A stretch of 64,000 nt of DNA from Anaerolineae bacterium (GTDB lineage Bacteria > Desulfobacterota > Desulfobacteria > Desulfobacterales > ETH-SRB1). The notes below the pieces were generated by a model that made no database searches, was not told the origin of the DNA, and was given only the letters and a program-made list of their open reading frames with translations. This document shows, one piece after another, positions 1-64,000 of the stretch (the stretch's first letter is position 1; every line of letters starts with the position of its first letter). The stretch covers positions 1 to 64,000 of the forward strand of contig DATKWZ010000037.1 of the NCBI GenBank assembly GCA_035529315.1. The letters are read 5' to 3'. Position numbers and translations under genes: made by a program.

Positions 1-401
1 TGACTTGTGCCAAGGACAGGCACAAAGGATATATAACTTACTGAACTCATACGTGGTTTCAAACAGTGTATTAATGTTTGTGATTGGTGCCGTTGTCGAA
101 GCTTAAGGTATAATATTTCGCTTTAAAAATTTATTTTGGCCATTACAGTCTAACACTTTTAAGGAATAGCAGGGTGCGAAACTTGAGAATATATTCTCAT
201 TGAAAGCGAAGTGAATTAATCTCATAACACATTGATAATTAATAAGATTACCACGTCGCCTTGCCCCTCGCAATGACCAAGATTACAGTTTTGCAAAGTC
301 TCTATTTAAGTCAGGTGCCATCGGATACGACGTTAGTCATTGATTTTGTCCAACTCTTTTTATCCTCGAACGCAGCTCGTACCCAAAAAAATAAGGGTAT
401 C
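1..401. other. Intergenic region upstream of the antiporter
   Basis: I see no convincing gene here. An open frame runs in from about 261, but its first 47 codons do not look like an antiporter N-terminus and the ribosome binding site lies just before 402. The stretch at about 128-188 is a copy of a repeat also found near 13090-13148. Confidence 0.5.
128..188. repeat. 60-bp dispersed repeat, copy 1
   Basis: About 60 bases ending in cagggtgcgaaactt match 13090-13148 with only a few differences. In this copy I cannot find the left inverted end that the second copy has, so it may be a solo end or a degraded element. Confidence 0.7.
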
Positions 402-2912
402 ATGGAAAACTACCTGGATATATTGTTTTTTATCGCCAGTTTCACAGTGATTGCCCTTGCTTCAAAGCAAATTGGACAATTCTTCATCAAAGCGCAACTC
501 CCTCTGATTAGTGGATTTCTTTTTACCGGCATACTTGCCGGGCCTTATGTATTAGGTCTCATTTCAGTAGAAACTACAGAAAAATTACGCTTTGTGGATG
601 AAATATCACTTGGGTTCATTGCCTTTGCCGCCGGAAGTGAACTGTATTTGAAAGAGCTGAAAAGTCGCTTTAAAATCATTACCTGGGTAACCATTGGGCT
701 CGTGGTGTGTACTTTTTCTCTGGGCAGCTTAACTTTTTTTATATTGTCCGACTTTATCCCCTTTATGCAAAGCATGCCGGTAGCCGGCCGAATGGCGGTT
801 TCTATCCTGGCAGGCGCTATCCTGGTCGCTCGTTCTCCATCCTCGGCCATAGCTATTGTAAATGAACTTCGTGCCATGGGGCCTTTTACTCAAACGGTAT
901 TGGGCGTAACAGTGATTATGGACGTAGTGGTCATTACTCTGTTCGCCGTTAACTCTTCGATCGCCGATGCCATTTTGACGGGCTTGAGCTTTGATCTGAG
1001 TTTTATAATCCTGCTCTTGATTGAGCTGGTGATATCGCTGGCACTGGGGTATTTTCTCGGAAAAATCTTAACGCGTATCCTGGCCAGTCGTATCAATAAC
1101 ACCGTAAAAACAGGGATCATTTTGCTGACAGGATATGGTATTTTTGTCTTATCTGCCGCGATCCGTGAAGCTACCCATGCCCGATTATCCTTTGAAATAC
1201 TTTTGGAACCCTTGCTCATTTGCATGATTGGCGGCTTTCTGGCATCCAACTACAGCAAGTATCGCGCGGAGTTCTCAAAAATTCTTTACGACATCGGGCC
1301 TCTGGTTTATATCGTCTTTTTTACACTGGCCGGGGCTTCGCTGGCGTTGGATGTTCTGGCCAAAACCTGGCGAATTGCGTTGGTTCTCTTTGTGGTTCGT
1401 TTGGTTGCCATATTCGCCGGCAGTTTCAGCGGCGGCGCGCTGGCCGGAGTTCCCATGAAATACAACCGTATTGGCTGGATGTCCTTTATAACCCAGGCCG
1501 GAGTTGGGCTTGGTCTTGCGAAACAGATCGTTGTGGAGTTTCCGGAGTGGGGGCACCCTTTTGCCACAATAATTATTGCAGTCATTGCGCTGAACCAGAT
1601 TGTCGGTCCTCCTATGTTCAAATGGGCGATTCGCATGGCAGGGGAAGCACACACTCGTGCAGAAACACCAGAATTTGGCGGTGGACGCAATGCAATAATC
1701 TTTGGTCTGGAAGGACAATCGCTGGCATTGGCTCGATCGCTGCGCTCCTACGGCTGGAGCGTGCAAATCGCCTCCATGGAAGTCAGCGATGAGGATATTA
1801 AAGCCTCTGATGTTGATATTTTTCCCATTTCCAGCTTGACTCTGGATGTGTTGCACCAACTGAACGCCGGACAAGCCGAAGCGATTGTCGCCATGCTCTC
1901 TGATGAAGAAAATTACCGGATTTGCGAATTGGCATATGAACATTTCGGAACGGAGAGCTTAGTCGTGCGTTTAAATAATCGGGCCAATTTTGACCGATTT
2001 AATGCACTGGGCGCTTTGATTGTTGATCCCACCATCGCGATTGTCAGCCTGCTCGATCATTTTGTACGCTTTCCGACGGCTACATCGCTGCTGCTGGGAA
2101 TGGAAGAAAATCAGAGTGTTGCTGAACTGGAACTCCGCAATCCAAACTTACATGGCATCGCTCTGCGCGAATTGCGTCTGCCCTTGGACACACTCATTTT
2201 ATCCGTCCGTCGCCATGGACAGATGTTGATATCTCACGGTTATACCCGGCTCGAAGTCGGTGATTGGGCAACCGTGATCGGGTCGTCGAAAAGCTTAGAA
2301 GAAATAGCGCTGCGATTCAATATAAACAGAGAATATGCTCTTTTGCACCTTATCGAAACGGTCACACCAAAAGAACTCGCATCCAGCTCATTGAAAACAG
2401 AAGTAAAAGAAATTATTAGGGGGAAAAATGGTGTCCCCAAAGATAGATTTGACAGGTTTATCGAAGAGAGTAGTGTAATAGATATTAGCCATGCCATAGG
2501 GGTAGAGGAGCTGTTTCAAATGGTGGCCAAAGCCATGGCTGCCAGACTGAACATAAAACCCGACTTACTTTTCGAATTGATGATGGCCAGAGAAAAAGAA
2601 AGCAGCACAGCCATAAGTCGAGGCATAGCCATACCGCATATCATCATCGACGGAAAACATACATTTGGTATCCTCCTGGCCCGTTGTAAGGAAGGAATCA
2701 CATTTTCAGCATCAGCCCCGATGGTTTCTGCTGTCTTTGCAATGGTGGGAACCAGAGATGAGCGGAATTTTCATCTTCGCGCTCTATCGGCTATCGCTCA
2801 GATCGTTCAGGATCCTTATTTTGAAAAAAAATGGTTAAGAGCCAAAAATGAAAAAGCCCTGCGTGATGTTATGCTTATGGCAAAGCGCAAGAGGCATGGG
2901 CGGACTTGCTGA
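402..2912 (+). CDS. KefB-type monovalent cation:proton antiporter with TrkA and PTS EIIA domains
   Basis: This is an inner-membrane cation/H+ antiporter of the CPA2 family, 836 aa. Residues about 8-410 form a dozen hydrophobic segments of the Na+/H+ exchanger domain. A TrkA-N-like nucleotide-binding domain follows (about 430-550), then a TrkA-C domain (about 580-650). The last 140 residues are a PTS EIIA type 2 domain carrying the phosphorylatable histidine in GIAIPH (His746). The start at 402 is preferred because AAGGG precedes it and the hydrophobic domain begins directly afterwards; the longer frame from 261 adds 47 unlike residues. The EIIA tail suggests transport is gated by phosphotransfer, but no PTS gene is nearby. 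The substrate, K+ or Na+, cannot be read from the sequence. Confidence 0.88.
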   Translation: MENYLDILFFIASFTVIALASKQIGQFFIKAQLPLISGFLFTGILAGPYVLGLISVETTEKLRFVDEISLGFIAFAAGSELYLKELKSRFKIITWVTIGLVVCTFSLGSLTFFILSDFIPFMQSMPVAGRMAVSILAGAILVARSPSSAIAIVNELRAMGPFTQTVLGVTVIMDVVVITLFAVNSSIADAILTGLSFDLSFIILLLIELVISLALGYFLGKILTRILASRINNTVKTGIILLTGYGIFVLSAAIREATHARLSFEILLEPLLICMIGGFLASNYSKYRAEFSKILYDIGPLVYIVFFTLAGASLALDVLAKTWRIALVLFVVRLVAIFAGSFSGGALAGVPMKYNRIGWMSFITQAGVGLGLAKQIVVEFPEWGHPFATIIIAVIALNQIVGPPMFKWAIRMAGEAHTRAETPEFGGGRNAIIFGLEGQSLALARSLRSYGWSVQIASMEVSDEDIKASDVDIFPISSLTLDVLHQLNAGQAEAIVAMLSDEENYRICELAYEHFGTESLVVRLNNRANFDRFNALGALIVDPTIAIVSLLDHFVRFPTATSLLLGMEENQSVAELELRNPNLHGIALRELRLPLDTLILSVRRHGQMLISHGYTRLEVGDWATVIGSSKSLEEIALRFNINREYALLHLIETVTPKELASSSLKTEVKEIIRGKNGVPKDRFDRFIEESSVIDISHAIGVEELFQMVAKAMAARLNIKPDLLFELMMAREKESSTAISRGIAIPHIIIDGKHTFGILLARCKEGITFSASAPMVSAVFAMVGTRDERNFHLRALSAIAQIVQDPYFEKKWLRAKNEKALRDVMLMAKRKRHGRTC

Positions 2913-3678
2913 AACTCCATTTGCGAATCGGTTGTCGGCTTAGTCTGTTAGATAATATGCCAAAGAATATTTACCCCGTTCAATTCGCTACAGCGAACAT
3001 TTAACAGGGAAAATCGGCTTTATAGTTAAAGAAAAACTCAGTAGATACGGGAAAAAGAAACAAGTATCGCGCAAAAGCGCTGATTAAACTGTTATTATTT
3101 AACCGGGCCGGCACAAATAATTCAGAAGAAAAGAAAATCAAGTTAATCCTGTCTGAAAAGTCAGTATGAGTTTGTTGCTGGCCATTACAATATTTGCTTT
3201 TGGGCAACAGCCCGTCAAGATTTGGCATCGATTCCCCCTTTATGATAATATTGAACCGCGGCCGGAGCTGATGACAAAACTCTTTCCGGGACTGTTTTAT
3301 ATTTGATGTTCAATACGAAAAAATTGACATAAAATAGTTATCTATGTTTTAATATTATAATTACAAACCAGATGATCTTGTTTAGAAGATGACTTGCATG
3401 ACGCACTTAAGTTTATAAATTTAATATGTTATACGGCCAATATCTGTTAGAAACTTATAATCTGAAGAACATTCCCGAATTCCTGCCAGATTAATAAATA
3501 GGGCAAATCCATTTTCACATGGTTTGCCTTATTGATTTTTTATGGATTTTGAGATACGTGCAATTAAATTGATGTTGGGTTGGCTTTATGGAAAGGATAA
3601 CGCAAATTTGATTTCGGTTAGAAATCTTCACTTTTCGTGAATTGAAGGTTCAGGCAAGGAATCTTATGCGGTACAGAA
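2913..3678. other. Long intergenic region with decayed repeats
   Basis: There is no supportable gene. It holds one copy of a repeat that recurs at 4671-4909 on the other side of the HD-domain gene (blocks 3096-3145 and 3190-3233). It also has a partial copy, at about 3450-3476, of the repeat that bounds the DUF488 module (20697-20725 and 22897-22925). Confidence 0.5.
3096..3233. repeat. Repeat flanking the HD gene, left copy
   Basis: Two conserved blocks, 3096-3145 and 3190-3233, match 4671-4721 and 4862-4909 in the same orientation at about 90-95% identity by eye. The middle parts differ because the right copy carries an extra insert. Confidence 0.75.
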
Positions 3679-4581
3679 ATGAACGATATACAGCTATACA
3701 ATATTATTCCTATGGATTCTCCACGGGCTGTGCTCGACGAAGTAATAGTAATTCTTGACCTGATTTCGCCAGATTTCGATACCGCTCCCGTCACCTCTGC
3801 GTTTAACATGACCGTCAGTTTGTACCAGGGAAGATATCCAGGGTACCGCTCTTGCAACACCGAGTACCACGATCTACATCATACTATCGAGACCTTCCTT
3901 GCCACAGCACGGCTGATTCATGGAGCCGTATTGGACGGCAAAATCTTTACGGATCGCCGCATTACCTTGGGATTGATCACTGCCTTTTTACATGATGCGG
4001 GATATATTCAGGAAGAATCGGACAAGGATGGCACCGGGGCGAAATACACAGCCAATCATGTTCAGCGCAGTATAGACTTTTTAGAATGCCATGGTTCAGA
4101 ACTCGGGCTGTCCCATGATGAAACAACCGAAGGCCGAGCAATAATCCTCTGCACCGATCTTGCTGTAGATATATCCACCATCGTATTTAAATCTGCCGAA
4201 GTAGAGCTACTTGGAAAAATACTAGGCTCAGCGGATCTCTTGGCTCAGATGGCAGACCGGACATATTTAGAAAAACTTCTATTCCTATACCATGAGTTCA
4301 AAGAAGCCGGTATTAGAAATTACCTGGACGAGGTGGATCTTCTCCGAAAGACCTTAGCATTTTATGACTTCGTGTCCCAGCGCCTTAAAACAACACTCGA
4401 TGAGACCGACCTGTTTATGGGTCCACATTTTACATCAAGGTGGGGAATTCATGAGGATCTGTATCATGTGGCGATCGCAAAGCAGAGGGATTTCCTGAAG
4501 AAGATTCTGGAAATTAAAGATTCCGATCCCCGTGACCATTTGAAGCGTAGTGTCGTCAATAAAATACGAAGGGAATATTGA
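3679..4581 (+). CDS. HD-domain phosphohydrolase-like protein
   Basis: A 300-aa soluble protein with the metal-binding pattern of the HD superfamily: His64-Asp65 with His67/His68 in YHDLHHT, His105-Asp106 in FLHDAG, and Asp186 in GSADLL. The spacing recalls cyclic-nucleotide phosphodiesterases, but I cannot assign a substrate. The start at 3679 begins the conserved protein; AAGGA lies rather far upstream (3656-3660). The gene stands alone, with long intergenic regions on both sides that carry copies of one repeat, so it may be an acquired single-gene unit. Family membership is fairly sure; the function is open. Confidence 0.75.
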   Translation: MNDIQLYNIIPMDSPRAVLDEVIVILDLISPDFDTAPVTSAFNMTVSLYQGRYPGYRSCNTEYHDLHHTIETFLATARLIHGAVLDGKIFTDRRITLGLITAFLHDAGYIQEESDKDGTGAKYTANHVQRSIDFLECHGSELGLSHDETTEGRAIILCTDLAVDISTIVFKSAEVELLGKILGSADLLAQMADRTYLEKLLFLYHEFKEAGIRNYLDEVDLLRKTLAFYDFVSQRLKTTLDETDLFMGPHFTSRWGIHEDLYHVAIAKQRDFLKKILEIKDSDPRDHLKRSVVNKIRREY

Positions 4582-4953
4582 GGAAAAAGCTATCTGTCTT
4601 TTTTCTTAAAATATCACATGGTAAGCCCTGTTCAAACCAAAATTGATGATTTCTGCCTTGTATCATACATTATTTAACCAGGCCGCCACAAATAATTCAG
4701 AAGAAAAGAAAATCAAGTCAATCAAGTTAAGATGAACTCGTAAAAAGTCGTCACTCCGGTGGAAACCGGAGTTCAGATGATCTGCAGCTACTTGAAAAGA
4801 CTGGATTCAACAAAATCAACAAGTTAAGTTCTTGCTATGATGCGATATAGTAGTAAAATGCCAATAATTGCTTTTGGGCAACAGCCCGTCAAGATTTGAC
4901 ACCGATTTTTATATGTGGTTTTTTGAATTGGCTGGATTTTTAGATGACAAAAT
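4582..4953. other. Intergenic region with repeat copy and inserted element
   Basis: No gene is visible. The region contains the right copy of the HD-flanking repeat (4671-4909), interrupted at about 4730 by sequence starting gatgaactcgtaaaaagtc. That is the terminal motif of the MITE-like element at 48663-48841. Confidence 0.55.
4671..4909. repeat. Repeat flanking the HD gene, right copy with insertion
   Basis: Blocks 4671-4721 and 4862-4909 match the left copy at 3096-3233. About 140 bases between them are new and begin with the terminal motif of another dispersed element (about 4731-4748), so one repeat appears to have landed in another. Confidence 0.7.
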
Positions 4954-4995
4954 AAAAAGGGCATTCCCTCATAATTTGATGGAATGCCCTTTTTT
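4954..4995. terminator. Bidirectional rho-independent terminator
   Basis: The arms aaaaagggcattcc (4954-4967) and ggaatgccctttttt (4981-4995) pair around a 13-base loop. On the minus strand the hairpin is followed by a T-run, directly after the cold-shock gene stop. The A-rich left arm makes it usable from the plus side too. Confidence 0.88.
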
Positions 4996-5013
4996 TAACT
5001 CAAAAATATTGGT

Positions 5014-5214
5014 CTAAACCGTAACGACATTCGCTGCAGCAGGACCTTTTTGACCCTGCTCAATGTCAAAAGTAACTCGGTCGCCTTCATTAAGAGACTT
5101 GAAACCGCTTGCATTGATTGCTGAATGATGGACAAATACATCCGGACCATCTTCCTGCTCAATGAAACCAAAGCCTTTACCGCTATTAAACCATTTTACA
5201 ATTCCATTAGCCAT
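5014..5214 (-). CDS. Cold-shock domain protein (Csp family)
   Basis: A 66-aa single-domain OB-fold nucleic-acid chaperone. Both RNA-binding motifs are present: KGFGFI (RNP1) and DVFVHH (RNP2). Length and sequence fit the CspA family. The start at 5214 is set by a strong GGAGG about eight bases upstream; the longer open frame to 5313 is leader. A promoter at 5344-5371 implies an untranslated leader of about 120 bases, as is common for cold-inducible csp genes. A terminator follows the stop closely, so the gene is monocistronic. Confidence 0.95.
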
Positions 5215-5343
5215 AATTAACACCCTCCTTTTTAAAAAATTCTCATAGTTCCAGACTTCAGGGTGCCACTTTGACAAATGGTACTTTCCTTTAGAGCGAA
5301 ACCGGCCCGCCAATTAAGAACAAGCCTTTACTGATTAAAAATG

Positions 5344-5371
5344 ATAATAACACCTTTTAGGCGAAAAGCAA
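5344..5371 (-). promoter_or_regulatory. Promoter of the cold-shock gene
   Basis: On the minus strand TTGCTT (5366-5371) is separated by 16 bases from TATTAT (5344-5349). The expected start near 5337 gives a leader of about 120 bases before the ATG at 5214. This is inferred from sequence only. Confidence 0.55.
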
Positions 5372-5620
5372 GGTTTATTATTGATATTTTTTAAATAAAG
5401 TGTTTTATTCTGCAAAATACAAATCCGCTTAATAGTGAGATCGGGATAATCTGGATTTTTTTACGAGGATTTCTAAAGGCAACAGGAACATTGGGTAGTC
5501 ACTTTACCCAATGGCTCCAACAGGAAATCGGCTGTTTTGAGCTGAACGGAATAGGCAATTAAGAAAAGAAAAAATCTGGATAGACAACATCCGTTTTTAT
5601 GAATGAGAAAAAACATGCTC
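5372..5620. other. AT-rich intergenic region
   Basis: Upstream of the cold-shock promoter and downstream of the 152-aa membrane protein gene I see nothing more than AT-rich sequence. A short minus-strand frame at 5473-5661 lacks a ribosome binding site and overlaps the real gene. Confidence 0.4.
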
Positions 5621-6079
5621 CTATAATCCCCCAAAGACAGAGGTGTTAACATTGGACACATTTTTAAGCATCAGAAACACCTGTTTTTTGTTAACCGGCC
5701 GTTTTACCATGATTCGTACGTCGTCCACCGTCACAAACGTAAGATAGAACTTAAAATTGATCCACTTGATTTGTTGAAAATCACTTTCAAACAAGCCCCT
5801 TTTATCGGAGAAGGAAAAGCGCACTTTACGCGCATCAAAATCAAGCGTCACCGAGTCGGCGAACCGTTTCCCATACACCAAGTAAAGGAAATACATCGGC
5901 GAGACAAGAATGAGCCCTCCCAAAACAGCATCTGCCACGGCTGTCTTCAGGGAAAAGACCTGAAGGAAAATCACGATCAGAAAGATGGCAATTGCAATGG
6001 TATGGAAATGCTGTAATAAGATGCGCTCTTCGCCGGGCATGAAAAAGGTATATGTTTTTTTGCCAACAGGATCAGTCAT
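5621..6079 (-). CDS. Small membrane protein of unknown function, coupled to pckA
   Basis: A 152-aa protein that I cannot assign. Two hydrophobic segments (about residues 24-45 and 50-70) are followed by a soluble basic and aromatic C-terminal part of about 80 residues with alternating beta-like pattern. This layout recalls PH-like or YcxB-like membrane proteins. Its start overlaps the pckA stop by eight bases on the same strand, so it is probably translationally coupled to PEP carboxykinase. A link to that enzyme is only positional. Confidence 0.7.
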   Translation of the reverse strand: MTDPVGKKTYTFFMPGEERILLQHFHTIAIAIFLIVIFLQVFSLKTAVADAVLGGLILVSPMYFLYLVYGKRFADSVTLDFDARKVRFSFSDKRGLFESDFQQIKWINFKFYLTFVTVDDVRIMVKRPVNKKQVFLMLKNVSNVNTSVFGGL

Positions 6080-7697
6080 GGTTTAGCTGTTTCGCAGGAC
6101 CGGCTGCAAGCACACTGTCCGACGACCTGTCTTTGAATTGTTCAAAGTTTTCATGGAACAGAACAGCCAGCTTTTTTGCCTGTACATCATAATCAGATGG
6201 ATTTGACCAGGTATTGCGGGGATTCAATATTTCTGATGGAACACCAAGCGATTCAGACGGCACCTGAAAACCAAATATCGGGTCGATCCACATCTCGACT
6301 TTTCCAAGTGAACCTGAGAGGGCTGCATTCAGAAGTGCTCGGGTATATCCGATTCTCATGCGGGACCCGACCCCAAATGGACCGCCGGTCCAGCCGGTAT
6401 TAACCAGCCAGCATTCAGCGCTATGTTCTTCGATTCTGTCTGCAAGCAGCCGGGCATATACAAAAGGATGACGCATCATAAAAGGAGCGCCAAAGCATGC
6501 GCTGAATGTGGCGGCAGGTTCGGTTACACCCTTTTCCGTACCAGCAACTTTTGCGGTATAGCCGCTGATAAAGTGATACATTGCCTGATCCGGCGTAAGC
6601 CTGGCAATAGGAGGCAGAACACCGAAAGCATCTGCCGTAAGCATGATAATACTGCGTGGATGCCCGGCCATTCCTGAGCTGACAATGTTTGGAATATGCT
6701 TAAGAGGATACGAAGCACGGGTGTTTTCTGTTAAACTTTCGTCATCCAGATCAACGCGGTGTGTTACCGTGTTCATTGAAACATTCTCAAGGATAGTGCC
6801 AAAACGACGGGTGCATTCATATATTTCAGGTTCTGCTTCTTTGGAAAGCCGGATTACCTTTGCATAGCATCCACCTTCAAAGTTGAATACCCCGTTGGCA
6901 GACCAACCGTGTTCGTCATCGCCGACAAGCAATCTGTTTGGATCTGCTGAAAGTGTGGTTTTTCCGGTACCAGATAGACCAAAAAAGATGGCGACATCAT
7001 CCGGGTCGGCCTTGCTGACATTAGCTGAGCAGTGCATTGAAAGGACATTTTGGTCGGGCAGAAGAAAGTTAAGTGCGGAAAAGATTGATTTTTTTATTTC
7101 TCCGGCATATGCAGTACCGCCGATCAACACCAGTTTTCGACTGATATTAATAATTACAAAAGTTCCACTGCGTGTTCCATCTTCGTCCGAATCTGCGTGA
7201 AAGTTCGGACAGTGAAGTACAGTGAAGTCAGGCTTGAATTTCCTGATAGCTTCAGGGTCTAATGGTTGCTGAATAAACATGTTACGAGCAAAGAGGTTAT
7301 GCCAGGCATATTCATTAATGATTCGCACTGACTGACGGAACTGTTTGTCCGTACCAGCAAAACAGTCCTGCACAAAAACCGATTTGCCACGCAGATATGC
7401 TGCCATGCGTTTGAGTATAGAATTGAACCTTTCCTCAGGGTATTTCACATTGACCTTGTTCCACCATATATCATTGGTAGTCTCTGGTTCATCCACAATA
7501 TACTTGTCCTTTGCGGCTCGACCTGTATGCTGCCCCATGCTGACCACCAAGGGGCCAAGATGTGCTATCAGGCCTTCAAAGCGACGGACAGCATGTTCAT
7601 ACAAAGCAGGCGTTGAAAGGTTCCAGCACACCTGGCCAAGCTCGTGCAACCCCAGACAATCTAACCCATGTTCCGGTATTAGCTCGTTGATTTCCAT
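6072..7697 (-). CDS. pckA: Phosphoenolpyruvate carboxykinase (ATP)
   Basis: It catalyses oxaloacetate + ATP to PEP + CO2 + ADP in the cytoplasm, the entry to gluconeogenesis. The 541-aa length and the P-loop GLSGTGKTTLS identify the ATP-dependent family, EC 4.1.1.49. The substrate-site lysine and arginine motifs (TAYAGEIKKS, MRIGYTRALL) are also present. I place the start at 7697 rather than 7706: AAAGGA lies eight bases before the ATG at 7697 but directly abuts the upstream ATG. It is divergent from malic enzyme, and a small membrane protein gene overlaps its stop. The pair suggests control of flux between C3 and C4 acids. Confidence 0.96.
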   Translation of the reverse strand: MEINELIPEHGLDCLGLHELGQVCWNLSTPALYEHAVRRFEGLIAHLGPLVVSMGQHTGRAAKDKYIVDEPETTNDIWWNKVNVKYPEERFNSILKRMAAYLRGKSVFVQDCFAGTDKQFRQSVRIINEYAWHNLFARNMFIQQPLDPEAIRKFKPDFTVLHCPNFHADSDEDGTRSGTFVIINISRKLVLIGGTAYAGEIKKSIFSALNFLLPDQNVLSMHCSANVSKADPDDVAIFFGLSGTGKTTLSADPNRLLVGDDEHGWSANGVFNFEGGCYAKVIRLSKEAEPEIYECTRRFGTILENVSMNTVTHRVDLDDESLTENTRASYPLKHIPNIVSSGMAGHPRSIIMLTADAFGVLPPIARLTPDQAMYHFISGYTAKVAGTEKGVTEPAATFSACFGAPFMMRHPFVYARLLADRIEEHSAECWLVNTGWTGGPFGVGSRMRIGYTRALLNAALSGSLGKVEMWIDPIFGFQVPSESLGVPSEILNPRNTWSNPSDYDVQAKKLAVLFHENFEQFKDRSSDSVLAAGPAKQLNHD

Positions 7698-7904
7698 TAT
7701 GCCCATCCTTTAGAATATTTTAGGGAAAGGAACTTTATTTATCTGTACTTAAGCCCGTGACTTTTTACGAAACCATCAACTTTTGCTCTTTCAAGCAAAT
7801 TATTATAAAAAACCATGACAGAAATCAGAAGAAACGTAAAGAATATATTGAAACTCCCTAACCGGTATACGAGTTTCAGGCGTGGGCCTAGTGTAAATTT
7901 CCGC

Positions 7905-7933
7905 TTGCTTTCTATAACAGGAAAAAATATTAT
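7905..7933 (+). promoter_or_regulatory. Promoter of the malic enzyme gene
   Basis: TTGCTT (7905-7910), a 17-base spacer and TATTAT (7928-7933) form a good sigma-70 promoter. The start would be near 7940, about 28 bases before the ATG, leaving room for the AGGAG at about 7952. Confidence 0.6.
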
Positions 7934-7967
7934 TAAACAGATTAAAAAATCATAGGAGCTTTGTGAC

Positions 7968-9368
7968 ATGCAAAAAGAGGTTGAGAAGTACGATTTTAAG
8001 CTTATAAAAAGAATCAGGGTAAGAATTCATGATACACCGGGTGCATTCGGCAGGGTTGCCGTGGAACTGGGAAAGTATGGTGGAATGTTGGGCGATATAA
8101 CAAAAGTAGACCTGACCTCTCAGCATATTACCAGGGACCTTATCATGTTTTTTGATAATCAGAAACAATTCGAAGAAACTAAAGCTGCGCTGGAAAAAAT
8201 TAAAAGGTGCAAAATACTTTCCATTGAAGATGAGGTTCTTAATATTCACAGGGGTGGTAAAATAGAGGTAACACCAACGGTAATAATGGACAACCTCAGT
8301 GATTTACGAATGATATATACGCCTGGAGTTGCGCAGGTCTGCGATTATATTCTCAAAAATCCAGAAAAAGTACGTGATTTTACGTCGATCGGCAATTCCG
8401 TGTGCATTGCCACAAATGGGTCCGCCATTCTGGGTTTGGGCAATATCGGCGTTCATGCGGGCATGCCGGTTATGGAAGGCAAGTCGGTGATCCTGCATAA
8501 AATGGCAGGGGTGAGTTGCATCCCTATCCTGGTTGACAGTGATGATGCCAATCGGATCGTCGATACTCTTGAAGCCATATCAAAAACATTCAGTATGATT
8601 ATGATTGAAGACATAAAAGCGCCGTTATGCTTCGAGGTCGAGAGAATGTTGCAGGAAAAGTTGCCGATCCCTGTATTCCACGATGATCAACATGGTACGG
8701 CAACCGTTGTCCTGGCAGTATTAATAATAGCGCTGCGGATGCTGAGCAAAGAAAAAGAAAATGTCAGCATTGTGATCAATGGTGCAGGTGCAGCGGGTTT
8801 TGCTACTTGCAATATGTTGCTGGAATATGGGTTTAAGAAGATCATCGTTTGTGATTCGGCAGGGGCGATCTATGAAAAGAGAAAAGAAAAAATGAATGCG
8901 TATAAAGAGGCTCTTGCAAAAGTTACAAACAAAAAAATGAAAAAAGGCTCACTGGAAACGATCATAAAAAACAAGGATATATTTATCGGCGTTTCAGCGG
9001 CAAATCTGGTTTCAAAAAATATGGTGAAAAGCATGAATAAAGATCCGATTGTACTCGCTCTTGCTAATCCGATACCTGAAATAATGCCGCAGGATGCATT
9101 GGAAGCCGGCGCGGCATTTGCCAAAGACGGCAGAACAGTGAATAATTGTCTTGTATTTCCAGGGCTCGTAAGAGGAACCCTTGATGCCCGCACTTCAAAA
9201 ATTACCTATCCGATGAAGTTTGCAGCAGCTGAAACAATTGCGGGTTTTGCAAGAAAACATGAAGGTGTGCCCAATTTTATGAACCTCGGTATCCATAAAA
9301 GTGTTGCAGAAAGAGTAAAATATGTAGCTCTAAATCAAAACAATATCACACCAATTTCTATTTTCTGA
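7968..9368 (+). CDS. NAD(P)-dependent malic enzyme with N-terminal ACT domain
   Basis: It oxidatively decarboxylates malate to pyruvate (466 aa). Residues about 10-90 resemble an ACT regulatory domain (RIRVRIHDTPGAFGRV), as found in many bacterial and archaeal malic enzymes. The catalytic part follows, with YTPGVAQV, the metal-binding FHDDQHGTA and the Rossmann motif NGAGAAGFA. The start has AGGAG upstream and a promoter at 7905-7933. It is divergent from pckA. Whether NAD or NADP is used is not decidable here. The ACT domain suggests allosteric control by an unknown small molecule. Confidence 0.93.
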   Translation: MQKEVEKYDFKLIKRIRVRIHDTPGAFGRVAVELGKYGGMLGDITKVDLTSQHITRDLIMFFDNQKQFEETKAALEKIKRCKILSIEDEVLNIHRGGKIEVTPTVIMDNLSDLRMIYTPGVAQVCDYILKNPEKVRDFTSIGNSVCIATNGSAILGLGNIGVHAGMPVMEGKSVILHKMAGVSCIPILVDSDDANRIVDTLEAISKTFSMIMIEDIKAPLCFEVERMLQEKLPIPVFHDDQHGTATVVLAVLIIALRMLSKEKENVSIVINGAGAAGFATCNMLLEYGFKKIIVCDSAGAIYEKRKEKMNAYKEALAKVTNKKMKKGSLETIIKNKDIFIGVSAANLVSKNMVKSMNKDPIVLALANPIPEIMPQDALEAGAAFAKDGRTVNNCLVFPGLVRGTLDARTSKITYPMKFAAAETIAGFARKHEGVPNFMNLGIHKSVAERVKYVALNQNNITPISIF

Positions 9369-9449
9369 TTTCAACCAGTCTTCAGCCGTCAGCCTAACAA
9401 CCTGAGCAATTACAGAAGTTTTTACAAACTATAATAAGAGATAATTATT

Positions 9450-10103
9450 ATGTCTGACAAACCGATAGGCGCAATTTTACAACGCGATAAAGAAACATAC
9501 GCAATAGTTCCAAGGACTCCGGTCGGGCTTGTTACTCCGGAACATTTGGAAAACATTGCTAACGCAGCAAGAAAATACAAGATACCAATAATTAAAATCA
9601 CTTCAGGCCAGCGTTTTGCATTGGTAGGGATAAAAAAAGATGATCTTGATAATATCTGGAAAGACCTTGATATGGATATGGGTAAAGCTACCGAGCTTTG
9701 CCTGCATTACGTCCAGGCGTGCCCGGGTACGGCTGTGTGTAAATTCGGAGTTCAAGACTCTTTGGGGCTCGGCATGGAAATCGAAAAACTTTTTTCTGGA
9801 ATCGATCTTCCTGCCAAAGTCAAGTTTGGAGTATCGGGCTGTCACTTCTCATGCGGAGAAAGTTTCGTCCGTGATATCGGTATTCTTGGCATGAAAAAAG
9901 GCTGGACATTAATAGCAGGAGGAAATTCCGGACATCGCGCACGTATCGGAAACATTCTGTCCGAGAACCTGTCAAAAGATGAAATAATCGATCTAACTAA
10001 AAAGGTATTAGACTATTATAAAAACAACGCCAGGAAACGTGAACGCATGGCCAGATTCGTCGAGAGAATCGGAATTAAAGACATTAAAGGAGCTATATTC
10101 TAA
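9450..10103 (+). CDS. Small assimilatory-type sulfite reductase / siroheme protein
   Basis: A 217-aa single-module member of the nitrite/sulfite reductase family. It has the siroheme-[4Fe-4S] cysteine pattern CPGTAVC followed by CHFSC, and a ferredoxin-like N-terminal half. Length and motif match the low-molecular-mass, low-spin assimilatory-type sulfite reductase known from Desulfovibrio vulgaris. It is much shorter than DsrA, DsrB or CysI. It stands alone, about 80 bases after malic enzyme. Whether it reduces sulfite to sulfide in vivo is uncertain. Confidence 0.88.
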   Translation: MSDKPIGAILQRDKETYAIVPRTPVGLVTPEHLENIANAARKYKIPIIKITSGQRFALVGIKKDDLDNIWKDLDMDMGKATELCLHYVQACPGTAVCKFGVQDSLGLGMEIEKLFSGIDLPAKVKFGVSGCHFSCGESFVRDIGILGMKKGWTLIAGGNSGHRARIGNILSENLSKDEIIDLTKKVLDYYKNNARKRERMARFVERIGIKDIKGAIF

Positions 10104-10206
10104 GAAACCTTTAAAAAATGTTTCCTGCTAAAAGCAAGATCCGGGCACAAGGAAGGCGTCCGCCTCAGGAGGATTAACCATGGGAATAGATTGAGAATTA
10201 TTAATT

Positions 10207-10407
10207 TTAACCCTCTTCCCAGGATATACAATCCTCAGGACAGTATTTTATGGCCTCTTCAACACATGATTCAGGATAATCTGAAAGCTCGGCGACTTTT
10301 ATATAACCTGCGTCATTTAAACTGAAAACCAGGGGGCATACCTCGACACATCCCTCACATAGACTGCATTGACCAATATCAACAACCGGCCTTTTCATAA
10401 CAGCCAT
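10207..10407 (-). CDS. Ferredoxin, [4Fe-4S]
   Basis: A 66-aa ferredoxin with CSLCEGCVEVCP and a distal cysteine-proline (YCPEDC). The cysteines fit one [4Fe-4S] cluster, with two spare cysteines that could form a disulfide. The start at 10407 has AGGAAG upstream and lies one base after the rubredoxin stop, so the genes are probably co-translated. It is the last gene of the minus-strand stress operon and is a plausible electron donor to rubredoxin, superoxide reductase or rubrerythrin. Confidence 0.9.
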   Translation of the reverse strand: MAVMKRPVVDIGQCSLCEGCVEVCPLVFSLNDAGYIKVAELSDYPESCVEEAIKYCPEDCISWEEG

Positions 10408-10408
10408 T

Positions 10409-10714
10409 TTATTCTTCCTTTTGAAACTCATCCTTTGAAGCTCCGCACACCGGGCATTCCCAGTCATCAGGCACATTTCCCCATTTTGTTCCAGGCTCAA
10501 CACCATGGTCAGGATCTCCCTGCTCTGGGTCATAAACATAGCCGCAAACCGTGCATATATATTTGTCCATTTTGTCCTCCCCCTGAAATCCGCAATCAGG
10601 AATATAACATGTATTATCCACAAACTCACACTTTTTCTTACATGAAGGACACTCTTCGGGAGGAGTGTCGATCTCAAGGGTGTAGCCGCAATTTGAACAT
10701 CGCCAGCTTGGCAT
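10409..10714 (-). CDS. Two-domain rubredoxin (zinc-ribbon-like plus rubredoxin)
   Basis: A 101-aa protein with two iron or zinc knuckle modules. Residues 1-48 carry CSNCGY, CPSC and a further cysteine pair, like the rubredoxin-like tail of rubrerythrin. Residues 49-101 are a complete rubredoxin ([10 protein letters not shown] and [11 protein letters not shown]). The start at 10714 has a strong AAGGAGG; the longer frame to 10744 has none. A second Shine-Dalgarno, GGGGAGGAC, precedes an in-frame ATG at 10570 at the start of the rubredoxin domain. Separate rubredoxin could therefore also be made. It lies between superoxide reductase and ferredoxin and would supply electrons to the former. Confidence 0.92.
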
Positions 10715-10731
10715 AATTGCCTCCTTAAGTT

Positions 10732-11106
10732 TTATCCCTTCCACAATCCATGTATATTGCAGTATGCCCGAACTGAGATTTCGTCGGCGTCCACGCTAAA
10801 GAATGCTTCGGGATCCTGTCCCGGGTTAAGGAACTGCCTGTATACCTTGCCGCCGGCAACAATTTCGATCCATTCGATAAAATGTTTTTCTTCCATTGGA
10901 TGCGCCACAGCACCCACTTTGACCTTAACGCCCCAGGGAATCTTTTCAGATACAGGAACATGTTTCTCTATTGCCGCATCCACGGTATTTTCTTTAATAA
11001 GATTCATCGGTTTGCCGCAGCATACAAGCTCACCTTTTCCGCCATGCAGCACCTCAATAATGTTTCCGCAAACTTCACATTTGTAAACTTCAAGCCTTTC
11101 CGCCAT
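10732..11106 (-). CDS. dfx: Desulfoferrodoxin (superoxide reductase, 2Fe type)
   Basis: It reduces superoxide to hydrogen peroxide without making oxygen, EC 1.15.1.2 (124 aa, cytoplasmic). Center I is the desulforedoxin domain with Cys10, Cys13, Cys29 and Cys30. Center II is the catalytic Fe(His)4Cys site with His49, His69, His75, Cys116 and His119, and the conserved Glu47-Lys48. GGAGG precedes the start. Its neighbours, rubrerythrin upstream (peroxide removal) and rubredoxin downstream (electron donor), complete the usual anaerobe's oxygen-defence pathway. Confidence 0.97.
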
Positions 11107-11129
11107 GATACCCTCCTTTCATGAAAATC

Positions 11130-11702
11130 CTAATAGTTTTCTCCCAGCAGCTCAAAATGATCCTGGGGATGGTCGCAGGCCGGACAAACATTCGGCGCCT
11201 CTGTATCTTCATGAACATAGCCGCAGTTGCGGCAGCGCCAAACAACTTTTTTATCCTTTTTAAATACCCTGCCGGTTTCAATATTAGCTGCAAGAGTGTT
11301 GTATCTTTTCTCATGCTGCTTTTCCGCAACAGCAATCGCCTCAAATATTGCAGCTATGGCATCAAGCCCTTCCATGCGGGCAGTTTTTGCAAAATCCGGA
11401 TACATTGTAGTATGTTCGTAATTTTCTCCTTCTGCAGATGCCTTAAGGTTTTCAAGGGTGCTGCTTATCAGACCGGCAGGGAATGATCCTGCGATCTCAA
11501 CCTCTCCGCCTTCAAGAAGTTTAAAAAGTCTTTTTGCATGTTCCTTCTCCTGATTTGCAGTCTCTTCAAAAATCGCAGATATCTGAATGTAACCCTCTTT
11601 TTTTGCCTTGCTTGCAAAATAGGTGTACCGGTTTCTTGCCTGTGATTCTCCTGCAAAAGCTGTAAGAATATTTATTTCCGTTCTGGTTCCTTTCAGCTTC
11701 AT
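11130..11702 (-). CDS. rbr: Rubrerythrin
   Basis: An NADH-linked peroxidase of anaerobes, 190 aa. The N-terminal diiron ferritin-like domain shows paired carboxylate motifs (EETANQEKEHAKR; EAIAVAEKQHEKR). The C-terminal rubredoxin domain has CRNCGY and CPACDH. A clear GGGGAT ribosome site precedes the start. It sits between the octaheme cytochrome and desulfoferrodoxin genes with short gaps, consistent with one operon. Confidence 0.97.
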   Translation of the reverse strand: MKLKGTRTEINILTAFAGESQARNRYTYFASKAKKEGYIQISAIFEETANQEKEHAKRLFKLLEGGEVEIAGSFPAGLISSTLENLKASAEGENYEHTTMYPDFAKTARMEGLDAIAAIFEAIAVAEKQHEKRYNTLAANIETGRVFKKDKKVVWRCRNCGYVHEDTEAPNVCPACDHPQDHFELLGENY

Positions 11703-11726
11703 AATTACATCCCCTTTTTTTATAAT

Positions 11727-13010
11727 CTATTTGCCTGGTTTGTGTGTCGCCCTCATGGTCATGGCCATCTCTTGAATCGCGCCAAGATCCTCGGTCATCA
11801 TTGCCCATCCATACCAGTAGGCATAATCCGGATTAACATGAAAAAAACCCTGGTATGTCCGCATCCGGTGTTTCATATACATTTGAAACAAAATCTGATC
11901 GATATGAGACAGTTTGTCGGTATCTCCGCCGCCGGTTTGCATAAAATAGAGTAAATCCGGATAAGCAAAAGAATAGTTGTCTGGTTTCTTTATAATATGG
12001 TCTTTATATAAAGCAGCAACAATTTCAATCGCTTCTGCAAGAAGGTGATCGGCCTTCTTCATTATTGAATCTCCCATGGCAAGCTGTTCACGTGCATATT
12101 GCTCTGAATGACAATTGCTGCAAACGCTGATCATCTTGTTACGTTCATCAAGCCAGTCTTTTTCCGTAAGTCTAACCATATCTACTGCCTTGACAACATC
12201 AAGCCTGGCTGTTGGCTTGCCTGTATCCGGATTCAGAACCCCAAGCGCCTTTAGAATTGTTGTCCTGTCAGCAGCCCACTCCTTGTCTTCAGGAAGCGGC
12301 AGCCTCACTCCTAAAAAACCCCAGGCAGTTCTGTTTGTATGAGTGCCTTCAGGCAGGTGGCAAAACTGGCAGGTGGGCGCCTGAGCTTTTTCATGCATCT
12401 TTCCCTTTTCCTTCACAGCATAACGCGTTCCGTGCTTGGAACTTTCCCACATCTCCCACTGCGGGTGATCGTATCCCATGTGGCACTGCTGGCATGCCTT
12501 TGGATCGAGCGCTTCTTTTTTGGAAAAGCTGTGCCTTGTGTGGCACTCGTCACATGAGTTGTTCTGGTAACGGTACCCTTTGTCTCGTTGTTCCTTTTTC
12601 TGAGCAGCACTCTTGATTCCCATGTTGTGGCAGCCTCCGCAACCCCTGCCGCCTTCCATCAACTCGTCCGGCTCAACATGTGTAACAGGAATGGCGTTCA
12701 GCGATGTCCAGCCAAAGCTGTGCTTGCCTTTTGCAAATTGATTAAACTGATCTTCATGACAATCTGCGCATACCTGTTCATCCGGCAATTTAGCAAGATG
12801 CGCGTCTTCAGCCCCATTATGGCTGTCACCATGGCAGAAGGAGCATGTAATTTCTTCACTGCTGTGCTTGCTTGATTCCCAGTCAGCCACCTGGCCCGGA
12901 GAAATCTTTCTGTGGCACGTAATGCAAGCCTCTTCTATTGCAAATGCCGGTGCAGCAAAACAGATAAGGCCTAGAGAAAATCCCAACACTGCAATCCATT
13001 TACTTGTCAT
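11727..13010 (-). CDS. Octaheme HAO-family multiheme cytochrome c
   Basis: A periplasmic cytochrome of the hydroxylamine oxidoreductase family, 427 aa. A Sec signal peptide (about residues 1-24, cut after FAAPAFA) is followed by eight CxxCH motifs: CITCH, CSFCH, CADCH, CGGCH, CDECH, CQQCH, CQFCH and CSNCH. The start at 13010 is chosen because AAGGAGG lies just upstream; the open frame to 13037 lacks this. I cannot tell from sequence alone whether the P460 cross-linking tyrosine is present, so oxidation of hydroxylamine versus reduction of nitrite, NO or hydroxylamine is open. In a sulfate reducer a reductive, detoxifying role is more likely. It follows a Crp/Fnr gene and leads into oxygen-defence genes. 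Confidence 0.9.
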   Translation of the reverse strand: MTSKWIAVLGFSLGLICFAAPAFAIEEACITCHRKISPGQVADWESSKHSSEEITCSFCHGDSHNGAEDAHLAKLPDEQVCADCHEDQFNQFAKGKHSFGWTSLNAIPVTHVEPDELMEGGRGCGGCHNMGIKSAAQKKEQRDKGYRYQNNSCDECHTRHSFSKKEALDPKACQQCHMGYDHPQWEMWESSKHGTRYAVKEKGKMHEKAQAPTCQFCHLPEGTHTNRTAWGFLGVRLPLPEDKEWAADRTTILKALGVLNPDTGKPTARLDVVKAVDMVRLTEKDWLDERNKMISVCSNCHSEQYAREQLAMGDSIMKKADHLLAEAIEIVAALYKDHIIKKPDNYSFAYPDLLYFMQTGGGDTDKLSHIDQILFQMYMKHRMRTYQGFFHVNPDYAYWYGWAMMTEDLGAIQEMAMTMRATHKPGK

Positions 13011-13040
13011 AACATCCCTCCTTGCATTTCTTGTCACCTA

Positions 13041-13148
13041 AAGTTTCGCACCCTTGATTTCTATCAAAGTCAAGGCGGTAAAGGAGCCAAATTTATTTTG
13101 ACCCTTACAGTCTAACACTTTTAAGGAATATCAGGGTGCGAAACTTAA
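13041..13148. repeat. Short element with 14-bp inverted ends, repeat copy 2
   Basis: The arms aagtttcgcaccct (13041-13054) and agggtgcgaaactt (13133-13146) are perfect inverted repeats about 80 bases apart. The right 60 bases match the repeat at 128-188. It resembles a MITE lying between the regulator and the octaheme gene. Confidence 0.7.
13054..13067. promoter_or_regulatory. FNR-like palindrome between crp and octaheme genes
   Basis: The perfect palindrome TTGATTTCTATCAA has the FNR consensus form TTGAT-N4-ATCAA. It lies 44 bases upstream of the octaheme start, too close for a typical class II activator site with a normal leader. It also abuts the left arm of the repeat element. Confidence 0.5.
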
Positions 13149-13158
13149 GATACAACTA

Positions 13159-13845
13159 TTATGTAAGCTTTCCATGTTCTGCCAGATCTGCCAAACCGCT
13201 ACGATCTAAGAGCTTTATTTCCAGGCCATTTATTTCAATTAAATCCCGGGTGCTCATTTTTGCAAAAATTCGTGACAGAGTTTCCGGTATGGTCCCAAGG
13301 AGACTGGCGAGTTGACCTTTTGAAATCGGCAGTAAAATATTATCCGCGTTTTTCTGCTCCTCGGCGAGATATATCAGATAAGAGGCAAGGCGGCCGGGCA
13401 CTTCTTTTAAAGAAAGATTTTCAATCTGAACTGTAAATTCTCTGAGCCGCATGGAAAGAACCGCGAGCATGTTCATGGCCATGGATGGGTTTGTGGTAAT
13501 AAGTTTAATAAATGCGGTTTTTGGGAAAAAAAGGAGACGGGTTTTTAGCATAGCCTGAGCATTTGCCGGAAATTTTTTTCCTGAAAAGACAGGGACTTCG
13601 CCAAAAGGATTTTCAGGACCGTAGATGTGCAGGATCTGTTCTTTGCCGTCTATTGAGGCTTTAAAAATTTTAACTTTGCCTTCTGCAACAACATAAAATC
13701 CGTTTCCCTCATCACCCTCTGAAAAGATTATTTCTCCTTTACCATATCTTTTTTTAACCGCTATCCCCTCTATTTCGTTTAGCTGCTTTTCGGGCAGCCC
13801 GTTAAAAAGGGATATATCGGCGATTATTTCTGATATGTTTTTCAT
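13159..13845 (-). CDS. Crp/Fnr-family transcriptional regulator
   Basis: A 228-aa regulator. A cyclic-nucleotide-binding-like beta-barrel (about residues 10-120, GEIIFSEGDEGNGFYVV) is joined by a long dimerisation helix to a winged helix (about 165-225). The recognition helix is in LLGTIPETLSRIF, a Crp/Fnr-type ETLSR motif. There is no N-terminal cysteine cluster of the E. coli FNR type, so it is not a classical oxygen-sensing FNR. HcpR-like NO or redox sensing is possible by context. FNR-like palindromes at 13054-13067 and 14085-14098 flank the gene and are its likely operators. Confidence 0.9.
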   Translation of the reverse strand: MKNISEIIADISLFNGLPEKQLNEIEGIAVKKRYGKGEIIFSEGDEGNGFYVVAEGKVKIFKASIDGKEQILHIYGPENPFGEVPVFSGKKFPANAQAMLKTRLLFFPKTAFIKLITTNPSMAMNMLAVLSMRLREFTVQIENLSLKEVPGRLASYLIYLAEEQKNADNILLPISKGQLASLLGTIPETLSRIFAKMSTRDLIEINGLEIKLLDRSGLADLAEHGKLT

Positions 13846-14084
13846 AAATAACCTCTTTTAAAAAAATAATCTCAATTTAACTTTCTGTCAATAATTATTA
13901 ACCCGGCAAAATAATACCCGGACTTTGTCATGCCAGGCTTGATAAGCCTGCCCTGTACTTGATACGGGGGCATCCATAACGCATTGAATTTACTGGATCC
14001 AGGCTTTCGCTGGAATGACGGGAAACGGTGTTTTTGGAGTTTTTACGAAACCATCAAACTTGAGATAATTTTTTTTCTCCTTTT

Positions 14085-14126
14085 TTGATTTAAGTCAAGG
14101 TGTCTTGCCTGTTTTATGTGTAGCAT
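14085..14126 (+). promoter_or_regulatory. FNR-like operator with -10 box for the Fe-S pair
   Basis: TTGATTTAAGTCAA (14085-14098) differs from a perfect FNR-type palindrome at one position. TAGCAT (14121-14126) is a fair -10. The implied start near 14133 puts the palindrome centre at about -41.5, the class II activator position. The likely regulator is the adjacent Crp/Fnr protein. Confidence 0.55.
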
Positions 14127-14143
14127 ACGCATAAAACAGGCAA
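14105..14143 (+). repeat. Perfect 14-bp inverted repeat ahead of the zinc-ribbon gene
   Basis: The arms ttgcctgttttatg (14105-14118) and cataaaacaggcaa (14130-14143) are exact complements around an 11-base spacer. They end directly before the TGGAGAT ribosome site. It could be an operator spanning the promoter or an mRNA hairpin controlling translation. Confidence 0.75.
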
Positions 14144-14155
14144 TGGAGATAAATC

Positions 14156-14377
14156 ATGAAATGCCCGGGTCAAGACACCAGGTACTGGAAACCGGAAGCT
14201 ATTTTTGATGCAAAATGTCCGGGATGCAGTCACAAGGTAGAATTTTTCAAGGATGACACTACCCGCAAATGCCCAAATTGCGGGCGCAGGTTTAAAAACC
14301 CTAACATAGATTTTGGCTGTGCTTTATATTGCCAGTTTGCCGGGCAATGCACAGGAAATCTTAAGTCAAAAGGATAA
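14156..14377 (+). CDS. Small zinc-ribbon protein
   Basis: A 73-aa protein with two CxxC pairs (CPGC and CPNC) about 17 residues apart, a rubredoxin-like or zinc-ribbon fold, and further cysteines near the C-terminus (CALYCQFAGQC). GGAG precedes the ATG at 14156. It is followed after four bases by the Fe-S protein gene and sits behind the FNR-like operator, so it probably acts with that protein in redox or nitrosative stress. No enzymatic function can be assigned. Confidence 0.8.
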   Translation: MKCPGQDTRYWKPEAIFDAKCPGCSHKVEFFKDDTTRKCPNCGRRFKNPNIDFGCALYCQFAGQCTGNLKSKG

Positions 14378-14381
14378 CGAG

Positions 14382-15125
14382 ATGGAAATACTACGAAAAA
14401 TAATAGAGATCGACGAAGAATTATGCAACGGATGCGGCCAATGCGTGCCAGGCTGTGCAGAAGGATCATTGCAAATCATAGAGGGCAAGGCAAAGATGGT
14501 TTCGGAGAACCTATGTGACGGTCTTGGGGCATGCATCGGAGAATGTCCTAACGGAGCCCTCAGAATTGTCGAACGTAAAGCCGAGGAATTTGATGAAAAA
14601 GCAGTAAAAAAATATCTGGCAAAAAAAGAATCAACAAAACAAAAGCAACAGCCGGTATTGGCATGCGGGTGTCCGTCGACTAATATACAGACATTTGCAC
14701 CGGTTTCATCATGCCGGGCAGCAAATATACCAGCCAGCTTTGCAGATAGTGAATCCGCCCTTTTTCACTGGCCGATTCAGATACGGCTGGTACCTGCAAC
14801 AGCGCCATTTTTAAAAGGCGCGAATCTTCTGGTGCTTGCAGATTGCTGCGGTGTTGCCGTTCCGACCCTCCACAGGGATTTGCTCAAAGGAAGGGTCGTA
14901 ATGATAGGATGCCCGAAATTTGATAATGTTCCAGAATACATCAACAAGTTCGCGGATATCTTCAAAACCGCAAACATAAAAAGTGTTCTATCAGTTGTCA
15001 TGGAAGTCCCATGCTGCTCCGGCTTGCCAATGATTGTCAAAAAAGGTATGGAAGCAGCAGGGAAAAACATACCTGTAGAAAAAGTAGTCATCAGCACGAG
15101 AGGCAAGATACTGGAGCAAAAATAA
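14382..15125 (+). CDS. Ferredoxin-domain iron-sulfur protein
   Basis: A 247-aa protein whose first 65 residues hold two [4Fe-4S] motifs (CNGCGQCVPGC and CDGLGACIGECP). The remaining 170 residues are a cysteine-rich domain (CGC, DCCG, GCPKFD, CCSG) seen in ferredoxin-like proteins that often sit near hcp or rubrerythrin genes in anaerobes. The start at 14382 has AAGGA; the frame from 14313 overlaps the zinc-ribbon gene. Co-transcription with the zinc-ribbon gene from the FNR-like promoter is likely. Electron transfer is a safe inference; the partner is unknown. Confidence 0.87.
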   Translation: MEILRKIIEIDEELCNGCGQCVPGCAEGSLQIIEGKAKMVSENLCDGLGACIGECPNGALRIVERKAEEFDEKAVKKYLAKKESTKQKQQPVLACGCPSTNIQTFAPVSSCRAANIPASFADSESALFHWPIQIRLVPATAPFLKGANLLVLADCCGVAVPTLHRDLLKGRVVMIGCPKFDNVPEYINKFADIFKTANIKSVLSVVMEVPCCSGLPMIVKKGMEAAGKNIPVEKVVISTRGKILEQK

Positions 15126-15174
15126 ACAGGATATCCCATAAATAAAAAGCCGAGCTGTCTCATAAAGCAGGCTG

Positions 15175-15657
15175 TTAAGCATTTTTTTTCAGAGCAACCA
15201 GCTCTTTGCCGAGAAGTTTTATATGGGCCATCTCTTCCTTGATAATTGCATCAATTTTTGTTTTCCCTGAATTAACAGGAACCATTTCCTTCATGCCCAG
15301 ATAAAATGCTATGGAATCCTTTTCAGCCAGGATAGCCTGCTTGAGGATCTCTTCCATTGACGACATGTCGATCTTTTTTTCAAAAAACACCCTAATGTCG
15401 GCTAATGCTTGAAGATAAAGAGCCGTCTCACCCTCAGGATCAAATAAGGTTGTAAATCTCTCTTTTTCAGACAGTCCTGCTCTTAAATCAACAAATGTTT
15501 TTTCATGTTCCTCTTCCATTGCAGCAAGATCGAGTAAAAGCTTTTTTTCAGCAGGCTCAGCAATCGATTCTGCCGATCTCCTGTAAAAGGAAGCGCCATT
15601 TCTTTCAATCTGCTCGGCCATTTCAAATATTTCATCTGCATTAAAATCGTAAGTCAT
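15175..15657 (-). CDS. Rubrerythrin-like diiron protein without rubredoxin tail
   Basis: A 160-aa ferritin-like four-helix protein. The diiron carboxylate pattern is visible (EQIERNGASFYRR; MEEEHEKTF; AEKDSIAFYLGM; EEMAHIKLL). It lacks the C-terminal CxxC rubredoxin domain of canonical rubrerythrin, but a separate rubredoxin gene lies 17 bases upstream and could supply the electrons. It belongs to the minus-strand operon led by the universal stress protein. A role in peroxide handling or iron homeostasis is likely. Confidence 0.88.
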   Translation of the reverse strand: MTYDFNADEIFEMAEQIERNGASFYRRSAESIAEPAEKKLLLDLAAMEEEHEKTFVDLRAGLSEKERFTTLFDPEGETALYLQALADIRVFFEKKIDMSSMEEILKQAILAEKDSIAFYLGMKEMVPVNSGKTKIDAIIKEEMAHIKLLGKELVALKKNA

Positions 15658-15674
15658 TGTTTATTAAAGCCCTT

Positions 15675-15836
15675 TTATTCTTCCTTTTGAAAATCATCCT
15701 TTGAAGAGCCACACACCGGACATCCCCAATCATCCGGCACATCTTCCCATTTTGTCCCGGGTTTTACTCCATTATCAGGGTCGCCTTGCTCAGGGTTATA
15801 AACATAGCCGCACACCGTGCATACATATTTGTCCAT
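15675..15836 (-). CDS. Rubredoxin
   Basis: A complete 53-aa rubredoxin with iron ligands in CTVCGY and CPVCGS and the conserved aromatic core. The strong AAAAGGAGGG sits five bases before the ATG at 15836. It is nearly identical to the C-terminal domain of the fused rubredoxin at 10409-10714, which suggests a duplication within this region. It lies between the universal stress protein and the rubrerythrin-like gene and is probably the latter's electron donor. Confidence 0.96.
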
Positions 15837-15858
15837 TTTTCCCTCCTTTTGCACAGAT

Positions 15859-16329
15859 CTAATTAACTATAAGGACAGAAATATCCTTAGCCAGTTGAAA
15901 TACTTTTTGTGAAACACTGCCAAGAATAAAATCCTTAATCCCGGACTGCCCTCTTCTCCCCACAACAATAGCATTATAACCGGATTGCGCTTCTTTAACG
16001 ATATCCCTTGCAATCCCCTTTTTTTTGTTTTTTGCCTTTATGGTTATATTCTTTGCTTTAAACCCGGCATCTATTAATTTTTCCCGTGCTTTTTTGAGTG
16101 CGCTTTCAACCAGGTTCTTTTTTTTATCTTCAAGTTTACAAAAGGAACTTTGTTCAGATTTAAAATATGGGATTAATTCCGGACTGTTCATCTCACATAA
16201 CGCAGCCGTATCCTGCATTACATTAAATAACGTCACCTTACTGTCAGAAGTGAAAAATTTCTCAATAAAGTCCACTGCCCGCATGGCGTTCTCAGAATCA
16301 TCAAGTGCCACTAATATTTTTTTATTCAT
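15859..16329 (-). CDS. Universal stress protein, UspA family
   Basis: A 156-aa single-domain Usp. It shows the N-terminal [10 protein letters not shown] and the ATP-binding pattern [17 protein letters not shown] (G-2x-G-9x-G-S), so it is likely an ATP-binding member. GGAGG precedes the start and a good promoter lies at 16373-16400. It is first in an operon with rubredoxin and a rubrerythrin-like protein, tying it to oxidative stress. Confidence 0.94.
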
Positions 16330-16372
16330 GAGTCATATCCTCCTTTTATAAAATTTAAGATTTTATATTTTG

Positions 16373-16400
16373 ATTATACACTTTTTATATCCGGTTTCAA
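16373..16400 (-). promoter_or_regulatory. Promoter of the usp-rubredoxin-rubrerythrin operon
   Basis: On the minus strand TTGAAA (16395-16400), a 16-base spacer and TATAAT (16373-16378) precede the usp start by about 45 bases. Confidence 0.65.
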
Positions 16401-16466
16401 CTTTTTTACAAGTTCATAAATATTTTTTATCTTGATAATATCCTTTTTTTTTATTAAATTATTAAT

Positions 16467-17213
16467 ATGGGGTATGTGTTTAATTTCCATGATGCCATAG
16501 CTTACGAGCAATGGTTTAACAATCCGCAAAACAGGTTTTTTTTCGATCTTGAAAAAGGTCTTATGCTTGATATGCTTAAGCCTGTGCGTGGAGATTCGGT
16601 TGTCGATATAGGCTGCGGAATCGGAGCAAACCTTTTGTCGTTTGCAGAAATGGGGCTTGAAGTAACAGGACTCGATCCTTCCCCGTACATGCTTGATATT
16701 GCAGCAAGAAATCTTGACAATCGCGCTGATCTTCATCGTGGATTTGCCGAAAACCTTCCGTTTGACGATAACTCCTTTAATTATGCATGCCTTGTTACCA
16801 CACTGGAATTTGTCGATGATCCTCAAAAAGCCATTGAAGAGGCATGCAGGGTTACAAAAGACAAAATATTTATCGGCGTATTGAACCGTTATGCGATCAA
16901 AGGAATTCAAAGGCGCATTAAAGGGATGTTCATTAAAACCATATATAATCACGCAAATTTTTTCAGTATATGGGAGCTGAAACAAATTATCAGAACTATT
17001 CTTGGAGATGTTCCAATATCATGGAAAACAATATGCCAGTTGCCTATGATACATGGGAATATTGCATCCAGAATAGAACAGGTCGGCCTGTTGCAAAGAT
17101 GTCCTTTCGGGGCTTTTGCAGGTATGGTTGTCACACTTGTCCCTCGCTATACAACAAGAGCCCTTCCGCTCAGATGCGATGTCAAGCATACAATCGACAC
17201 ACCGGCGGGTTAA
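16467..17213 (+). CDS. SAM-dependent methyltransferase, class I
   Basis: A 248-aa methyltransferase of the UbiE/Methyltransf_11 type. Motif I is VVDIGCGIGANLL, motif II GLDPSPYML, and later LPFDDNSFNYACLV. The substrate is unknown. The next genes are a radical SAM enzyme, UbiA and UbiX, so a quinone methylation step is possible but unproven. No clear ribosome site precedes the ATG. It is 21 bases upstream of the radical SAM gene. Confidence 0.85.
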   Translation: MGYVFNFHDAIAYEQWFNNPQNRFFFDLEKGLMLDMLKPVRGDSVVDIGCGIGANLLSFAEMGLEVTGLDPSPYMLDIAARNLDNRADLHRGFAENLPFDDNSFNYACLVTTLEFVDDPQKAIEEACRVTKDKIFIGVLNRYAIKGIQRRIKGMFIKTIYNHANFFSIWELKQIIRTILGDVPISWKTICQLPMIHGNIASRIEQVGLLQRCPFGAFAGMVVTLVPRYTTRALPLRCDVKHTIDTPAG

Positions 17214-17234
17214 AAGTGAGAAGGAACAGCAATT

Positions 17235-18257
17235 GTGGAAGCATATCTTTATAAACCATTAAAGGAAAAGAAGGTAAAGTGCAACCTGTGCAGCCATCGC
17301 TGTATTATAAAAAATGGCAAGCGCGGGATATGCGGTGTGCGTGAAAACCGGAATGGAATTCTTGAGAGCCTGGTTTATGGCAAACTTATTGCCAGGCACA
17401 TAGACCCTATTGAAAAAAAGCCGCTGTTTCATTTTATGCCAGGCAGCAAATCATATTCCATAGCCACTGTGGGTTGCAATTTTAAATGTCTTTTTTGCCA
17501 GAATGCCGATATCGCTCAAATGCCTTCAGACCATAATGGAATGATAATCGGTGACCTCTGCTCACCAGAAGACGTTGTTGACGCAGCGGAAAAAGGGAAA
17601 TGTAAAAGCATAGCCTATACCTATACCGAACCGACTGTTTTTTTTGAGTTTGCATTTGACACCGCAAAGCTCGCGCGTGAAAGGGGAATCAAAAATGTAT
17701 TTATAACAAACGGTTACATGAGTTCGGAAGCCCTGCATATGATAAGCCCTTTTCTTGATGCAGCCAACGTTGATTTAAAGGGCTTTACAGAAAGTTTCTA
17801 TAAAGAAATATGCGGGAGCAGACTTGAACCTGTTAAAGAGACCTTAAAACTTATGAAAAAGCTCGGTATCTTCGTGGAGGTCACGACCCTGCTTATTCCA
17901 GGATTAAACAACGGTGCAGAAGAGCTAAAAGAGCTGGCTTTGTTTATAGCAGATTCTCTGGGCACCGACACACCATGGCATATCAGCCGGTTTTATCCAA
18001 CATACAAATTGACAGACCGCCCGTCAACACCGGTTGAATCAATCGCAAACGCCCGCGAAATAGGCATAAAATCGGGATTAAGATATGTTTATACCGGCAA
18101 TCTGCCGGGCGATAAGGGAGAAAACACATTCTGCTATAGTTGCGGAAAGATTCTTATCAACCGTTTAGGCTTTTCCATAATCAAAAATGTGGTGGAAAAC
18201 GGCTGCTGCCCGTATTGCGGTTCTCAGATAGATGGAATCGGGCTTGATAAATTATGA
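17235..18257 (+). CDS. amrS: Radical SAM protein, AmrS/COG1180 type
   Basis: A 340-aa radical SAM enzyme resembling the AmmeMemoRadiSam family. An N-terminal cysteine region (CNLCSHRCIIKNGKRGICGV) is followed by the SAM-cluster motif CNFKCLFC. A C-terminal zinc knuckle follows (CYSCGKIL, CPYCGS). The start codon is GTG at 17235 with AAGGA upstream. The usual partners AMMECR1 and Memo are not in the window. Its stop overlaps the ubiA start by four bases (ATGA), indicating coupling with menaquinone genes. Confidence 0.88.
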   Translation: MEAYLYKPLKEKKVKCNLCSHRCIIKNGKRGICGVRENRNGILESLVYGKLIARHIDPIEKKPLFHFMPGSKSYSIATVGCNFKCLFCQNADIAQMPSDHNGMIIGDLCSPEDVVDAAEKGKCKSIAYTYTEPTVFFEFAFDTAKLARERGIKNVFITNGYMSSEALHMISPFLDAANVDLKGFTESFYKEICGSRLEPVKETLKLMKKLGIFVEVTTLLIPGLNNGAEELKELALFIADSLGTDTPWHISRFYPTYKLTDRPSTPVESIANAREIGIKSGLRYVYTGNLPGDKGENTFCYSCGKILINRLGFSIIKNVVENGCCPYCGSQIDGIGLDKL

Positions 18258-19126
18258 GGCCTTTGGAGCAGTTTCTGGCATACGGCAAAACCATTAAATT
18301 CAGCCATACTATTTTTGCCCTTCCTTTTGCCCTTTCAGCAGTAGTACTTGCTCACCGGCATTATCCAATCAGCCCGACACATCTCTTCTGGATTCTTATC
18401 GCCATGGTCGGGGCGCGCTCCTCTGCAATGGGTTTTAACAGGATTGCAGATGCAAGGTTTGACGCAAAAAATCCGCGCACATCAAAACGTGAAATACCTT
18501 TAGGCAGGCTTTCTTTATTCTCCGCAAAGATGTTTGTAATTTTATTTTCCCTTATTTTTATTTTTGCCGCTGCAATGCTCGGCAAGATATGCCTTTATCT
18601 TTCCTTTCCCGTGCTTGCTTTGATGTTTTCCTATTCCTACACAAAAAGGTTTACCTGGCTTTCCCATTTTTATCTTGGATTTGTGATATCGCTTGCGCCC
18701 ACAGGAGCATGGATAGCTCTTACCAACACCTTTTCATTGCCCATCACATTGCTTTCTCTGACCCTTTTGACCTATATCGCAGGCTTTGACATCCTTTATG
18801 GTTGTCAGGACACAGGCTTTGATACAAAAGAAGGGCTCTTTTCCATACCCGCCAGGTTCGGTATTCATAAAGCACTTTTAATCTCTTCCATTACTCATGT
18901 TTTTTCTTTTTTGTTTTTATTTTTGATCTTTATTGCCTTTGATATGAAGATAATATATCTAATAACTATTATAGTAATCGCCTTGCTGCTTATTATTGAG
19001 CACAAACTTGTTAAACCCCGTGATCTCAGCCATGTTAATATCGCTTTTTTCCATATTAACAGCGCAATTTCAATAATCCTGTTTGTCGGCATATTAGCTG
19101 ACGAGCTGGTCAGGCAATGGATATGA
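18254..19126 (+). CDS. UbiA-family prenyltransferase (MqnP-like)
   Basis: An integral-membrane aromatic prenyltransferase of 290 aa with about eight hydrophobic segments. The two prenyl-diphosphate/Mg motifs are present: NRIADARFDAKN and DILYGCQDTGFDTKEG. The match to the branch linked to the futalosine menaquinone pathway, and the neighbouring ubiX, point to prenylation of 1,4-dihydroxy-6-naphthoate. It overlaps the genes on both sides, so it sits in a tight operon. Confidence 0.9.
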   Translation: MRPLEQFLAYGKTIKFSHTIFALPFALSAVVLAHRHYPISPTHLFWILIAMVGARSSAMGFNRIADARFDAKNPRTSKREIPLGRLSLFSAKMFVILFSLIFIFAAAMLGKICLYLSFPVLALMFSYSYTKRFTWLSHFYLGFVISLAPTGAWIALTNTFSLPITLLSLTLLTYIAGFDILYGCQDTGFDTKEGLFSIPARFGIHKALLISSITHVFSFLFLFLIFIAFDMKIIYLITIIVIALLLIIEHKLVKPRDLSHVNIAFFHINSAISIILFVGILADELVRQWI

Positions 19127-19716
19127 ACAAAAAAATTATAGTGGCGATATGCGGAGCTTCAGGATCGATTTACGGCATCAGGCTGTTAAAGGCGCTTTTG
19201 AATAAGCCTGTAAATATATACTTAATCATTTCAAATGCCGGCTATAAAGTACTTGAGCATGAAACCGGTTACACAGGTGGATCGTTTTCATCTTTTTTAA
19301 AGGATAAAGGGGTTGTCGTTCATAATGATGCGGATTTAAATATCTATGAGCAGGATGATTTTTTTGCTCCACCTGCAAGCGGGTCATTCAGAAATGACGG
19401 CATGGTTATAGCTCCCTGCTCAATGAAAACACTTGCAGCAATTGCTTCCGGCATGGCGGACAACCTCATCCACAGGGCGGCAGATGTCAGCCTGAAGGAA
19501 AAGCGGCCACTTATCCTGCTCCCAAGAGAGACCCCTTTAAGCATTATTCATTTAAAGAACATGTACGTGGCAGCCAAGGCAGGCGCTACTATAATGCCCC
19601 CCTCCCCTTCATTTTATTCCAATCCCAAAAATATTTCCGACCTTGTAGATTCTGTAATTGCAAGGGTTCTCGACCACCTGAAAATTGAGCATGACCTTGT
19701 TAAGCAGTGGGGGTAA
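19117..19716 (+). CDS. ubiX: Flavin prenyltransferase UbiX
   Basis: It makes prenylated FMN, the cofactor of UbiD-type decarboxylases (199 aa). The FMN-binding motif GASGSIYGIRLL, the serine/histidine region SNAGYKVLEHET and the conserved PRETPLSIIHLKNM are all present. It overlaps the ubiA end; either ATG at 19117 or at 19123 could be used. The likely client enzyme is the UbiD at 28500-30290. Confidence 0.93.
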   Translation: MDMNKKIIVAICGASGSIYGIRLLKALLNKPVNIYLIISNAGYKVLEHETGYTGGSFSSFLKDKGVVVHNDADLNIYEQDDFFAPPASGSFRNDGMVIAPCSMKTLAAIASGMADNLIHRAADVSLKEKRPLILLPRETPLSIIHLKNMYVAAKAGATIMPPSPSFYSNPKNISDLVDSVIARVLDHLKIEHDLVKQWG

Positions 19717-20014
19717 GAAACTTAACATGAATATAAAATGATAGCCCTATAGAATCCCCAAACAGTTCACTAAATAATCGTTGATTTAACGATTAAACAG
19801 AGCTATCCGTTACCGAACGGGAATAACTTGTCGTTTTCCTGCGTGAAACATCAAAATATTCCCGTTCGGTAATTTATCTTAAATTACAAGTGAGCGGAGC
19901 ATAAATATTCTCTATCGGTAATATTCTATGGTAAAGGGAAAGATTGAAGCTCCCCGCCGCAAGCAGCGGGGACTGCGCTCGTTTTTGCGATTCAAGGGTT
20001 TGGAGATATAGAGT
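19717..20014. other. Boundary region of the accessory island
   Basis: No gene is seen. It contains a perfect 16-bp inverted repeat (19810-19825 and 19857-19872) and a GC-rich REP-like hairpin tccccgc/gcgggga (19951-19972). Related hairpins recur near 22834-22857 and 33632-33655. Confidence 0.5.
19810..19872. repeat. 16-bp inverted repeat ttaccgaacgggaata
   Basis: The arms at 19810-19825 and 19857-19872 are exact complements with a 31-base spacer. The form is like a paired operator of a helix-turn-helix antitoxin, but no such gene lies next to it. It may be a left-over control region. Confidence 0.7.
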
Positions 20015-20587
20015 ATGATCGAGGGAAAAGCACTTATCCCAATCGAACGAATTGAAAACGTTATTATCCAAATACGAGATCATAAAGTTATTATTGCTAC
20101 GGACTTAGCTAAAATCTATGGTGTGACTACAAGAAAATTGAATCAAGCCATAAAGCGGAACATTGATCGATTCCCTCCTGATTTCTTGTTTCAACTGACT
20201 CAAAAAGAAAAAGAAGAGGTGATCACAATTTGTGACCACCTCGAAAATCTTAAATATTCCCCATACCTACCATTTGCTTTTACAGAACATGGCGCCATTA
20301 TGGCAGCCTCGGTTTTAAATTCCAAACGAGCTATTCATGTAAGTGTATATGTTGTCAGAGCATTTGTAAAATTGCGGGAAATGGTATCAACCCATAAAGA
20401 ACTAGCGCTCAAGCTTTTGGAAATGGAGCAACGATTAGAAAGTCATGATAAGCAGATTCAGGCCGTTTTGGAGGCGATCCAGCAACTTATGACACTGCCT
20501 GCCAAACCACACAAGAAGATTGGATTTATAGTAAAGGAAAGGCAAGCTACCTATGGCCGTAGAGGCATAAAACGCAAAAAAGGCTAA
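20015..20587 (+). CDS. ORF6N-domain DNA-binding protein
   Basis: A 190-aa protein. Its first 90 residues match the ORF6N domain of phage and plasmid origin (VIIATDLAKIYGVTTRKLNQ; FAFTEHGAIMAASVL). A coiled-coil-like segment (about 120-155) and a basic tail follow. GGAG lies upstream. Such proteins are common in mobile regions and have no established enzymatic function. Its presence marks the start of the accessory island. Confidence 0.88.
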   Translation: MIEGKALIPIERIENVIIQIRDHKVIIATDLAKIYGVTTRKLNQAIKRNIDRFPPDFLFQLTQKEKEEVITICDHLENLKYSPYLPFAFTEHGAIMAASVLNSKRAIHVSVYVVRAFVKLREMVSTHKELALKLLEMEQRLESHDKQIQAVLEAIQQLMTLPAKPHKKIGFIVKERQATYGRRGIKRKKG

Positions 20588-20696
20588 TCATGCTTGATGA
20601 TGGAACAAAAAAAGCGGAGGCAAGGCCGCCCCACCCAAAAACCCTTATACGGCTATTGACGGTGAAAAAAATCGCAAAGGAAAACGATAGTTACTT

Positions 20697-20725
20697 CTTG
20701 ACGATATAAACTTATAAACTGAGGA
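20697..20725 (+). repeat. 29-bp direct repeat, left of the DUF488 module
   Basis: It matches 22897-22925 at 28 of 29 positions in the same orientation, exactly 2200 bases apart. A diverged partial copy lies at about 3450-3476. Confidence 0.8.
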
Positions 20726-20759
20726 ATGTCCCATATATCCCTGTTGTTGAGGTAATGAT

Positions 20760-21662
20760 ATGATCAAGTTGCATTATCCTAAATTTTATCGGCAACGCCT
20801 TGTTTTGATTTTGTTAGAAAAGGCTGGAGGCTGCCTGTCAAAAATGGATTTTCAGAAGCTATTGTTTTTATTGCATCAGAAGACAGGAATTTTGTACTAT
20901 GATTTTATTCCTTACCACTATGGCTCTTATTCGTTCCAGGCAGCATCAGACATTGAAACTTTGCAAGCAACAGGCTGGCTTAAATCAGAAGAGAAAAATA
21001 TTACTTTACTAAAACAACTCCCTCAATCAAAAGGTTTAAAGGGATATGAAATAGATGAGATTAGTCGATTTATGCAAAGCTATAAGGATTATCGGGGCCG
21101 CAGGCTGCTGCGTTATACTTATCAATATTATCCTTATTATGCGATCAGGAGCAAAATAGCTCATGATATTGTGGATAAAGAAACTCATAAACGTATCCAG
21201 GCTGAAAGGAGCCGGACGATAAAACAGGAGTCTGTGCTTTATACAATTGGCTATGAAGGATCAACCTTTGAGGCTTATATTAACAAACTGATAGCCAACG
21301 ATATACGACTGTTGTGCGATGTGCGAAAAAATCCGCTGAGTCGCAAATTCGGTTTTTCCAAAGGGATACTATCCAGCGTATTACCAAAATTAGGTGTTGA
21401 GTACTTGCATGTCCCAAAGTTAGGAATTGTCTCGCAAAAACGAAAACAGCTCGAAACAAAGGATGATTACATCCGCCTGTTTGCAGAATACCGGGAATCT
21501 CTTCCTGAAAAAGCAAGCTGTCTGCAAGATTTGACAGTGCTGATGGAGCGTTATCAAAGGATAGCGCTGACCTGCTTTGAAAGGCATTCGTATTTTTGTC
21601 ATCGTCATTGTATCAGTGATTATCTGGAGGCTGAGAAAGACATAGCGGTTGTCCATTTATGA
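20760..21662 (+). CDS. DUF488-domain protein with N-terminal winged-helix-like domain
   Basis: A 300-aa protein. Residues about 1-120 resemble the SocA/Panacea-type helical, winged domain (KLLFLLHQKTG; FIPYHYGSYSF). Residues about 160-295 are DUF488, with TIGYEGSTFEAYI, the conserved DVRKNPLSRKFGF and a C-terminal His/Cys motif CFERHSYFCHRHC. The function of DUF488 is not established. The stop overlaps the next gene by four bases (ATGA), so the two are made together. A near-identical 29-bp repeat lies on each side of the pair. A defence or nucleic-acid role is inferred only from context. Confidence 0.8.
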   Translation: MIKLHYPKFYRQRLVLILLEKAGGCLSKMDFQKLLFLLHQKTGILYYDFIPYHYGSYSFQAASDIETLQATGWLKSEEKNITLLKQLPQSKGLKGYEIDEISRFMQSYKDYRGRRLLRYTYQYYPYYAIRSKIAHDIVDKETHKRIQAERSRTIKQESVLYTIGYEGSTFEAYINKLIANDIRLLCDVRKNPLSRKFGFSKGILSSVLPKLGVEYLHVPKLGIVSQKRKQLETKDDYIRLFAEYRESLPEKASCLQDLTVLMERYQRIALTCFERHSYFCHRHCISDYLEAEKDIAVVHL

Positions 21663-22489
21663 TCGAAAAACGAAAAATATTCATAACAGTCAAGACATAT
21701 CCAACCCTGTCAAGAAAATATGATGAAATTGTTTGTACAGCAGGAATCTTGGATGATGGAAGCTGGGCGCGTATATATCCACTACCGTTCCGCAAGCTGG
21801 ATTACGAAAAGCGTTATAGAAAATATCAGTGGATGGAAATCCAGTTACAAAAAAATACGAGTGATCCCAGACCAGAAAGCTATAAAGTATGTGATATTAC
21901 ACAAGTCAGGCTTATCGGAAAACCAGTTGGGACAGCAATGGGATGGAAGGAGAGAAAACGTATTATTTTTGATCAAAATCCAATCTACACTGATTTGACC
22001 GGTTTAATCGAACAGGCACAAAGAAATAAGCTTTCCCTGGCCATTTTCAAACCCGAGGAAATTATTGAGGTTGTTGTTGCGGAAACACAACACGAATGGA
22101 GTGAAGAAAAGTTAACCCTCCTGAAAGCAAAAGCAAAGCAGCTTTCTCTTTTTCAGACTGAAGAGGAAGTGAAAAGAGAATTTTCAATAGTTGATAAACT
22201 TCCCTACGATTTTTTTTATCGTTTCAGGGACAAAAAGGGCAGAGAAGCCAAACTCATAATAAAAGATTGGGAGATTGGCATGCTTTACTGGAATTGTCTT
22301 AAAAATTCCAGCGGTGATGAACAAGAGGCTGTATACAAAGTTAAAGAAAAATATTTTAATTTGTTTAGCAAAAAAGATATTTACTTGTTTTTAGGAACAA
22401 CAAAACAATTTCATGGATGGGCTAAAAATCCATTTGTAATTATTGGAGTTTTTTATCCACCGCTTGAATCACAGCTTTCATTCTTTTAG
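21659..22489 (+). CDS. DUF488 partner protein of unknown function
   Basis: A 276-aa soluble protein that I recognise only as a recurring partner of DUF488 genes. It is rich in aromatic and basic residues, with beta-like segments near the N-terminus (FITVKTYPTLS; WARIYPLPFRKLDYE). A conserved-looking C-terminal block follows (LFLGTTKQFHGW; FVIIGVFYPP). The RIYPLPF region could be a nucleic-acid-binding beta domain, but this is a guess. Overlap with the DUF488 gene shows an obligate two-gene unit. Confidence 0.72.
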   Translation: MIEKRKIFITVKTYPTLSRKYDEIVCTAGILDDGSWARIYPLPFRKLDYEKRYRKYQWMEIQLQKNTSDPRPESYKVCDITQVRLIGKPVGTAMGWKERKRIIFDQNPIYTDLTGLIEQAQRNKLSLAIFKPEEIIEVVVAETQHEWSEEKLTLLKAKAKQLSLFQTEEEVKREFSIVDKLPYDFFYRFRDKKGREAKLIIKDWEIGMLYWNCLKNSSGDEQEAVYKVKEKYFNLFSKKDIYLFLGTTKQFHGWAKNPFVIIGVFYPPLESQLSFF

Positions 22490-22620
22490 CAACACAAAGC
22501 ACTGTTTCCTAATATCAACCCAAAGTTGAAACGTCGAGAATATTACCCACAATAACTCAAATTGTATATTGATGGATTGACAGAAATGATAGCGGTAATT
22601 TAGAAAAAAAACATAACAAA

Positions 22621-22649
22621 TTGACTTGTATATTCAATTAATATATTTT
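22621..22649 (+). promoter_or_regulatory. Sigma-70-like promoter of a possible small transcript
   Basis: TTGACT (22621-22626), a 17-base spacer and TATTTT (22644-22649) are close to consensus. The next downstream element is a terminator about 110 bases later. Confidence 0.55.
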
Positions 22650-22699
22650 GTTATAGATTAATTTCGGTCTGTTTTTTGAACCTCAAGCAGGAGGATCAG

Positions 22700-22813
22700 G
22701 TGACCAAGAATTACAAAAAAATAAAGCCCCATTTCTTCAGCCATATGAAGGATGGGGTTTTTTGTTTTACAACCCTGGATCTGAACCGTAATATCGAGCG
22801 AATACAAAAATAG
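22700..22813 (+). CDS. Possible 37-aa small protein
   Basis: A GTG at 22700 follows a near-perfect AGGAGG with five-base spacing and opens a 37-codon frame. The product starts MTKNYKKIKPHFF and is basic, with no recognisable family. The terminator hairpin at 22723-22767 lies inside the frame, so the transcript may instead be a non-coding RNA or an attenuated leader. Confidence 0.3.
   Translation: MTKNYKKIKPHFFSHMKDGVFCFTTLDLNRNIERIQK
22723..22767 (+). terminator. Rho-independent terminator
   Basis: The stem aaagccccat/atggggtttttt has an inner extension cttca/tgaag and is followed by a T-rich run. It could end the DUF488 operon or the short transcript from 22621. Confidence 0.75.
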
Positions 22814-22896
22814 CAAACTTCCTTACGGTCGCAGCTCCCCGCTGATTGGCGGGGAAGCTTCAAATCATGAACTAAAAAGGATTTAGCTGTTCTATC

Positions 22897-22925
22897 CTTG
22901 ACGATACAAACTTATAAACTGAGGA
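22897..22925 (+). repeat. 29-bp direct repeat, right of the DUF488 module
   Basis: This is the right partner of 20697-20725; one base differs. Together they bracket the DUF488 pair and the possible small transcript. Confidence 0.8.
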
Positions 22926-23067
22926 GCATTATAAACAGTCCAAGCGAAATATTTCCGAAACTTAAACCTAATATTCAAATATGTGGAAGTATTTTCCAAA
23001 TATATAGTCCGATATCATGGGAAAAATTTACACTTATTAACACTGACAAGCTGACTGCTCGCGATCA

Positions 23068-23109
23068 GCATAACGCCGGCGGATGCTTCGCCATCCGCCG
23101 GCGTTATGC
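23068..23109. repeat. Perfect 18-bp hairpin with GCATAAC/GTTATGC ends
   Basis: The arms at 23068-23085 and 23092-23109 are exact complements with a six-base loop. The outer bases resemble the R-box pair of integron attC sites. At 42 bases and without bulges it is not a typical attC, so it could be a plain stable hairpin. Confidence 0.65.
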
Positions 23110-23322
23110 AGCACAATAAAGAGATAGAACTTGGACGTGCCATGTATGTGAGACCCAATTCGACACTGTTGGGAGAACATATTAGGGGCAATTCTTGATT
23201 ATTGACAAATGGAATTTTGCAGTAACCTCATGGGCATTGGAAAAGAAATAAAGTTAATTGAGATAGTGCATTTGTCAAGATTAAAGACCCTATCGGGTTG
23301 TACTAATCAGGTGGCATAAAAA

Positions 23323-24330
23323 ATGCGAATTACGAAATCTCAGCTTGTAAATAAACCAGGGAAATGGGGTCGCCATATCGTCATACTTGGGGCTGGGGCG
23401 AGTGTCGCAGCGTTTCCTTATGGTGACGCTAATGGGAAAAGACTGCCGACGATGAATAACTTAATTGAGATGCTTGGTCTCGAACCGGTATTAGAACGGG
23501 GAGGAGTTAAGAATAAACGTCGCAACTTTGAAGATATTTACAGTGAGTTGTACGAAAATAATCCTGGGTCACCATTTCTTAAAGAAATTGAGAAGATCAT
23601 ATATACTTATTTTGACAGCCTAAAACTCCCAGAATTACCAACCGTGTATGACCGTTTATTGATGTCCCTTAGGCCAAAGGATATTGTTGCAACCTTTAAC
23701 TGGGATCCATTCCTCTTTGATGCGTGGAATCGGAATAAGGATAAAGTTCCAGCTCCGGAGATTCTTCACCTTCACGGCAACGTCCGCTTAGCATATTGCC
23801 CAGAGCACCCTGTTTATGGTGGACACGGCATGTATTGTCCAAAATGTGATAGAGAGCTTATCCCCTCTCAGCTACTCTACCCCGTCGCAATGAAGAACTA
23901 TGCCAACGAACCCTTTGTCAAGACAGAATGGGAAGTTCTAAAGAAATATCTGCGTCAGGCGAAGACCCTAACAATTTTTGGCTATGGAGCACCGACTACG
24001 GATAAAGAAGCAGTTGATATTATGAATAGTGCATGGGACAAGGACAATCGATTAATCGAACGAACGGAGATCATTGATAAAAAGGACAAAGAAGTTCTGT
24101 GGACGCAGTGGGAGCCTTTTATAATAAGAACTTACCTTGATTGCCCTAAGGACTTTTATCAATCACGGATAGCAAACTTTCCTAGAAGAACTTGTGAAGC
24201 GTTATTAGCTCAAACAGCTTATGGTCAATGGGTTGAGAACAACCCCTTCCCGTTGGATGCTAATTTTGATGAACTATTGTCTTGGGTAAAGCCATTAGTT
24301 GAGGCAGAGCGTGTATTGGATGCTGTCTGA
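23323..24330 (+). CDS. SIR2-like NAD-binding protein
   Basis: A 335-aa protein with the SIR2 superfamily signature: the NAD-binding GAGAS near the N-terminus, TFNWDPFLFDAW, the catalytic-type HLHGN, and a possible zinc pair (YCPKCDR). A later Rossmann element is TIFGYGAPTTD. SIR2-like proteins of this kind in bacteria are often NAD-consuming effectors of anti-phage systems. No partner such as Thoeris or DSR genes is adjacent, so a stand-alone defence role is inference. It lies between two hairpins that resemble cassette recombination sites. Confidence 0.8.
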   Translation: MRITKSQLVNKPGKWGRHIVILGAGASVAAFPYGDANGKRLPTMNNLIEMLGLEPVLERGGVKNKRRNFEDIYSELYENNPGSPFLKEIEKIIYTYFDSLKLPELPTVYDRLLMSLRPKDIVATFNWDPFLFDAWNRNKDKVPAPEILHLHGNVRLAYCPEHPVYGGHGMYCPKCDRELIPSQLLYPVAMKNYANEPFVKTEWEVLKKYLRQAKTLTIFGYGAPTTDKEAVDIMNSAWDKDNRLIERTEIIDKKDKEVLWTQWEPFIIRTYLDCPKDFYQSRIANFPRRTCEALLAQTAYGQWVENNPFPLDANFDELLSWVKPLVEAERVLDAV

Positions 24331-24387
24331 AAATTTATAGAGGCTTTTAGTTCATAACTATGGCTATGCGATAATTTTATGTAAATA

Positions 24388-24457
24388 CATAACCCAACGC
24401 ACTCGGACGCCAAACAGCTTCGCCGTTCGGCGCCGATGGTTTCAAACGTTAGGAGCA
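24388..24457 (+). repeat. attC-like imperfect hairpin
   Basis: The left arm 24403-24418 and right arm 24422-24436 pair well with one extrahelical A at 24407. The outer boxes cataac (24388-24393) and gttagg (24448-24453) pair apart from one mismatch. Bulged bases and R-boxes are features of integron attC sites. No integrase gene is in the window. Confidence 0.45.
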
Positions 24458-24462
24458 AGAAT

Positions 24463-24912
24463 ATGGATTTTCTGAATAGAATTCCTAATTGGCTGAGATG
24501 GATTTTATCGTTGCCTACTGCTCTTTTAGCACTGTTTATTTCTTATCCACTGATCATATTATTAAACAAAATAACGATGATTGGTATTGGGGAAGGCTTT
24601 TTAACAGACCTTGTAATATTGATATTGGCTAACCTATGGAGTGCTGCTGCTTTCATATGGGTCGGAGCTATAATAGCACCACGTCATAATTTCATTGTTT
24701 CGATCATTTTCGCAGTATTCTATAGCTTTATACTTGGAGCATCGTTCTTTGCAAAGTTTTCACTCGGGGCTAAGTCGAGTGTTACTTGGCTGGAAATGAC
24801 TATAACGGTAATAGCTGGATTAGTCGCGGCAGTCGGAGTGGTGTATCATTTTTATGAAAATGAGAAAAAGGATGAAATTCACTCTGTAAGTTTTAAAAAT
24901 GAATTATATTAG
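24463..24912 (+). CDS. Four-helix membrane protein of unknown function
   Basis: A 149-aa protein with about four hydrophobic segments (residues 10-32, 40-68, 75-98, 112-132) and a short charged C-terminal tail. It matches no family I know. The start at 24463 is set by AGGAG directly after the attC-like site, the usual position of a gene in an integron cassette. A GGCTCCTAAC motif follows the stop (about 24919-24928) and complements the gttaggagc before the start. Confidence 0.65.
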   Translation: MDFLNRIPNWLRWILSLPTALLALFISYPLIILLNKITMIGIGEGFLTDLVILILANLWSAAAFIWVGAIIAPRHNFIVSIIFAVFYSFILGASFFAKFSLGAKSSVTWLEMTITVIAGLVAAVGVVYHFYENEKKDEIHSVSFKNELY

Positions 24913-25260
24913 ATAGCTGGCTCCTAACCTGTTTGAGTAAAGTGGGGGACAATCCTATATCCTCCTGTCAAGAGCAAAATAAAAAGAATATAAAATCAAT
25001 ATGTTACTATACATTATAAATTTTGGGCGTATCGGTATTGTAAGCTCTCAAAGAGCTTTTAAACAAATGTGTTGGCGAGTTTCTCACCTATAAATAAACC
25101 TGTTGCCTTATCGTTACTTCTATCCGGTGTGGATCTTTTTCCACCTATAATCCCTTATCCAGGCTATAATGTTCGGTGAGAGGCCCTTTATTGTCCCTTC
25201 CGAGGTCATATGCCTCTACGTCCATGCTCGGGCTCTCTCGCCATATCAAAACTTTATTTA
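24913..25260. other. Intergenic region ahead of the toxin-antitoxin pair
   Basis: I see no intact gene. On the minus strand parts of about 25080-25250 read as broken coding sequence with several stops, but no family could be named. Confidence 0.35.
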
Positions 25261-25289
25261 TTGACTTTCACCCACTATATGACTATAAT
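25261..25289 (+). promoter_or_regulatory. Promoter of the phd-relE operon
   Basis: TTGACT (25261-25266), a 17-base spacer and a perfect TATAAT (25284-25289) lie 28 bases before the antitoxin start. An imperfect palindrome tgac-N10-gtca (about 25280-25297) overlaps the -10 and could be the antitoxin's autoregulatory operator. Confidence 0.75.
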
Positions 25290-25317
25290 TCTGGTCAACT
25301 AAAAAAGAGGTGTTTTT

Positions 25318-25572
25318 ATGCAAACATTATCATTGTCCGAAGTTAAGATGAAGCTTAGCGAGCTTGTTGAAAAAGTCCACTCAACCGATGAGGAGATTGT
25401 AATTACAAAAAACGGCAGACCCTCAGCCGTACTGGTCAGCTCTGATGAATTTGAAAGCTGGAAAGAAACTCTTGAAATCATTTCCGACAAAGACATGATG
25501 GACGAAATTAAGCAGGGGCTTGCGGCACTCGAGAAGAAAACCAGGCTTTATACGCTTGAGGAGTTATTTTAG
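25318..25572 (+). CDS. Antitoxin, Phd/YefM family
   Basis: An 84-aa antitoxin. The N-terminal DNA-binding Phd fold is seen in LSEVKMKLSELVEKV and VITKNGRPSAVLVS. The C-terminal acidic helix would wrap the toxin. GAGGTG lies upstream. It precedes a RelE-like toxin gene in the usual order and probably represses its own strong promoter. Confidence 0.92.
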   Translation: MQTLSLSEVKMKLSELVEKVHSTDEEIVITKNGRPSAVLVSSDEFESWKETLEIISDKDMMDEIKQGLAALEKKTRLYTLEELF

Positions 25573-25615
25573 CATCAAACAGCCATTCTCGGACAGCTCG
25601 TTAGGAGCAAAACAT

Positions 25616-25918
25616 ATGCCGGCGACTTATAAGTTTAGAATGCCGGATAAGACAGCGGATCTTATCCGGCATATACATCCTGAAATAAAGAAAAAAATTA
25701 AGTCATCTCTTGAAATTATTTTATCAGATCCCCAGGCCGGCAAATCATTGAAGGGTGAACCGACAGGTTTAAAAAGTTTCAGGACAGGTCGATTCAGGAT
25801 TATTTATAAGATATCTTCAAAACAGATTATAGATATTGTGGCTGTTGGCCCGCGAAGTGTAATATATGGAATTACTTACAGAATTTTAAAAAAACAAACA
25901 GATCAGAAAAAAGAATAG
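25616..25918 (+). CDS. Toxin, RelE/ParE family
   Basis: A 100-aa toxin. It has the compact RelE-like pattern with LKGEPTGLKSFRTGRFRIIY and a terminal VAVGPRSVIY strand. The basic residues expected for a ribosome-dependent mRNA endonuclease are present, but the family also contains gyrase inhibitors. The start at 25616 follows TTAGGAG; the longer frame from 25520 overlaps the antitoxin gene. Confidence 0.88.
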   Translation: MPATYKFRMPDKTADLIRHIHPEIKKKIKSSLEIILSDPQAGKSLKGEPTGLKSFRTGRFRIIYKISSKQIIDIVAVGPRSVIYGITYRILKKQTDQKKE

Positions 25919-25938
25919 AGCGGGTAGGTCTCAGAGAT

Positions 25939-28230
25939 TTATTTAAGTCCGCTTTTTATTAATGCTTCTGCTAACGGGTTATTAAACGGCTTATTCCTGC
26001 CGCTTACCTTATTTTCCTGCTTATCCTTTGGTTTCGGGTTACGGTTTTCAGCCTTTTTTAAGCCCGGATTTTCAATTGCAATCCCTGACTTATCTGCCCG
26101 CGATTTCATTGTGAGAGAAATCCTGTTTCTGGCAAGGTCAACTTCAAGCACGGTTACCATTACCTTTTGCTGAACCTTTACAATATCCGCTGGATTTTTT
26201 ACAAATCTGTCTGCCATCTGGCTGACATGAACAAGGCCGTCCTGATGCACACCAATATCAACAAAAGCTCCGAAGGCTGTGATATTTGTCACAATTCCAG
26301 GGATTTTCATCCCAGGTCTCAGGTCTTCGATTTTTTCAATACCATCAGCAAATGCGAATGCCTCGAATTTTTCCCTTGGGTCACGTCCTGGTTTTGCCAG
26401 TTCATCAAGGATATCATTTAATGTGGGAATTCCGACTGATTCAGTAACATATTTTGTAACATCAATCTTTTGCCTGATATCAGGTTTTTTTATAATATCA
26501 ACGACTGTTGTCTCAAGGTCTCTTGCCATGGCGTCAACAATATAGTAACTTTCAGGATGCACCGCGCTGGCATCCAGCGGGTTTTCACCGTCAACGATCC
26601 TTAAAAAACCCGCAGACTGTTCAAACGCCTTGGGGCCGAGGCGCGACACTTTTGTCAATTGCTTCTTGGACATGAAGGGGCCGTTCTCCTCACGATATGC
26701 GATAATGTTTTTTGCGATTACGGTGTTCAGGCCTGAAACATAGGTAAGGAGCTGGGCGCTGGCTCTGTTCAGATCAACACCGACACCGTTAACACAACTC
26801 ATAACAACATCGTCAAGGGTCTGTTTCAGTGCCCTCTGATCAACATCATGCTGGTACTGACCAACACCTATTGATTTTGGATCGATTTTTACAAGCTCTG
26901 CGAGAGGATCCATCAAACGTCTTCCGATTGATACAGCTCCTCGCACCGTTAGATCATGATCAGGGAACTCTTCCCTTGCCACGTCAGAAGCGGAATATAT
27001 TGAAGCCCCGCTCTCATTGACCATTATAATCTGCACAGGCTTTGAAAAAGGGACAGCCTTGACAAAGGCTTCTGTTTCTCTGCCTGCTGTACCGTTTCCC
27101 ACAGCTATGACCTCAATATCAAACTTTTCGCACAGGGATTTTATCTTTTCGATTTCTGCAAGAGCCTTTTTTTCAGACATATGGGGATAAACAGTATCAT
27201 AATGAAGCAGTTTGCCCTGCCGGTCAAGACAGACAAGCTTGCACCCGGTTCTGAACCCAGGGTCTATTCCCATGACGCGTTTTGCTCCCAGCGGCGGGGC
27301 AAGCATGAGCTGGCGAAGGTTATCAGCAAAGACTTTTATCGCTTCAGTCTCAGCTCTTTCTTTTGCGTAAAGCCTGGTTTCAGTTTCCATTGAATGGGAA
27401 AGAAGACGCTTGTAGCAGTCCTTTACAGCCAGCTTTACCTGCGCGGAATCATCACCTTCTCCATTAACAAACAGGTTTTCAAGTATAGCTGTTGCTTCCT
27501 CTTCGTCAGGCAGTATGTCAAGATGCAGAAAGTCTTCGCTTTCACCCCGTCTCATGGCCAGCATCCTGTGAGATGGAACGCCTGCAACCGGTTCTTCCAA
27601 GTCAAAATAGTCTCTGAATTTAGCCCCTTTTTCCTCCATGCCTGACGCAACCCGGCTTTTAATCGTAGCTTTTGTGAAAAAAAGGTTTCTCAGCCAGGAC
27701 CTGGCCTTATCATTCTCATTTATGATTTCTGCAATTATGTCTCTGGCCCCGGCCAGGGCATCTTCGACAGACTCAACCCCTTTTTCATGGTCAATGAAAG
27801 ATTCTGCTTCTTTGACCGGATTTGCTCCTTTCTGCTCAAAAATCATCAGTGCCAGAGGTTCAAGCCCTTTTTCCTTTGCTATAATAGCTCTTGTCCGTCG
27901 TTTGGGCTTATAAGGAAGATATATGTCTTCAAGCACGGCCATGGATTCCGCAGCAAGAACCTTTTCCCGAAGTTCATCTGTCATGTGACCGTGTTTTTCA
28001 AGAGATTTGAGGATCGTTTCCTTTCGTTCTTCCAGTTCCCTGAGCTGGTTCAGCCTGTCCCTGACCGCCTTAACAGCGACTTCGTCAAGACTTCCTGTGG
28101 CTTCTTTTCTATAGCGCGAGATAAACGGAATTGTTGCGCCTTCTGATAGAAGAGAAGCTACTGCCTGAATCTGATTATCGGCTATGTTCAGTTCTTTGGC
28201 AATTACGGATATAAATCTATCGTTGTTCAT
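25939..28230 (-). CDS. tex: Transcription accessory protein Tex
   Basis: A 763-aa RNA-binding protein. In order: an N-terminal helical Tex domain (IPFISRYRKEATGSLDE), a YqgF-like RNase H fold (about 320-450, VMGIDPGFRTGCKLV), helix-hairpin-helix units (about 490-560) and a C-terminal S1 domain (about 640-710, MKIPGIVTNITAFGAFVDI). The last 50 residues are basic and low-complexity. Length and domain order are those of canonical Tex. It is transcribed toward the toxin-antitoxin pair. Confidence 0.96.
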   Translation of the reverse strand: MNNDRFISVIAKELNIADNQIQAVASLLSEGATIPFISRYRKEATGSLDEVAVKAVRDRLNQLRELEERKETILKSLEKHGHMTDELREKVLAAESMAVLEDIYLPYKPKRRTRAIIAKEKGLEPLALMIFEQKGANPVKEAESFIDHEKGVESVEDALAGARDIIAEIINENDKARSWLRNLFFTKATIKSRVASGMEEKGAKFRDYFDLEEPVAGVPSHRMLAMRRGESEDFLHLDILPDEEEATAILENLFVNGEGDDSAQVKLAVKDCYKRLLSHSMETETRLYAKERAETEAIKVFADNLRQLMLAPPLGAKRVMGIDPGFRTGCKLVCLDRQGKLLHYDTVYPHMSEKKALAEIEKIKSLCEKFDIEVIAVGNGTAGRETEAFVKAVPFSKPVQIIMVNESGASIYSASDVAREEFPDHDLTVRGAVSIGRRLMDPLAELVKIDPKSIGVGQYQHDVDQRALKQTLDDVVMSCVNGVGVDLNRASAQLLTYVSGLNTVIAKNIIAYREENGPFMSKKQLTKVSRLGPKAFEQSAGFLRIVDGENPLDASAVHPESYYIVDAMARDLETTVVDIIKKPDIRQKIDVTKYVTESVGIPTLNDILDELAKPGRDPREKFEAFAFADGIEKIEDLRPGMKIPGIVTNITAFGAFVDIGVHQDGLVHVSQMADRFVKNPADIVKVQQKVMVTVLEVDLARNRISLTMKSRADKSGIAIENPGLKKAENRNPKPKDKQENKVSGRNKPFNNPLAEALIKSGLK

Positions 28231-28499
28231 AATATCTGTTCCTGATTGTTTTTATATGCCTGAGCTCTTTTTTCCCAGGCGACAAAATATCCACGGGCCT
28301 GGTATTTGTCAAGCCGCTTAATATATGCCAATTACCATATCTCTGCTTTTCTGACGATATGCACATTGCCAGGGCCTGCATTTTTGGCTTCTGTGTAATC
28401 TGCGTAATCTGTGGATTAATATTGATTCTAAATTCAAATTACATTATTTTGCATGTAATTAAATACAACATTAATGAATGATCTCAAAAGGAACCAAAA

Positions 28500-30290
28500 T
28501 TGTATAAAAATTTAAAAGATTTTTTAGATACCCTTGATAAAGCAGGAGAGCTCAAACATATACACGATAAAGTTTCCCCTCATCTTGAAATAAGCAAACT
28601 TACAGACAGGGAATCAAAAAGTCCGGAAGGCGGCAAAGCGCTCTTTTTTGAAAATATTGATGGTTCATCATTTCCGGTTGCCACAAACATATTCGGAAGT
28701 TCCCGCAGGATCTGCATGGCCCTTGGGGTGGATCATCTCGACCGGTTGGGAGAAAGAATAAAAAAATATATTGATCTCAACCCGCCAAAGAGTTTAATGG
28801 GGGCACTGCAAATGCTGCCGATGGCTTTCGGCCTTACAAAATTCTTTCCACGTTCATTCAGGGCATCAACCCCGCCATGCCAGGAAGTAGTGTATAGAAA
28901 TGATGATGTTGATCTTTCAAAGCTCCCTGTTCTCCACTGCTGGCCAAAGGATGCCGGCCCTTTTATTACTCTGCCGATGGTATTTACAAAGAGTTTTGAA
29001 ACCGGAAAACGCAATGTTGGAATGTACAGAATGCAGATCTTTGATAAAAACTCAACAGGAATGCACTGGCACATTCATAAAGATGGCTCGCATTATTTTA
29101 ATGAATATCGCAAGGCCGGTAAAAAAATGCCTGTCGCAGTCGCAATAGGAGCGGACCCTGCCATTATATATTCTGCAACCGCGCCAATGCCGAGAGGAAT
29201 TGACGAAATGCTTCTCGCAGGTTTCATACGAAATAAGCCTGTGACCATGGCAAAGTGCTTAACCGTGGACATGGAAGTGCCGGCTGAAGCTGAATTTGTG
29301 CTCGAGGGGTATGTTGACCCGGATGAACTAAGGCTTGAAGGCCCGTTTGGGGATCATACAGGTTACTATTCTCTTGCCGACGATTATCCGGTATTCCATG
29401 TTACAGCCATAACCCACAGAAAAAATCCTGTTTACAATGCCACTCTTGTTGGACGACCGCCAATGGAAGACTGCTATATGGCAAAGGCAACAGAACGGAT
29501 TTTCCTTCCATTGCTACAGACGGTAATGCCTGAAATATGCGACTACTGGTTCCCATGGGAGGGGGTATTTCATAACATAGTTGTGGTATCCATTGACAAG
29601 GAATATTCGGGACATGCGCAAAAAGTAATAAGCGGGTTATGGGGACAGGGCCAGATGAGCTTTTGCAAGGCAATAGCAATTGTTGATAAAAATATCAGCC
29701 CGCAGAATCCTGAAAGGATAATAAAAGAGATTTTGTCGAGACTCGATATAGCCTCTGATATCACCATTACCAGGGGGGTTTTAGACGTGCTTGATCACTC
29801 ATCCCCTTTTGCCAATTATGGGAACAAGATAGGGATTGACCTTACAGCAAGATTCAAAGGGGAACCGCCGAGAAGCAACAGGCGTTTTTTATCAAAACCC
29901 CCTTCTGAAGCCGGCCTGTCGAATATAATCAAAAGCAGTGTGCCTGGATCTGCTGGATGCAGACACCTGTTTAAGAAGCTTCAGGAAGGCAAAGAGGTTT
30001 TAAACAGGATTCTAACTGTTTCAGTGGAAAAGACCGTTGATAGAGGTGGAAAGGATTTTGCCTCAATTTTATTAGGCCTGAATGCGCTTGATATGTTCAA
30101 TGTTTTTATTCTGTTTGACAGGGAGATCGATCTTAATGACGGCTCCCTTATGTTGTGGAAGGTATTTAACAATGTCGATCCGGGTCGGGATATGATTTTT
30201 CAAAACAATCGTGTGGTAATTGATGCGTGTAAAAAAGGGATTATGGACGGCCATGAAAGGGAGTGGCCGGATGAACTTACTTTTGACTGA
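28500..30290 (+). CDS. UbiD-family prFMN-dependent decarboxylase
   Basis: A 596-aa decarboxylase of the UbiD family, which needs prenylated FMN made by UbiX. The full-length pattern is present, including the central FGDHTGYYSLADDYP and the earlier VAIGADPAIIYSATAP. The start appears to be TTG at 28500 with AAAAGGA upstream; no ATG or GTG fits better. With UbiA- and UbiX-type genes at 18-19.7 kb it likely acts in the futalosine menaquinone route (MqnL-like). Decarboxylation of another aromatic acid cannot be excluded. Confidence 0.9.
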   Translation: MYKNLKDFLDTLDKAGELKHIHDKVSPHLEISKLTDRESKSPEGGKALFFENIDGSSFPVATNIFGSSRRICMALGVDHLDRLGERIKKYIDLNPPKSLMGALQMLPMAFGLTKFFPRSFRASTPPCQEVVYRNDDVDLSKLPVLHCWPKDAGPFITLPMVFTKSFETGKRNVGMYRMQIFDKNSTGMHWHIHKDGSHYFNEYRKAGKKMPVAVAIGADPAIIYSATAPMPRGIDEMLLAGFIRNKPVTMAKCLTVDMEVPAEAEFVLEGYVDPDELRLEGPFGDHTGYYSLADDYPVFHVTAITHRKNPVYNATLVGRPPMEDCYMAKATERIFLPLLQTVMPEICDYWFPWEGVFHNIVVVSIDKEYSGHAQKVISGLWGQGQMSFCKAIAIVDKNISPQNPERIIKEILSRLDIASDITITRGVLDVLDHSSPFANYGNKIGIDLTARFKGEPPRSNRRFLSKPPSEAGLSNIIKSSVPGSAGCRHLFKKLQEGKEVLNRILTVSVEKTVDRGGKDFASILLGLNALDMFNVFILFDREIDLNDGSLMLWKVFNNVDPGRDMIFQNNRVVIDACKKGIMDGHEREWPDELTFD

Positions 30291-30321
30291 GAACTAAGCG
30301 CCCTATGGGCTGGCTTAAAAG

Positions 30322-30498
30322 ATGAACGTCCAACATCGAACATCCAACGTCGAATGAAAAACCAATACCAAATGAGAAACAAAGGTTCAGGGGTTCAGCT
30401 CGAAACTTGAAACTTGCAAAAATCTACGACCTCTGACCTCTGTTTCTTTATCTTTCTCATTCAACATTCGATGTTGGACGTTCAAAGTTCGATGTTCA
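30322..30498. repeat. Inverted repeat overlapping the nadE stop
   Basis: gaacgtccaacatcgaacat (about 30322-30341) is complementary to bases about 30465-30498, which include gatgttggacgttc. The last codons of nadE and its stop lie inside the right arm. Confidence 0.7.
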
Positions 30499-32134
30499 TT
30501 TTTTTCGCCAGGGGATATCTCCTGCCATCACCAAAGGCCTTTGATGTAACCTTAAGAGCCGGCGCTGCCTGGCGTCTCTTGTATTCGTTTTGATCGACCC
30601 TGTGAACAACGTCCTCTACAAGGCTTCTTTCAAATCCCATGTCAACCAGTTCGTCTATTCCCTTGAGCTCCTTGATATATCCATTTAATACGCTGTCCAG
30701 TATTTCATATGGCGGCAGATCATCCTGATCTGTTTGATCGGGTTTAAGTTCAGCCGAAGGAGTTCTTTCAATTATACTTTGCGGGATATACTCCTTTTCA
30801 GAGTTTATAAAACAGGCAATATCATAAACAATTGTTTTGGGAACATCTCCAATCACTGCCAGCCCTCCGTTCATATCACCATAAAGCGTGCAATAACCGA
30901 CGCTGAGCTCGGATTTGTTCCCTGTGGAAAGAAGAAGGCTGCCATGCATGTTGGAAAAAGCCATGAGAATGGTTCCCCTGATTCTTGCCTGTATATTCTG
31001 CTGCGCAACAGTCGGCCTGCTTTCCTTAAAAGAGGGTGAAACAAGCATCGCAAATTCTCTGAATATATTTTCAATCGAAATCTCTTTCAGCTCAATTTCA
31101 AGATTTTTCGCAAGTTTTTCAGAATCATTTATGTTTTCCCGGGAAGTATATATTGACGGCATAGATACAGCCAGCACATTATCAGGCCCCATAGCCTTTG
31201 TCGCAATGTATGCGGTCAGTGCTGAATCAATGCCCCCGCTGAGCCCTAAAACAACCTTTGAAAAGCCGCACTTTGTTGCATAGTCTCGCGTCCCCATGAT
31301 AAGGGCCTTTAAAATGCTTTCAGTGTCTGAGCCGGATATGCTGTGGATGTTTTCCTTAAAGGCTTTTGCAGGTTCAGTATCAAAGACAATAATGTCCTCC
31401 TCAAAATCACAGGCTCTGGCCTTTATATTTCCGTATTGATCAAAAGCAGCGCTCAAACCATTAAAAAGGATACCGTCGTTTCCGCCCACCTGGTTCGCAT
31501 ATATTAAAGGAACACCATATTTTCCGGCTATAGAGCTCAGCGTATCTATCGTTAACTCATTTTTCCCAACATAAAAAGGGGATGCGGATATATTTATGAT
31601 AAGGTCGGCCCCATCCTTTATCAGCAATGATACAGGGTCTGAATGATAGATTCTTTTCTTTATTATATCCCTGTCATTCCAGATATCCTCACAGATAGTA
31701 AGCCCTATTCTGCGGCCTTTGTATAAATAGGATTCGCATGATAAGCCTGGTTCAAAATATCTGCCGTCATCAAACACGTCATAATTTGGAAGAAGCCTTT
31801 TTTTAACCTGATGCAGCAAAACGCTGTTTTCAAACAGAGCTGCCGAGTTGTAAAGGGCCTTTCCCTCCTTATCAGGATTTTTATCAACAAATCCGCATAT
31901 TACTCCGATCCCATGTATGGACTTTATAAGTTTGTCTAAACATTTAAGATTTGCTTCAACAAAATCCTTTTTTTCAAGAAGATCGCGCGGCGGATATCCT
32001 GTGATAACAAGTTCAGGAAAAACAATCAGATCGCACGAAAGCTGTTTTGCCCTGTCTGCGAAATTCATAATTTTGTTAAAATTATGATTAAAGTCGCCGA
32101 TTATCGGATTTATTTGAGCTATAGCTATTTTCAT
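30482..32134 (-). CDS. nadE: NAD+ synthetase, glutamine-hydrolysing
   Basis: It makes NAD+ from deamido-NAD+, ATP and glutamine (550 aa). The N-terminal nitrilase-type glutaminase domain has the catalytic Glu (FPELVITGYPP), Lys (VKKRLLPNYD) and Cys (GLTICEDIWND). The C-terminal synthetase domain has the P-loop GLSGGIDSALTA. The final residues MNIEL are encoded by an intergenic inverted repeat, so the native end has probably been replaced or extended by it. Confidence 0.95.
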   Translation of the reverse strand: MKIAIAQINPIIGDFNHNFNKIMNFADRAKQLSCDLIVFPELVITGYPPRDLLEKKDFVEANLKCLDKLIKSIHGIGVICGFVDKNPDKEGKALYNSAALFENSVLLHQVKKRLLPNYDVFDDGRYFEPGLSCESYLYKGRRIGLTICEDIWNDRDIIKKRIYHSDPVSLLIKDGADLIINISASPFYVGKNELTIDTLSSIAGKYGVPLIYANQVGGNDGILFNGLSAAFDQYGNIKARACDFEEDIIVFDTEPAKAFKENIHSISGSDTESILKALIMGTRDYATKCGFSKVVLGLSGGIDSALTAYIATKAMGPDNVLAVSMPSIYTSRENINDSEKLAKNLEIELKEISIENIFREFAMLVSPSFKESRPTVAQQNIQARIRGTILMAFSNMHGSLLLSTGNKSELSVGYCTLYGDMNGGLAVIGDVPKTIVYDIACFINSEKEYIPQSIIERTPSAELKPDQTDQDDLPPYEILDSVLNGYIKELKGIDELVDMGFERSLVEDVVHRVDQNEYKRRQAAPALKVTSKAFGDGRRYPLAKKMNIEL

Positions 32135-32475
32135 GACACTAGTTTAATAATATAGGAATTTCCATTTTTTGCCTAATGAATTCGGTATCATAGAATAGAT
32201 AGATTGTTGAGCGAAAAGTGCCTATAATGCCTAAAGTTAAGGAATTCTGCCATTTTATATAGGTTTCTAAACCATCAATACACAATTGGAGCAGACTCTA
32301 AGTGGTTTTGGGTTATCAATTAGCACGCCGAAGGCGTACCATAACTTTAGGCGCTTTAATATACTTTAGCTCACTTTAGGCACTTATGTCCACACCGAAG
32401 GTGCGCTAAGTTCGAATTCTTCGTGAACTTCGTGGTAAAACTTTGACTATTTATGACAAAACTCAAAGGTCTCAC
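32135..32475. other. Intergenic region with inverted-repeat element
   Basis: It contains a repeat with the motif gtgcctaaagttaagg or its complement near 32215-32250 and 32341-32390. It belongs to the same family as the element at 45473-45650. Confidence 0.5.
32215..32390. repeat. MITE-like element, gtgcctaaagttaagg family, copy 1
   Basis: The left end aatgcctaaagttaaggaa and right end actttagctcactttaggca match, with a few changes, both ends of 45473-45650. The internal sequences differ. Confidence 0.65.
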
Positions 32476-32664
32476 TTACTGTTTACTTATGTCGAGTTCG
32501 ATTTCGACCCTGCGATCCGGTATCCCGCTTTTCTCAATGCCGCCTGCTTCAATCTCCGTCGCAGGTCCCATTCCAAGCGTTTTGATTTTATATGTGCTAA
32601 TCCCTCCGGCCACAAGATAATTTTTTACAACGGCTGGGCGTCGCCTACACTCTTGACAAAAATC
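32476..32664 (-). pseudogene. OmpA-family C-terminal fragment
   Basis: On the minus strand a 51-codon stretch ending at the stop 32476-32478 reads RRPAVVKNYLVAGGIS and later PDRRVEIELDIS. This is the end of an OmpA C-terminal peptidoglycan-binding domain (R-x-x-A-V-x-x-Y-L; N/D-R-R-V-E-I). Just upstream the match moves to another frame (FLSRV, then a stop). Nothing before that is recognisable. It is a truncated, frameshifted remnant of an outer-membrane protein gene. Confidence 0.6.
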
Positions 32665-32726
32665 TTAACCTGGCAAGCTGTGATTATCAGGCGGACTGAA
32701 GGGACACACTGAATTAGGCTGTGGAT

Positions 32727-33005
32727 TTATGATGCCACTTGAAGGGGTAATTGGAAATTGCCTGCAATAATCCCTGGCACTGTAATGTCTTCATCAAGTG
32801 ATTCCCAGCGCGATGCAAATCCATTCAACCTTATTTTGACTTCTTTGAGCTGACCATCTGTAGCTTTTGATAGAAGTTTAAAGCGATCTGCCGGAAATCC
32901 AATAATGCGACTATCTGTTAATTCGATGTAAATCGTTCTGCCTTCCTTCCAGGCCTTAATTGCGGTAGGTTCTACAATTTCCATTTTATTTATCTCGGGA
33001 TTCAT
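32727..33005 (-). CDS. DUF2442-domain protein
   Basis: A 92-aa protein with the DUF2442 pattern: TIYIELTDSRIIGFPADRF and a later WESLDEDITVPGI. GGGG lies upstream of the first ATG; the methionine at codon 8 is an alternative. It follows a DUF4160 gene and overlaps its original 3' end. This pair is often annotated as a putative toxin-antitoxin-like unit, without proven function. The partner here is broken by a nonsense codon. Confidence 0.82.
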   Translation of the reverse strand: MNPEINKMEIVEPTAIKAWKEGRTIYIELTDSRIIGFPADRFKLLSKATDGQLKEVKIRLNGFASRWESLDEDITVPGIIAGNFQLPLQVAS

Positions 33006-33048
33006 TATATTTCCCCATTAAAAGAAGTTGATTTTCAAATACGATCTT

Positions 33049-33222
33049 TTATGTTTTTCTGATGGTCAATGGTGGCACACCTTTATTTCTTGCCAATCTA
33101 ATTGGTTGAAGCCAAAACTTACACTCACCATCAGGAGTTTCGACATGAATATGTGGTGATTCGTTTCCTTCATCTGAATAGAAATGGAACCTGAAGGAAC
33201 CTATTTTCATGACCGTCGGCAT
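33049..33222 (-). pseudogene. DUF4160 gene with premature stop
   Basis: From 33222 the minus strand encodes 57 residues with the DUF4160 pattern (KIGSFRFHFYSDEGNESPHI; HVETPDGECKFWL). A TAA at 33049-33051 follows. In the same frame about 20 more codons continue with family-like sequence (KIVFENQLLLMGKYNE) into the DUF2442 start. The stop therefore seems to be a nonsense mutation of a normal-length protein. No good ribosome site is seen. Confidence 0.65.
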
Positions 33223-33895
33223 AAAAAAATAATATCATAGCACATTTTTCATTACAAGTGATTTTCTTTCAACGAAATGGCGGGAAAGTGCGTCCACAAG
33301 TAAGTAAATAACTTGGCATTTATGGTTTTTAAAGGTTTTATCGACGCGAAGTTTTTCTCTGAAAAAAGAACTAATGGCCAAGTCTTCATGCTTGATAGAA
33401 TACCTGATATAGAATCTCTTGAAGAATAAGATTTAACCGCAGACACAGATAGACTTTTACGTCATATGGAATAACCACACAAACAGAAAATGAAAGATGA
33501 ATAATATTTGACCGGATAATGGATGAATGATAGAGTAAACACAAAAAATTAGATAGTGGGTGTATCATGGACAAAATTGTGGCACATTGGGTCGAACGGG
33601 CATCTCAGGAACGTCCATAAATAATTTAACCTCCCCGCTGCAAGCAGCGAGACCTTTGCAAAACTCTCATTTGGGGTCGATTCTGGTCGCTGCGATGAGC
33701 AAATCAAAGCGGCGATCTCATGGCTTATCAATGCGTTATGAGATTGCTTCGCTTGCCCCCTTTGCTACGTTCGGGGCTTTGGCTCATTGCAATGACAATA
33801 CTAGGGTTCTGCAAAGGTCTCGATGTTTCCATGAAGACTTTCAAAGCATAAAATTCGCCGGGTGTTTTGAGGATATTAATAAGGAGTAAGATAAA
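33223..33895. other. Long intergenic region with MITE-like element
   Basis: No supportable gene. A 35-codon frame at 33322-33429 has no ribosome site. The right half is repeat sequence (33648-33822) just upstream of glmS. Confidence 0.5.
33648..33822. repeat. MITE-like element with 13-bp inverted ends
   Basis: cgagacctttgca (33648-33660) and tgcaaaggtctcg (33810-33822) are exact inverted repeats. The interior has gagattgcttcgcttgcc and gctcattgcaatgacaa. These are shared with the interior of the element at 48663-48841. Confidence 0.75.
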
Positions 33896-35722
33896 ATGTG
33901 CGGAATTTTTGGATATAATGGCATAGAACAGGACGGGGTGAAAAAAATATTGGAAGGTATCCACAGGCTTGAACATCGCGGATATGATTCTATGGGCATA
34001 GCATTTTTAACCGGTGATAAGGTTGAGTGTTTTAAAGTAGCTGAAGATGAAAAGGCTGGTTTTGATATAAAAGATCTGGCTAAAAAAATCCCCGACAAAA
34101 AAGTGATTTGCAACATTGGAATTGGCCACACCAGATGGGCGACTTATGGCGGAAAGACTGTAAAAAATGCTCATCCGCATTTTAGTAATGGTTTGTTTAT
34201 TGTTCATAATGGTAATGTTGAAAATTTTGAGACATTAAAAAAAGAAATAGACACCCACACGCTTTATTCAGAAACTGATTCTGAAGTTATTGTTAAGCTG
34301 ATCGATAAGATATATCAGGAAACCGGCGACTTAGTGAAGTCGATCGAGAAGGTTATGAGGATGCTTGTTGGGGCTAATGCAATACTTCTTATGAGTAAAA
34401 ATCATCCGGATCAATTGTTTGCGGCTAATAAAGGGGGAACAATACTTTTGGGGAAATCTGATTCCGGAGTTATTATTGCTTCCGATCCAGCAGCGTTTGA
34501 AGGCAACCATATTATTAAGAAAAGAAACCTTGGGACAAATGAAGTAGCAGTTATACATTCAGATTCCTGGGATATCATCGCCAAAGAAGTTGTTGCTATT
34601 GAGAAGGATTATTTTCAGGACATTGGTAAAAATGGCTGTGATTTTTATATGGAAAAAGAAATATTTGAGCAAGGCGCAGTATTGCAGGGAACAATGAGCG
34701 GACGTTTGATTCCTGACAAAGGCAATACTCGCCTTGGGGGCATAAATGAAATAGCAAGGGAACTAAGAAATGTGGAAACATTTCATTTTGTTGGGTGTGG
34801 CACAGCCTATAATGCCTGCTCATACGCCGCGTTGCTTTTTAATCGTTTTGGCATAGCATCCCGCGCCTGGATCGCTTCTGAATTTTGTTATTCTCATCCG
34901 GTATTTGGCCCGAATGATGCTTTTTTCTTTATTTCTCAATCCGGAGAAACAGCAGATACCATTGAAGTGCTTGAGGAAATACAAATAAAGGGAAATATCT
35001 GCCTTGGTATAGTAAACGTTCCGGACAGCAAAATTGCTCGCTTAACTGAGGCTGGCGTTTATATCAGGGCAGGCAAAGAAAAAGGCGTTGCTTCAACAAA
35101 AGCATTTACAGCTCAGTTGGTTACCATAGTGCTGCTGGCAATATATTTGGCCCGGCAAAGAAAGATGACGATAGATACGGGCATGGGAATTATTGAAGAA
35201 CTTATGCTTATCCCGGAAAAAATCGAAAAAGTTCTTAAACAGAAAAATAAAATAAAGCGGTTGGCGAAGAAATATAAAGAGTTTAAAAATTATTATTTTT
35301 TAGGTCGATATTTTAATTCAGTTGTAGCTCAGGAAGGAAGCCTTAAGCTTAAAGAAATTTCTTATATGCATGCTGAAAGCTATCCCCTGGGAGAGATGAA
35401 ACATGGCCCCCTGGCTTTAATTGACCCTTCCTTTTGCAGTGTTGTCATCATTCCCAATGATTCCGTACATTCAAAAGGGGTGGTTAATGTTCGAGAAATA
35501 AAGGGAAGGAACGGTGTTGTTATAGCAGTTGTTACGGAAGGCAATAGTTTTGAATTAGCAGATGATATTATTGAGATTCCTGAGATTAGACCAAGGTATG
35601 AATATTTATATCCAATAATAGCCGCAATTCCTTTGCAGCTATTTTCTTATTACATGGCATTAGAGTTAAATTGCAATCCTGATAAACCAAGAAATTTAGC
35701 AAAAACTGTGACAGTTGGATAA
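33896..35722 (+). CDS. glmS: Glutamine--fructose-6-phosphate aminotransferase
   Basis: It makes glucosamine-6-phosphate, the first step toward UDP-GlcNAc (608 aa). The N-terminal glutamine amidotransferase domain has the nucleophile Cys2 (MCGIFGY), HRGYDSMG and GHTRWATYGG. Two SIS isomerase domains follow (FVGCGTAYNA, ISQSGETADT; YFLGRYFNSVVAQEG), and the sequence ends NLAKTVTVG as in the family. AAGGAG precedes the start. No glmS ribozyme is recognisable upstream. Confidence 0.97.
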   Translation: MCGIFGYNGIEQDGVKKILEGIHRLEHRGYDSMGIAFLTGDKVECFKVAEDEKAGFDIKDLAKKIPDKKVICNIGIGHTRWATYGGKTVKNAHPHFSNGLFIVHNGNVENFETLKKEIDTHTLYSETDSEVIVKLIDKIYQETGDLVKSIEKVMRMLVGANAILLMSKNHPDQLFAANKGGTILLGKSDSGVIIASDPAAFEGNHIIKKRNLGTNEVAVIHSDSWDIIAKEVVAIEKDYFQDIGKNGCDFYMEKEIFEQGAVLQGTMSGRLIPDKGNTRLGGINEIARELRNVETFHFVGCGTAYNACSYAALLFNRFGIASRAWIASEFCYSHPVFGPNDAFFFISQSGETADTIEVLEEIQIKGNICLGIVNVPDSKIARLTEAGVYIRAGKEKGVASTKAFTAQLVTIVLLAIYLARQRKMTIDTGMGIIEELMLIPEKIEKVLKQKNKIKRLAKKYKEFKNYYFLGRYFNSVVAQEGSLKLKEISYMHAESYPLGEMKHGPLALIDPSFCSVVIIPNDSVHSKGVVNVREIKGRNGVVIAVVTEGNSFELADDIIEIPEIRPRYEYLYPIIAAIPLQLFSYYMALELNCNPDKPRNLAKTVTVG

Positions 35723-35803
35723 AAAATATGCCGAAATTGACCTAAACTAAAAAGGATGTTTTGTAAAGGTCTCCCCTGCCCTTGGCCTGAGGGGCAAGGG
35801 GCT

Positions 35804-36766
35804 CTATAATAGACTAAAACAATATCGTGTTGCGGACAGAAACTTCTTTACCAGACGGATAATATCTTCCAACTGCTCGGGCTTTTTCCATGCAACCCTT
35901 GAATCAGCCTTAAACCAGGTCATTTGACGTTTTGCATATCTTCTTGTGTCCCGCTTAAGGGTCGACAATGCCTCATCCCATGAAAGACGACCCTTTATAT
36001 AATCGGTAATATGGCGATAGCCGATCGACTGCATAGACTTGAGGTTTTCCGAATAGCCCTTGTCAAGAAGCCACTTAACCTCATCTACAAGTCCTGCGTC
36101 AATCATTGCGTCAACTCTGGAGTTAATGCGATCATACAGGATTTCTCTGCTCATATTCAAACCAATGGTCAAAACTTTAAATGGCTCATCCGCAAACCTG
36201 TGCTCTTCATGGCATTCTGATATGCTCTTTCCGGTTATCTCATATACCTCCAGAGCCCTTATTATCCTGTATGCATCATTAGGGTGTATATTTTCGGCCG
36301 CTGTTGGATCGCATTTGCTCAGCCGCTTGTGAAGAAAAGCTGCGCCATGGACCGCCGCCTCCCCTTTCATGCGCTCACGGACATTTACATCCCCGCCTTT
36401 TACTGGACCTGTAAACAGGCCATGTAATAGCGCCTTGACATAAAATCCAGTACCTCCCGCAACAAATGAAACAATATCCTGCCTGTCAAGTTTAATGATA
36501 GTTTCACGCGCCATCTTTGCATACATGGCTGCATCAAAGGGTTCGTCAGGATCAATAATATCGATCATATGGTGTTTAACACGGGCCTGTTCATCAGGGG
36601 TCGGCTTTGCCGTGCCTATATCCATATATCTGTATATCTGCATTGAGTCCGCGTTTATAATCTCGCCATTAAATTTTCCGGCGATTTCAAGGGCCGCAGA
36701 TGTCTTGCCGACCCCGGTGGGACCGCAAATTACAATCACCTTTGGTTTTGGTTTGTTAGTGTTCAC
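35804..36766 (-). CDS. miaA: tRNA dimethylallyltransferase
   Basis: It transfers an isopentenyl group to A37 of tRNAs reading codons that start with U (320 aa). The P-loop GPTGVGKTS, the substrate site NADSMQIYRYMDIGTAKP and the tRNA-binding RYAKRQMTWFK are present. The start is GTG at 36766 with AAGG upstream. It is convergent with glmS; the gap of about 80 bases has GC-rich inverted sequence but no clear T-run terminator. Confidence 0.95.
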   Translation of the reverse strand: MNTNKPKPKVIVICGPTGVGKTSAALEIAGKFNGEIINADSMQIYRYMDIGTAKPTPDEQARVKHHMIDIIDPDEPFDAAMYAKMARETIIKLDRQDIVSFVAGGTGFYVKALLHGLFTGPVKGGDVNVRERMKGEAAVHGAAFLHKRLSKCDPTAAENIHPNDAYRIIRALEVYEITGKSISECHEEHRFADEPFKVLTIGLNMSREILYDRINSRVDAMIDAGLVDEVKWLLDKGYSENLKSMQSIGYRHITDYIKGRLSWDEALSTLKRDTRRYAKRQMTWFKADSRVAWKKPEQLEDIIRLVKKFLSATRYCFSLL

Positions 36767-37181
36767 AGTAAACCTTTTTGGGAACCGTTTTCATCACAGC
36801 AACTTTAGAATTATTTACATAGCGCGTAACAATAAAATGATCAATTTTTAAAAATATATCTCTCTTACAATAAGGCTCAAGCTTTTATTAAAACATTTTA
36901 TCTTGACAAAACTTTATGTTATGTACTCTATAAAAGTAACAGTTTACGGTTCACGGTTGAGATCTTTGAATTTTACCAGGAATAGTCTTGTCGTTCCCGT
37001 GGAAACGGGAATCCAGCCCCCGATTAGGTCAAGGACAAGCATTTTTAAGTCGTTATGGATTCCGGCCGGAATGACAAAAACGAACCAACTGTTAACTGTG
37101 AACAGTTACCTATAAAAATTTGTCGCAAGCGCAAGACAAAGGTCTTGCCTTTTTTTATGCGACCAACAGGAGCCATTTTGT
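36767..37181. other. Intergenic region upstream of the Hdr operon
   Basis: It contains a MITE-like element (36936-37109). TTGACA at 36903-36908 has only a weak -10 (TCTATA) 18 bases on. No gene is seen. Confidence 0.5.
36936..37109. repeat. MITE-like element with GTTnAC inverted ends
   Basis: The left end gtaacagtttacggttcac and the complement of the right end, gtaactgttcacagttaac, match at most positions. The interior carries gttcccgtggaaacgggaat and ggattccggccggaatgaca. Confidence 0.6.
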
Positions 37182-38954
37182 ATGGTATTTAATGTTTTAC
37201 TTTATACATCCCTGTTTGTCTTCATCTTCGGCCTTATCTACAGGATTAGCACCTGGTTCTCCTGGAAAATCGGCATTTCATCCGGAGATATCGGCAAGTC
37301 CGAAAGACTGGCTGCGGCTTTTAAAGGTATGCTGGGAGTTATTTTCAGCGCAAAAATCCTTATCCTTATTAAGGTATTTATCCTTGATGTGGTGTTTCAA
37401 AAAAGGATTCTCAAAGAGGATTTTCTCCGCTGGGCCATGCATATGCTCATATACACAGGTTTTATGTTATTACTGCTCATGCATGCGCTTGACGAGCATA
37501 TAACCGCCTCTCTGTTCAGTGAATATTACTCCACATTAAATCCATTTCTTTTTCTGCGAAATTTTTTTGGCATCATGGTAATTGCAGGGCTTGCGATCGC
37601 CATATACCGGCGCTTTATCCTGAAGGTACCTCGCCTGAAGACAAACAGCATGGATTATTATGCCATAATTATTCTTGTCGTTATTATGATTTCCGGTTTT
37701 TTTCTTGAAGCAACAAAAATCACATCTATCTCTGATTTTGAAAGAATGGTAAATGAGTTCTCAGATGTGGATGAAGAAAAGGATCTCATAGCGCTTGAAA
37801 GTCTGTGGGTCCATGAATTTGGAACTGTTTCTCCGGATCTTAAGGAGCCCTTTGAGCAAAAGCTGCTTGAACATGGCCGTGAAATCCACGAAACAAATTG
37901 CGCTTCCTGTCATTCTTCTCCAAAATGGGCAGCTGCAGGATATGCTCTGGCCAATATTCTAAATCCAATAGCCTTAAGCCTGGACAGGGCAAAAGGCCCC
38001 AACATTCTATGGTATATTCATATACTGGTCTGCTTTTTCGGGCTGGCATATCTTCCGTTCAGCAAAATGTTTCACATAATCGCCGGCCCCATAAGTTTAC
38101 TTACCAATGCTGTTATGGAAAAGGAAAGCTCACATCCTGCAAATATTGCGACAAGACAGGTGATGGAGCTGGATGCATGTACCCATTGCGGAACCTGCAG
38201 CCTTGGATGTTCCGCTGCAACGGCATTTGACGCTTTGGGCAATGAAAATATTCTGCCGTCGGAAAAGATGGTTTCTCTAAAGAGTTTAATTGCCGGGCAA
38301 AAACTAAGTTCTGAAAAGATGAAAGCCGTCCAGGAGGGGATTTGCCTTTGCACGAATTGCGATCGATGCACCGTGGTTTGTCCTGTAGGAATCAATCTTA
38401 AGGAATTATGGCTTAACGTGCGAGAGGATTTAATCCAAAAAGGATATCCTGAACCGCTGCTCCTTTCCCCCTTTTCTTTTGCCAGAGGCTTAAACCGTTA
38501 TGATATACCGGCTGACAAGTATTATAAACCTGTTGAGGCCGCAAAACAGGCAGTGGCAGGAAAATTTGATTCGCTGATTAAGCAAAGCCCTCTGGTTCTC
38601 AATGGTGGGGGTATCAAGGAATTTAATCAACTATCCAAAGACAATACATTTGCATATTGCTTTAGCTGCCGGAACTGCACCAGCATATGTCCCGTGGTAT
38701 GCAGTTTTGATAAACCTGAAGAGGCGCTGGGACTGCTGCCGCATCAAATTATGCGCTGTCTCGGCCTTGGCCTTGTTGAAATGGCATCAGGCGCAAGCAT
38801 GATATGGAACTGTTCGACCTGTTATCAATGCCAGGAACACTGTCCACAGAACGTAAATGTCACGGATCTTTTTTTTCAATTGAAAAATATAGCTGTCAAA
38901 AATGTAAAAAAAGCATCAAACGAAAAAGAATTATCACAACGACATGAAACTTAA
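37182..38954 (+). CDS. Membrane-anchored HdrC/HdrE-like iron-sulfur protein with c-type heme motif
   Basis: A 590-aa protein. Five NarI/HdrE-like transmembrane segments (about residues 3-165) come first. A periplasm-type loop with CASCH, a c-type heme site (about 240), follows, then a sixth membrane segment (about 270-300). The cytoplasmic part has four [4Fe-4S] motifs arranged as two HdrC-like pairs: CTHCGTCSLGC with CTNCDRCTVVCP, and CFSCRNCTSICP with CSTCYQCQEHCP. It is first of the Hdr operon, followed by hdrB. It probably links quinone or periplasmic cytochrome c to the cytoplasmic Hdr complex, in the manner of DsrMK or Tmc/Hmc subunits. Confidence 0.85.
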   Translation: MVFNVLLYTSLFVFIFGLIYRISTWFSWKIGISSGDIGKSERLAAAFKGMLGVIFSAKILILIKVFILDVVFQKRILKEDFLRWAMHMLIYTGFMLLLLMHALDEHITASLFSEYYSTLNPFLFLRNFFGIMVIAGLAIAIYRRFILKVPRLKTNSMDYYAIIILVVIMISGFFLEATKITSISDFERMVNEFSDVDEEKDLIALESLWVHEFGTVSPDLKEPFEQKLLEHGREIHETNCASCHSSPKWAAAGYALANILNPIALSLDRAKGPNILWYIHILVCFFGLAYLPFSKMFHIIAGPISLLTNAVMEKESSHPANIATRQVMELDACTHCGTCSLGCSAATAFDALGNENILPSEKMVSLKSLIAGQKLSSEKMKAVQEGICLCTNCDRCTVVCPVGINLKELWLNVREDLIQKGYPEPLLLSPFSFARGLNRYDIPADKYYKPVEAAKQAVAGKFDSLIKQSPLVLNGGGIKEFNQLSKDNTFAYCFSCRNCTSICPVVCSFDKPEEALGLLPHQIMRCLGLGLVEMASGASMIWNCSTCYQCQEHCPQNVNVTDLFFQLKNIAVKNVKKASNEKELSQRHET

Positions 38955-39032
38955 GTTAATAAGCTTTAGCTTTTTAAACTTTATCTGTTTCGTGCTTTCG
39001 TGTTTTCGTGATTAAATAAAGGTTGAAACAAG

Positions 39033-39932
39033 ATGATCAAATATGCATTATTTTTGGGATGCAATATACCGGCAAGGGTAAGCTGGTATGAAGATTCTTC
39101 CAGAGCGGTTTTAAAGAACCTGGGCGTGGAGCTGATTGACATCCGAGGCTTTAACTGCTGCGGCTATCCCCTGAAAAATATCGACCAAAGAGCATATATT
39201 CTGTCTTCAGCAAAAAACCTGGCATTGGCTGAAAAGCAAGGCCTGAACATACTGACTCTGTGCAAATGCTGTTTCGGAAGCCTGAAAAAGGTTGAATATC
39301 TTCTCAAAGAGGATTCAAATCTGCGGCAGGATATAAACCGCTTGCTCGCTGATAGTGGCTTGAAATATGAGGGCAACATCGCTGTAAAACATTTTCTTTC
39401 GGTCCTTTATCATGATGTGGGTATTGATGCCATAAAAAGCAGGTTGTCCGGTTCATATAAAGATCTCAGAATCGCCGCCCATTATGGATGCCATGCCCTG
39501 CGTCCCAGCAGAATCACCCGGTTTGACGATCCAGTTGCGCCAACTATATTTGATGAGCTGGTGGAGATAACCGGCGCCATATCTGTTGACTGGCCCCAAA
39601 AACTGGAATGCTGCGGAGCCCCTTTAACAGGCATAAATGATGATATCTCGATTAATTTGACAAAAAAGAAGGTGTTGGATGCTAAAAAATCAGGCGCCGA
39701 CTACCTGTGCACTGCCTGTCCGTTCTGCCATCTGCAATTCGATACTATTCAAAAGAAGGTGGCTTCTAACAACGGAAACAGCGAATATCTTGCCCCTGTT
39801 CTTTATTCCCAGCTTCTTGGGCTGTGCATGGGCATTGATCAGGAGACTCTTGGAATCAATAAAAACAAACTTGATATCAACGAAATTAAATCTTTTATAG
39901 ATTCAGCCACAGACCCACATAGACCCACATAA
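39033..39932 (+). CDS. hdrB: Heterodisulfide reductase subunit B homologue
   Basis: A 299-aa catalytic-type subunit with two CCG domains. Cysteine motifs include [38 protein letters not shown] and CPFCHLQ. These are ligands of the paired noncubane [4Fe-4S] clusters that cleave a disulfide in HdrB. In a sulfate reducer the likely substrate is a DsrC-type disulfide or trisulfide rather than CoM-S-S-CoB. The last ten residues (SATDPHRPT) and the stop are encoded by an intergenic inverted repeat. Confidence 0.92.
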
Positions 39933-39979
39933 ACAAGATAAAGAAAGTAAAGTGTTTGTCCTTGTGTGTCTGTGGCTGA
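39903..39979. repeat. Inverted repeat at the hdrB-hdrA junction
   Basis: tcagccacagac (39903-39914) and gtctgtggctga (39968-39979) are exact complements. The left arm lies inside the hdrB reading frame, 18 bases before its stop. Confidence 0.7.
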
Positions 39980-40008
39980 GAATTAATAATAACTTTAGGA
40001 ACATAAAG

Positions 40009-43000
40009 ATGTCGGAAAATAAAACAGGCTCGGTTATGGTGATAGGCGCGGGAATCGCCGGAATGCAGGCAGCATTGGATCTGGCTGATTCCGGTTATTA
40101 TGTCTATCTTGTGGAAAGGTCAAGCTCGATCGGCGGCATGATGTCGCAGCTTGATAAGACCTTTCCCACCAATGACTGCGCAATGTGAGTTATCTCACCT
40201 AAACTGGTCGAGGTCGGCCGGCACATCAACATTGAGCTGCTTACCCTTTCCGAGGTAAACTCGGTTTCCGGCAAGCAGGGGAATTTTGAGGTAAACATAA
40301 CGCAGCACCCGCGTTATGTTGATCCTGACAGGTGTATTGCGTGCGGCCTTTGTGCAGAAAAATGCCCTAAAAAAGTACCTGCTGAGCATGATGAAGGATT
40401 GGGCATGCGCAAAGCCATCTATGTGAAGTATCCACAGGCTGTTCCTTTAAAATACGCCATTGACGCAAAAAATTGCATCTACTTTAAAAAGGGGAAATGC
40501 AGAATATGCGAAAAATTCTGCCCTAACAATGCTATAAATTTTAAGGATCAAAAAAGGGAGGTTACCCTGAAAACAGGGGCAATTATCCTTGCCCTGGGCA
40601 GCAAGATCTTTGATCCGGGAACCCATGATACATACGGCTATAAAAAATCACCCAATATTGTAACAAGCCTGGAATTTGAAAGGATTTTATCATCATCCGG
40701 GCCTTATGGCGGACATCTCGTTTCCTCCCCGGACAATAATGAACCTGAAAAGATTGCCTGGCTTCAATGCGTAGGATCCAGGGATGAACGCCCGGGCTCT
40801 AAAGGATACTGCTCTGCTGTCTGCTGCACCTATGCTGTTAAACAGGCCATGCTGGCCAAGGAACATACTAAAAAAAATCTGGATGCAGCTATTTTCTATA
40901 TAGACATCCGTACAAACGGAAAGGACTTTGAGAAATATTATAACCGGGCAAAGGATGAGGCCGGCGTACGTTTCATTAAATCGAAAATTACAAACATTAC
41001 AGAACTTGATGGAAAGCACCTTATATCCTATGTGGATGAAGCAGGCAAAAGAATCGAAGAATTATTCGACATGGTAGTATTGTCTGTAGGGCTCGGAGTA
41101 TCAGGAGAAGCCGTAAATCTTGCCCAAAAACTGGACATAAAACTTAATCATTACGGCTTTGCGGGCTCCGGCAGTTTTGAGCCTGTTGCCAGCTCCAGAC
41201 CTGGCATCTATGTTTGTGGCGCATTTCAGGCTCCCAAGGATATTCCGTCGTCGGTTATAGATGCCAGCGCTGCCGCAGGTCTGGCTGGAAGCAAACTGGC
41301 CGACTACAGGTGGACCCTCACAAAAACAAAACATATCCCCGAAGAAATCGATGTCCGCGGAGAACCTCCCAGAATCGGCGTGTTTGTATGCCGCTGCGGA
41401 TCAAATATCGCGGGCGTTGTTGATGTTCCAGCAGTTGTCGAATTTGCTCAAAGTCTGCCCTATGTGGTCTATGCCGAAGAAAATATGTTCAGTTGTTCTC
41501 AGGACACACAGGATAAAATCACAGAGATTATTAAAAACAAACGACTAAACAGGGTTGTTGTGGCAGCCTGTACGCCAAGAACTCATGAACCGCTTTTTCA
41601 GGAAACATTAATCAATGCTGGCATTAATAAATACCTTTTCGAGATGGCCAATATCCGCAACCAGTGCTCCTGGGTTCATAAAGATGATAAAGAAAAGGCC
41701 ACGGAAAAGGCTAAAAATCTGGTTAAAATGGCTGTGGCAAAGGTTGCCCTGCTTGCCCCTCTTGAAGAACCTTCAATGCAAATCAACCAGAATGTGCTGG
41801 TCATCGGAGGCGGAATAGCCGGCATGGTGGCAGCCAAAAATCTGGCAGACCAGGGCTACCGGATCTTTTTAATTGAAAAGGCTGATTCACTTGGCGGGCA
41901 GGCGCGTCATCTACATGAAACATGGCAAGGAGAAGACATTCAACAATATTTATCCGGTCTGATAAAAGAGGTGCAATCTGATAAAAGCACAGAGATATTT
42001 TTAAATTCCCACATAAAACAGGTGGATGGTTTTGTGGGAAATTTTAAGACAACAATCGAAAATAACAGCAAGAGCATAGTACTGGAACACGGAATAACGA
42101 TCATTGCCTCAGGCGCCTCGGAATTCGTGCCGGATCAGTATCTCTATGGCAATGACAGACGTGTTGTAACCGGGCTGGAACTCCAGCAGCGTTTCATCAA
42201 CAAAGACCCCTCGCTGACACAACTCAATACCGCGGTATTTATCCAGTGCGTTGGTTCACGCATTCCAGAGCGACCTTTTTGCTCAAAGGTCTGCTGCACA
42301 CAATCCATTAAAAGCGCCGTAAAACTCAAAGAGATTAAACCCACAATGGAGGTCTTCGTGCTATACAGGGATATGCGCCCATATGGGCTGCGAGAGGATT
42401 TGTATAGAAAGGCGCGCTCTATCGGGATTAACTTTATCCGCTACGACTTTGGCAAGGAGCTTGCCGTAGAAGCAGACAACGGAAATCTGCGGATTGCTTT
42501 CATTGATTGCGTGCTAAAGCGAAAGATGGTAATACAGCCTGACATTTTAATACTGGCCGCTGCTATTGTTCCGGAAAAAGTAAACAGGCTGGCGCAGCTT
42601 TATAAAGTAACGCAAAATGAGGATGGATTTTTTGCGGAGGCGCATGTTAAACTAAGGCCTGTTGATTTTGCAACAGGCGGAGTGTTTCTATGCGGGCTTG
42701 CTCATGCCCCTAAATCAATAGATGAATCAATAACTCAGGCCCAGGCCGCAGCATCGAGAGCTGTTACACTTTTATCCGCGAAGAGCATCTCTGCCGACGG
42801 AACAGTGGCCTGTGTGAGCCCGAACTTATGCAGCAGTTGCGGTGTTTGTGTATCAATATGCCCATATTCTGCCGCCCTGTTTAATGAAAAAAGCGGCAAG
42901 GCCGAAATTAAACCGACATTGTGCAAAGGGTGCGGTCTTTGCACCGCGTCCTGCAGATCAGGGGCTATTAATCTAAAAGGATTTGATAATGAGCAGATCT

Positions 43001-43053
43001 TTGCGCAGATATTTGCAATGAATGAAGAAGAAGGAGTTTTCAATAATGCCTGA
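40009..43053 (+). CDS. hdrA: HdrA-like flavoprotein, double length, selenocysteine-containing
   Basis: An electron-bifurcating-type flavin subunit of 1014 aa, if the in-frame TGA at 40186-40188 is read as Sec. It falls exactly where HdrA has the second conserved Cys ([17 protein letters not shown] for the usual NDCSMC-ILAPK). Order: FAD domain 1 ([12 protein letters not shown]), an inserted ferredoxin ([21 protein letters not shown]), the HdrA N-domain-like block ([15 protein letters not shown]), FAD domain 2 ([15 protein letters not shown]) and a terminal 2x[4Fe-4S] ferredoxin ([23 protein letters not shown]). The start at 40009 has AGGA. It overlaps mvhD by eight bases. Confidence 0.93.
40186..40221 (+). 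promoter_or_regulatory. UGA(Sec) codon with SECIS-like hairpin in hdrA
   Basis: The stem CTGGTC (40204-40209) pairs with GGCCGG (40216-40221) using G-U pairs. The six-base loop GAGGTC begins 21 bases after the TGA. Its GGTC resembles the E. coli fdhF SECIS loop, and the distance fits bacterial SECIS elements. Confidence 0.7.
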
Positions 43054-43483
43054 TTGGGAACCAAAAATTGTAGCTTTTCTTTGCAGCTGGTGCAGTTATG
43101 GAGCTGCCGATCTTGCCGGGGTCAGTCGTTTGCAGTATCCACCGAACTTAAGGGTTATCAGGATCCCCTGTACCGGCCGGATGAGCCCGAAGTTTATTTT
43201 AACTGCTTTCAGGCAGGGGGCTGACGGTGTCTGGGTTTCCGGGTGACATCCCGGGGAATGCCATTACCTGGAAGGTAATTATTATGCCCGCAGAAAGTTT
43301 ACACTCTTTAAAAGCCTTTTGGAACACACAGGAATTGAGTCCGGCCGGATCTTTTTTTCATGGGTCTCATCATCTGAAGCAAACAGATTTGCGCGACTTG
43401 CATCAGAAATCACCTCAAAGGTTAAGGATCTGGGGCCAAACAATAATTATATAAAACAAAGGCCTGTCAAGGTAGCATGTTAA
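43046..43483 (+). CDS. MvhD/FlxD-family [2Fe-2S] subunit, selenocysteine-containing
   Basis: A 145-aa subunit that passes electrons into HdrA. The family pattern is clear: [29 protein letters not shown], then [17 protein letters not shown]. The TGA at 43244-43246 (residue 67) replaces the cysteine of the usual GCHPGDCHY. The frame stays open for 78 further codons of good family sequence, to the TAA at 43481. The start at 43046 has AAGGAG and overlaps hdrA; the end overlaps the next gene. Known Sec counterparts are VhuD-type proteins of methanogens. Confidence 0.92.
43244..43279 (+). promoter_or_regulatory. UGA(Sec) codon with SECIS-like hairpin in mvhD
   Basis: ATTACC (43263-43268) and GGTAAT (43274-43279) form a six-pair stem with loop TGGAA, starting 16 bases after the TGA. 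The loop is less typical than that in hdrA. Confidence 0.55.
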
Positions 43484-44421
43484 AATATATTGATACGATA
43501 AGAAAAATATCCAAGCGGCTCTTAAAGGAAAAAACAGTCGATATGGTAATAGGTTTCCGTAAGGGAACAGTGCCGATGATAAATGAGCCATGTTTTACAA
43601 ACAAACCGGATGATGTGGATAGTCTGGTTTGGGACAGTAACTGCGGAATCAACCTGGCAAACTATCTAACCAACAGAAAGGAAAAAATTGCCATTATTGC
43701 CAAGGGATGCGATTCAAGAAACATTATTACACATATAATTGAAAACAAGGTTAAAAGAGATCAACTGTTTATTATTGGAGTGCCGTGCAAGGGGATGATC
43801 GACAGGCATAAGATTGCATCGATGTTTGAAGAGGAAATAATCGAGGTTGCGGAAGAGGGAAATATTGTCATTGTTAAGAGTGCTGGTTTTGAAAAAAGGC
43901 TGGAAAAATCAGAGATCCTGCAGGAAAACTGCGCAGTATGCATCCACCGCAATCCTGTTATATACGATGAACTTGTTGCCGAACCCGTAAAGGAACAGAC
44001 AGAGATTGACAGATATAAAGATGTGCGCAGGATCGAAGAGATGCGGGTGGAAGAAAAAAATAATTTTTTTGACAATCTCCTTTCACCCTGCATCCGCTGC
44101 TATGCATGCAGAAATGCATGTCCCCTTTGCTACTGCCCCACATGCTTTGTGGACGAATCCCGGCCTCAGTGGTTAGGAAAAAGCATTGATCCCACAGACA
44201 TTAAAACCTTCCATTTACTGAGGGCTTTTCACTGCGCCGGCAGGTGCACGGATTGCGGCGCCTGCCAGCGTGCTTGCCCAATGGGTATAAATGTCAGAAT
44301 ATTTACAAAAAAACTGGAAAAGGATTGTTTTGAATTATATGGCTGGGAATCAGGCCTGTCCCTGAAGGAACGCCCCCCTCTTGATACATACAAACCTGAT
44401 GATCCGGATTTAGGAATTTAA
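43477..44421 (+). CDS. FrhB-like/FlxC-like iron-sulfur subunit
   Basis: A 314-aa protein. The first 170 residues resemble the FrhB/FdhB-type domain (IGFRKGTVPMINEP; IIAKGCDSRNIITHI). The C-terminal part holds two [4Fe-4S] motifs (CIRCYACRNACP and CTDCGACQRACP) plus a CYCPTC between them. The start overlaps the mvhD end. By position it is an electron-input or wiring subunit of the Hdr-Flox-type complex. The exact equivalence with FlxC is inference. Confidence 0.8.
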   Translation: MLKYIDTIRKISKRLLKEKTVDMVIGFRKGTVPMINEPCFTNKPDDVDSLVWDSNCGINLANYLTNRKEKIAIIAKGCDSRNIITHIIENKVKRDQLFIIGVPCKGMIDRHKIASMFEEEIIEVAEEGNIVIVKSAGFEKRLEKSEILQENCAVCIHRNPVIYDELVAEPVKEQTEIDRYKDVRRIEEMRVEEKNNFFDNLLSPCIRCYACRNACPLCYCPTCFVDESRPQWLGKSIDPTDIKTFHLLRAFHCAGRCTDCGACQRACPMGINVRIFTKKLEKDCFELYGWESGLSLKERPPLDTYKPDDPDLGI

Positions 44422-44428
44422 GCATACC

Positions 44429-45475
44429 ATGAAGATCATAAGAATTGACAAGAAAAATTGGGCCGAAGATATTGAAAATTTAAGTGGATCTTACCGATTA
44501 TTCGGCCCTGTTAAGGATAATAGCTCTCATATGTTTAAAGAGCTTAATAAGGGGGAGTTGCCGGATTTAAATTATTTCAACACAACCCTTTCACCCAAAT
44601 CGATTATTTATCCTCAGTCTGAGGTTATGCTTGAATATAGCCTGGATGAAAACAAAGAAAATCATCATGTAATGAAAGAGGTAAAAAAGGATTATTCCCA
44701 ACGCGCTGTGATCGGGATCAGACCATGTGATGCAGCGGCTTTTTCATTGGTCAAACGCAACTTCAACACCCCTGAATATAAGGACCCATACTGGACAAGG
44801 GCTTATGAGACAACCACATTTGTCGGGCTTGCATGCAACAACCCGCAGACCACATGTTTCTGCCGAACCGCCGGCAACGGCCCTTTTCATGAAGATGGAC
44901 TTGATGTTCTCCTTATAGATATGGGAGATCATTTTTTTGCAAAAATAATTTCTTCAAAGGGTGAAACCCTGTTAAAGGCTGCCGGATGGAAAACCGAAAC
45001 TGATGCCGAGACCAGCGGCAATCTGGTTGCAGCCATGAAACAGAAAGCAGAAGACGCAATAACCGCATCTGTTTTTACAGATAAATTAAAGAACAAAAAA
45101 ATTACCGACCTTTTTGACGCCCCATTTTGGGAAGAGCTGGCTTTTGCATGCATAAACTGCGGAACATGCACATATGTTTGCCCGACATGCTGGTGTTTCG
45201 ACATTCAGGATGAAATTTACGGGCTCTGCGGCATACGCATGCGGAATTGGGACAGCTGCATGTTTCCTCTTTTTACTCTACATGGATCAGGGCATAATCC
45301 AAGAAATACAAACATGCAGAGGCTCCGGCAGAGGTTTATGCACAAACTGAAATATTATGTGGACAAATACGGCAATGGGATTCAATGTGTCGGATGCGGT
45401 CGATGCATACGTCTGTGTCCGGTAAATATCGACATACGAAAAGTTTGTGATTTGATGAACAGTTATAGTGCCTAA
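44429..45475 (+). CDS. HydB/AsrA-like (FlxB-like) iron-sulfur subunit
   Basis: A 348-aa protein of the sulfhydrogenase beta / anaerobic sulfite reductase A type. It has IGIRPCDAAAFSLV, TCFCRTAGNGP and two [4Fe-4S] motifs (CINCGTCTYVCP with CWCF, and CVGCGRCIRLCP). It lies seven bases after the previous gene and precedes the FAD/NAD subunit, the same pairing as HydB-HydG or AsrA-AsrB. It carries electrons between the flavin subunit and HdrA. The stop codon falls in the first bases of a dispersed repeat (agtgcctaaa). Confidence 0.88.
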   Translation: MKIIRIDKKNWAEDIENLSGSYRLFGPVKDNSSHMFKELNKGELPDLNYFNTTLSPKSIIYPQSEVMLEYSLDENKENHHVMKEVKKDYSQRAVIGIRPCDAAAFSLVKRNFNTPEYKDPYWTRAYETTTFVGLACNNPQTTCFCRTAGNGPFHEDGLDVLLIDMGDHFFAKIISSKGETLLKAAGWKTETDAETSGNLVAAMKQKAEDAITASVFTDKLKNKKITDLFDAPFWEELAFACINCGTCTYVCPTCWCFDIQDEIYGLCGIRMRNWDSCMFPLFTLHGSGHNPRNTNMQRLRQRFMHKLKYYVDKYGNGIQCVGCGRCIRLCPVNIDIRKVCDLMNSYSA

Positions 45476-45650
45476 AATTCATAAAGTATATTAAAGTGCC
45501 TAAAGTTAAGGTATTCTGCTTATTTTAAAGTTACAAGCAACTGAAGAAAAGTTAAAATTGGCCGCGCCGGACCTGCCTGCCGGCAGTGGCGCATTCCTTA
45601 ACTTTAGGCATTTTAGGCACTTTAGCTCATTTTAGGCACTTTACTTATTT
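45473..45650. repeat. MITE-like element, gtgcctaaagttaagg family, copy 2
   Basis: The left end attaaagtgcctaaagttaa (45490-45509) and the right end ccttaactttaggcatttta (45596 on) are inverted. The internal GC-rich hairpin is gcgccggacctgcctgccgg. It fills the gap between the FlxB-like and FlxA-like genes. Confidence 0.7.
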
Positions 45651-45664
45651 CAGGGGAATGTAGA

Positions 45665-46510
45665 ATGCAAAATCCATATCTGCCTTATCCGGTTCGTATA
45701 GAGGAAATAATAACCGAAACCGAAGATAAAAACATTAAAACATTCAAGCTGGTCTTTTTAAACCCTGATGACGAAAAGAATTTTTCATATAAGGCAGGAC
45801 AGTTTGCAGAGCTTTCAGTGGCGGGAAAAGGAGAGGCGCCCATAGGAATTGCATCTTCACCCACGGAAAAAGGATATCTGATGTTTACCATCAACAAGGC
45901 CGGGCTGGTTACAACCGCCCTGCATTGCATGAAACCTGGGGACATTATCGGTATTCGCGGACCTCTCGGCAACAGTTATCACTGGGATATCCTTGAAGGA
46001 AAAAATATTGTCATAATCGGCGGCGGCTTTGCCTTTACCACGCTTCGCTCCTCCATAGTATATATGCTTGATCCTGCGAATCGCCCGAATTTCAAAGAAA
46101 TCCATGTGATTTATGGCGCACGGTCTCCCGGAATGCTCCTTTACAGGGATGAACTTGCTGAGTGGGAAACTCGTGATGATATTAATATGCATATTACCGT
46201 GGACAGCACAGATGATCCGGACTGGAAATACAATGTAGGATTTGTACCAACAATCACCGAGCAGAAAGCGCCTCCGGCCACTGCAGACACCTACGCAATT
46301 ATTTGCGGCCCGCCGATCATGATTAAGTTTACCCAGCCGGTATTAGACAAGCTTGGCTACGCCCATGATCACATAATAATGTCCCTTGAAATGCGAATGA
46401 AGTGCGGCATTGGAATTTGCGGCAGGTGCAATATTGGAAAAGAATTCATATGCAAAGACGGACCGGTTTTTACGCTAGCCCAGCTAAACAGTATGCCAAA
46501 GGAATATTGA
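45665..46510 (+). CDS. FAD/NAD(P)-binding [2Fe-2S] subunit, FlxA/HydG/AsrB-like
   Basis: A 281-aa ferredoxin-NADP reductase-type module. The FAD domain (about 10-100) has GQFAELSV and GIASSP, and the NAD(P) domain VIIGGGFAFTTLRS and ICGPPIMIKF. A C-terminal [2Fe-2S] site like that of dihydroorotate dehydrogenase B follows (CGIGICGRC and CKDGPVF). It is likely the NAD(P)H-oxidising port of the Hdr complex. It is preceded by GGGGAATG and separated from the FlxB-like gene by a repeat of about 180 bases. Confidence 0.9.
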   Translation: MQNPYLPYPVRIEEIITETEDKNIKTFKLVFLNPDDEKNFSYKAGQFAELSVAGKGEAPIGIASSPTEKGYLMFTINKAGLVTTALHCMKPGDIIGIRGPLGNSYHWDILEGKNIVIIGGGFAFTTLRSSIVYMLDPANRPNFKEIHVIYGARSPGMLLYRDELAEWETRDDINMHITVDSTDDPDWKYNVGFVPTITEQKAPPATADTYAIICGPPIMIKFTQPVLDKLGYAHDHIIMSLEMRMKCGIGICGRCNIGKEFICKDGPVFTLAQLNSMPKEY

Positions 46511-46549
46511 GACATATTAAACTTTTTACAAAACAGTCCTTTTTTAATA

Positions 46550-46578
46550 TTGACATTTATCAATCTATAATATATAAT
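46550..46578 (+). promoter_or_regulatory. Consensus promoter of dsrC
   Basis: TTGACA (46550-46555), a 17-base spacer and TATAAT (46573-46578) match sigma-70 consensus at all twelve positions. The start near 46585 gives a leader of about 65 bases, so dsrC can be strongly expressed apart from the Hdr operon. Confidence 0.85.
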
Positions 46579-46649
46579 TTTTTAAATTAATTAATGTGAA
46601 ATTAAAAGGCGAAACGCTATAATATTTTTTAAAAAAGGAGGATTTTTAA

Positions 46650-46967
46650 ATGCCAACAGTTGAATTTATGGGTAAAACTTTTACCGTAGATGAGGACGGA
46701 TTTATTGATGATTTTAAAAATTGGTGCCCTGAGTGGGAACAGTGGGTGAAAAAGGAAGAGGGCATTGAAGAGCTCAATGAGGAACATAAAAAGCTTGTTG
46801 CAGTTCTTCGCGAATATTATGAAAAAAATGGAATTGCTCCAATGGTTCGAATACTTTCCAAGGTTACAGGATTCAAACTGAAACATATATATGAGCTTTA
46901 TCCGTCTGGACCAGGCAAGGGAGCATGTAAGATGGCCGGTCTTCCAAAACCTACAGGATGCGTCTAA
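46650..46967 (+). CDS. dsrC: DsrC, sulfur-carrier partner of dissimilatory sulfite reductase
   Basis: A 105-aa DsrC/TusE-family protein that carries a trisulfide made by DsrAB and is reduced by membrane complexes such as DsrMKJOP. Both redox cysteines of true DsrC are present in the flexible arm: Cys93 and the penultimate Cys104 (CKMAGLPKPTGCV). TusE proteins have only the latter. A strong AAGGAGG, a perfect promoter and a close terminator mark a monocistronic, highly expressed gene. dsrAB is not in the window. Confidence 0.97.
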   Translation: MPTVEFMGKTFTVDEDGFIDDFKNWCPEWEQWVKKEEGIEELNEEHKKLVAVLREYYEKNGIAPMVRILSKVTGFKLKHIYELYPSGPGKGACKMAGLPKPTGCV

Positions 46968-47006
46968 GTCAAGAAATCAATGGCCTGTTTAACATATTTT
47001 TAAGTA

Positions 47007-47039
47007 AAAAAGCTCCGCATATTATGCGGGGCTTTTTTT
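47007..47039 (+). terminator. Rho-independent terminator after dsrC
   Basis: The stem aaaagctccgcat/atgcggggcttttttt has a three-base loop and T-run, and is 40 bases after the dsrC stop. Confidence 0.9.
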
Positions 47040-47057
47040 ATTAAGGTAAAAATAATC

Positions 47058-47513
47058 ATGTCTTCAATGGATGATATAGACAGAGAAATTCTAAACAGGA
47101 TACAGTCCGACTTTCCGATAACCCCCCGCCCCTATCTTACCGTGGCTAATGATCTGGGTCTTTCCGAAGATGATGTTTTAAAGCGACTTGCCGTGTTGAA
47201 GAAAAAAAGGATTATCAGGCGAATAGGGGGTAACTTTGTCCCTGAAAAATTAGGATTTGTCAGCACCCTCTGCGCAGCAAAGGTGCCGAAAAGTAAAATT
47301 GAATTCTTTGCTAAGGAAGTAAACAGCCATCCTGGAGTAACTCATAATTATAAACGGGATAACAGGTATAATATATGGTTTACCTTTATTGCTCCATCCA
47401 TGGAGGAAATAGAAAAAAACCTTAAAAAGATCTCCGATAAAACGGGAATAACAGACATTATCAATCTGCCTGCAACAAAGGTTTTTAAGATAAAGGCTCA
47501 CTTTGATCTATAG
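47058..47513 (+). CDS. ahbA: Siroheme decarboxylase subunit, AhbA-like (Lrp/AsnC family)
   Basis: A 151-aa protein. A winged-helix part (about 5-60) is followed by an AsnC-like domain with RIGGNFVPEKLGFVST and VTHNYKRDNRYNIWFT, typical of AhbA/NirD-type subunits that remove acetate side chains of siroheme. Sulfate reducers make heme by this Ahb route. Only one of the usual two paralogues is here, so its partner AhbB must be elsewhere. A regulatory Lrp function is less likely. Confidence 0.8.
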   Translation: MSSMDDIDREILNRIQSDFPITPRPYLTVANDLGLSEDDVLKRLAVLKKKRIIRRIGGNFVPEKLGFVSTLCAAKVPKSKIEFFAKEVNSHPGVTHNYKRDNRYNIWFTFIAPSMEEIEKNLKKISDKTGITDIINLPATKVFKIKAHFDL

Positions 47514-47533
47514 CAGGTTGTGAGAATTAATTA

Positions 47534-48397
47534 ATGAAGGATATAAGGGTTGCGGTTGCTATTTTCAATTCGCCTGTCAATAAAACCGAGCATAATATTG
47601 ACCGCATGGCCAGGTGGGTAAAGGAAGCAAAGAGGAAAGGCGCTGAAATAATCTGTTTCCCTGAAATGAATGTTACAGGGTACTGTATACATAAGGATAT
47701 TAATGAGATAGCAGAGCCTGTTTCAGGCAGGGTAACACAAGACCTTTTACGTTTAGCCGGAGAGGAAAAAATTGTTATTCTTGCGGGTATGGCTGAGAAA
47801 GACGTAACAGGCCGGATATTTGCGAGCCACCTGGTTATTACGCCTGACGGTGTTTCAGGTATATATCGAAAGCTGCATATAGCTCCCCCTGAAACCCCTT
47901 TTTTTACTCCGGGCACCGAAATTCCGCTGTTTGAGACAAGAGGAGTAAAATTTGGAATTCAGCTTTGTTATGATGCGCATTTCCCCGGGCTTTCCGAACA
48001 TATGGCTATAAATGGAGCGGAAATAATCTTCATTCCACATGCATCTCCAAGAGGAACTCCGGACAAAAAATTCATGTCATGGATGCGGCATCTTCCTGCA
48101 AGAGCTTATGATAACAGCCTTTTTATTATCGCATGTAACCAGACAGGTAAAAACGGCAAAGGGCTTACTTTCCCGGGCGTGTCGGTGATAATCGGTCCAT
48201 GCGGCAAAATTATAAAGAAAAGGATAAGCAGCAGGGAGGGTATAATGGTCGGAGATTTAAAGGCTGATGACTTGGCCAGGGTGCGAAATAACAGGATGCA
48301 TTTTTTCCTTCCGAACAGAAGGCCATGTCTGTATAAACGTCTCGAAATTTCTACAACCTATTGGAATTCCTGTGACTTTGGTCGAGTAGTTAAATAG
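47534..48397 (+). CDS. Carbon-nitrogen hydrolase (nitrilase superfamily)
   Basis: A 287-aa hydrolase with the catalytic triad Glu (CFPEMNVTGY), Lys (YRKLHIA) and Cys (QLCYDAHFP). The substrate, an amide or carbamoyl compound, cannot be told. It follows the ahbA-like gene by 20 bases. The last 15 or so residues (STTYWNSCDFGRVVK) are encoded by a dispersed intergenic repeat also present at 57281-57378, so the natural C-terminus has been altered. Confidence 0.9.
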   Translation: MKDIRVAVAIFNSPVNKTEHNIDRMARWVKEAKRKGAEIICFPEMNVTGYCIHKDINEIAEPVSGRVTQDLLRLAGEEKIVILAGMAEKDVTGRIFASHLVITPDGVSGIYRKLHIAPPETPFFTPGTEIPLFETRGVKFGIQLCYDAHFPGLSEHMAINGAEIIFIPHASPRGTPDKKFMSWMRHLPARAYDNSLFIIACNQTGKNGKGLTFPGVSVIIGPCGKIIKKRISSREGIMVGDLKADDLARVRNNRMHFFLPNRRPCLYKRLEISTTYWNSCDFGRVVK

Positions 48398-48453
48398 TCG
48401 AGTTGTAAGGGTTCTTGAACCACTCGACCACTTGTAAGCGAAGCCGAACTAAG
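48347..48453. repeat. Dispersed inverted repeat (tcgagttgtaagggt), copy 1
   Basis: About 100 bases match 57281-57378 at roughly 80%. It includes inverted gtcgagttgtaaggg and cactcgacca. The copy covers the last codons and stop of the nitrilase gene. Confidence 0.75.
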
Positions 48454-48455
48454 TT

Positions 48456-48641
48456 CTATGATTTTCTGCTTCGTATATAATCCAGAAGATATGCTATCCC
48501 GACCAGAAAAACAGCAAGACCGGCTACATGGAAAACATCGGTTTGAGCATAAAAAAATCGTGTTAAAATAACCGCAAAAACAACTCCGAGTATGGCCCTG
48601 ATTACAAATATATGAAATTGATTCAAAATAATTACCTGCAA
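48456..48641 (-). CDS. Possible small two-helix membrane protein
   Basis: A frame of 61 codons starting at TTG predicts two hydrophobic helices (FVIRAILGVVFAVIL and FHVAGLAVFLVGIAYLL) and a basic end. A second TTG at about 48623 has AGGT upstream and may be the real start. The composition is protein-like but no family is recognised. Confidence 0.5.
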   Translation of the reverse strand: MQVIILNQFHIFVIRAILGVVFAVILTRFFYAQTDVFHVAGLAVFLVGIAYLLDYIRSRKS

Positions 48642-49132
48642 TATAATTTATTATAAGAAACTTTGATGAACTCGTAAAAAGTCATACACCAAGTCATTGC
48701 GAGGAGCGCAACGACGAAGCAATCTAATAAATATAAGCACTTATCTTATACGAGATTGCTTCGCTTTGCTCACAATGACATATTCTGGATGCCGGATCAA
48801 GTCCGGCATGACGATTTCGAGACTTTTTACGAGTTTATCAACATTAAAGATTTGTGTCAAATTTATCTGTTTTTTTCTTTACTTAATTATCAGTTATTGT
48901 TATAAATAAATTTTTTAGATGTTAAGTGTAATAAAGGGGGCGTTTTGAGCAAAGTGGAAAATCTTTCCGTCGTAGCATGCTGAAAACATTAGATTTCTCC
49001 CTGTCGTCGATCTGCTGGTCGATCCGGCAGAGCCCTTTGGCGGACGCTGAACCCGATTTTTTACAAGTTCAGCAACAGTTGGAAAGTGAGCAAAATCGTC
49101 TTATATAATAAGGTTACAGGAGGATTATAAAA
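48642..49132. other. Intergenic region with MITE-like element
   Basis: The left half is the element 48663-48841. The right half (48842-49132) shows no gene until the ribosome site ACAGGAGG before 49133. Confidence 0.5.
48663..48841. repeat. MITE-like element with 21-bp inverted ends
   Basis: ttgatgaactcgtaaaaagtc (48663-48683) and the complement of 48821-48841 agree at 20 of 21 positions. Inside is another palindromic unit (gtcattgcgaggagcgcaac and agattgcttcgc) and ccggatcaagtccgg. The end motif also occurs at about 4731-4748. Confidence 0.85.
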
Positions 49133-49288
49133 ATGGACATCAGCAGGAAGTTGGGTATTTTAGTTTTTTGTGCTGTACCGGCGATTGTTGGCGGAGGTAT
49201 TGTTTACGCTATTTTTGGGAATTATGCCCCTGTTTTCATATATGAAATCCTTCTTTTATTCGTAGCTTTCGGCATTATCAGCAAGTAA
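49133..49288 (+). CDS. Small two-helix membrane protein
   Basis: A 51-aa protein with a strong ACAGGAGG ribosome site nine bases before the ATG. After the basic start MDISRKLG two hydrophobic helices follow (about 8-27 and 33-48), with GGG in between. No family is recognised. The ribosome site and composition make it a likely real gene despite its size. Confidence 0.65.
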   Translation: MDISRKLGILVFCAVPAIVGGGIVYAIFGNYAPVFIYEILLLFVAFGIISK

Positions 49289-49485
49289 AACTGGGTGTTC
49301 GAAAAATCCCGGATTTTGAGGCCAGGGACAAGGGATAAAAATCTTACTGCCGGCGTCTGCCTGTGCGTTGCATCTGTCTGCGCGCTATTTTTCACCAAAC
49401 AGGCCCGAACGGGCCGTTTCCGGATCGAAATTTTATTCCAAGCAGTAAATTATTAGTACTTATTGATTTTGTTCTTGGAGATACT

Positions 49486-50571
49486 ATGCGAGATGGTAAT
49501 TCTCGAAATATCATTTTTTGGTTTTTTCTGAGCCTTTTTATTCTTTCAATTGCAATGCTCACATGGCTTATATGGCCATTTATATCGATAATTATTCTTG
49601 CCTCTGTTATGACAGGAATTTTCAGCCCTGTTTTTAATTTAATAAAAGTAAAAGATAAAATAACACCCCCTTTTGCCTCATTTTTAACCTGCGCTCTAAT
49701 ATTTTTTGTCGTGCTTATTCCAATAGTATTTTTTATTGGCATACTATCAAAAGAGGCACATGATCTTTATGTAACCGCAAAAGGTGCATTATTAAATGAC
49801 CATATAAAAAATCTTATTTCAAGCAGCGGTCTTCTTGAAAAAGCAAACCTTTTGCTTAAGAATTTCAATGTTGAAATAACTGGAGATGCTCTAAACAAGA
49901 CTATCTCAGAAATTGGTAAAATTATCGGTCTTTTTCTTTACGAGCAGGCCAGATCAATCGCCTCGAATACACTTGCGTTTTTTGCAAACATATTTCTCAT
50001 GCTTCTTGTTATCTATTTTCTTTTAATTGACGGCGCCAGGCTGATTTCTTTTATTACAGACCTTTCCCCGCTCCCTAAAGAACAGGACGAAAAATTAATT
50101 CAAAAGTTCAAGGATATGGCGGGAGCCATTCTGATCGGCAACGGGCTTGGTGGTTTGATTCAGGGAATCCTGGGCGGAACAGTTTTTATGCTGTTTGGTT
50201 TAAAATCACCTTTTCTGTGGGGTGTGATAATGGCTCTGCTTGCATTTCTTCCTATAGTAGGAATAGGAGTTGTATTTATACCTGCGGCCATATATCTTTT
50301 TTTAAAAGGACAGATCGGCGCAGCTATTTTCTTTGTTATTTTTTATATAATCATTTCCGGCACCATTGAATATATCTTCAAGCCAAAAATAGTGGGCCAG
50401 CGCGTTAAAATGCATACACTTCTTGTATTCTTTTCCATAATCGGAGGCCTTAAGCTGTTTGGAATTGTTGGCATTATATACGGCCCGCTTGTTGTAACCG
50501 CATTTTTGACCCTGACCGATATTTATCATGCCAGCTACCGGAAACTGCTTGGGCCAAAGGAATTGACATAA
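49486..50571 (+). CDS. AI-2E family transporter (PerM-like)
   Basis: A 361-aa membrane protein with about eight transmembrane segments. It carries the family's conserved C-terminal region ([41 protein letters not shown]). Members are putative exporters or, in some cases, Na+/H+ antiporters; the name AI-2E does not prove autoinducer transport. The start at 49486 has GGAG; the longer frame from 49363 is unlike the family. Its TAA overlaps the gyrA ATG by one base. Confidence 0.9.
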
Positions 50572-53021
50572 TGTATACTGGAAAAATGTCGGAAATCAGC
50601 ATTGAAAACGAAATGAAAAAATCTTATCTTGATTATGCCATGAGCGTGATCATAGGAAGGGCTTTGCCGGATGTGCGTGACGGCCTGAAACCTGTCCATC
50701 GACGCGTACTGTTTGCAATGCGTGAGCTCAAAAACGACTGGAATAAACCTTATAAAAAGTCTGCCCGAATTGTCGGAGATGTTATCGGCAAATACCATCC
50801 TCATGGCGATACTGCTGTCTATGACACGATTGTGAGGATGGCGCAGGATTTTTCTTTAAGGTATCCCCTTATAAACGGCCAGGGAAATTTTGGCTCTGTT
50901 GACGGGGATTCTCCTGCTGCAATGAGATACACAGAGATCAGAATGATGCGCCTGGCGCATGAGATGCTGGATGATCTGGATAAAGAAACAGTTGAATGGA
51001 CCGCTAATTATGATGAATCATTGAATGAGCCTTCAGTGCTTCCTGCTAAGATTCCCAATCTTTTGATCAATGGTTCTTCCGGCATAGCGGTCGGCATGGC
51101 AACCAATATTCCGCCGCATAATCTTTCTGAAATAATTACAGCAATAAATGCGATAATAGACAATAATGCAATTTCATGTCAGGACCTTATAAAACTGGTG
51201 CCTGGTCCCGACTTCCCTACAGGCGGCATTATTCACGGAACAACCGGTATATTTAACGCGTATAAAACCGGACGCGGTATAATCCGTGTAAGAGCAAGAA
51301 TTCAAATCGAAAAGGACAAAAGAACACAAAGTGAAACCATAATAATTACAGAACTCCCTTATCAGGTTAACAAAGCCAGACTTATTGAAAAGATTGCCGA
51401 AATGATAAGGCACAAGCAAATAGAAGGGATAAGATATGTAAGGGATGAATCCGACAGAGAGGGAATGCGGATCGCTATCAGCCTTAAGAAAGATCAGGTT
51501 CCGGGGGTGGTTATTAATCAGCTTTATAAGCACACACAGATTGAAAACACCTTTGGCATTATACTTCTTGCTATTGTAAACAATCAGCCAAAACTTCTAT
51601 CTTTAAAAGAGATCCTTAAATATTTTATTCTTCACCGCAAAAACATAATTATTCGGCGGACCACCTATGACTTGAAAAAGGCACAGGAGCGCGCGCATAT
51701 ACTTGAAGGCTTGAAAATCGCCCTTGATAATCTTGACGATGTTATTTCCCTTATTAAAAAATCAAAATCCCCTGTTGATGCAAAAGCAGGTCTGATTCAA
51801 AAATTTAACTTAAGCACAATCCAGGCTCAGGCAATATTGGATATGCGCCTGCAAAGGCTTACCGGTCTTGAACGCGAAAAAATATTAGAAGAATACAAGA
51901 ACGTTTTACAAGATATCACAAGATTCAAAGAAATACTTGCCAGCGAAAAAATGGTGGAACAAATCATCAAAGAGGAGCTTTCCGAGATACAAAACGAATT
52001 CGGAGATCCTCGCCGCACTGAAATACTGGAAGCTACAAAGGAGATTACAATAGAGGACATGATTGTTGAAGAGGATATGGTCGTTACCATATCCAGCAGC
52101 GGTTATATAAAACGGAATCCGATTACCCTTTATCAAAGCCAGCGGCGGGGCGGTAAAGGAAAGACAGCCATGGGAATAAAAGATGAAGATTTCGTCAAAC
52201 ATCTCTTTGTAGCCTCCACTCACCATACATTTCTTTTTTTTACAAATCTGGGTAAGGTTTACTGGCGCAAAGTATATGATATCCCTCAGGCAGGTCGTTT
52301 GAGCCGCGGCAAGGCAATCGTTAATTTTCTTAACTTCGCAAAGGATGAAAAGCTTGCAACAGTGCTTGACGTACCGTCATTTGAACCAGGTTATCATATT
52401 ATTAAGGCCACAAAAAAAGGGCTTGTAAAAAAGACCGATCTTATGGCTTACAGCCGCCCCAGGGCAGGAGGTATCATAGCCTTGAAACTTGCCGCAGATG
52501 ATGAGTTGATCGGAACACGGATAACAGATGGAACAATGAATGTGTTCTTGTGTTCTGCCATGGGCAAATCAATACGTTTTCACGAATCTGATGTTCGTTC
52601 AACAGGCCGAGTTGCAAGTGGTGTACGCGGACTGAGGCTGGCTCCTGGTGACCCTATAGTCGGCATGGAGGTTTTGAGCCATGGCCAAACCCTGTTTACC
52701 GCCACAGAAAACGGGTACGGAAAAAGAACATCGATTGATGAATATCCTGTTCAGAAACGCGGTGGCAAAGGTGTAATTACTATTAAAACAAGTGAGCGGA
52801 ATGGGCTCGTAGTTGCAATGCTTCTTGTGGAAGAGGATGACGACCTTATGCTCATGACTAACAGCGGCAAGATTATACGCATACCTATAAAAGGGATTTC
52901 GATTATCAGTCGCAATACCCAGGGCGTAAAGCTTATAGATATTAATCCCGGAGAAAAGGTCGTGGGAGCTGCCGGGCTTGCTGAAAAGGAAGAGGAAAGG
53001 GTAATACAACTCAATGAATAA
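50571..53021 (+). CDS. gyrA: DNA gyrase subunit A
   Basis: The breakage-reunion subunit of gyrase (816 aa). The active-site tyrosine is Tyr120 in [10 protein letters not shown]. The quinolone-determining region reads [11 protein letters not shown], with Thr81 where E. coli has Ser83. The C-terminal beta-pinwheel has the GyrA box QRRGGKGK, which separates it from ParC. AAAGGA precedes the start. It follows the PerM-like gene by overlap and itself overlaps gpsA. gyrB is not in the window. Confidence 0.97.
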
Positions 53022-54045
53022 TATAGATGTAAATTCCACAAAAATCGGTGTCGTGGGAAGCGGAAGCTGGGGAACGGCTTTGGCCGATCTTCTTGGCCGG
53101 AAAGGTTTTAATATTGATCTGTGGGTATTTGAAGCTGAAGTAATTAAGCAGATTAAGGAGTTAAAAGAAAACAGGCTGTTTCTTCCCGGTATTTCCCTTT
53201 CTTCAAACATATGCCCGTCAAACAATCTATCTCGTGTTGTATCGGGCAAAGACCTGGTAGTTATTGTTGTGCCGTCTCACTTTATGAGGGAAACATCACA
53301 TAAAATTGCCGAATATGTTTCAAAGGATACTATTATAGTTTCCGCCTCAAAAGGGATTGAGAACAAAACCCATTTAACCATGTCCGGCGTGCTTAAAGAA
53401 ACACTTCCGAAAATTCCTGAGAAGCATATTGCAGCCCTTTCCGGCCCCAGCTTTGCCCGTGAAGTTGCTTCAAACGTTCCGACCTTAGTCGCTGTAGCAT
53501 CAAAGGACAAAAAGATAGCCTCCTTTGTGCAACATGTCTTTGCCACAGCTCTTTTTAGAGTATACACAAACAATGATATTATAGGAGTGGAATTAGGCGG
53601 TTCCGTCAAGAATGTAATTGCCATTGCCTCAGGAATGATCGATGGGCTCGGTTTTGGTCTGAATACCAGGGCCGCCCTTATTACCAGAGGTCTTACGGAA
53701 ATCAGGCGCCTCGGCTTAAAGCTTGGGGCAAACCCACGCACATTCACCGGCCTGGCCGGTGTTGGAGACCTGATCCTGACCTGTACCGGCACGTTAAGCC
53801 GCAATTATACCGTCGGTAAACAGTTAGGCCAGGGAAAGAAGTTGCAGGATATCCTGTCTGAAATGCGCATGGTTGCCGAAGGAATTAAAACAGCTAAATC
53901 TGTTTACAACCTGTCTCGCAAGATCGGCGTTGAAATGCCGATTTCTCACGAGATCTACCATATACTTTATGATGATGCCTCTCCCAAAGGGGCGCTGGAC
54001 AGGCTGATGGCTCGTGATCTTAAGCATGAGTTTGATGAATTATAG
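53014..54045 (+). CDS. gpsA: Glycerol-3-phosphate dehydrogenase [NAD(P)+]
   Basis: It reduces dihydroxyacetone phosphate to sn-glycerol-3-phosphate for phospholipids (343 aa). The Rossmann motif [16 protein letters not shown], the conserved SASKGIE, the catalytic lysine region [13 protein letters not shown] and the substrate site [11 protein letters not shown] are present. It overlaps the end of gyrA by eight bases. Confidence 0.96.
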
Positions 54046-54074
54046 ATATAAAAAATTGACCGGTATTTAACCAG

Positions 54075-54803
54075 ATGCCAACTACTGACTCTCATAAAGG
54101 AACGGGACACAGGCAAAGGTTGCGGGACAAATTTCTTGCTTCAGGCCTGTCAGGGTTTCATGACTATGAGGTGATTGAACTTCTTCTAACCCTTGCCACT
54201 CCGCAAAAGGACTGCAAAGAAACCGCTAAAGCCGCTTTAAAAAGATTTAAGACTCTCCAGAAAGTACTTGAGGCATCTACTGCAGAGCTTTGCATGATTG
54301 ATGGCATAGGCCCTAAAAATTTAATCGGGTTAAAACTGATAAAGGCTGTTGCCGACAGGTATCTGAAAAAGAAATTAATAGAAAAAAAACCTCTTAATAA
54401 CTCAAAAGAATTATTTGAATATCTATACCACAGCATGAAGGGGAAAAGCAGGGAGAATTTTAAGGTAATTTTTTTAGATGCAAAAAACAATGTTGTTGCA
54501 ATCGAAACACTCTTTCAAGGCACATTAACAGCCAGTTCTGTTTACCCAAGGGAGGTTGTCCAGGCAGCCCTGAATCAGCACGCTGCAGCGCTTATTTTTG
54601 CCCATAACCATCCTTCCGGGGATCCAGAACCATCCGCCGAAGACATCTCCATAACCAAGCAACTTGTTTTTGCATGTAAAACAATGGGGATAACCGTTCA
54701 TGAACATTTGGTAATAGGAAACAACAACTATTTCAGCTTTGCGGACCAAGGACATATTGCCGGAATGAATCGTGAGTTTGAGAAAATAAATAAAGGAAAA
54801 TGA
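54075..54803 (+). CDS. radC: RadC-family JAB-domain protein
   Basis: A 242-aa protein. The N-terminal helix-hairpin-helix-like part (LCMIDGIGPKNLIGL) is followed by a JAB/MPN domain with the metal-binding motif HNHPSGDPEPSAED. The cellular role of RadC is unsettled; a DNA-repair role is now doubted. It overlaps the next small gene by four bases. Confidence 0.92.
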   Translation: MPTTDSHKGTGHRQRLRDKFLASGLSGFHDYEVIELLLTLATPQKDCKETAKAALKRFKTLQKVLEASTAELCMIDGIGPKNLIGLKLIKAVADRYLKKKLIEKKPLNNSKELFEYLYHSMKGKSRENFKVIFLDAKNNVVAIETLFQGTLTASSVYPREVVQAALNQHAAALIFAHNHPSGDPEPSAEDISITKQLVFACKTMGITVHEHLVIGNNNYFSFADQGHIAGMNREFEKINKGK

Positions 54804-55087
54804 AAGATAAAAAGAAGAAATGTCCATCCTGTTTTGGAATTATTGACATTGTTTTTCCAAAAACAGATGATGGCCTGAGAACCACCCCAGAGGCTTGTTT
54901 TGAGTGTCCCCATAAAACAGAATGCCTGAGGTCGGCCTTGAAGGAACTGGGGGGACTCAAGGTCCGTGAAGAGTTCGTAGACAGGGCATATGAGTCGGGC
55001 ATGATAGGTTTTCTGGATAGATGGTCCCAAAAAAAGGTGTTAAGCCGCAAGATAAAGGAACAAAGCACAAAAACAGGAAAAGTTTGA
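54800..55087 (+). CDS. Small cysteine-rich protein coupled to radC
   Basis: A 95-aa protein starting in the radC stop (ATGA). It has CPSC near the N-terminus and CFECPHKTEC at about 33-42, probably a metal site, then a helical basic tail. I do not recognise a family. Co-translation with radC is the only functional hint. Confidence 0.7.
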   Translation: MKDKKKKCPSCFGIIDIVFPKTDDGLRTTPEACFECPHKTECLRSALKELGGLKVREEFVDRAYESGMIGFLDRWSQKKVLSRKIKEQSTKTGKV

Positions 55088-55121
55088 GGTGAGCTAAAGC
55101 TGATGAATCGCTTTGCTCTAT

Positions 55122-55163
55122 TTTTAAATTTTGAATTATGAGTTTTTAATTCAAAATTTAAAA
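55122..55163. repeat. 17-bp AT-rich inverted repeat before pgk
   Basis: ttttaaattttgaatta (55122-55138) and its exact complement (55147-55163) form a hairpin with an eight-base loop, 24 bases before the pgk start. Confidence 0.75.
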
Positions 55164-55186
55164 TCATTCAGAACCAGGAGTAAACA

Positions 55187-56383
55187 ATGAAATCAATTAA
55201 AGAAATAGATATTATAAATAAGAGGGTTTTTATCAGGGTCGATTTTAATGTTCCCATAGATAGCCAGCAGAATATTATGGATGACACCAGGATTCGGGCT
55301 GTTCTTCCTACCTTAAGATATGCCCTGGACAATCAGGCAAAGCTGATTATAGCTTCACACATGGGCAGACCAAAAGGAAAGAAATCGCATGAACTAAGCC
55401 TTAAACCAATAGCCAAACGGTTGGGCAGACTGCTTGAAAAAGATGTGAAGATGGCAAACGATTGTATAGGTCCTGATGTAAAATCGCTTATATCAGCTAT
55501 GAAAGCAGGCGACATTGTTCTTCTCGAAAACTTACGATTTCATCAAGAAGAACAGGAAAATAACGACGAGTTTGCCAAAGAGCTTGCATCGCTTTGCGAT
55601 GTATATGTAAATAATGCTTTTGCAGTATCACACCGTGTCAACGCTTCTGTCGTAGCTATTACAAAATATGCGCCTGTCTCAGTTGCCGGCTTTCTGCTTC
55701 AAAAAGAAATCGGTTATTTTTCAAAGATAATGGCCAGTCCTCAACGCCCTCTTGTCGCAATCATCGGCGGCGCAAAAGTATCCGACAAGCTTATGGCATT
55801 AGATAACATGCTGGAGCACGTTGATAAGTTCATAATCGGCGGAGCCATGGCAAACACCTTTTTGAAAAGCAAAGGCTATGATATTGGGAAATCAAAAATC
55901 GAAGAAGATCTTGTAGAAACAGCCGGATTGATAATGGAAAAAGCCGCTAAGCGCAAAATCAAGTTCTATCTTCCGATTGATGCCGTAGTTGCAAGACGCC
56001 TTGACCCAGAAGCTCAAACAAAGATAGTTCCTTTGCAGGAGATCCCTGAAAACTGGATGATTATGGATATAGGCCCTGCCAGCTCTTTGCTCTTTTCCGA
56101 AGTTCTTCATAACGCAAAAACAGTAATTTGGAACGGCCCCATGGGTGTGTTTGAAATCGACTCTTTCAGCAGAGGCACAATTGCCATGGTCCACAATGTA
56201 GCTAACTGCTACGCCCTCACTGTTGTGGGCGGAGGCGATACAGATGTCGCTATCCATAAAGAAGGCGCTACTGATATGATAACATATATTTCAACAGGTG
56301 GGGGGGCATTTCTCACCATGTTAGAGGGAAAGACATTGCCTGCAATAGCCGCCCTGGAAAATGCTGAAAAAACATACAAGTAA
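55187..56383 (+). CDS. pgk: Phosphoglycerate kinase
   Basis: It interconverts 1,3-bisphosphoglycerate and ATP with 3-phosphoglycerate (398 aa). [29 protein letters not shown], the hinge region and the nucleotide-site [11 protein letters not shown] identify it. The motif that is usually VNDAFGTAHR reads [10 protein letters not shown], so the conserved Asp is Asn here. AGGAG lies upstream. It stands apart from other glycolytic genes, after a hairpin. Confidence 0.96.
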
Positions 56384-56522
56384 TAATTGCAGAAACTGTT
56401 CAAGTAGCCGCCAAGACACTAAGAATAGATATGATTGATAAATTTTAAGATAATTATATTATAATCTTAGGGTCTTAGTGGCTGAATAGTTACTGATTGC
56501 AAAGGTAAACATTCTAACTCTA

Positions 56523-57230
56523 ATGGCCCTAAAATCTCTTTCCGGTAAACATATTGTTTTAATACTTATAATTTTATTATCCCTTGCATTGCCGGGTTAT
56601 TTCTACAGAATGCAATTATGGGAAGGTGTTGCGCAGTGCTATAATCTTTTTATTGACAGAGAAAAGGCCAAAACATTCATCACATCATTCGGCATGGCAG
56701 CGCCTGTGGTTTTTATGATAATTCAGGCCCTTCAGGTTCTCTTTGCTCCTCTCCCGGGCGAAGCTACAGGCTTTATCGGAGGCTATCTGTTCGGAGCAAC
56801 CAAAGGTTTCTTGTATTCCAGTTTGGCTTTGACTGTGGGATCGTTGATCAACTTTGTTGTCGGCCGCTTTCTCGGAAAACATTATATCAGGAAGCTTATC
56901 CCAAGCGCTTATTTAAAAAGATTCGATACTGTTTTTAAACATCAGGGAATTTTTGTTTCTTTTCTTTTATTTGTTCTTCCAGGCTTTCCAAAAGACTATT
57001 TTTGTTTTTTCCTTGGTTTAAGTTCTATCCCTGCCAGGATTTTCATTATTATTGCCTGCATAGGACGCATGCCTGGAACATTTATGCTAAGCCTTCAGGG
57101 ATCATCAATTTACGAGCAGAATTACAAGCTGTCCGCCCTTGTCCTTGGCTTAAGCGTTGTTATTACCCTCTTTGCATACAGGCACAGAAAAACTCTTTAT
57201 CAGTGGATGGAAAAGTTTAACAATAAATAA
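56523..57230 (+). CDS. TVP38/TMEM64-family (VTT domain) membrane protein
   Basis: A 235-aa membrane protein of the DedA-like superfamily. The VTT-domain core reads PLPGEATGFIGGYLFGA, SLINFVVGRFLGK and FVLPGFPKDYFCF. About five to six membrane segments are visible. Related proteins are proposed lipid scramblases or flippases. It stands as a single gene between inverted repeats. Confidence 0.9.
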   Translation: MALKSLSGKHIVLILIILLSLALPGYFYRMQLWEGVAQCYNLFIDREKAKTFITSFGMAAPVVFMIIQALQVLFAPLPGEATGFIGGYLFGATKGFLYSSLALTVGSLINFVVGRFLGKHYIRKLIPSAYLKRFDTVFKHQGIFVSFLLFVLPGFPKDYFCFFLGLSSIPARIFIIIACIGRMPGTFMLSLQGSSIYEQNYKLSALVLGLSVVITLFAYRHRKTLYQWMEKFNNK

Positions 57231-57280
57231 TCGGCTGTTGACGGTTGAAATAGATAATGATAATTATATATGTTAGAGGT

Positions 57281-57378
57281 TTCTGCAACTTATTGAAACT
57301 CCTGTGACTTTAGTCGAATCATCGAGTTGTAAGGGGCATTGAACTACTCGACCAATTTGTGAGCAAAGCAAACTAAGC
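57281..57378. repeat. Dispersed inverted repeat (tcgagttgtaagggt), copy 2
   Basis: It matches 48347-48453. Here it is purely intergenic, whereas in copy 1 it forms the end of the nitrilase gene. Confidence 0.75.
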
Positions 57379-57422
57379 ACGATAATGGTTGCCAACGATA
57401 AATATACAATGGAGTTTGAAGG

Positions 57423-58508
57423 TTGATTAGCACAGTGGGGAAAAAAATTGCATGCTGGAGCGTAAGGGAGGAACTTAGCCAGGCAAACAAATTAAGGCGC
57501 TCATATTACGAGCTTTTGAGAGATGAGCTTGATCAATTCATGATCCAGTATGCTCTAATAGATTCCTATACAAATTTTACCAACAAAAAACTCCCTTATC
57601 CCTTTGTTGAAAAACGGGAGCTCAAACCACGCGCTCGCATCCCGGCCGTTGAATACGAAGGCCAGAATACCTTTCTTATAATCTTTATTGAGGATGCAAT
57701 ACCTGCAAGCCACAAGAAATATATTAGATTCCTTGACGTTAACAAAACTACAAAGGCTAATTTACTTCTCTCCAAGACCCTTCCTCTTTCAGAAAAGTTT
57801 GACCGGAATCAAAAACACTTTGAGTCTGTCCATTTTTTTAATTTTTTAAGGGTTCTTCTTCCGGTTGATTATGCCCTTCTTATCCAAAGGAATATGGCTA
57901 GAAAGGCCAGAGACCGGTATGATCTTTCCCACTTTCATGTTAAAATAGACTGGCCTATTGCTGAAGCAGCAGAAGATCTTGCACAAAATCTTCGATATAT
58001 ATCAAAGGACCTGTATGAAAAAGGGGATAAATACGCTGAAGATATACAGAAAAAATTTTTCGAACATTACGGGCTCCCTGTAATGTCCGGAGGAAGAAGA
58101 ACGGCAGCTATTGTAGCATCCCAGTATTTGAAAAAGCTCCCATGTATTTCAACCGTGTACGCAGGAAGCAGTGAATCAAGAGCTCTTATACGCATTTCTG
58201 AAAGGGGAACATCTAAATCGGTTCTAATGAAGCTCACAGAGGAGGAAATGAAACAGATAGCAGCAGATAATAATCTTGCGCTGCAGACTTTCAAGAAGAA
58301 TTATATGATTTTCCGAAACAGAAAAGATGGCGTATTTATTTTCCAGGCCACCTATTCATTTACAGATCATGCCAAACCGCCTGATGACGGCAAACTGAGA
58401 GAACTTGTCCCTGATTTTTATATGCTGACGGTCGGAGGACAGCATATACTTCCAAAACCCAGTGTGTGGAAGTATCCTCCGCTATCGTTAAATATTATCT
58501 ATTCATAA
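57423..58508 (+). CDS. Conserved-looking protein of unknown function
   Basis: A 361-aa soluble protein with no family that I recognise. The start is probably TTG at 57423 with GGAG eight bases upstream. It is rich in aromatic and basic residues and has no signal peptide or membrane helix. Notable segments are PAVEYEGQNTFLIIFIED and a C-terminal VPDFYMLTVGGQHILPKPSV. It lies just before an argA-like gene in the opposite direction. Confidence 0.65.
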   Translation: MISTVGKKIACWSVREELSQANKLRRSYYELLRDELDQFMIQYALIDSYTNFTNKKLPYPFVEKRELKPRARIPAVEYEGQNTFLIIFIEDAIPASHKKYIRFLDVNKTTKANLLLSKTLPLSEKFDRNQKHFESVHFFNFLRVLLPVDYALLIQRNMARKARDRYDLSHFHVKIDWPIAEAAEDLAQNLRYISKDLYEKGDKYAEDIQKKFFEHYGLPVMSGGRRTAAIVASQYLKKLPCISTVYAGSSESRALIRISERGTSKSVLMKLTEEEMKQIAADNNLALQTFKKNYMIFRNRKDGVFIFQATYSFTDHAKPPDDGKLRELVPDFYMLTVGGQHILPKPSVWKYPPLSLNIIYS

Positions 58509-58630
58509 GTAACTCTACAACGGCACTTGTTGTTTCGACCAAAGGGAGAAATTTTTAACTATTTGTTTTATAACAAGATTTCTCGTAGCCTCGCTCCTCG
58601 AAATGACATCTGAAATAGCAAGTGACAGGG

Positions 58631-59089
58631 TTAATCTATATCCTTCATCATTGCTATTTCATCGCAATCCGGGAACTTGATGCACAGCAGGCAGTCCCCC
58701 CAGATTTTAAGCGGAAGTTTTGATCTGTCTATTTCCACAAAACCGTATCTCTTAAAAAATTCAGGCTGGTAGGTAAGAGTAAACACCTTTTTCATATTAT
58801 ATGATTTTGCCTCGGAAAGGGCTGCTTCAGTAAGCATTGAGCCGATATTTTTACCGGTGTGTTCAGGCTGAACTGCTAATGATCGTATTTCCGCCAAGTC
58901 CTCCCAGCAAAATTGCAAAGCACAGCAACCCATAACTTTTTTCCCCTTATCATCCACGCATACCGAAAAATCTCTGAGATGATCATAAAGTTCAGTTAAA
59001 GGCCGGGGAATAAGTTCTCCTTTTCTTCCATATTCATTAAGAAGCCGGTGGATAGCTTTTATATCATTTATTTTCGCTTTTCGAATCAT
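58631..59089 (-). CDS. argA: GNAT N-acetyltransferase, short ArgA (N-acetylglutamate synthase) type
   Basis: A 152-aa GNAT enzyme of the stand-alone NAGS group that starts arginine synthesis from glutamate and acetyl-CoA. The motifs GCCALQFCWEDLAEIRSLAV, the acetyl-CoA loop HTGKNIGSML and FTLTYQPEFFKRYGF are typical. The terminal cysteine motif LLCIKFPDCDEIAM is a family mark. It is monocistronic. General GNAT membership is certain; the arginine role rests on motif likeness. Confidence 0.85.
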   Translation of the reverse strand: MIRKAKINDIKAIHRLLNEYGRKGELIPRPLTELYDHLRDFSVCVDDKGKKVMGCCALQFCWEDLAEIRSLAVQPEHTGKNIGSMLTEAALSEAKSYNMKKVFTLTYQPEFFKRYGFVEIDRSKLPLKIWGDCLLCIKFPDCDEIAMMKDID

Positions 59090-59259
59090 AATAATTTACA
59101 TATCATCATTGCCGATCAAATCAAGCAGAAAAGTCGCGGGCTCAAAAAGTCTCAAAATATCCGATATTGACTTCTGATAAAATGTTATATATAAAAAATT
59201 TTCGTAAAAGCAAAAAAAATGCTGTGAGTTATTTAACTTTTTTATTAAGTATATAAAAT

Positions 59260-61077
59260 ATGCAAAATTATTATCATACATTTCATATTCCTGTTATGGG
59301 CACAGGACACTCGGTGGACACCCCTATCCGTGTTGCCCCGCTTGGCATTACCTCTGTAATTTCTCTTGTAGATGATATTTTACTTGAAAAAATCAGAAAA
59401 TATTACTGCAACATGTATTCAATGCAGTATCACAGGATTCTTAAGAATGCAAAGGATGGCAGAGCAAAACGGATTACAGCCTATCTTGAAACAGTCGGCA
59501 AGATAGTTCAGATTAAAATGGAGAATATAAAAAAACAGCCTTTTTTTAAAAAAAACGATAAAACAAAATACTTTGAGCTTCTGCCTGATAAATCCCGGCT
59601 AAAAACCGAATATAACAAACTTCTAAAAATGAAGGAAGGACTTAAAAAAGATTTTTTGGCAAAAGATTTGACAAATAGAATGCTGCCGGGCTCTATCGAC
59701 GTCAACATTATGGTAAAACTTGACAGGGCTTATTATGATAACATCCTGACCATTATTGATGAATTCAGCGATGCCAAAGCAGCGCTTAGAGGATATGCCA
59801 ACAGCAGCCTTGAGTCAGCCATTGTGTTTTCTGCAGGCATCAATCAAAGACTGTTCGACTATATAACCTGTTTCAAAGACTTTTACAGGGATAAAACAGG
59901 AAAAATCAAAAAAAAGATAATTCTAAAGGTCAGCGACTTCCGCTCAGCCCTTATACAGGGCAAGTTTTTGGCAAAAAAAGGGTTGGAAGTATATGAATTC
60001 CGAATTGAATCAGGTCTTAATTGCGGAGGCCATGCTTTTGCTTCAAACGGAATTTTACTTCCCGATCTTTTAAAGGAATTCAAAGAAAAACGCGATGACC
60101 TTATGGCAAAATTTCAGCCTCTAATAAACAAATATTACAAAAAAATGGAGTGGGAATATCCTGAAAAGGCTTTAAGCGCCAGGCCACTTATTACCGTGCA
60201 GGGCGGAATCGGCACTCACGGAGAAAACCTCAGGCTAAGAAAATATTTTGGGATGGATCTTACAGGCTGGGCCAGCCCTTTTTTGCTGGTTCCTGAAGCC
60301 ACATGCGTGGATACCTCTACCCAGGAACTTCTAAAACATGCCGGTGAAAAGGACCTCTACCTGAGCGACGTCTCACCCATTGGAATCCCCTTTAATAATA
60401 TACGCAAAAGCGGGTCTGAAATCTACACAAATAAAATGATCGCAAAGGGCACACCAGGCTCCATGTGCACCAAGGGTTTTCTTGTATCCAATATCGAGTT
60501 TACTCAAAAGCCTATTTGCCTTGCCTCCAGACAATATCAAAAAATAAAGCTGGAAGAGATAAGAAATATGGATATTTCCGACAAGGAAAAGGAAGAGCTA
60601 AGCCGGAAAGTTGTTGAAAAAACATGTCTCTGCGATCATCTGGGGAATGGAGCACTTATTGCTTTAGGAATAGCCGGTGAAAAAAATGCGCCTCAGTCAA
60701 TATGTCCGGGGCCCAATATAGCATGGTACAACAGGTTATACTCGCTTAATGAGATGGTAGACCATATTTACGGAAGAGGCCCATCACTGGTTCCGTCAAA
60801 GCGCCCTCACATGTTTGCCGCTGAAATAGTAATGTATGTGGATTATTTTAAAAAACTGATAGACAACAGCACATGCACCCATATTGAAATAAAAGAGATT
60901 CTTAGTTTTAAAAGCAATCTTGAAAAGGGAATGGATATCTGCCTTGATATCGCTAAAATGAAACCATATCACGGAGAAAACCTGGCTTCGATTCCTCCAT
61001 GCGTCGAAGAACAAAGGAAACGGTTGAGAGACATCTATGCCTCTTTTAAAGAAAATAAAACAATAACGATTACGTAA
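59260..61077 (+). CDS. Large conserved protein of unknown function
   Basis: A 605-aa protein. The N-terminal FHIPVMGTGHSVDTPIRVAP and GITSVISLVDD look like the start of a TIM-barrel-type enzyme, and similar proteins occur in other anaerobes. Later motifs, LNCGGHAFASNGILL, TVQGGIGTHGENLRL, PEATCVDTSTQELL and CLCDHLGNGALIALG, suggest a metal or nucleotide binding enzyme related to nitronate monooxygenase or IMPDH-like barrels. That link is weak. It leads a three-gene cluster with a glycosyltransferase and a HAD hydrolase. Confidence 0.7.
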   Translation: MQNYYHTFHIPVMGTGHSVDTPIRVAPLGITSVISLVDDILLEKIRKYYCNMYSMQYHRILKNAKDGRAKRITAYLETVGKIVQIKMENIKKQPFFKKNDKTKYFELLPDKSRLKTEYNKLLKMKEGLKKDFLAKDLTNRMLPGSIDVNIMVKLDRAYYDNILTIIDEFSDAKAALRGYANSSLESAIVFSAGINQRLFDYITCFKDFYRDKTGKIKKKIILKVSDFRSALIQGKFLAKKGLEVYEFRIESGLNCGGHAFASNGILLPDLLKEFKEKRDDLMAKFQPLINKYYKKMEWEYPEKALSARPLITVQGGIGTHGENLRLRKYFGMDLTGWASPFLLVPEATCVDTSTQELLKHAGEKDLYLSDVSPIGIPFNNIRKSGSEIYTNKMIAKGTPGSMCTKGFLVSNIEFTQKPICLASRQYQKIKLEEIRNMDISDKEKEELSRKVVEKTCLCDHLGNGALIALGIAGEKNAPQSICPGPNIAWYNRLYSLNEMVDHIYGRGPSLVPSKRPHMFAAEIVMYVDYFKKLIDNSTCTHIEIKEILSFKSNLEKGMDICLDIAKMKPYHGENLASIPPCVEEQRKRLRDIYASFKENKTITIT

Positions 61078-61117
61078 AAGCATAAGGATAATATACCCGC
61101 AATGACGGCCTTATAAA

Positions 61118-62533
61118 ATGAAGATAGCCTTTGCTCATTATCATCTTAAAACCGGCGGGGTAACAACTGTATTAAGGCAACAGATTGAAGCTGTAAAAAA
61201 CGACTGTGATGTTCTTGTTCTCACGGGAGAACCTCCTGATTCCCCCTTCCCTGCCGATATAAAACATATCCCCGGGCTTGCTTATTACAGCGGGTCATCC
61301 CAAAAAACATTTAATCCAAAAAAGGTCGCGGAATCAATAAGCGAGGCAATCCATTCAAAATGGAAAGAAGGATGTGATATTCTGCATATTCATAATCCCT
61401 TGCTTGCCAAAAATAAAACTTTTTTAAAAATTTTACATGAGCTGCAAAAAAGAGGGATCAGGCTTTTTTTGCAGATCCATGATTTTGCGGAAGACGGCCG
61501 TCCATTATCATACTTTGATGAGGATGAGTATGTGCCCGACTGCCATTACGGGGTAATAAATTCCCGCGATTACGATATCCTGCTTAAGGCAGGTTTGAAA
61601 AAGAAAGGTCTGCATAAGATCTTCAACACAATAAAACCTTTCGAGTTTAAAAAAAAAGCTGCAAAAACAGAAAACTTTGTTCTATATCCGATTCGCGCCA
61701 TCAGAAGGAAAAATATCGGCGAAGCGATTCTTTTATCCTTGTTTTTCGAAAATCATGAGGCTCTTTTCATAACTCAACCGCCAAACAGCCGGATTGATAT
61801 TATAAGTCATAATGGATGGAAAAGATTTGCGGAAGAAAACAGCCTCGATATACTGTTTGAGGCTGGATTAAAATATGACTTTAAACAGCTTGTGCTTTCT
61901 GCAAGATTTCTTATTACAACAAGCATAACAGAAGGGTTCGGTTTTTTATTTCTTGAACCATGGACAGCCCAAAAAACACTTTGCGGAAGAAAGCTTCCGG
62001 ATATATGTTATGATTTTGAACAAAACGGGATTAATCTCGATCATCTTTATACAAAACTCCTTGTTCCTCTAAAATGGCTTAACAAAAAAGACCTTTACGA
62101 AATATGGAGAGCATCTGTTTTAAGGGCCTGCTCCTTGTTTAATTACAAAATTGACAACAAAAATATTGAAAAGGGTTTCTCTGCAATAACAAAAAATAAT
62201 AATATTGATTTTGGGTTACTGGACGAATCATTTCAAAAGCAGATAATCTCCTGTGTGCTCTCGGATAAAAAGAATGCAAACAGGCTGCGCTCCCTTAATC
62301 CGTATCTTTCACATATCGAAGAAATAAAAGATCAAGAAAACTTGATACAAAATAATATGAAAGCTGTGCTCAGTAATTATAATAATACAATATATAAGAA
62401 AACGCTTTTTGAGATTTACTCAAATGTATGCAAAAATCCTGTTACACATAGGATAGATAAAAAGATTCTCCTTTCAGAATTTTTGAATCTGCAAAATTTC
62501 AGCCTTCTTAAATGGGGCGATTATGTTCAATAA
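61118..62533 (+). CDS. GT-B glycosyltransferase (family 4-like)
   Basis: A 471-aa cytoplasmic glycosyltransferase. The N-terminal GT-B start has the glycine-rich HLKTGGVTTVLRQQI. The C-terminal donor-site region reads LITTSITEGFGFLFLEPW, the E-x7-E-like motif of GT4. The last 110 residues are an unusual helical extension. It lies 40 bases after the 605-aa gene and overlaps the HAD gene by 11 bases, so the three are likely one operon. The sugar and acceptor are unknown. Confidence 0.8.
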   Translation: MKIAFAHYHLKTGGVTTVLRQQIEAVKNDCDVLVLTGEPPDSPFPADIKHIPGLAYYSGSSQKTFNPKKVAESISEAIHSKWKEGCDILHIHNPLLAKNKTFLKILHELQKRGIRLFLQIHDFAEDGRPLSYFDEDEYVPDCHYGVINSRDYDILLKAGLKKKGLHKIFNTIKPFEFKKKAAKTENFVLYPIRAIRRKNIGEAILLSLFFENHEALFITQPPNSRIDIISHNGWKRFAEENSLDILFEAGLKYDFKQLVLSARFLITTSITEGFGFLFLEPWTAQKTLCGRKLPDICYDFEQNGINLDHLYTKLLVPLKWLNKKDLYEIWRASVLRACSLFNYKIDNKNIEKGFSAITKNNNIDFGLLDESFQKQIISCVLSDKKNANRLRSLNPYLSHIEEIKDQENLIQNNMKAVLSNYNNTIYKKTLFEIYSNVCKNPVTHRIDKKILLSEFLNLQNFSLLKWGDYVQ

Positions 62534-63377
62534 CGAGCTTATATCACAATATATAACCCCACTTTCTCCTGTTCCAACCACACTTTGCCGGAGCGGAAAC
62601 TTAAAAAAAAAGATCAAATGCATGATTTTTGATATTTACGGCACACTATTTATCAGCGGATCCGGCGACATCGGCATCGCAAAGAAAAAGTCCCCGAAAG
62701 CATACATGAAAACATACGAGCTTAAACAATTGCTGATTGAATTCAAAATAAGAAAAACCCCTGAAGCTGTTTTGAATGATCTTTTCTCAGCTATTGAAAA
62801 AAAACACGACAAACTGAAAAAACAGGGAATTGACTTCCCGGAAGTCGAGATAGACCGCATATGGATGAGCATTCTAAAAAATAATGACCCGGTCACAGTC
62901 AGAAAATTTGCGGCTATATTTGAAATAATCGTAAATCCTGTATATCCGATGCCGAATCTTAGAGAGATGCTTTCCGCATGCAAAAAATCACAAGTACTGC
63001 TCGGTATTATTTCTAATGCTCAGTTCTATACACCCTTTCTATTCAAGTGGCTCCTGGATTCAAACTTGGAAAAACTCGGATTTCATCCTGATCTAACCCT
63101 GTTTTCATATAAATCAGGGCACGCAAAACCATCGCCATTTATGTTTCAATCAGCGCTTGAAAGGCTTAAACGCTTAAATGTTCCCGCCGACTCAGCCCTT
63201 TACATAGGCAATGATATGCTAAACGACATTTACCCTGCAAAAAAAACAGGATTTAACACAGCCCTTTTTGCAGGAGATACAAGATCTTTAAGGCTCAGAA
63301 AAGATGTTGGGGAATGTAAAACCTTATCTCCAGATCTTGTAATAACCGATCTGATCCAACTACTCGACTATATATAA
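62523..63377 (+). CDS. HAD-superfamily hydrolase
   Basis: A 284-aa HAD phosphatase. Motif I is FDIYGTL, where the usual second Asp of DxD is Tyr, as in haloacid dehalogenase-type and some phosphatase members. Motif II is IISNAQ, motif III lysine lies in HAKPSPFMF, and motif IV is GNDMLNDI. An N-terminal extension of about 33 residues precedes the core. It overlaps the glycosyltransferase gene, suggesting it acts on the same sugar phosphate or glycoside pathway. Confidence 0.85.
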   Translation: MFNNELISQYITPLSPVPTTLCRSGNLKKKIKCMIFDIYGTLFISGSGDIGIAKKKSPKAYMKTYELKQLLIEFKIRKTPEAVLNDLFSAIEKKHDKLKKQGIDFPEVEIDRIWMSILKNNDPVTVRKFAAIFEIIVNPVYPMPNLREMLSACKKSQVLLGIISNAQFYTPFLFKWLLDSNLEKLGFHPDLTLFSYKSGHAKPSPFMFQSALERLKRLNVPADSALYIGNDMLNDIYPAKKTGFNTALFAGDTRSLRLRKDVGECKTLSPDLVITDLIQLLDYI

Positions 63378-63385
63378 AATACTGT

Positions 63386-63958
63386 TCAATCTTGCAACAG
63401 AGCGCTGACAGCCTTTTTTACATCTTTGAGGACTGTTGGATGTTTTTCCATATCTCCTGGATTCTCTATCCGCCTGTATGTAAGACTTCCATAATAGTCG
63501 GCTCCAACAGCATCAAAAAAATATTTTGCGGTCAGGTGTACTCCGTCAAACAGATTTTCCCCCTTTGAAGCTCCAAGTGCGAGCAAAAATCCGCGCCTGG
63601 ATTTTGTGTCCAGATCATTCAGTTTCAGCAAATATTTTCTTGCCCAAAACACCTGGCATCTGTCGATGAGCGCCTTAAGCTGAGCAGTGGTATGATAAAA
63701 AAATATCGGGGTAGCAGCTACAATAACGTCCGCTTTACGCAGCAGCGGATATATTTCATTCTTCATGTCGTCATCAATAGGACAAAATCCCTTTTTTGAA
63801 CACACATTATATTCTCTGCAAGGTATAATGTTTTTTTTGTCAACTTCAATAACATGTGTCTGAGCGCCAAGTTTTTTTGCTTCGCGCATAAACAAAGACA
63901 GCAGAAAGGCTGTGTTCCCTTTTTCCCGTGGGCTTCCCTGTAAACCGAGTACCATCAT
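63386..63958 (-). CDS. NADPH-dependent FMN reductase / iron-sulfur flavoprotein-like
   Basis: A 190-aa flavodoxin-fold protein. The FMN phosphate loop is GSPREKGNTAFL. Further FMN contacts are ATPIFFYHTTAQLKALIDR. The short cysteine segment CREYNVCSKKGFC at the usual ISF position may hold a cluster or a disulfide. AAGGA precedes the start. It is convergent with the HAD gene. Confidence 0.88.
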   Translation of the reverse strand: MMVLGLQGSPREKGNTAFLLSLFMREAKKLGAQTHVIEVDKKNIIPCREYNVCSKKGFCPIDDDMKNEIYPLLRKADVIVAATPIFFYHTTAQLKALIDRCQVFWARKYLLKLNDLDTKSRRGFLLALGASKGENLFDGVHLTAKYFFDAVGADYYGSLTYRRIENPGDMEKHPTVLKDVKKAVSALLQD

Positions 63959-64000
63959 AATATAAAAATCCTTGCTTTAAGAGTATATTTTGAATAAAAA

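Follow-up and report, generated by a model that had tools for sequence, protein, structure and literature searches.

The window analysed here is a 64,000-nucleotide stretch of DNA on contig C37 of a 2.2 Mb genome (57 contigs), which its named relatives place in the family of Ca. Desulfaltia / Eth-SRB1 (Desulfobacterota). It carries two genes on the + strand, M19A (20,760 to 21,662, 300 aa) and M19B (21,659 to 22,489, 276 aa), which overlap by four bases (ATGA), as a preliminary description of the locus had reported. The two proteins match the PADLOC models PDC-M19A (E 2e-101) and PDC-M19B (E 2e-109) along almost all of their length, and the genes are adjacent and in order. On these sequence matches we assign the pair to PDC-M19, an entry on the PADLOC list of phage defence candidates; the collection of papers searched gave none on it.

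The DUF488 domain described earlier in the first protein was recovered with Pfam (PF04343, residues 171-289, E 6.6e-22, 78.8 bits against a cut-off of 22.2) and keeps the invariant residues D187, R189, C272, E274 and C280-H281-R282. All 29 M19A homologues matched the "active" DUF488-N3a profile. The N-terminal part, upstream of a DUF488 region spanning residues ~158-300, is interpreted through relatives and fold: SocA_Panacea (PF13274) was matched by 6 of 29 homologues (best E 6.5e-4) and not by the window protein itself, and the AlphaFold model (pLDDT 92.5, pTM 0.89) found its best fold match in the C-terminal domain of DarG from the DarTG complex (E 7.8e-4), with a weaker match to RapZ, although TM-scores of both protein models to solved structures were low (0.24-0.46). 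M19A is thus best described as a predicted SocA/Panacea-like (DarG C-terminal-like) domain fused to an "active" DUF488.

For M19B of the window, a Pfam search that included the dual-OB family DuOB (PF22557) gave 0 families at E≤1, and a sequence search against solved structures found nothing. The DuOB profile was matched by 4 of 30 homologues (best E 3.9e-5), and the confident AlphaFold model (pLDDT 86, pTM 0.84) resembled tandem-OB telomere single-stranded DNA binders (CST, Teb1), again with low TM-scores. It is through its relatives and its predicted fold alone that we class M19B as a putative DuOB protein.

Bacterial proteins that bind the sliding clamp share the consensus QL(S/D)LF, and PCNA binders share Qxx[I/L]xxFF (PMC9690074). 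M19B contains QLSLF at residues 161-165 (22,139 to 22,153, + strand), in a linker modelled with low confidence and thus probably flexible (pLDDT 56-72), and QLSFF at residues 272-276 (22,472 to 22,486, + strand), in a C-terminal tail predicted to be disordered (pLDDT <50). A motif of the QL(S/D)LF type is therefore present in an exposed loop or tail. In 49 dereplicated M19B proteins QxxLF was found in the linker of 39 and within the last 14 residues of 27, against backgrounds of 1% (44-aa window) and 0.3% (C-termini) in 622 neighbouring ORFs; these motifs are short and degenerate, and since the homologues are related the counts are not independent events. A looser pattern gave 41 linker and 32 C-terminal matches, compared with 4.1 and 2.7 after shuffling, with 7 matches in the remaining 10,706 residues of the M19B proteins; the QLSFF tail of the window itself misses this pattern and the tails of homologues pass it. 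The strict QL(S/D)LF form was rarer (9 in the linker, 5 at the C-terminus), and a looser clamp motif was seen in only 1 of 66 DUF488 partners. Viral homologues had been gathered with a pattern (DWE...) that excludes the clamp motif. In the two archaeal members, and only there, the linker site holds a PIP-like box (QATLDQYI, QATLEQYI) in place of QxxLF. Our best-supported new inference from these sequences is that M19B probably docks on the sliding clamp. The motifs in the flexible linker and the C-terminus are new, and the collection of papers searched gave none on clamp motifs in phage defence.

The pair lies in a segment between ubiX (19,117-19,716) and ubiD (28,500-30,290) that spans 19,717 to 28,499. 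A relative (G001) lacks the segment and has ubiD immediately after ubiX; 8.8 kb separate the two genes in the window. Other genomes of the genus have other genes 3' of ubiX, for instance G004, with a HipA-like gene (named by eye) and then a type A repeat (see below). A tex gene, identified by reading the sequence, lies within the segment at 25,939-28,230. Among the neighbours named in the preliminary description, the ORF6N gene (PDC-S05; 20,015 to 20,587, + strand; Pfam E 2.2e-26, PADLOC) stands upstream and the toxin-antitoxin genes, of Phd/YefM and ParE-like type, stand downstream, but the SIR2-like label for the gene at 23,323-24,330 found no support in Pfam, NCBIfam or PADLOC.

The 5' border of the pair points to an origin in a restriction operon. 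In L051 (Eth-SRB1) and L175 (a viral contig) the order is Mod - M19A - M19B - Res, a type III-like restriction-modification (R-M) operon in which Mod carries N6_N4_Mtase and MTase_III, Res carries ResIII and RE_endonuc, and both mod/M19A and M19A/M19B overlap by ATGA. In the window, a type III mod or res was looked for with the pair and what was found is the last codons of mod, VVEVMI plus stop (20,743 to 20,763, + strand), overlapping the start of M19A by ATGA. Mod ends in IVEVTI in both L051 and L175, and in VVEVMI at L050, where a longer mod tail is kept (...HKIMVKIVDIDGVYTSHVVEVMI plus stop); L052 keeps fragments of both mod and res. As just the last codons of mod are left, the window pair is an orphan. 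It is nevertheless intact and, judged from coding-sequence comparison, under purifying selection: dN/dS against L050 was 0.28 for M19A and 0.10 for M19B, and against L051 it was 0.22 for M19A. The M19B gene is broken by a nonsense change in L051 and by a frameshift in L052, and is thus dispensable there.

The pair is bracketed by a 29-bp direct repeat (CTTGACGATAYAAACTTATAAACTGAGGA) at 20,697-20,725 and 22,897-22,925, whose copies are 28/29 identical and lie 2200 bases apart from start to start, as had been stated. Its 27-bp core occurs at 16 sites of the 2.2 Mb genome with ≤3 mismatches, compared with 0 for a reversed-pattern control. This is far beyond chance, yet the same 16 copies mark it as a dispersed family rather than a signature of the DUF488 locus. 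All 7 genomes of the genus carry the core, as do two other genera of the family; the remaining genomes searched within the order gave none. When repeat sites are compared, their homology extends a long way leftward and in most cases breaks off 24-45 bases to the right of the start of the core, and the left flanks of 95 sites fall into several types (A, B, C). At L064 an intact RAYT gene (338 aa) terminates within the core (...ISLSVKRGEKIAKEHQYSLLDDTNL plus stop), which links the terminal repeat with a Y1 transposase gene. The RAYT right end recurs in inverted form (GGGACGTTCTTCACATTATAAGTTG) upstream of that gene, at its left end. The last RAYT codons are recognisable at many other sites (positions -36 to +17). 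From this arrangement we conclude that the repeat is, by its sequence, made up of the 3' codons of a RAYT (Y1) transposon together with its right terminus, present mostly as remnants.

The two window copies differ in type. Copy 1 belongs to a type A remnant (20,661 to 20,733, + strand) with the last codons of a degraded Y1/RAYT gene (...KIAKENxxLLDDINL plus stop) and the right end ...AACTTATAAACTGAGGAATGTCCC, whereas copy 2 follows a hairpin-rich left flank in a type B repeat tail (22,678 to 22,925, + strand), a tail family also found at other loci. The two copies are therefore the ends of two different remnants. The preliminary description had taken the bracketed pair for a mobile defence-type cassette, a reading on which the copies would be attachment or target-duplication sites. 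The copies do flank the pair exactly, and a stretch with one repeat copy, at the right end only, is common to the window and to L050 at another locus (20,733-22,927, 96% identity). Against this, the repeat is a dispersed, family-wide RAYT end that is widespread away from the pair, the left flanks of the two copies differ, the left border of the shared unit in L050 is the longer mod remnant with no repeat copy, and no recombinase is linked to the pair. We regard the cassette reading as largely refuted and very improbable; what stands of it is that the pair is accessory, moves horizontally and is associated with defence. Repeats on both sides of a defence gene pair are thus no sure sign of a cassette, as they can be scars left by transposons.

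An integron reading was suggested by the leftward homology stopping just right of the core and by an IntI-type integrase in the genome. It was dropped, since the RAYT gene ends in the core and a scan for attC sites with RYYYAAC/GTTRRRY boxes found no such pair at either copy. A Xer/dif-type module (11-6-11 XerC/XerD sites) was weighed on the length of the repeat only. By eye, a possible degenerate attC-like sequence follows the 23,323-24,330 gene at 24,388-24,458 (ACCCAAC...CGTTAGGA), which the strict scan did not pick out. Integron-type integrases (IntI-like by sequence reading) were noted at L117 on contig C34 of the same genome (1177-2148) and at L091 in G002 (237-1229), the latter adjoining a repeat copy. 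The first same-strand ORFs to the right of RAYT-end repeats (L009-L021 and L053-L112; 95 sites) include many defence or selfish genes: DUF1016/YhcG (PDC-S02) in 7 of 44, compared with about 1 of 62 control ORFs, and also HsdR, Fic, ORF6N and AAA_21.

The M19 pair was found in 2 of 7 genomes of the genus, at different loci, and a search of 395 genomes of the phylum gave M19B in 9. M19B is also present on 21 plasmids (Rhizobium, Burkholderia, Streptomyces, Sulfolobus and others) and in seven Gordonia phage records, beside an immunity repressor and an integrase. A search of viral contigs with a single M19B protein gave nothing; an alignment search placed M19B on 42 of them. Of 73 M19B ORFs or fragments from these sources (plasmids, Gordonia phages, viral contigs and genomes), 69 have a DUF488 ORF no more than 1.5 kb away, and two of the four exceptions are cut at a contig start. 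The genes either run in the same direction, in which case the DUF488 protein is often long and bears Panacea, or converge, with a DUF488 protein that is short; about half of the family is convergent, with a DUF488 protein that has no Panacea domain. Other DUF488 partners carry antitoxin-like N-terminal domains, an XRE-type HTH in L165 (by eye) and ParB in L217, and in Saccharolobus the protein is a ParB-HTH-DUF488 fusion; an archaeal DUF488-HTH protein of ParB fold binds CTP (PMC12704722). A single island in L169 holds DarT, DarG, a DUF1156-type methyltransferase and, downstream of these, a DUF488-DuOB pair. Judged from these contexts, the two genes form a widespread accessory module of plasmids, prophages and restriction operons. 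We tentatively propose, with somewhat less than even confidence, that PDC-M19 systems make up a cross-domain class of conflict systems and reach replication forks through the clamp (DnaN motifs in bacteria, a PCNA-type PIP box in archaea), and that the N-terminal domains which control DUF488 in them can be exchanged (Panacea, XRE-type HTH, ParB/CTPase).

Taken together, our results suggest a model in which M19B would hold single-stranded DNA with its dual OB fold and dock on the replicative sliding clamp through the linker motif, aided in most relatives by a second, C-terminal motif. M19A would deliver an active DUF488 enzyme to this spot, and its Panacea/DarG-like domain may bind or restrain a partner; about half of the family is convergent and has no Panacea domain on DUF488, so a restraint role cannot be general. 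Replication forks would be where the module acts, with invading replicons such as phages or plasmids as its most plausible targets, a defence role that is suggested by context and by the PADLOC candidate list. An orphaned PDC-M19 pair with a clamp-docked M19B that brings DUF488 to forks, flanked by RAYT scars, is the best overall explanation of the locus, and we consider the chances that it holds in full to be about even. With it, a two-gene defence candidate that had no explanation gains a hypothesis open to test, namely a clamp-guided, fork-targeted system that can be compared with SocAB.

By analogy with Caulobacter, the pair might instead be a toxin-antitoxin system in which M19B poisons replication by occupying the clamp, as SocB does, and M19A is the antitoxin, its Panacea domain neutralising the toxin and DUF488 adding enzymatic reversal like the macrodomain in DarG. 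Panacea is the domain found in antitoxins, SocA among them, and the toxin that SocA counters, SocB, acts on the clamp (PMC8832971, PMC9690074). The DarG fold match, the antitoxin-first, overlapping gene order in the window and the antitoxin-like domains of other DUF488 partners all point the same way, but the convergent half of the family has no fused domain and the invariance of the DUF488 active site hints at a function beyond neutralisation, which makes this reading possible but rather unlikely. Less probable again is that the pair is a type III-like R-M accessory, processing DNA ends beside Mod and Res with the clamp motifs unimportant. It agrees with the Mod-A-B-Res order in L051 and L175, with the remnants in L052 and L050 and with the presence of a methyltransferase or of DarTG beside the pair in L168 and L169; most plasmid and viral-contig homologues have no adjoining Mod or Res, and the strong enrichment of the clamp motifs argues against it. 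We judge it slightly more doubtful still that an R-M operon decayed and left the window copy behind without a function. Here mod is down to six codons and a stop, res is absent, transposon remnants lie on both sides and no convincing sigma-70 promoter was found, the scan giving fewer sites than shuffles, but both ORFs are intact, dN/dS is 0.10-0.28 and every active-site residue of DUF488 is kept.

The orphaned, clamp-docking pair can be placed beside several known systems. PADLOC gives no mechanism for PDC-M19, to which the present locus adds the separation from a Mod-Res operon and the clamp motifs. The flanking repeats resemble RAYT/REP-associated elements (IS200/IS605-like) in that they are made up of 3' codons from a Y1 transposase gene and its right end, but they are mostly truncated remnants and not REPIN-type palindromic pairs. 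Burroughs and Aravind reportedly described, in 2023, DUF488/DuOB conflict systems of a RapZ-C-DUF488-DUF4326 clade, which the window pair resembles in its "active" DUF488-N3a, its putative DuOB partner and the weak RapZ fold match. With DarTG, its neighbour in L169, the pair shares in M19A an enzyme domain joined to a DarG C-terminal-like domain, but it has no DarT-like ADP-ribosyltransferase. The likeness to SocAB, a type VI toxin-antitoxin system, would lie in a Panacea-type domain and a putative clamp-binding partner; the M19 pair differs in the predicted dual-OB fold of M19B and in the enzyme domain of M19A.

Follow-up and report, generated by a model that had tools for sequence, protein, structure and literature searches.

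Operons encoding a selenocysteine (Sec)-containing HdrA together with a Sec-containing FrhD/MvhD have been described in Deltaproteobacteria and methanogens (Zhang et al. 2006, PMC1794560), with Sec FrhD and HdrA numerous in Syntrophobacter, Syntrophus, Desulfotalea, and others, and a 2026 review (PMC13188914) lists a frhA-frhD-hdrA selenoprotein operon. For Desulfobacterium autotrophicum HRM2, the 2009 report (PMC2702500) gives Sec in hdrA1, hdrA2, hdrL1, hdrL3, and mvhD1, 2, 3, and 5, places an mvhD after nearly every hdrA or hdrL, and has Sec and Cys paralogues side by side. In the Flx-Hdr system the electrons come from NADH, and FlxD is the connector to the flavin of HdrA (PMC6019823, PMC12350162); FlxABCD-HdrABC of Desulfovibrio vulgaris is the subject of Ramos et al. 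2015 and, with its DsrC interaction, of Ferreira et al. 2023 (titles cited in PMC10553843).

The locus considered here lies in a window of 64,000 nucleotides, by which we mean the whole stretch of DNA that was analyzed; it belongs to a genome of 2.2 Mb that is 98% complete (G000). The genes at issue are the following.

37182 to 38954, + strand: membrane Hdr-like protein (HdrE/C, QmoC-like), with a NarI-like domain, CXXCH, and two 4Fe-4S dicluster domains
39033 to 39932, + strand: hdrB-like, with CCG domains
40009 to 43053, + strand: hdrA, 1014 aa, two thioredoxin-reductase-like domains
43046 to 43483, + strand: flpD/flxD (mvhD-like), a predicted selenoprotein of 145 aa, from matches to PF02662 and 5odc_D
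43477 to 44421, + strand: flxC-like 4Fe-4S protein, from a profile match and its position in the cluster
44429 to 45475, + strand: flxB-like 4Fe-4S protein (AsrA/HydB family)
45665 to 46510, + strand: flxA-like NAD(P)H/FAD protein (AsrB/HydG family)
46650 to 46967, + strand: dsrC, with C-terminal cysteines

The MvhD/FlxD identity that the original prediction gave to the gene after hdrA holds, and the gene lies within an hdrE/C-hdrB-hdrA-flxDCBA-dsrC cluster that continues with ahbA-like and nitrilase-like genes, in an order kept in relatives. The subunits FlxA, FlxB, FlxC, and FlxD adjoin hdrA and hdrB, as in a FlxABCD-HdrABC gene set. There is no soluble HdrC in the cluster; HdrC-like domains are fused to the NarI-like membrane domain, so that a membrane HdrE/C with a CXXCH haem-c motif takes its place. 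No hydrogenase genes (frhG/frhA) adjoin flxD on its downstream side, where flxC, flxB, flxA, and dsrC are found instead. dsrC comes directly after flxA, and a gene for an AhbA-type siroheme decarboxylase subunit (47058-47513) comes next.

The cluster is a variant of the Desulfovibrio Flx-Hdr form, one with a membrane-fused HdrC, and its homologies and gene order make an electron-bifurcating Flx-Hdr role probable. FlxD would be the [2Fe-2S] connector, of the MvhD family, of an Flx-Hdr complex in this member of the Desulfobacterales. Electrons would pass from NADH to FlxA, through the clusters of FlxB/C to FlxD, and on to the flavin of HdrA, from which they could proceed to ferredoxin on one side and, on the other, to HdrB and a DsrC-type disulfide (or to the membrane HdrE/C). 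Work by Ferreira and colleagues in 2023 reportedly concerns the interaction of DsrC with FlxABCD-HdrABC of Desulfovibrio vulgaris. By homology and gene order, DsrC is a likely disulfide partner here (PMC6470260).

The successive subunits HdrA and FlxD had been predicted to use Sec, and each gene does contain an in-frame TGA. Four short features matter in what follows.

40186 to 40188, + strand: TGA of hdrA, predicted Sec codon (U60), in NDCAM[U]VISPK, with TGA in orthologues
40204 to 40221, + strand: SECIS-like minihelix of hdrA, CUGGUCG-AGGU-CGGCCGG, from comparison
43244 to 43246, + strand: TGA of flxD, predicted Sec codon (codon 67), with TGA at the same position in orthologues
43263 to 43279, + strand: SECIS-like minihelix of flxD, AUUACC-UGGAA-GGUAAU, beginning 19 nt after the U of the UGA

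The flxD reading frame extends from 43046 to 43480, ends at a TAA (43481-43483), and encodes 145 residues if the TGA is read through. As predicted, the TGA replaces a Cys and is followed by 78 codons, exactly that number of sense codons being present; the motif, originally written as GCHPGDCHY, reads GUHPGECHY rather than GUHPGDCHY, within a local peptide that contains VSG[U]. The protein scores 178 bits against the Pfam FlpD profile (PF02662; cut-off for FlpD/MvhD membership, 22.3 bits), covering positions 1-123 of 123, and about half of its residues are identical to those of MvhD from Methanothermococcus thermolithotrophicus (5odc_D). The proposed alignment with MvhD proteins sets U67 opposite Cys67 of the latter. 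An AlphaFold2 model of FlxD (pLDDT 88) superposes on 5odc_D with a TM of 0.88 and an rmsd of 0.8. Positions 13, 16, 42, 67, and 72, all Cys apart from the Sec at 67 here, are invariant in a 24-row alignment in which Sec is written as C, and in the model they lie at or just past the ends of three central strands (8-13, 35-40, and 61-66), an arrangement consistent with a single metal site. The fold match to 5odc_D, together with PMC6019823, suggests that FlxD binds a [2Fe-2S] cluster, and in the model U67 most likely sits at or beside that site.

Could the TGA instead be a nonsense mutation or a sequencing error that truncates FlpD, whose work would then fall to Cys paralogues encoded at other loci of the genome? 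Five FlpD copies are present in this genome, and the other four do have Cys, as do several same-genus relatives at the codon 67 position, all of which would suit such an explanation. Against it, dozens of orthologues across many families of the order, one other species of the genus among them, have TGA at this codon, and the 78-codon tail is intact. The original prediction would have yielded to Cys-bearing relatives combined with a truncated product here; the relatives exist, but the product shows no truncation.

It would also have yielded to a genome that lacked selB and selC, and both are found. The machinery is complete, with a tRNA-Sec (selC, 72.5 bits), SelB (378 bits), and SelA (617 bits); ARAGORN detected no tRNA within the window, the tRNA-Sec being on a different contig. 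SelD of the same genome carries one in-frame TGA (G000:C49:17941-18867, L314). A molybdopterin oxidoreductase gene (G000:C30:104658-106304, L321) has an in-frame TGA too. Judged by sequence, the genome likely encodes at least four selenoproteins: HdrA, FlxD, SelD, and the molybdopterin oxidoreductase. General reassignment of TGA is excluded because hdrA itself terminates at an ordinary TGA, which overlaps the start of flxD.

Since Rfam at gathering thresholds gave no match anywhere in the 64-kb window, the SECIS-like elements were assessed by comparing alleles. Both minihelices have 6-7 pairs and a GG-containing loop and lie about +18 to +36 nt from the UGA (flxD, about +19 to +35; hdrA, about +18 to +35). 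Among Sec alleles the flxD helix is complete in 88 of 93 and the hdrA helix in 96 of 104; among Cys alleles the figures are 5 of 92 and 2 of 81. Across the codons that form the helix (+6 to +11 after the UGA), synonymous codon diversity in Sec alleles falls to 0.03-0.11 for FlpD and 0-0.09 for HdrA, from a background of 0.55-0.57; in Cys alleles the same codons range from 0.28 to 0.75. Some distant Sec FlpD and HdrA alleles retain the helix through changes on both of its sides. In the Sec flpD genes at L299-L301 and L260 (Desulfohalobiaceae-like), the common hairpin is replaced by one that is shifted and stronger (GCCACUAU...GUGGC). The single exact match of the SECIS 18-mer in viral contigs was rejected as chance, there being neither an FlpD-like context nor a TGA at the expected distance.

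Because orthologues have TGA at the same codons and the hairpins downstream are conserved, the flxD and hdrA TGAs are neither chance occurrences nor sequencing errors. Helix and synonymous-site conservation limited to Sec alleles, added to the machinery and the orthologues, leaves the truncation or error explanation of flxD effectively refuted. We put the probability that Sec is present in both FlxD (U67) and HdrA (U60) at about 95%. Both TGAs would be recoded by the standard bacterial SelA/SelB/tRNA-Sec system, and comparative genomics gives strong evidence that each UGA is guided by its own SECIS-type minihelix some 18-36 nt downstream.

Comparison with a same-genus genome in which both proteins have Cys (G069) brings out one further feature.

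39970 to 43540 (approximate), + strand: tract of low nucleotide identity to G069, the putative exchanged hdrA-flxD cassette

Identity within the tract is roughly 66-86%, mostly 74-82%, and on both sides about 90-99%; the edges fall near the start of hdrA (~39970) and just inside flxC (~43540). At the protein level, HdrA is 80% and FlxD 76% identical between the two genomes, and the flanking genes 91-97%. Fourfold-degenerate sites agree at 205 of 406 positions (50%) in hdrA and flxD versus 502 of 564 (89%) in the flanks (p = 9e-41). These comparisons are based on metagenome assemblies, but an assembly artefact is disfavored because a same-genus Sec/Sec genome (G440, isolate Yes71-19) matches the window without such a dip, with agreement at 399/482 fourfold sites in hdrA and flxD and 351/423 in the flanks. 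The gene trees are likewise discordant. With hdrA-flxD, the window and G440 fall outside all nine Cys pairs, and forcing the window to join G069 costs 547 log units; with the flanks, the window, G440, and G069 group together (support 99), and the pairing of window and G440 is unrejected (AU p = 0.30). Wherever else in the family both genes could be read from a single contig, the pair is Cys/Cys.

Joint exchange of the two genes is the simplest reading of the tract and the discordant trees, and from these comparisons we think it likely that hdrA and flxD have been swapped together, Sec/Sec for Cys/Cys or the reverse, within an otherwise conserved cluster. Either the window retained an old Sec pair while its relatives gained a Cys pair, or it regained Sec from an unsampled donor. 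Since the larger gene tree places these Cys alleles within groups of Sec alleles, the Cys pairs most likely derive from Sec pairs.

A divergent pair amid conserved flanks would also result, with no horizontal exchange, from an old tandem duplication of hdrA-flxD into a Sec and a Cys copy, followed by differential loss among species, and the coexistence of Sec and Cys paralogues in D. autotrophicum (PMC2702500) is in keeping with that history. Two close copies were seen in no family member searched, however, and another genome (G372) has a Cys/Cys pair 94% identical to its counterpart in a genome with which it shares only 72-73% identity in the flanks, a pattern that needs transfer, not loss. 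We regard duplication and loss as improbable and prefer exchange of the pair as one unit. At fourfold sites these two genomes, G372 and CSMAG2399, both Cys, agree at 372/466 positions in hdrA and flxD and at 111/256 in the flanks. Loci L233 and L084 have Cys/Cys hdrA-flpD pairs that are 94% identical, with hdrB and hdrE/C at 72-73%, a sign of between-family transfer. A literature search of limited coverage found no relevant paper on exchange of Sec and Cys by allele replacement.

A further check proposed with the original prediction was co-occurrence of Sec in hdrA and mvhD. The two are strongly paired: the close subfamily comprises 43 Sec/Sec and 20 Cys/Cys pairs, with 3 and 2 mixed pairs of the two kinds, UC and CU (Fisher p = 4e-12, relatedness ignored). 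The corresponding numbers in a wider set, a tree of 95 HdrA, are 41, 34, 14, and 6, and whole clades there have Sec in one partner only, so that the pairing is common and not obligatory. In a clade comprising L090, L101, and L177, a Sec FlpD adjoins a Cys HdrA; L101 also has a Sec HdrA module about 6 kb upstream.

Co-occurrence might reflect functional need, if both subunits had to switch together to keep their redox potentials matched or because they share a contact that depends on Sec. The subfamily counts point in that direction, as do same-way paired switches in the tree of 95 HdrA, which amount to about 4 independent comparisons versus 0.2 for opposite ones; yet a sign test on these is not significant (median p = 0.125), the 14 and 6 cases of Sec in a single partner run counter to such a need, and linkage would produce such a pattern too if the adjacent genes were exchanged as one cassette. 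We find functional need doubtful, and linkage through exchange of adjacent genes may explain much of the pairing. Co-occurrence of Sec in adjacent genes, in other words, can stem from linkage and not from functional coupling, and we offer this as a warning.

The locus adds a well-supported double-Sec case to the selenoproteome of the Desulfobacterota, and annotation that treats UGA as a stop truncates both hdrA and flxD. If the cassette is real, two selenocysteines can be gained or lost in a single step that leaves the neighboring genes unmoved, and selenoprotein pairs may spread or be lost through replacement of alleles, in addition to point mutation at each UGA. Close species with near-identical Flx-Hdr modules, differing mainly in whether HdrA-FlxD is Sec/Sec or Cys/Cys, constitute a natural experiment in which the benefit of Sec to an electron-bifurcating relay becomes more directly testable.

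Several described systems resemble this one in part. The operons of PMC1794560 share its adjacent selenoprotein genes, with hdrA ahead of the delta subunit, but there the partners are the frhG/frhA hydrogenase and glpC, whereas here they are FlxABC (NADH), dsrC, and a membrane HdrE/C. D. vulgaris FlxABCD-HdrABC reportedly has FlxA-D homologues as well, HdrA, HdrB, and DsrC as likely partner; it differs from the present cluster, in which flxDCBA follows hdrA, HdrA has two TrxR-like domains, a membrane HdrE/C stands in for soluble HdrC, and FlxD and HdrA are predicted to contain Sec. The available part of the HRM2 report (PMC2702500) describes no between-species swap of Sec and Cys in one orthologous pair. 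Methanogen MvhD/VhuD proteins (5odc_D, 7bkb_F, and 8rvu_F) have the same fold (TM 0.87-0.88), 50% identity, and the five Cys/Sec positions, and they link a hydrogenase, formate dehydrogenase, or Elp module to HdrABC. The parallel with the HdrA-VhuD pairing of methanogens that was originally proposed is documented in the literature (PMC1794560; PMC2702500), with the difference that at this locus the partner module is of the NADH-type Flx kind, close to dsrC, and not a hydrogenase. Double-Sec HdrA and MvhD in Desulfobacterota have been known since 2006, and the apparent exchange of Sec and Cys across two genes at once is the newer part.
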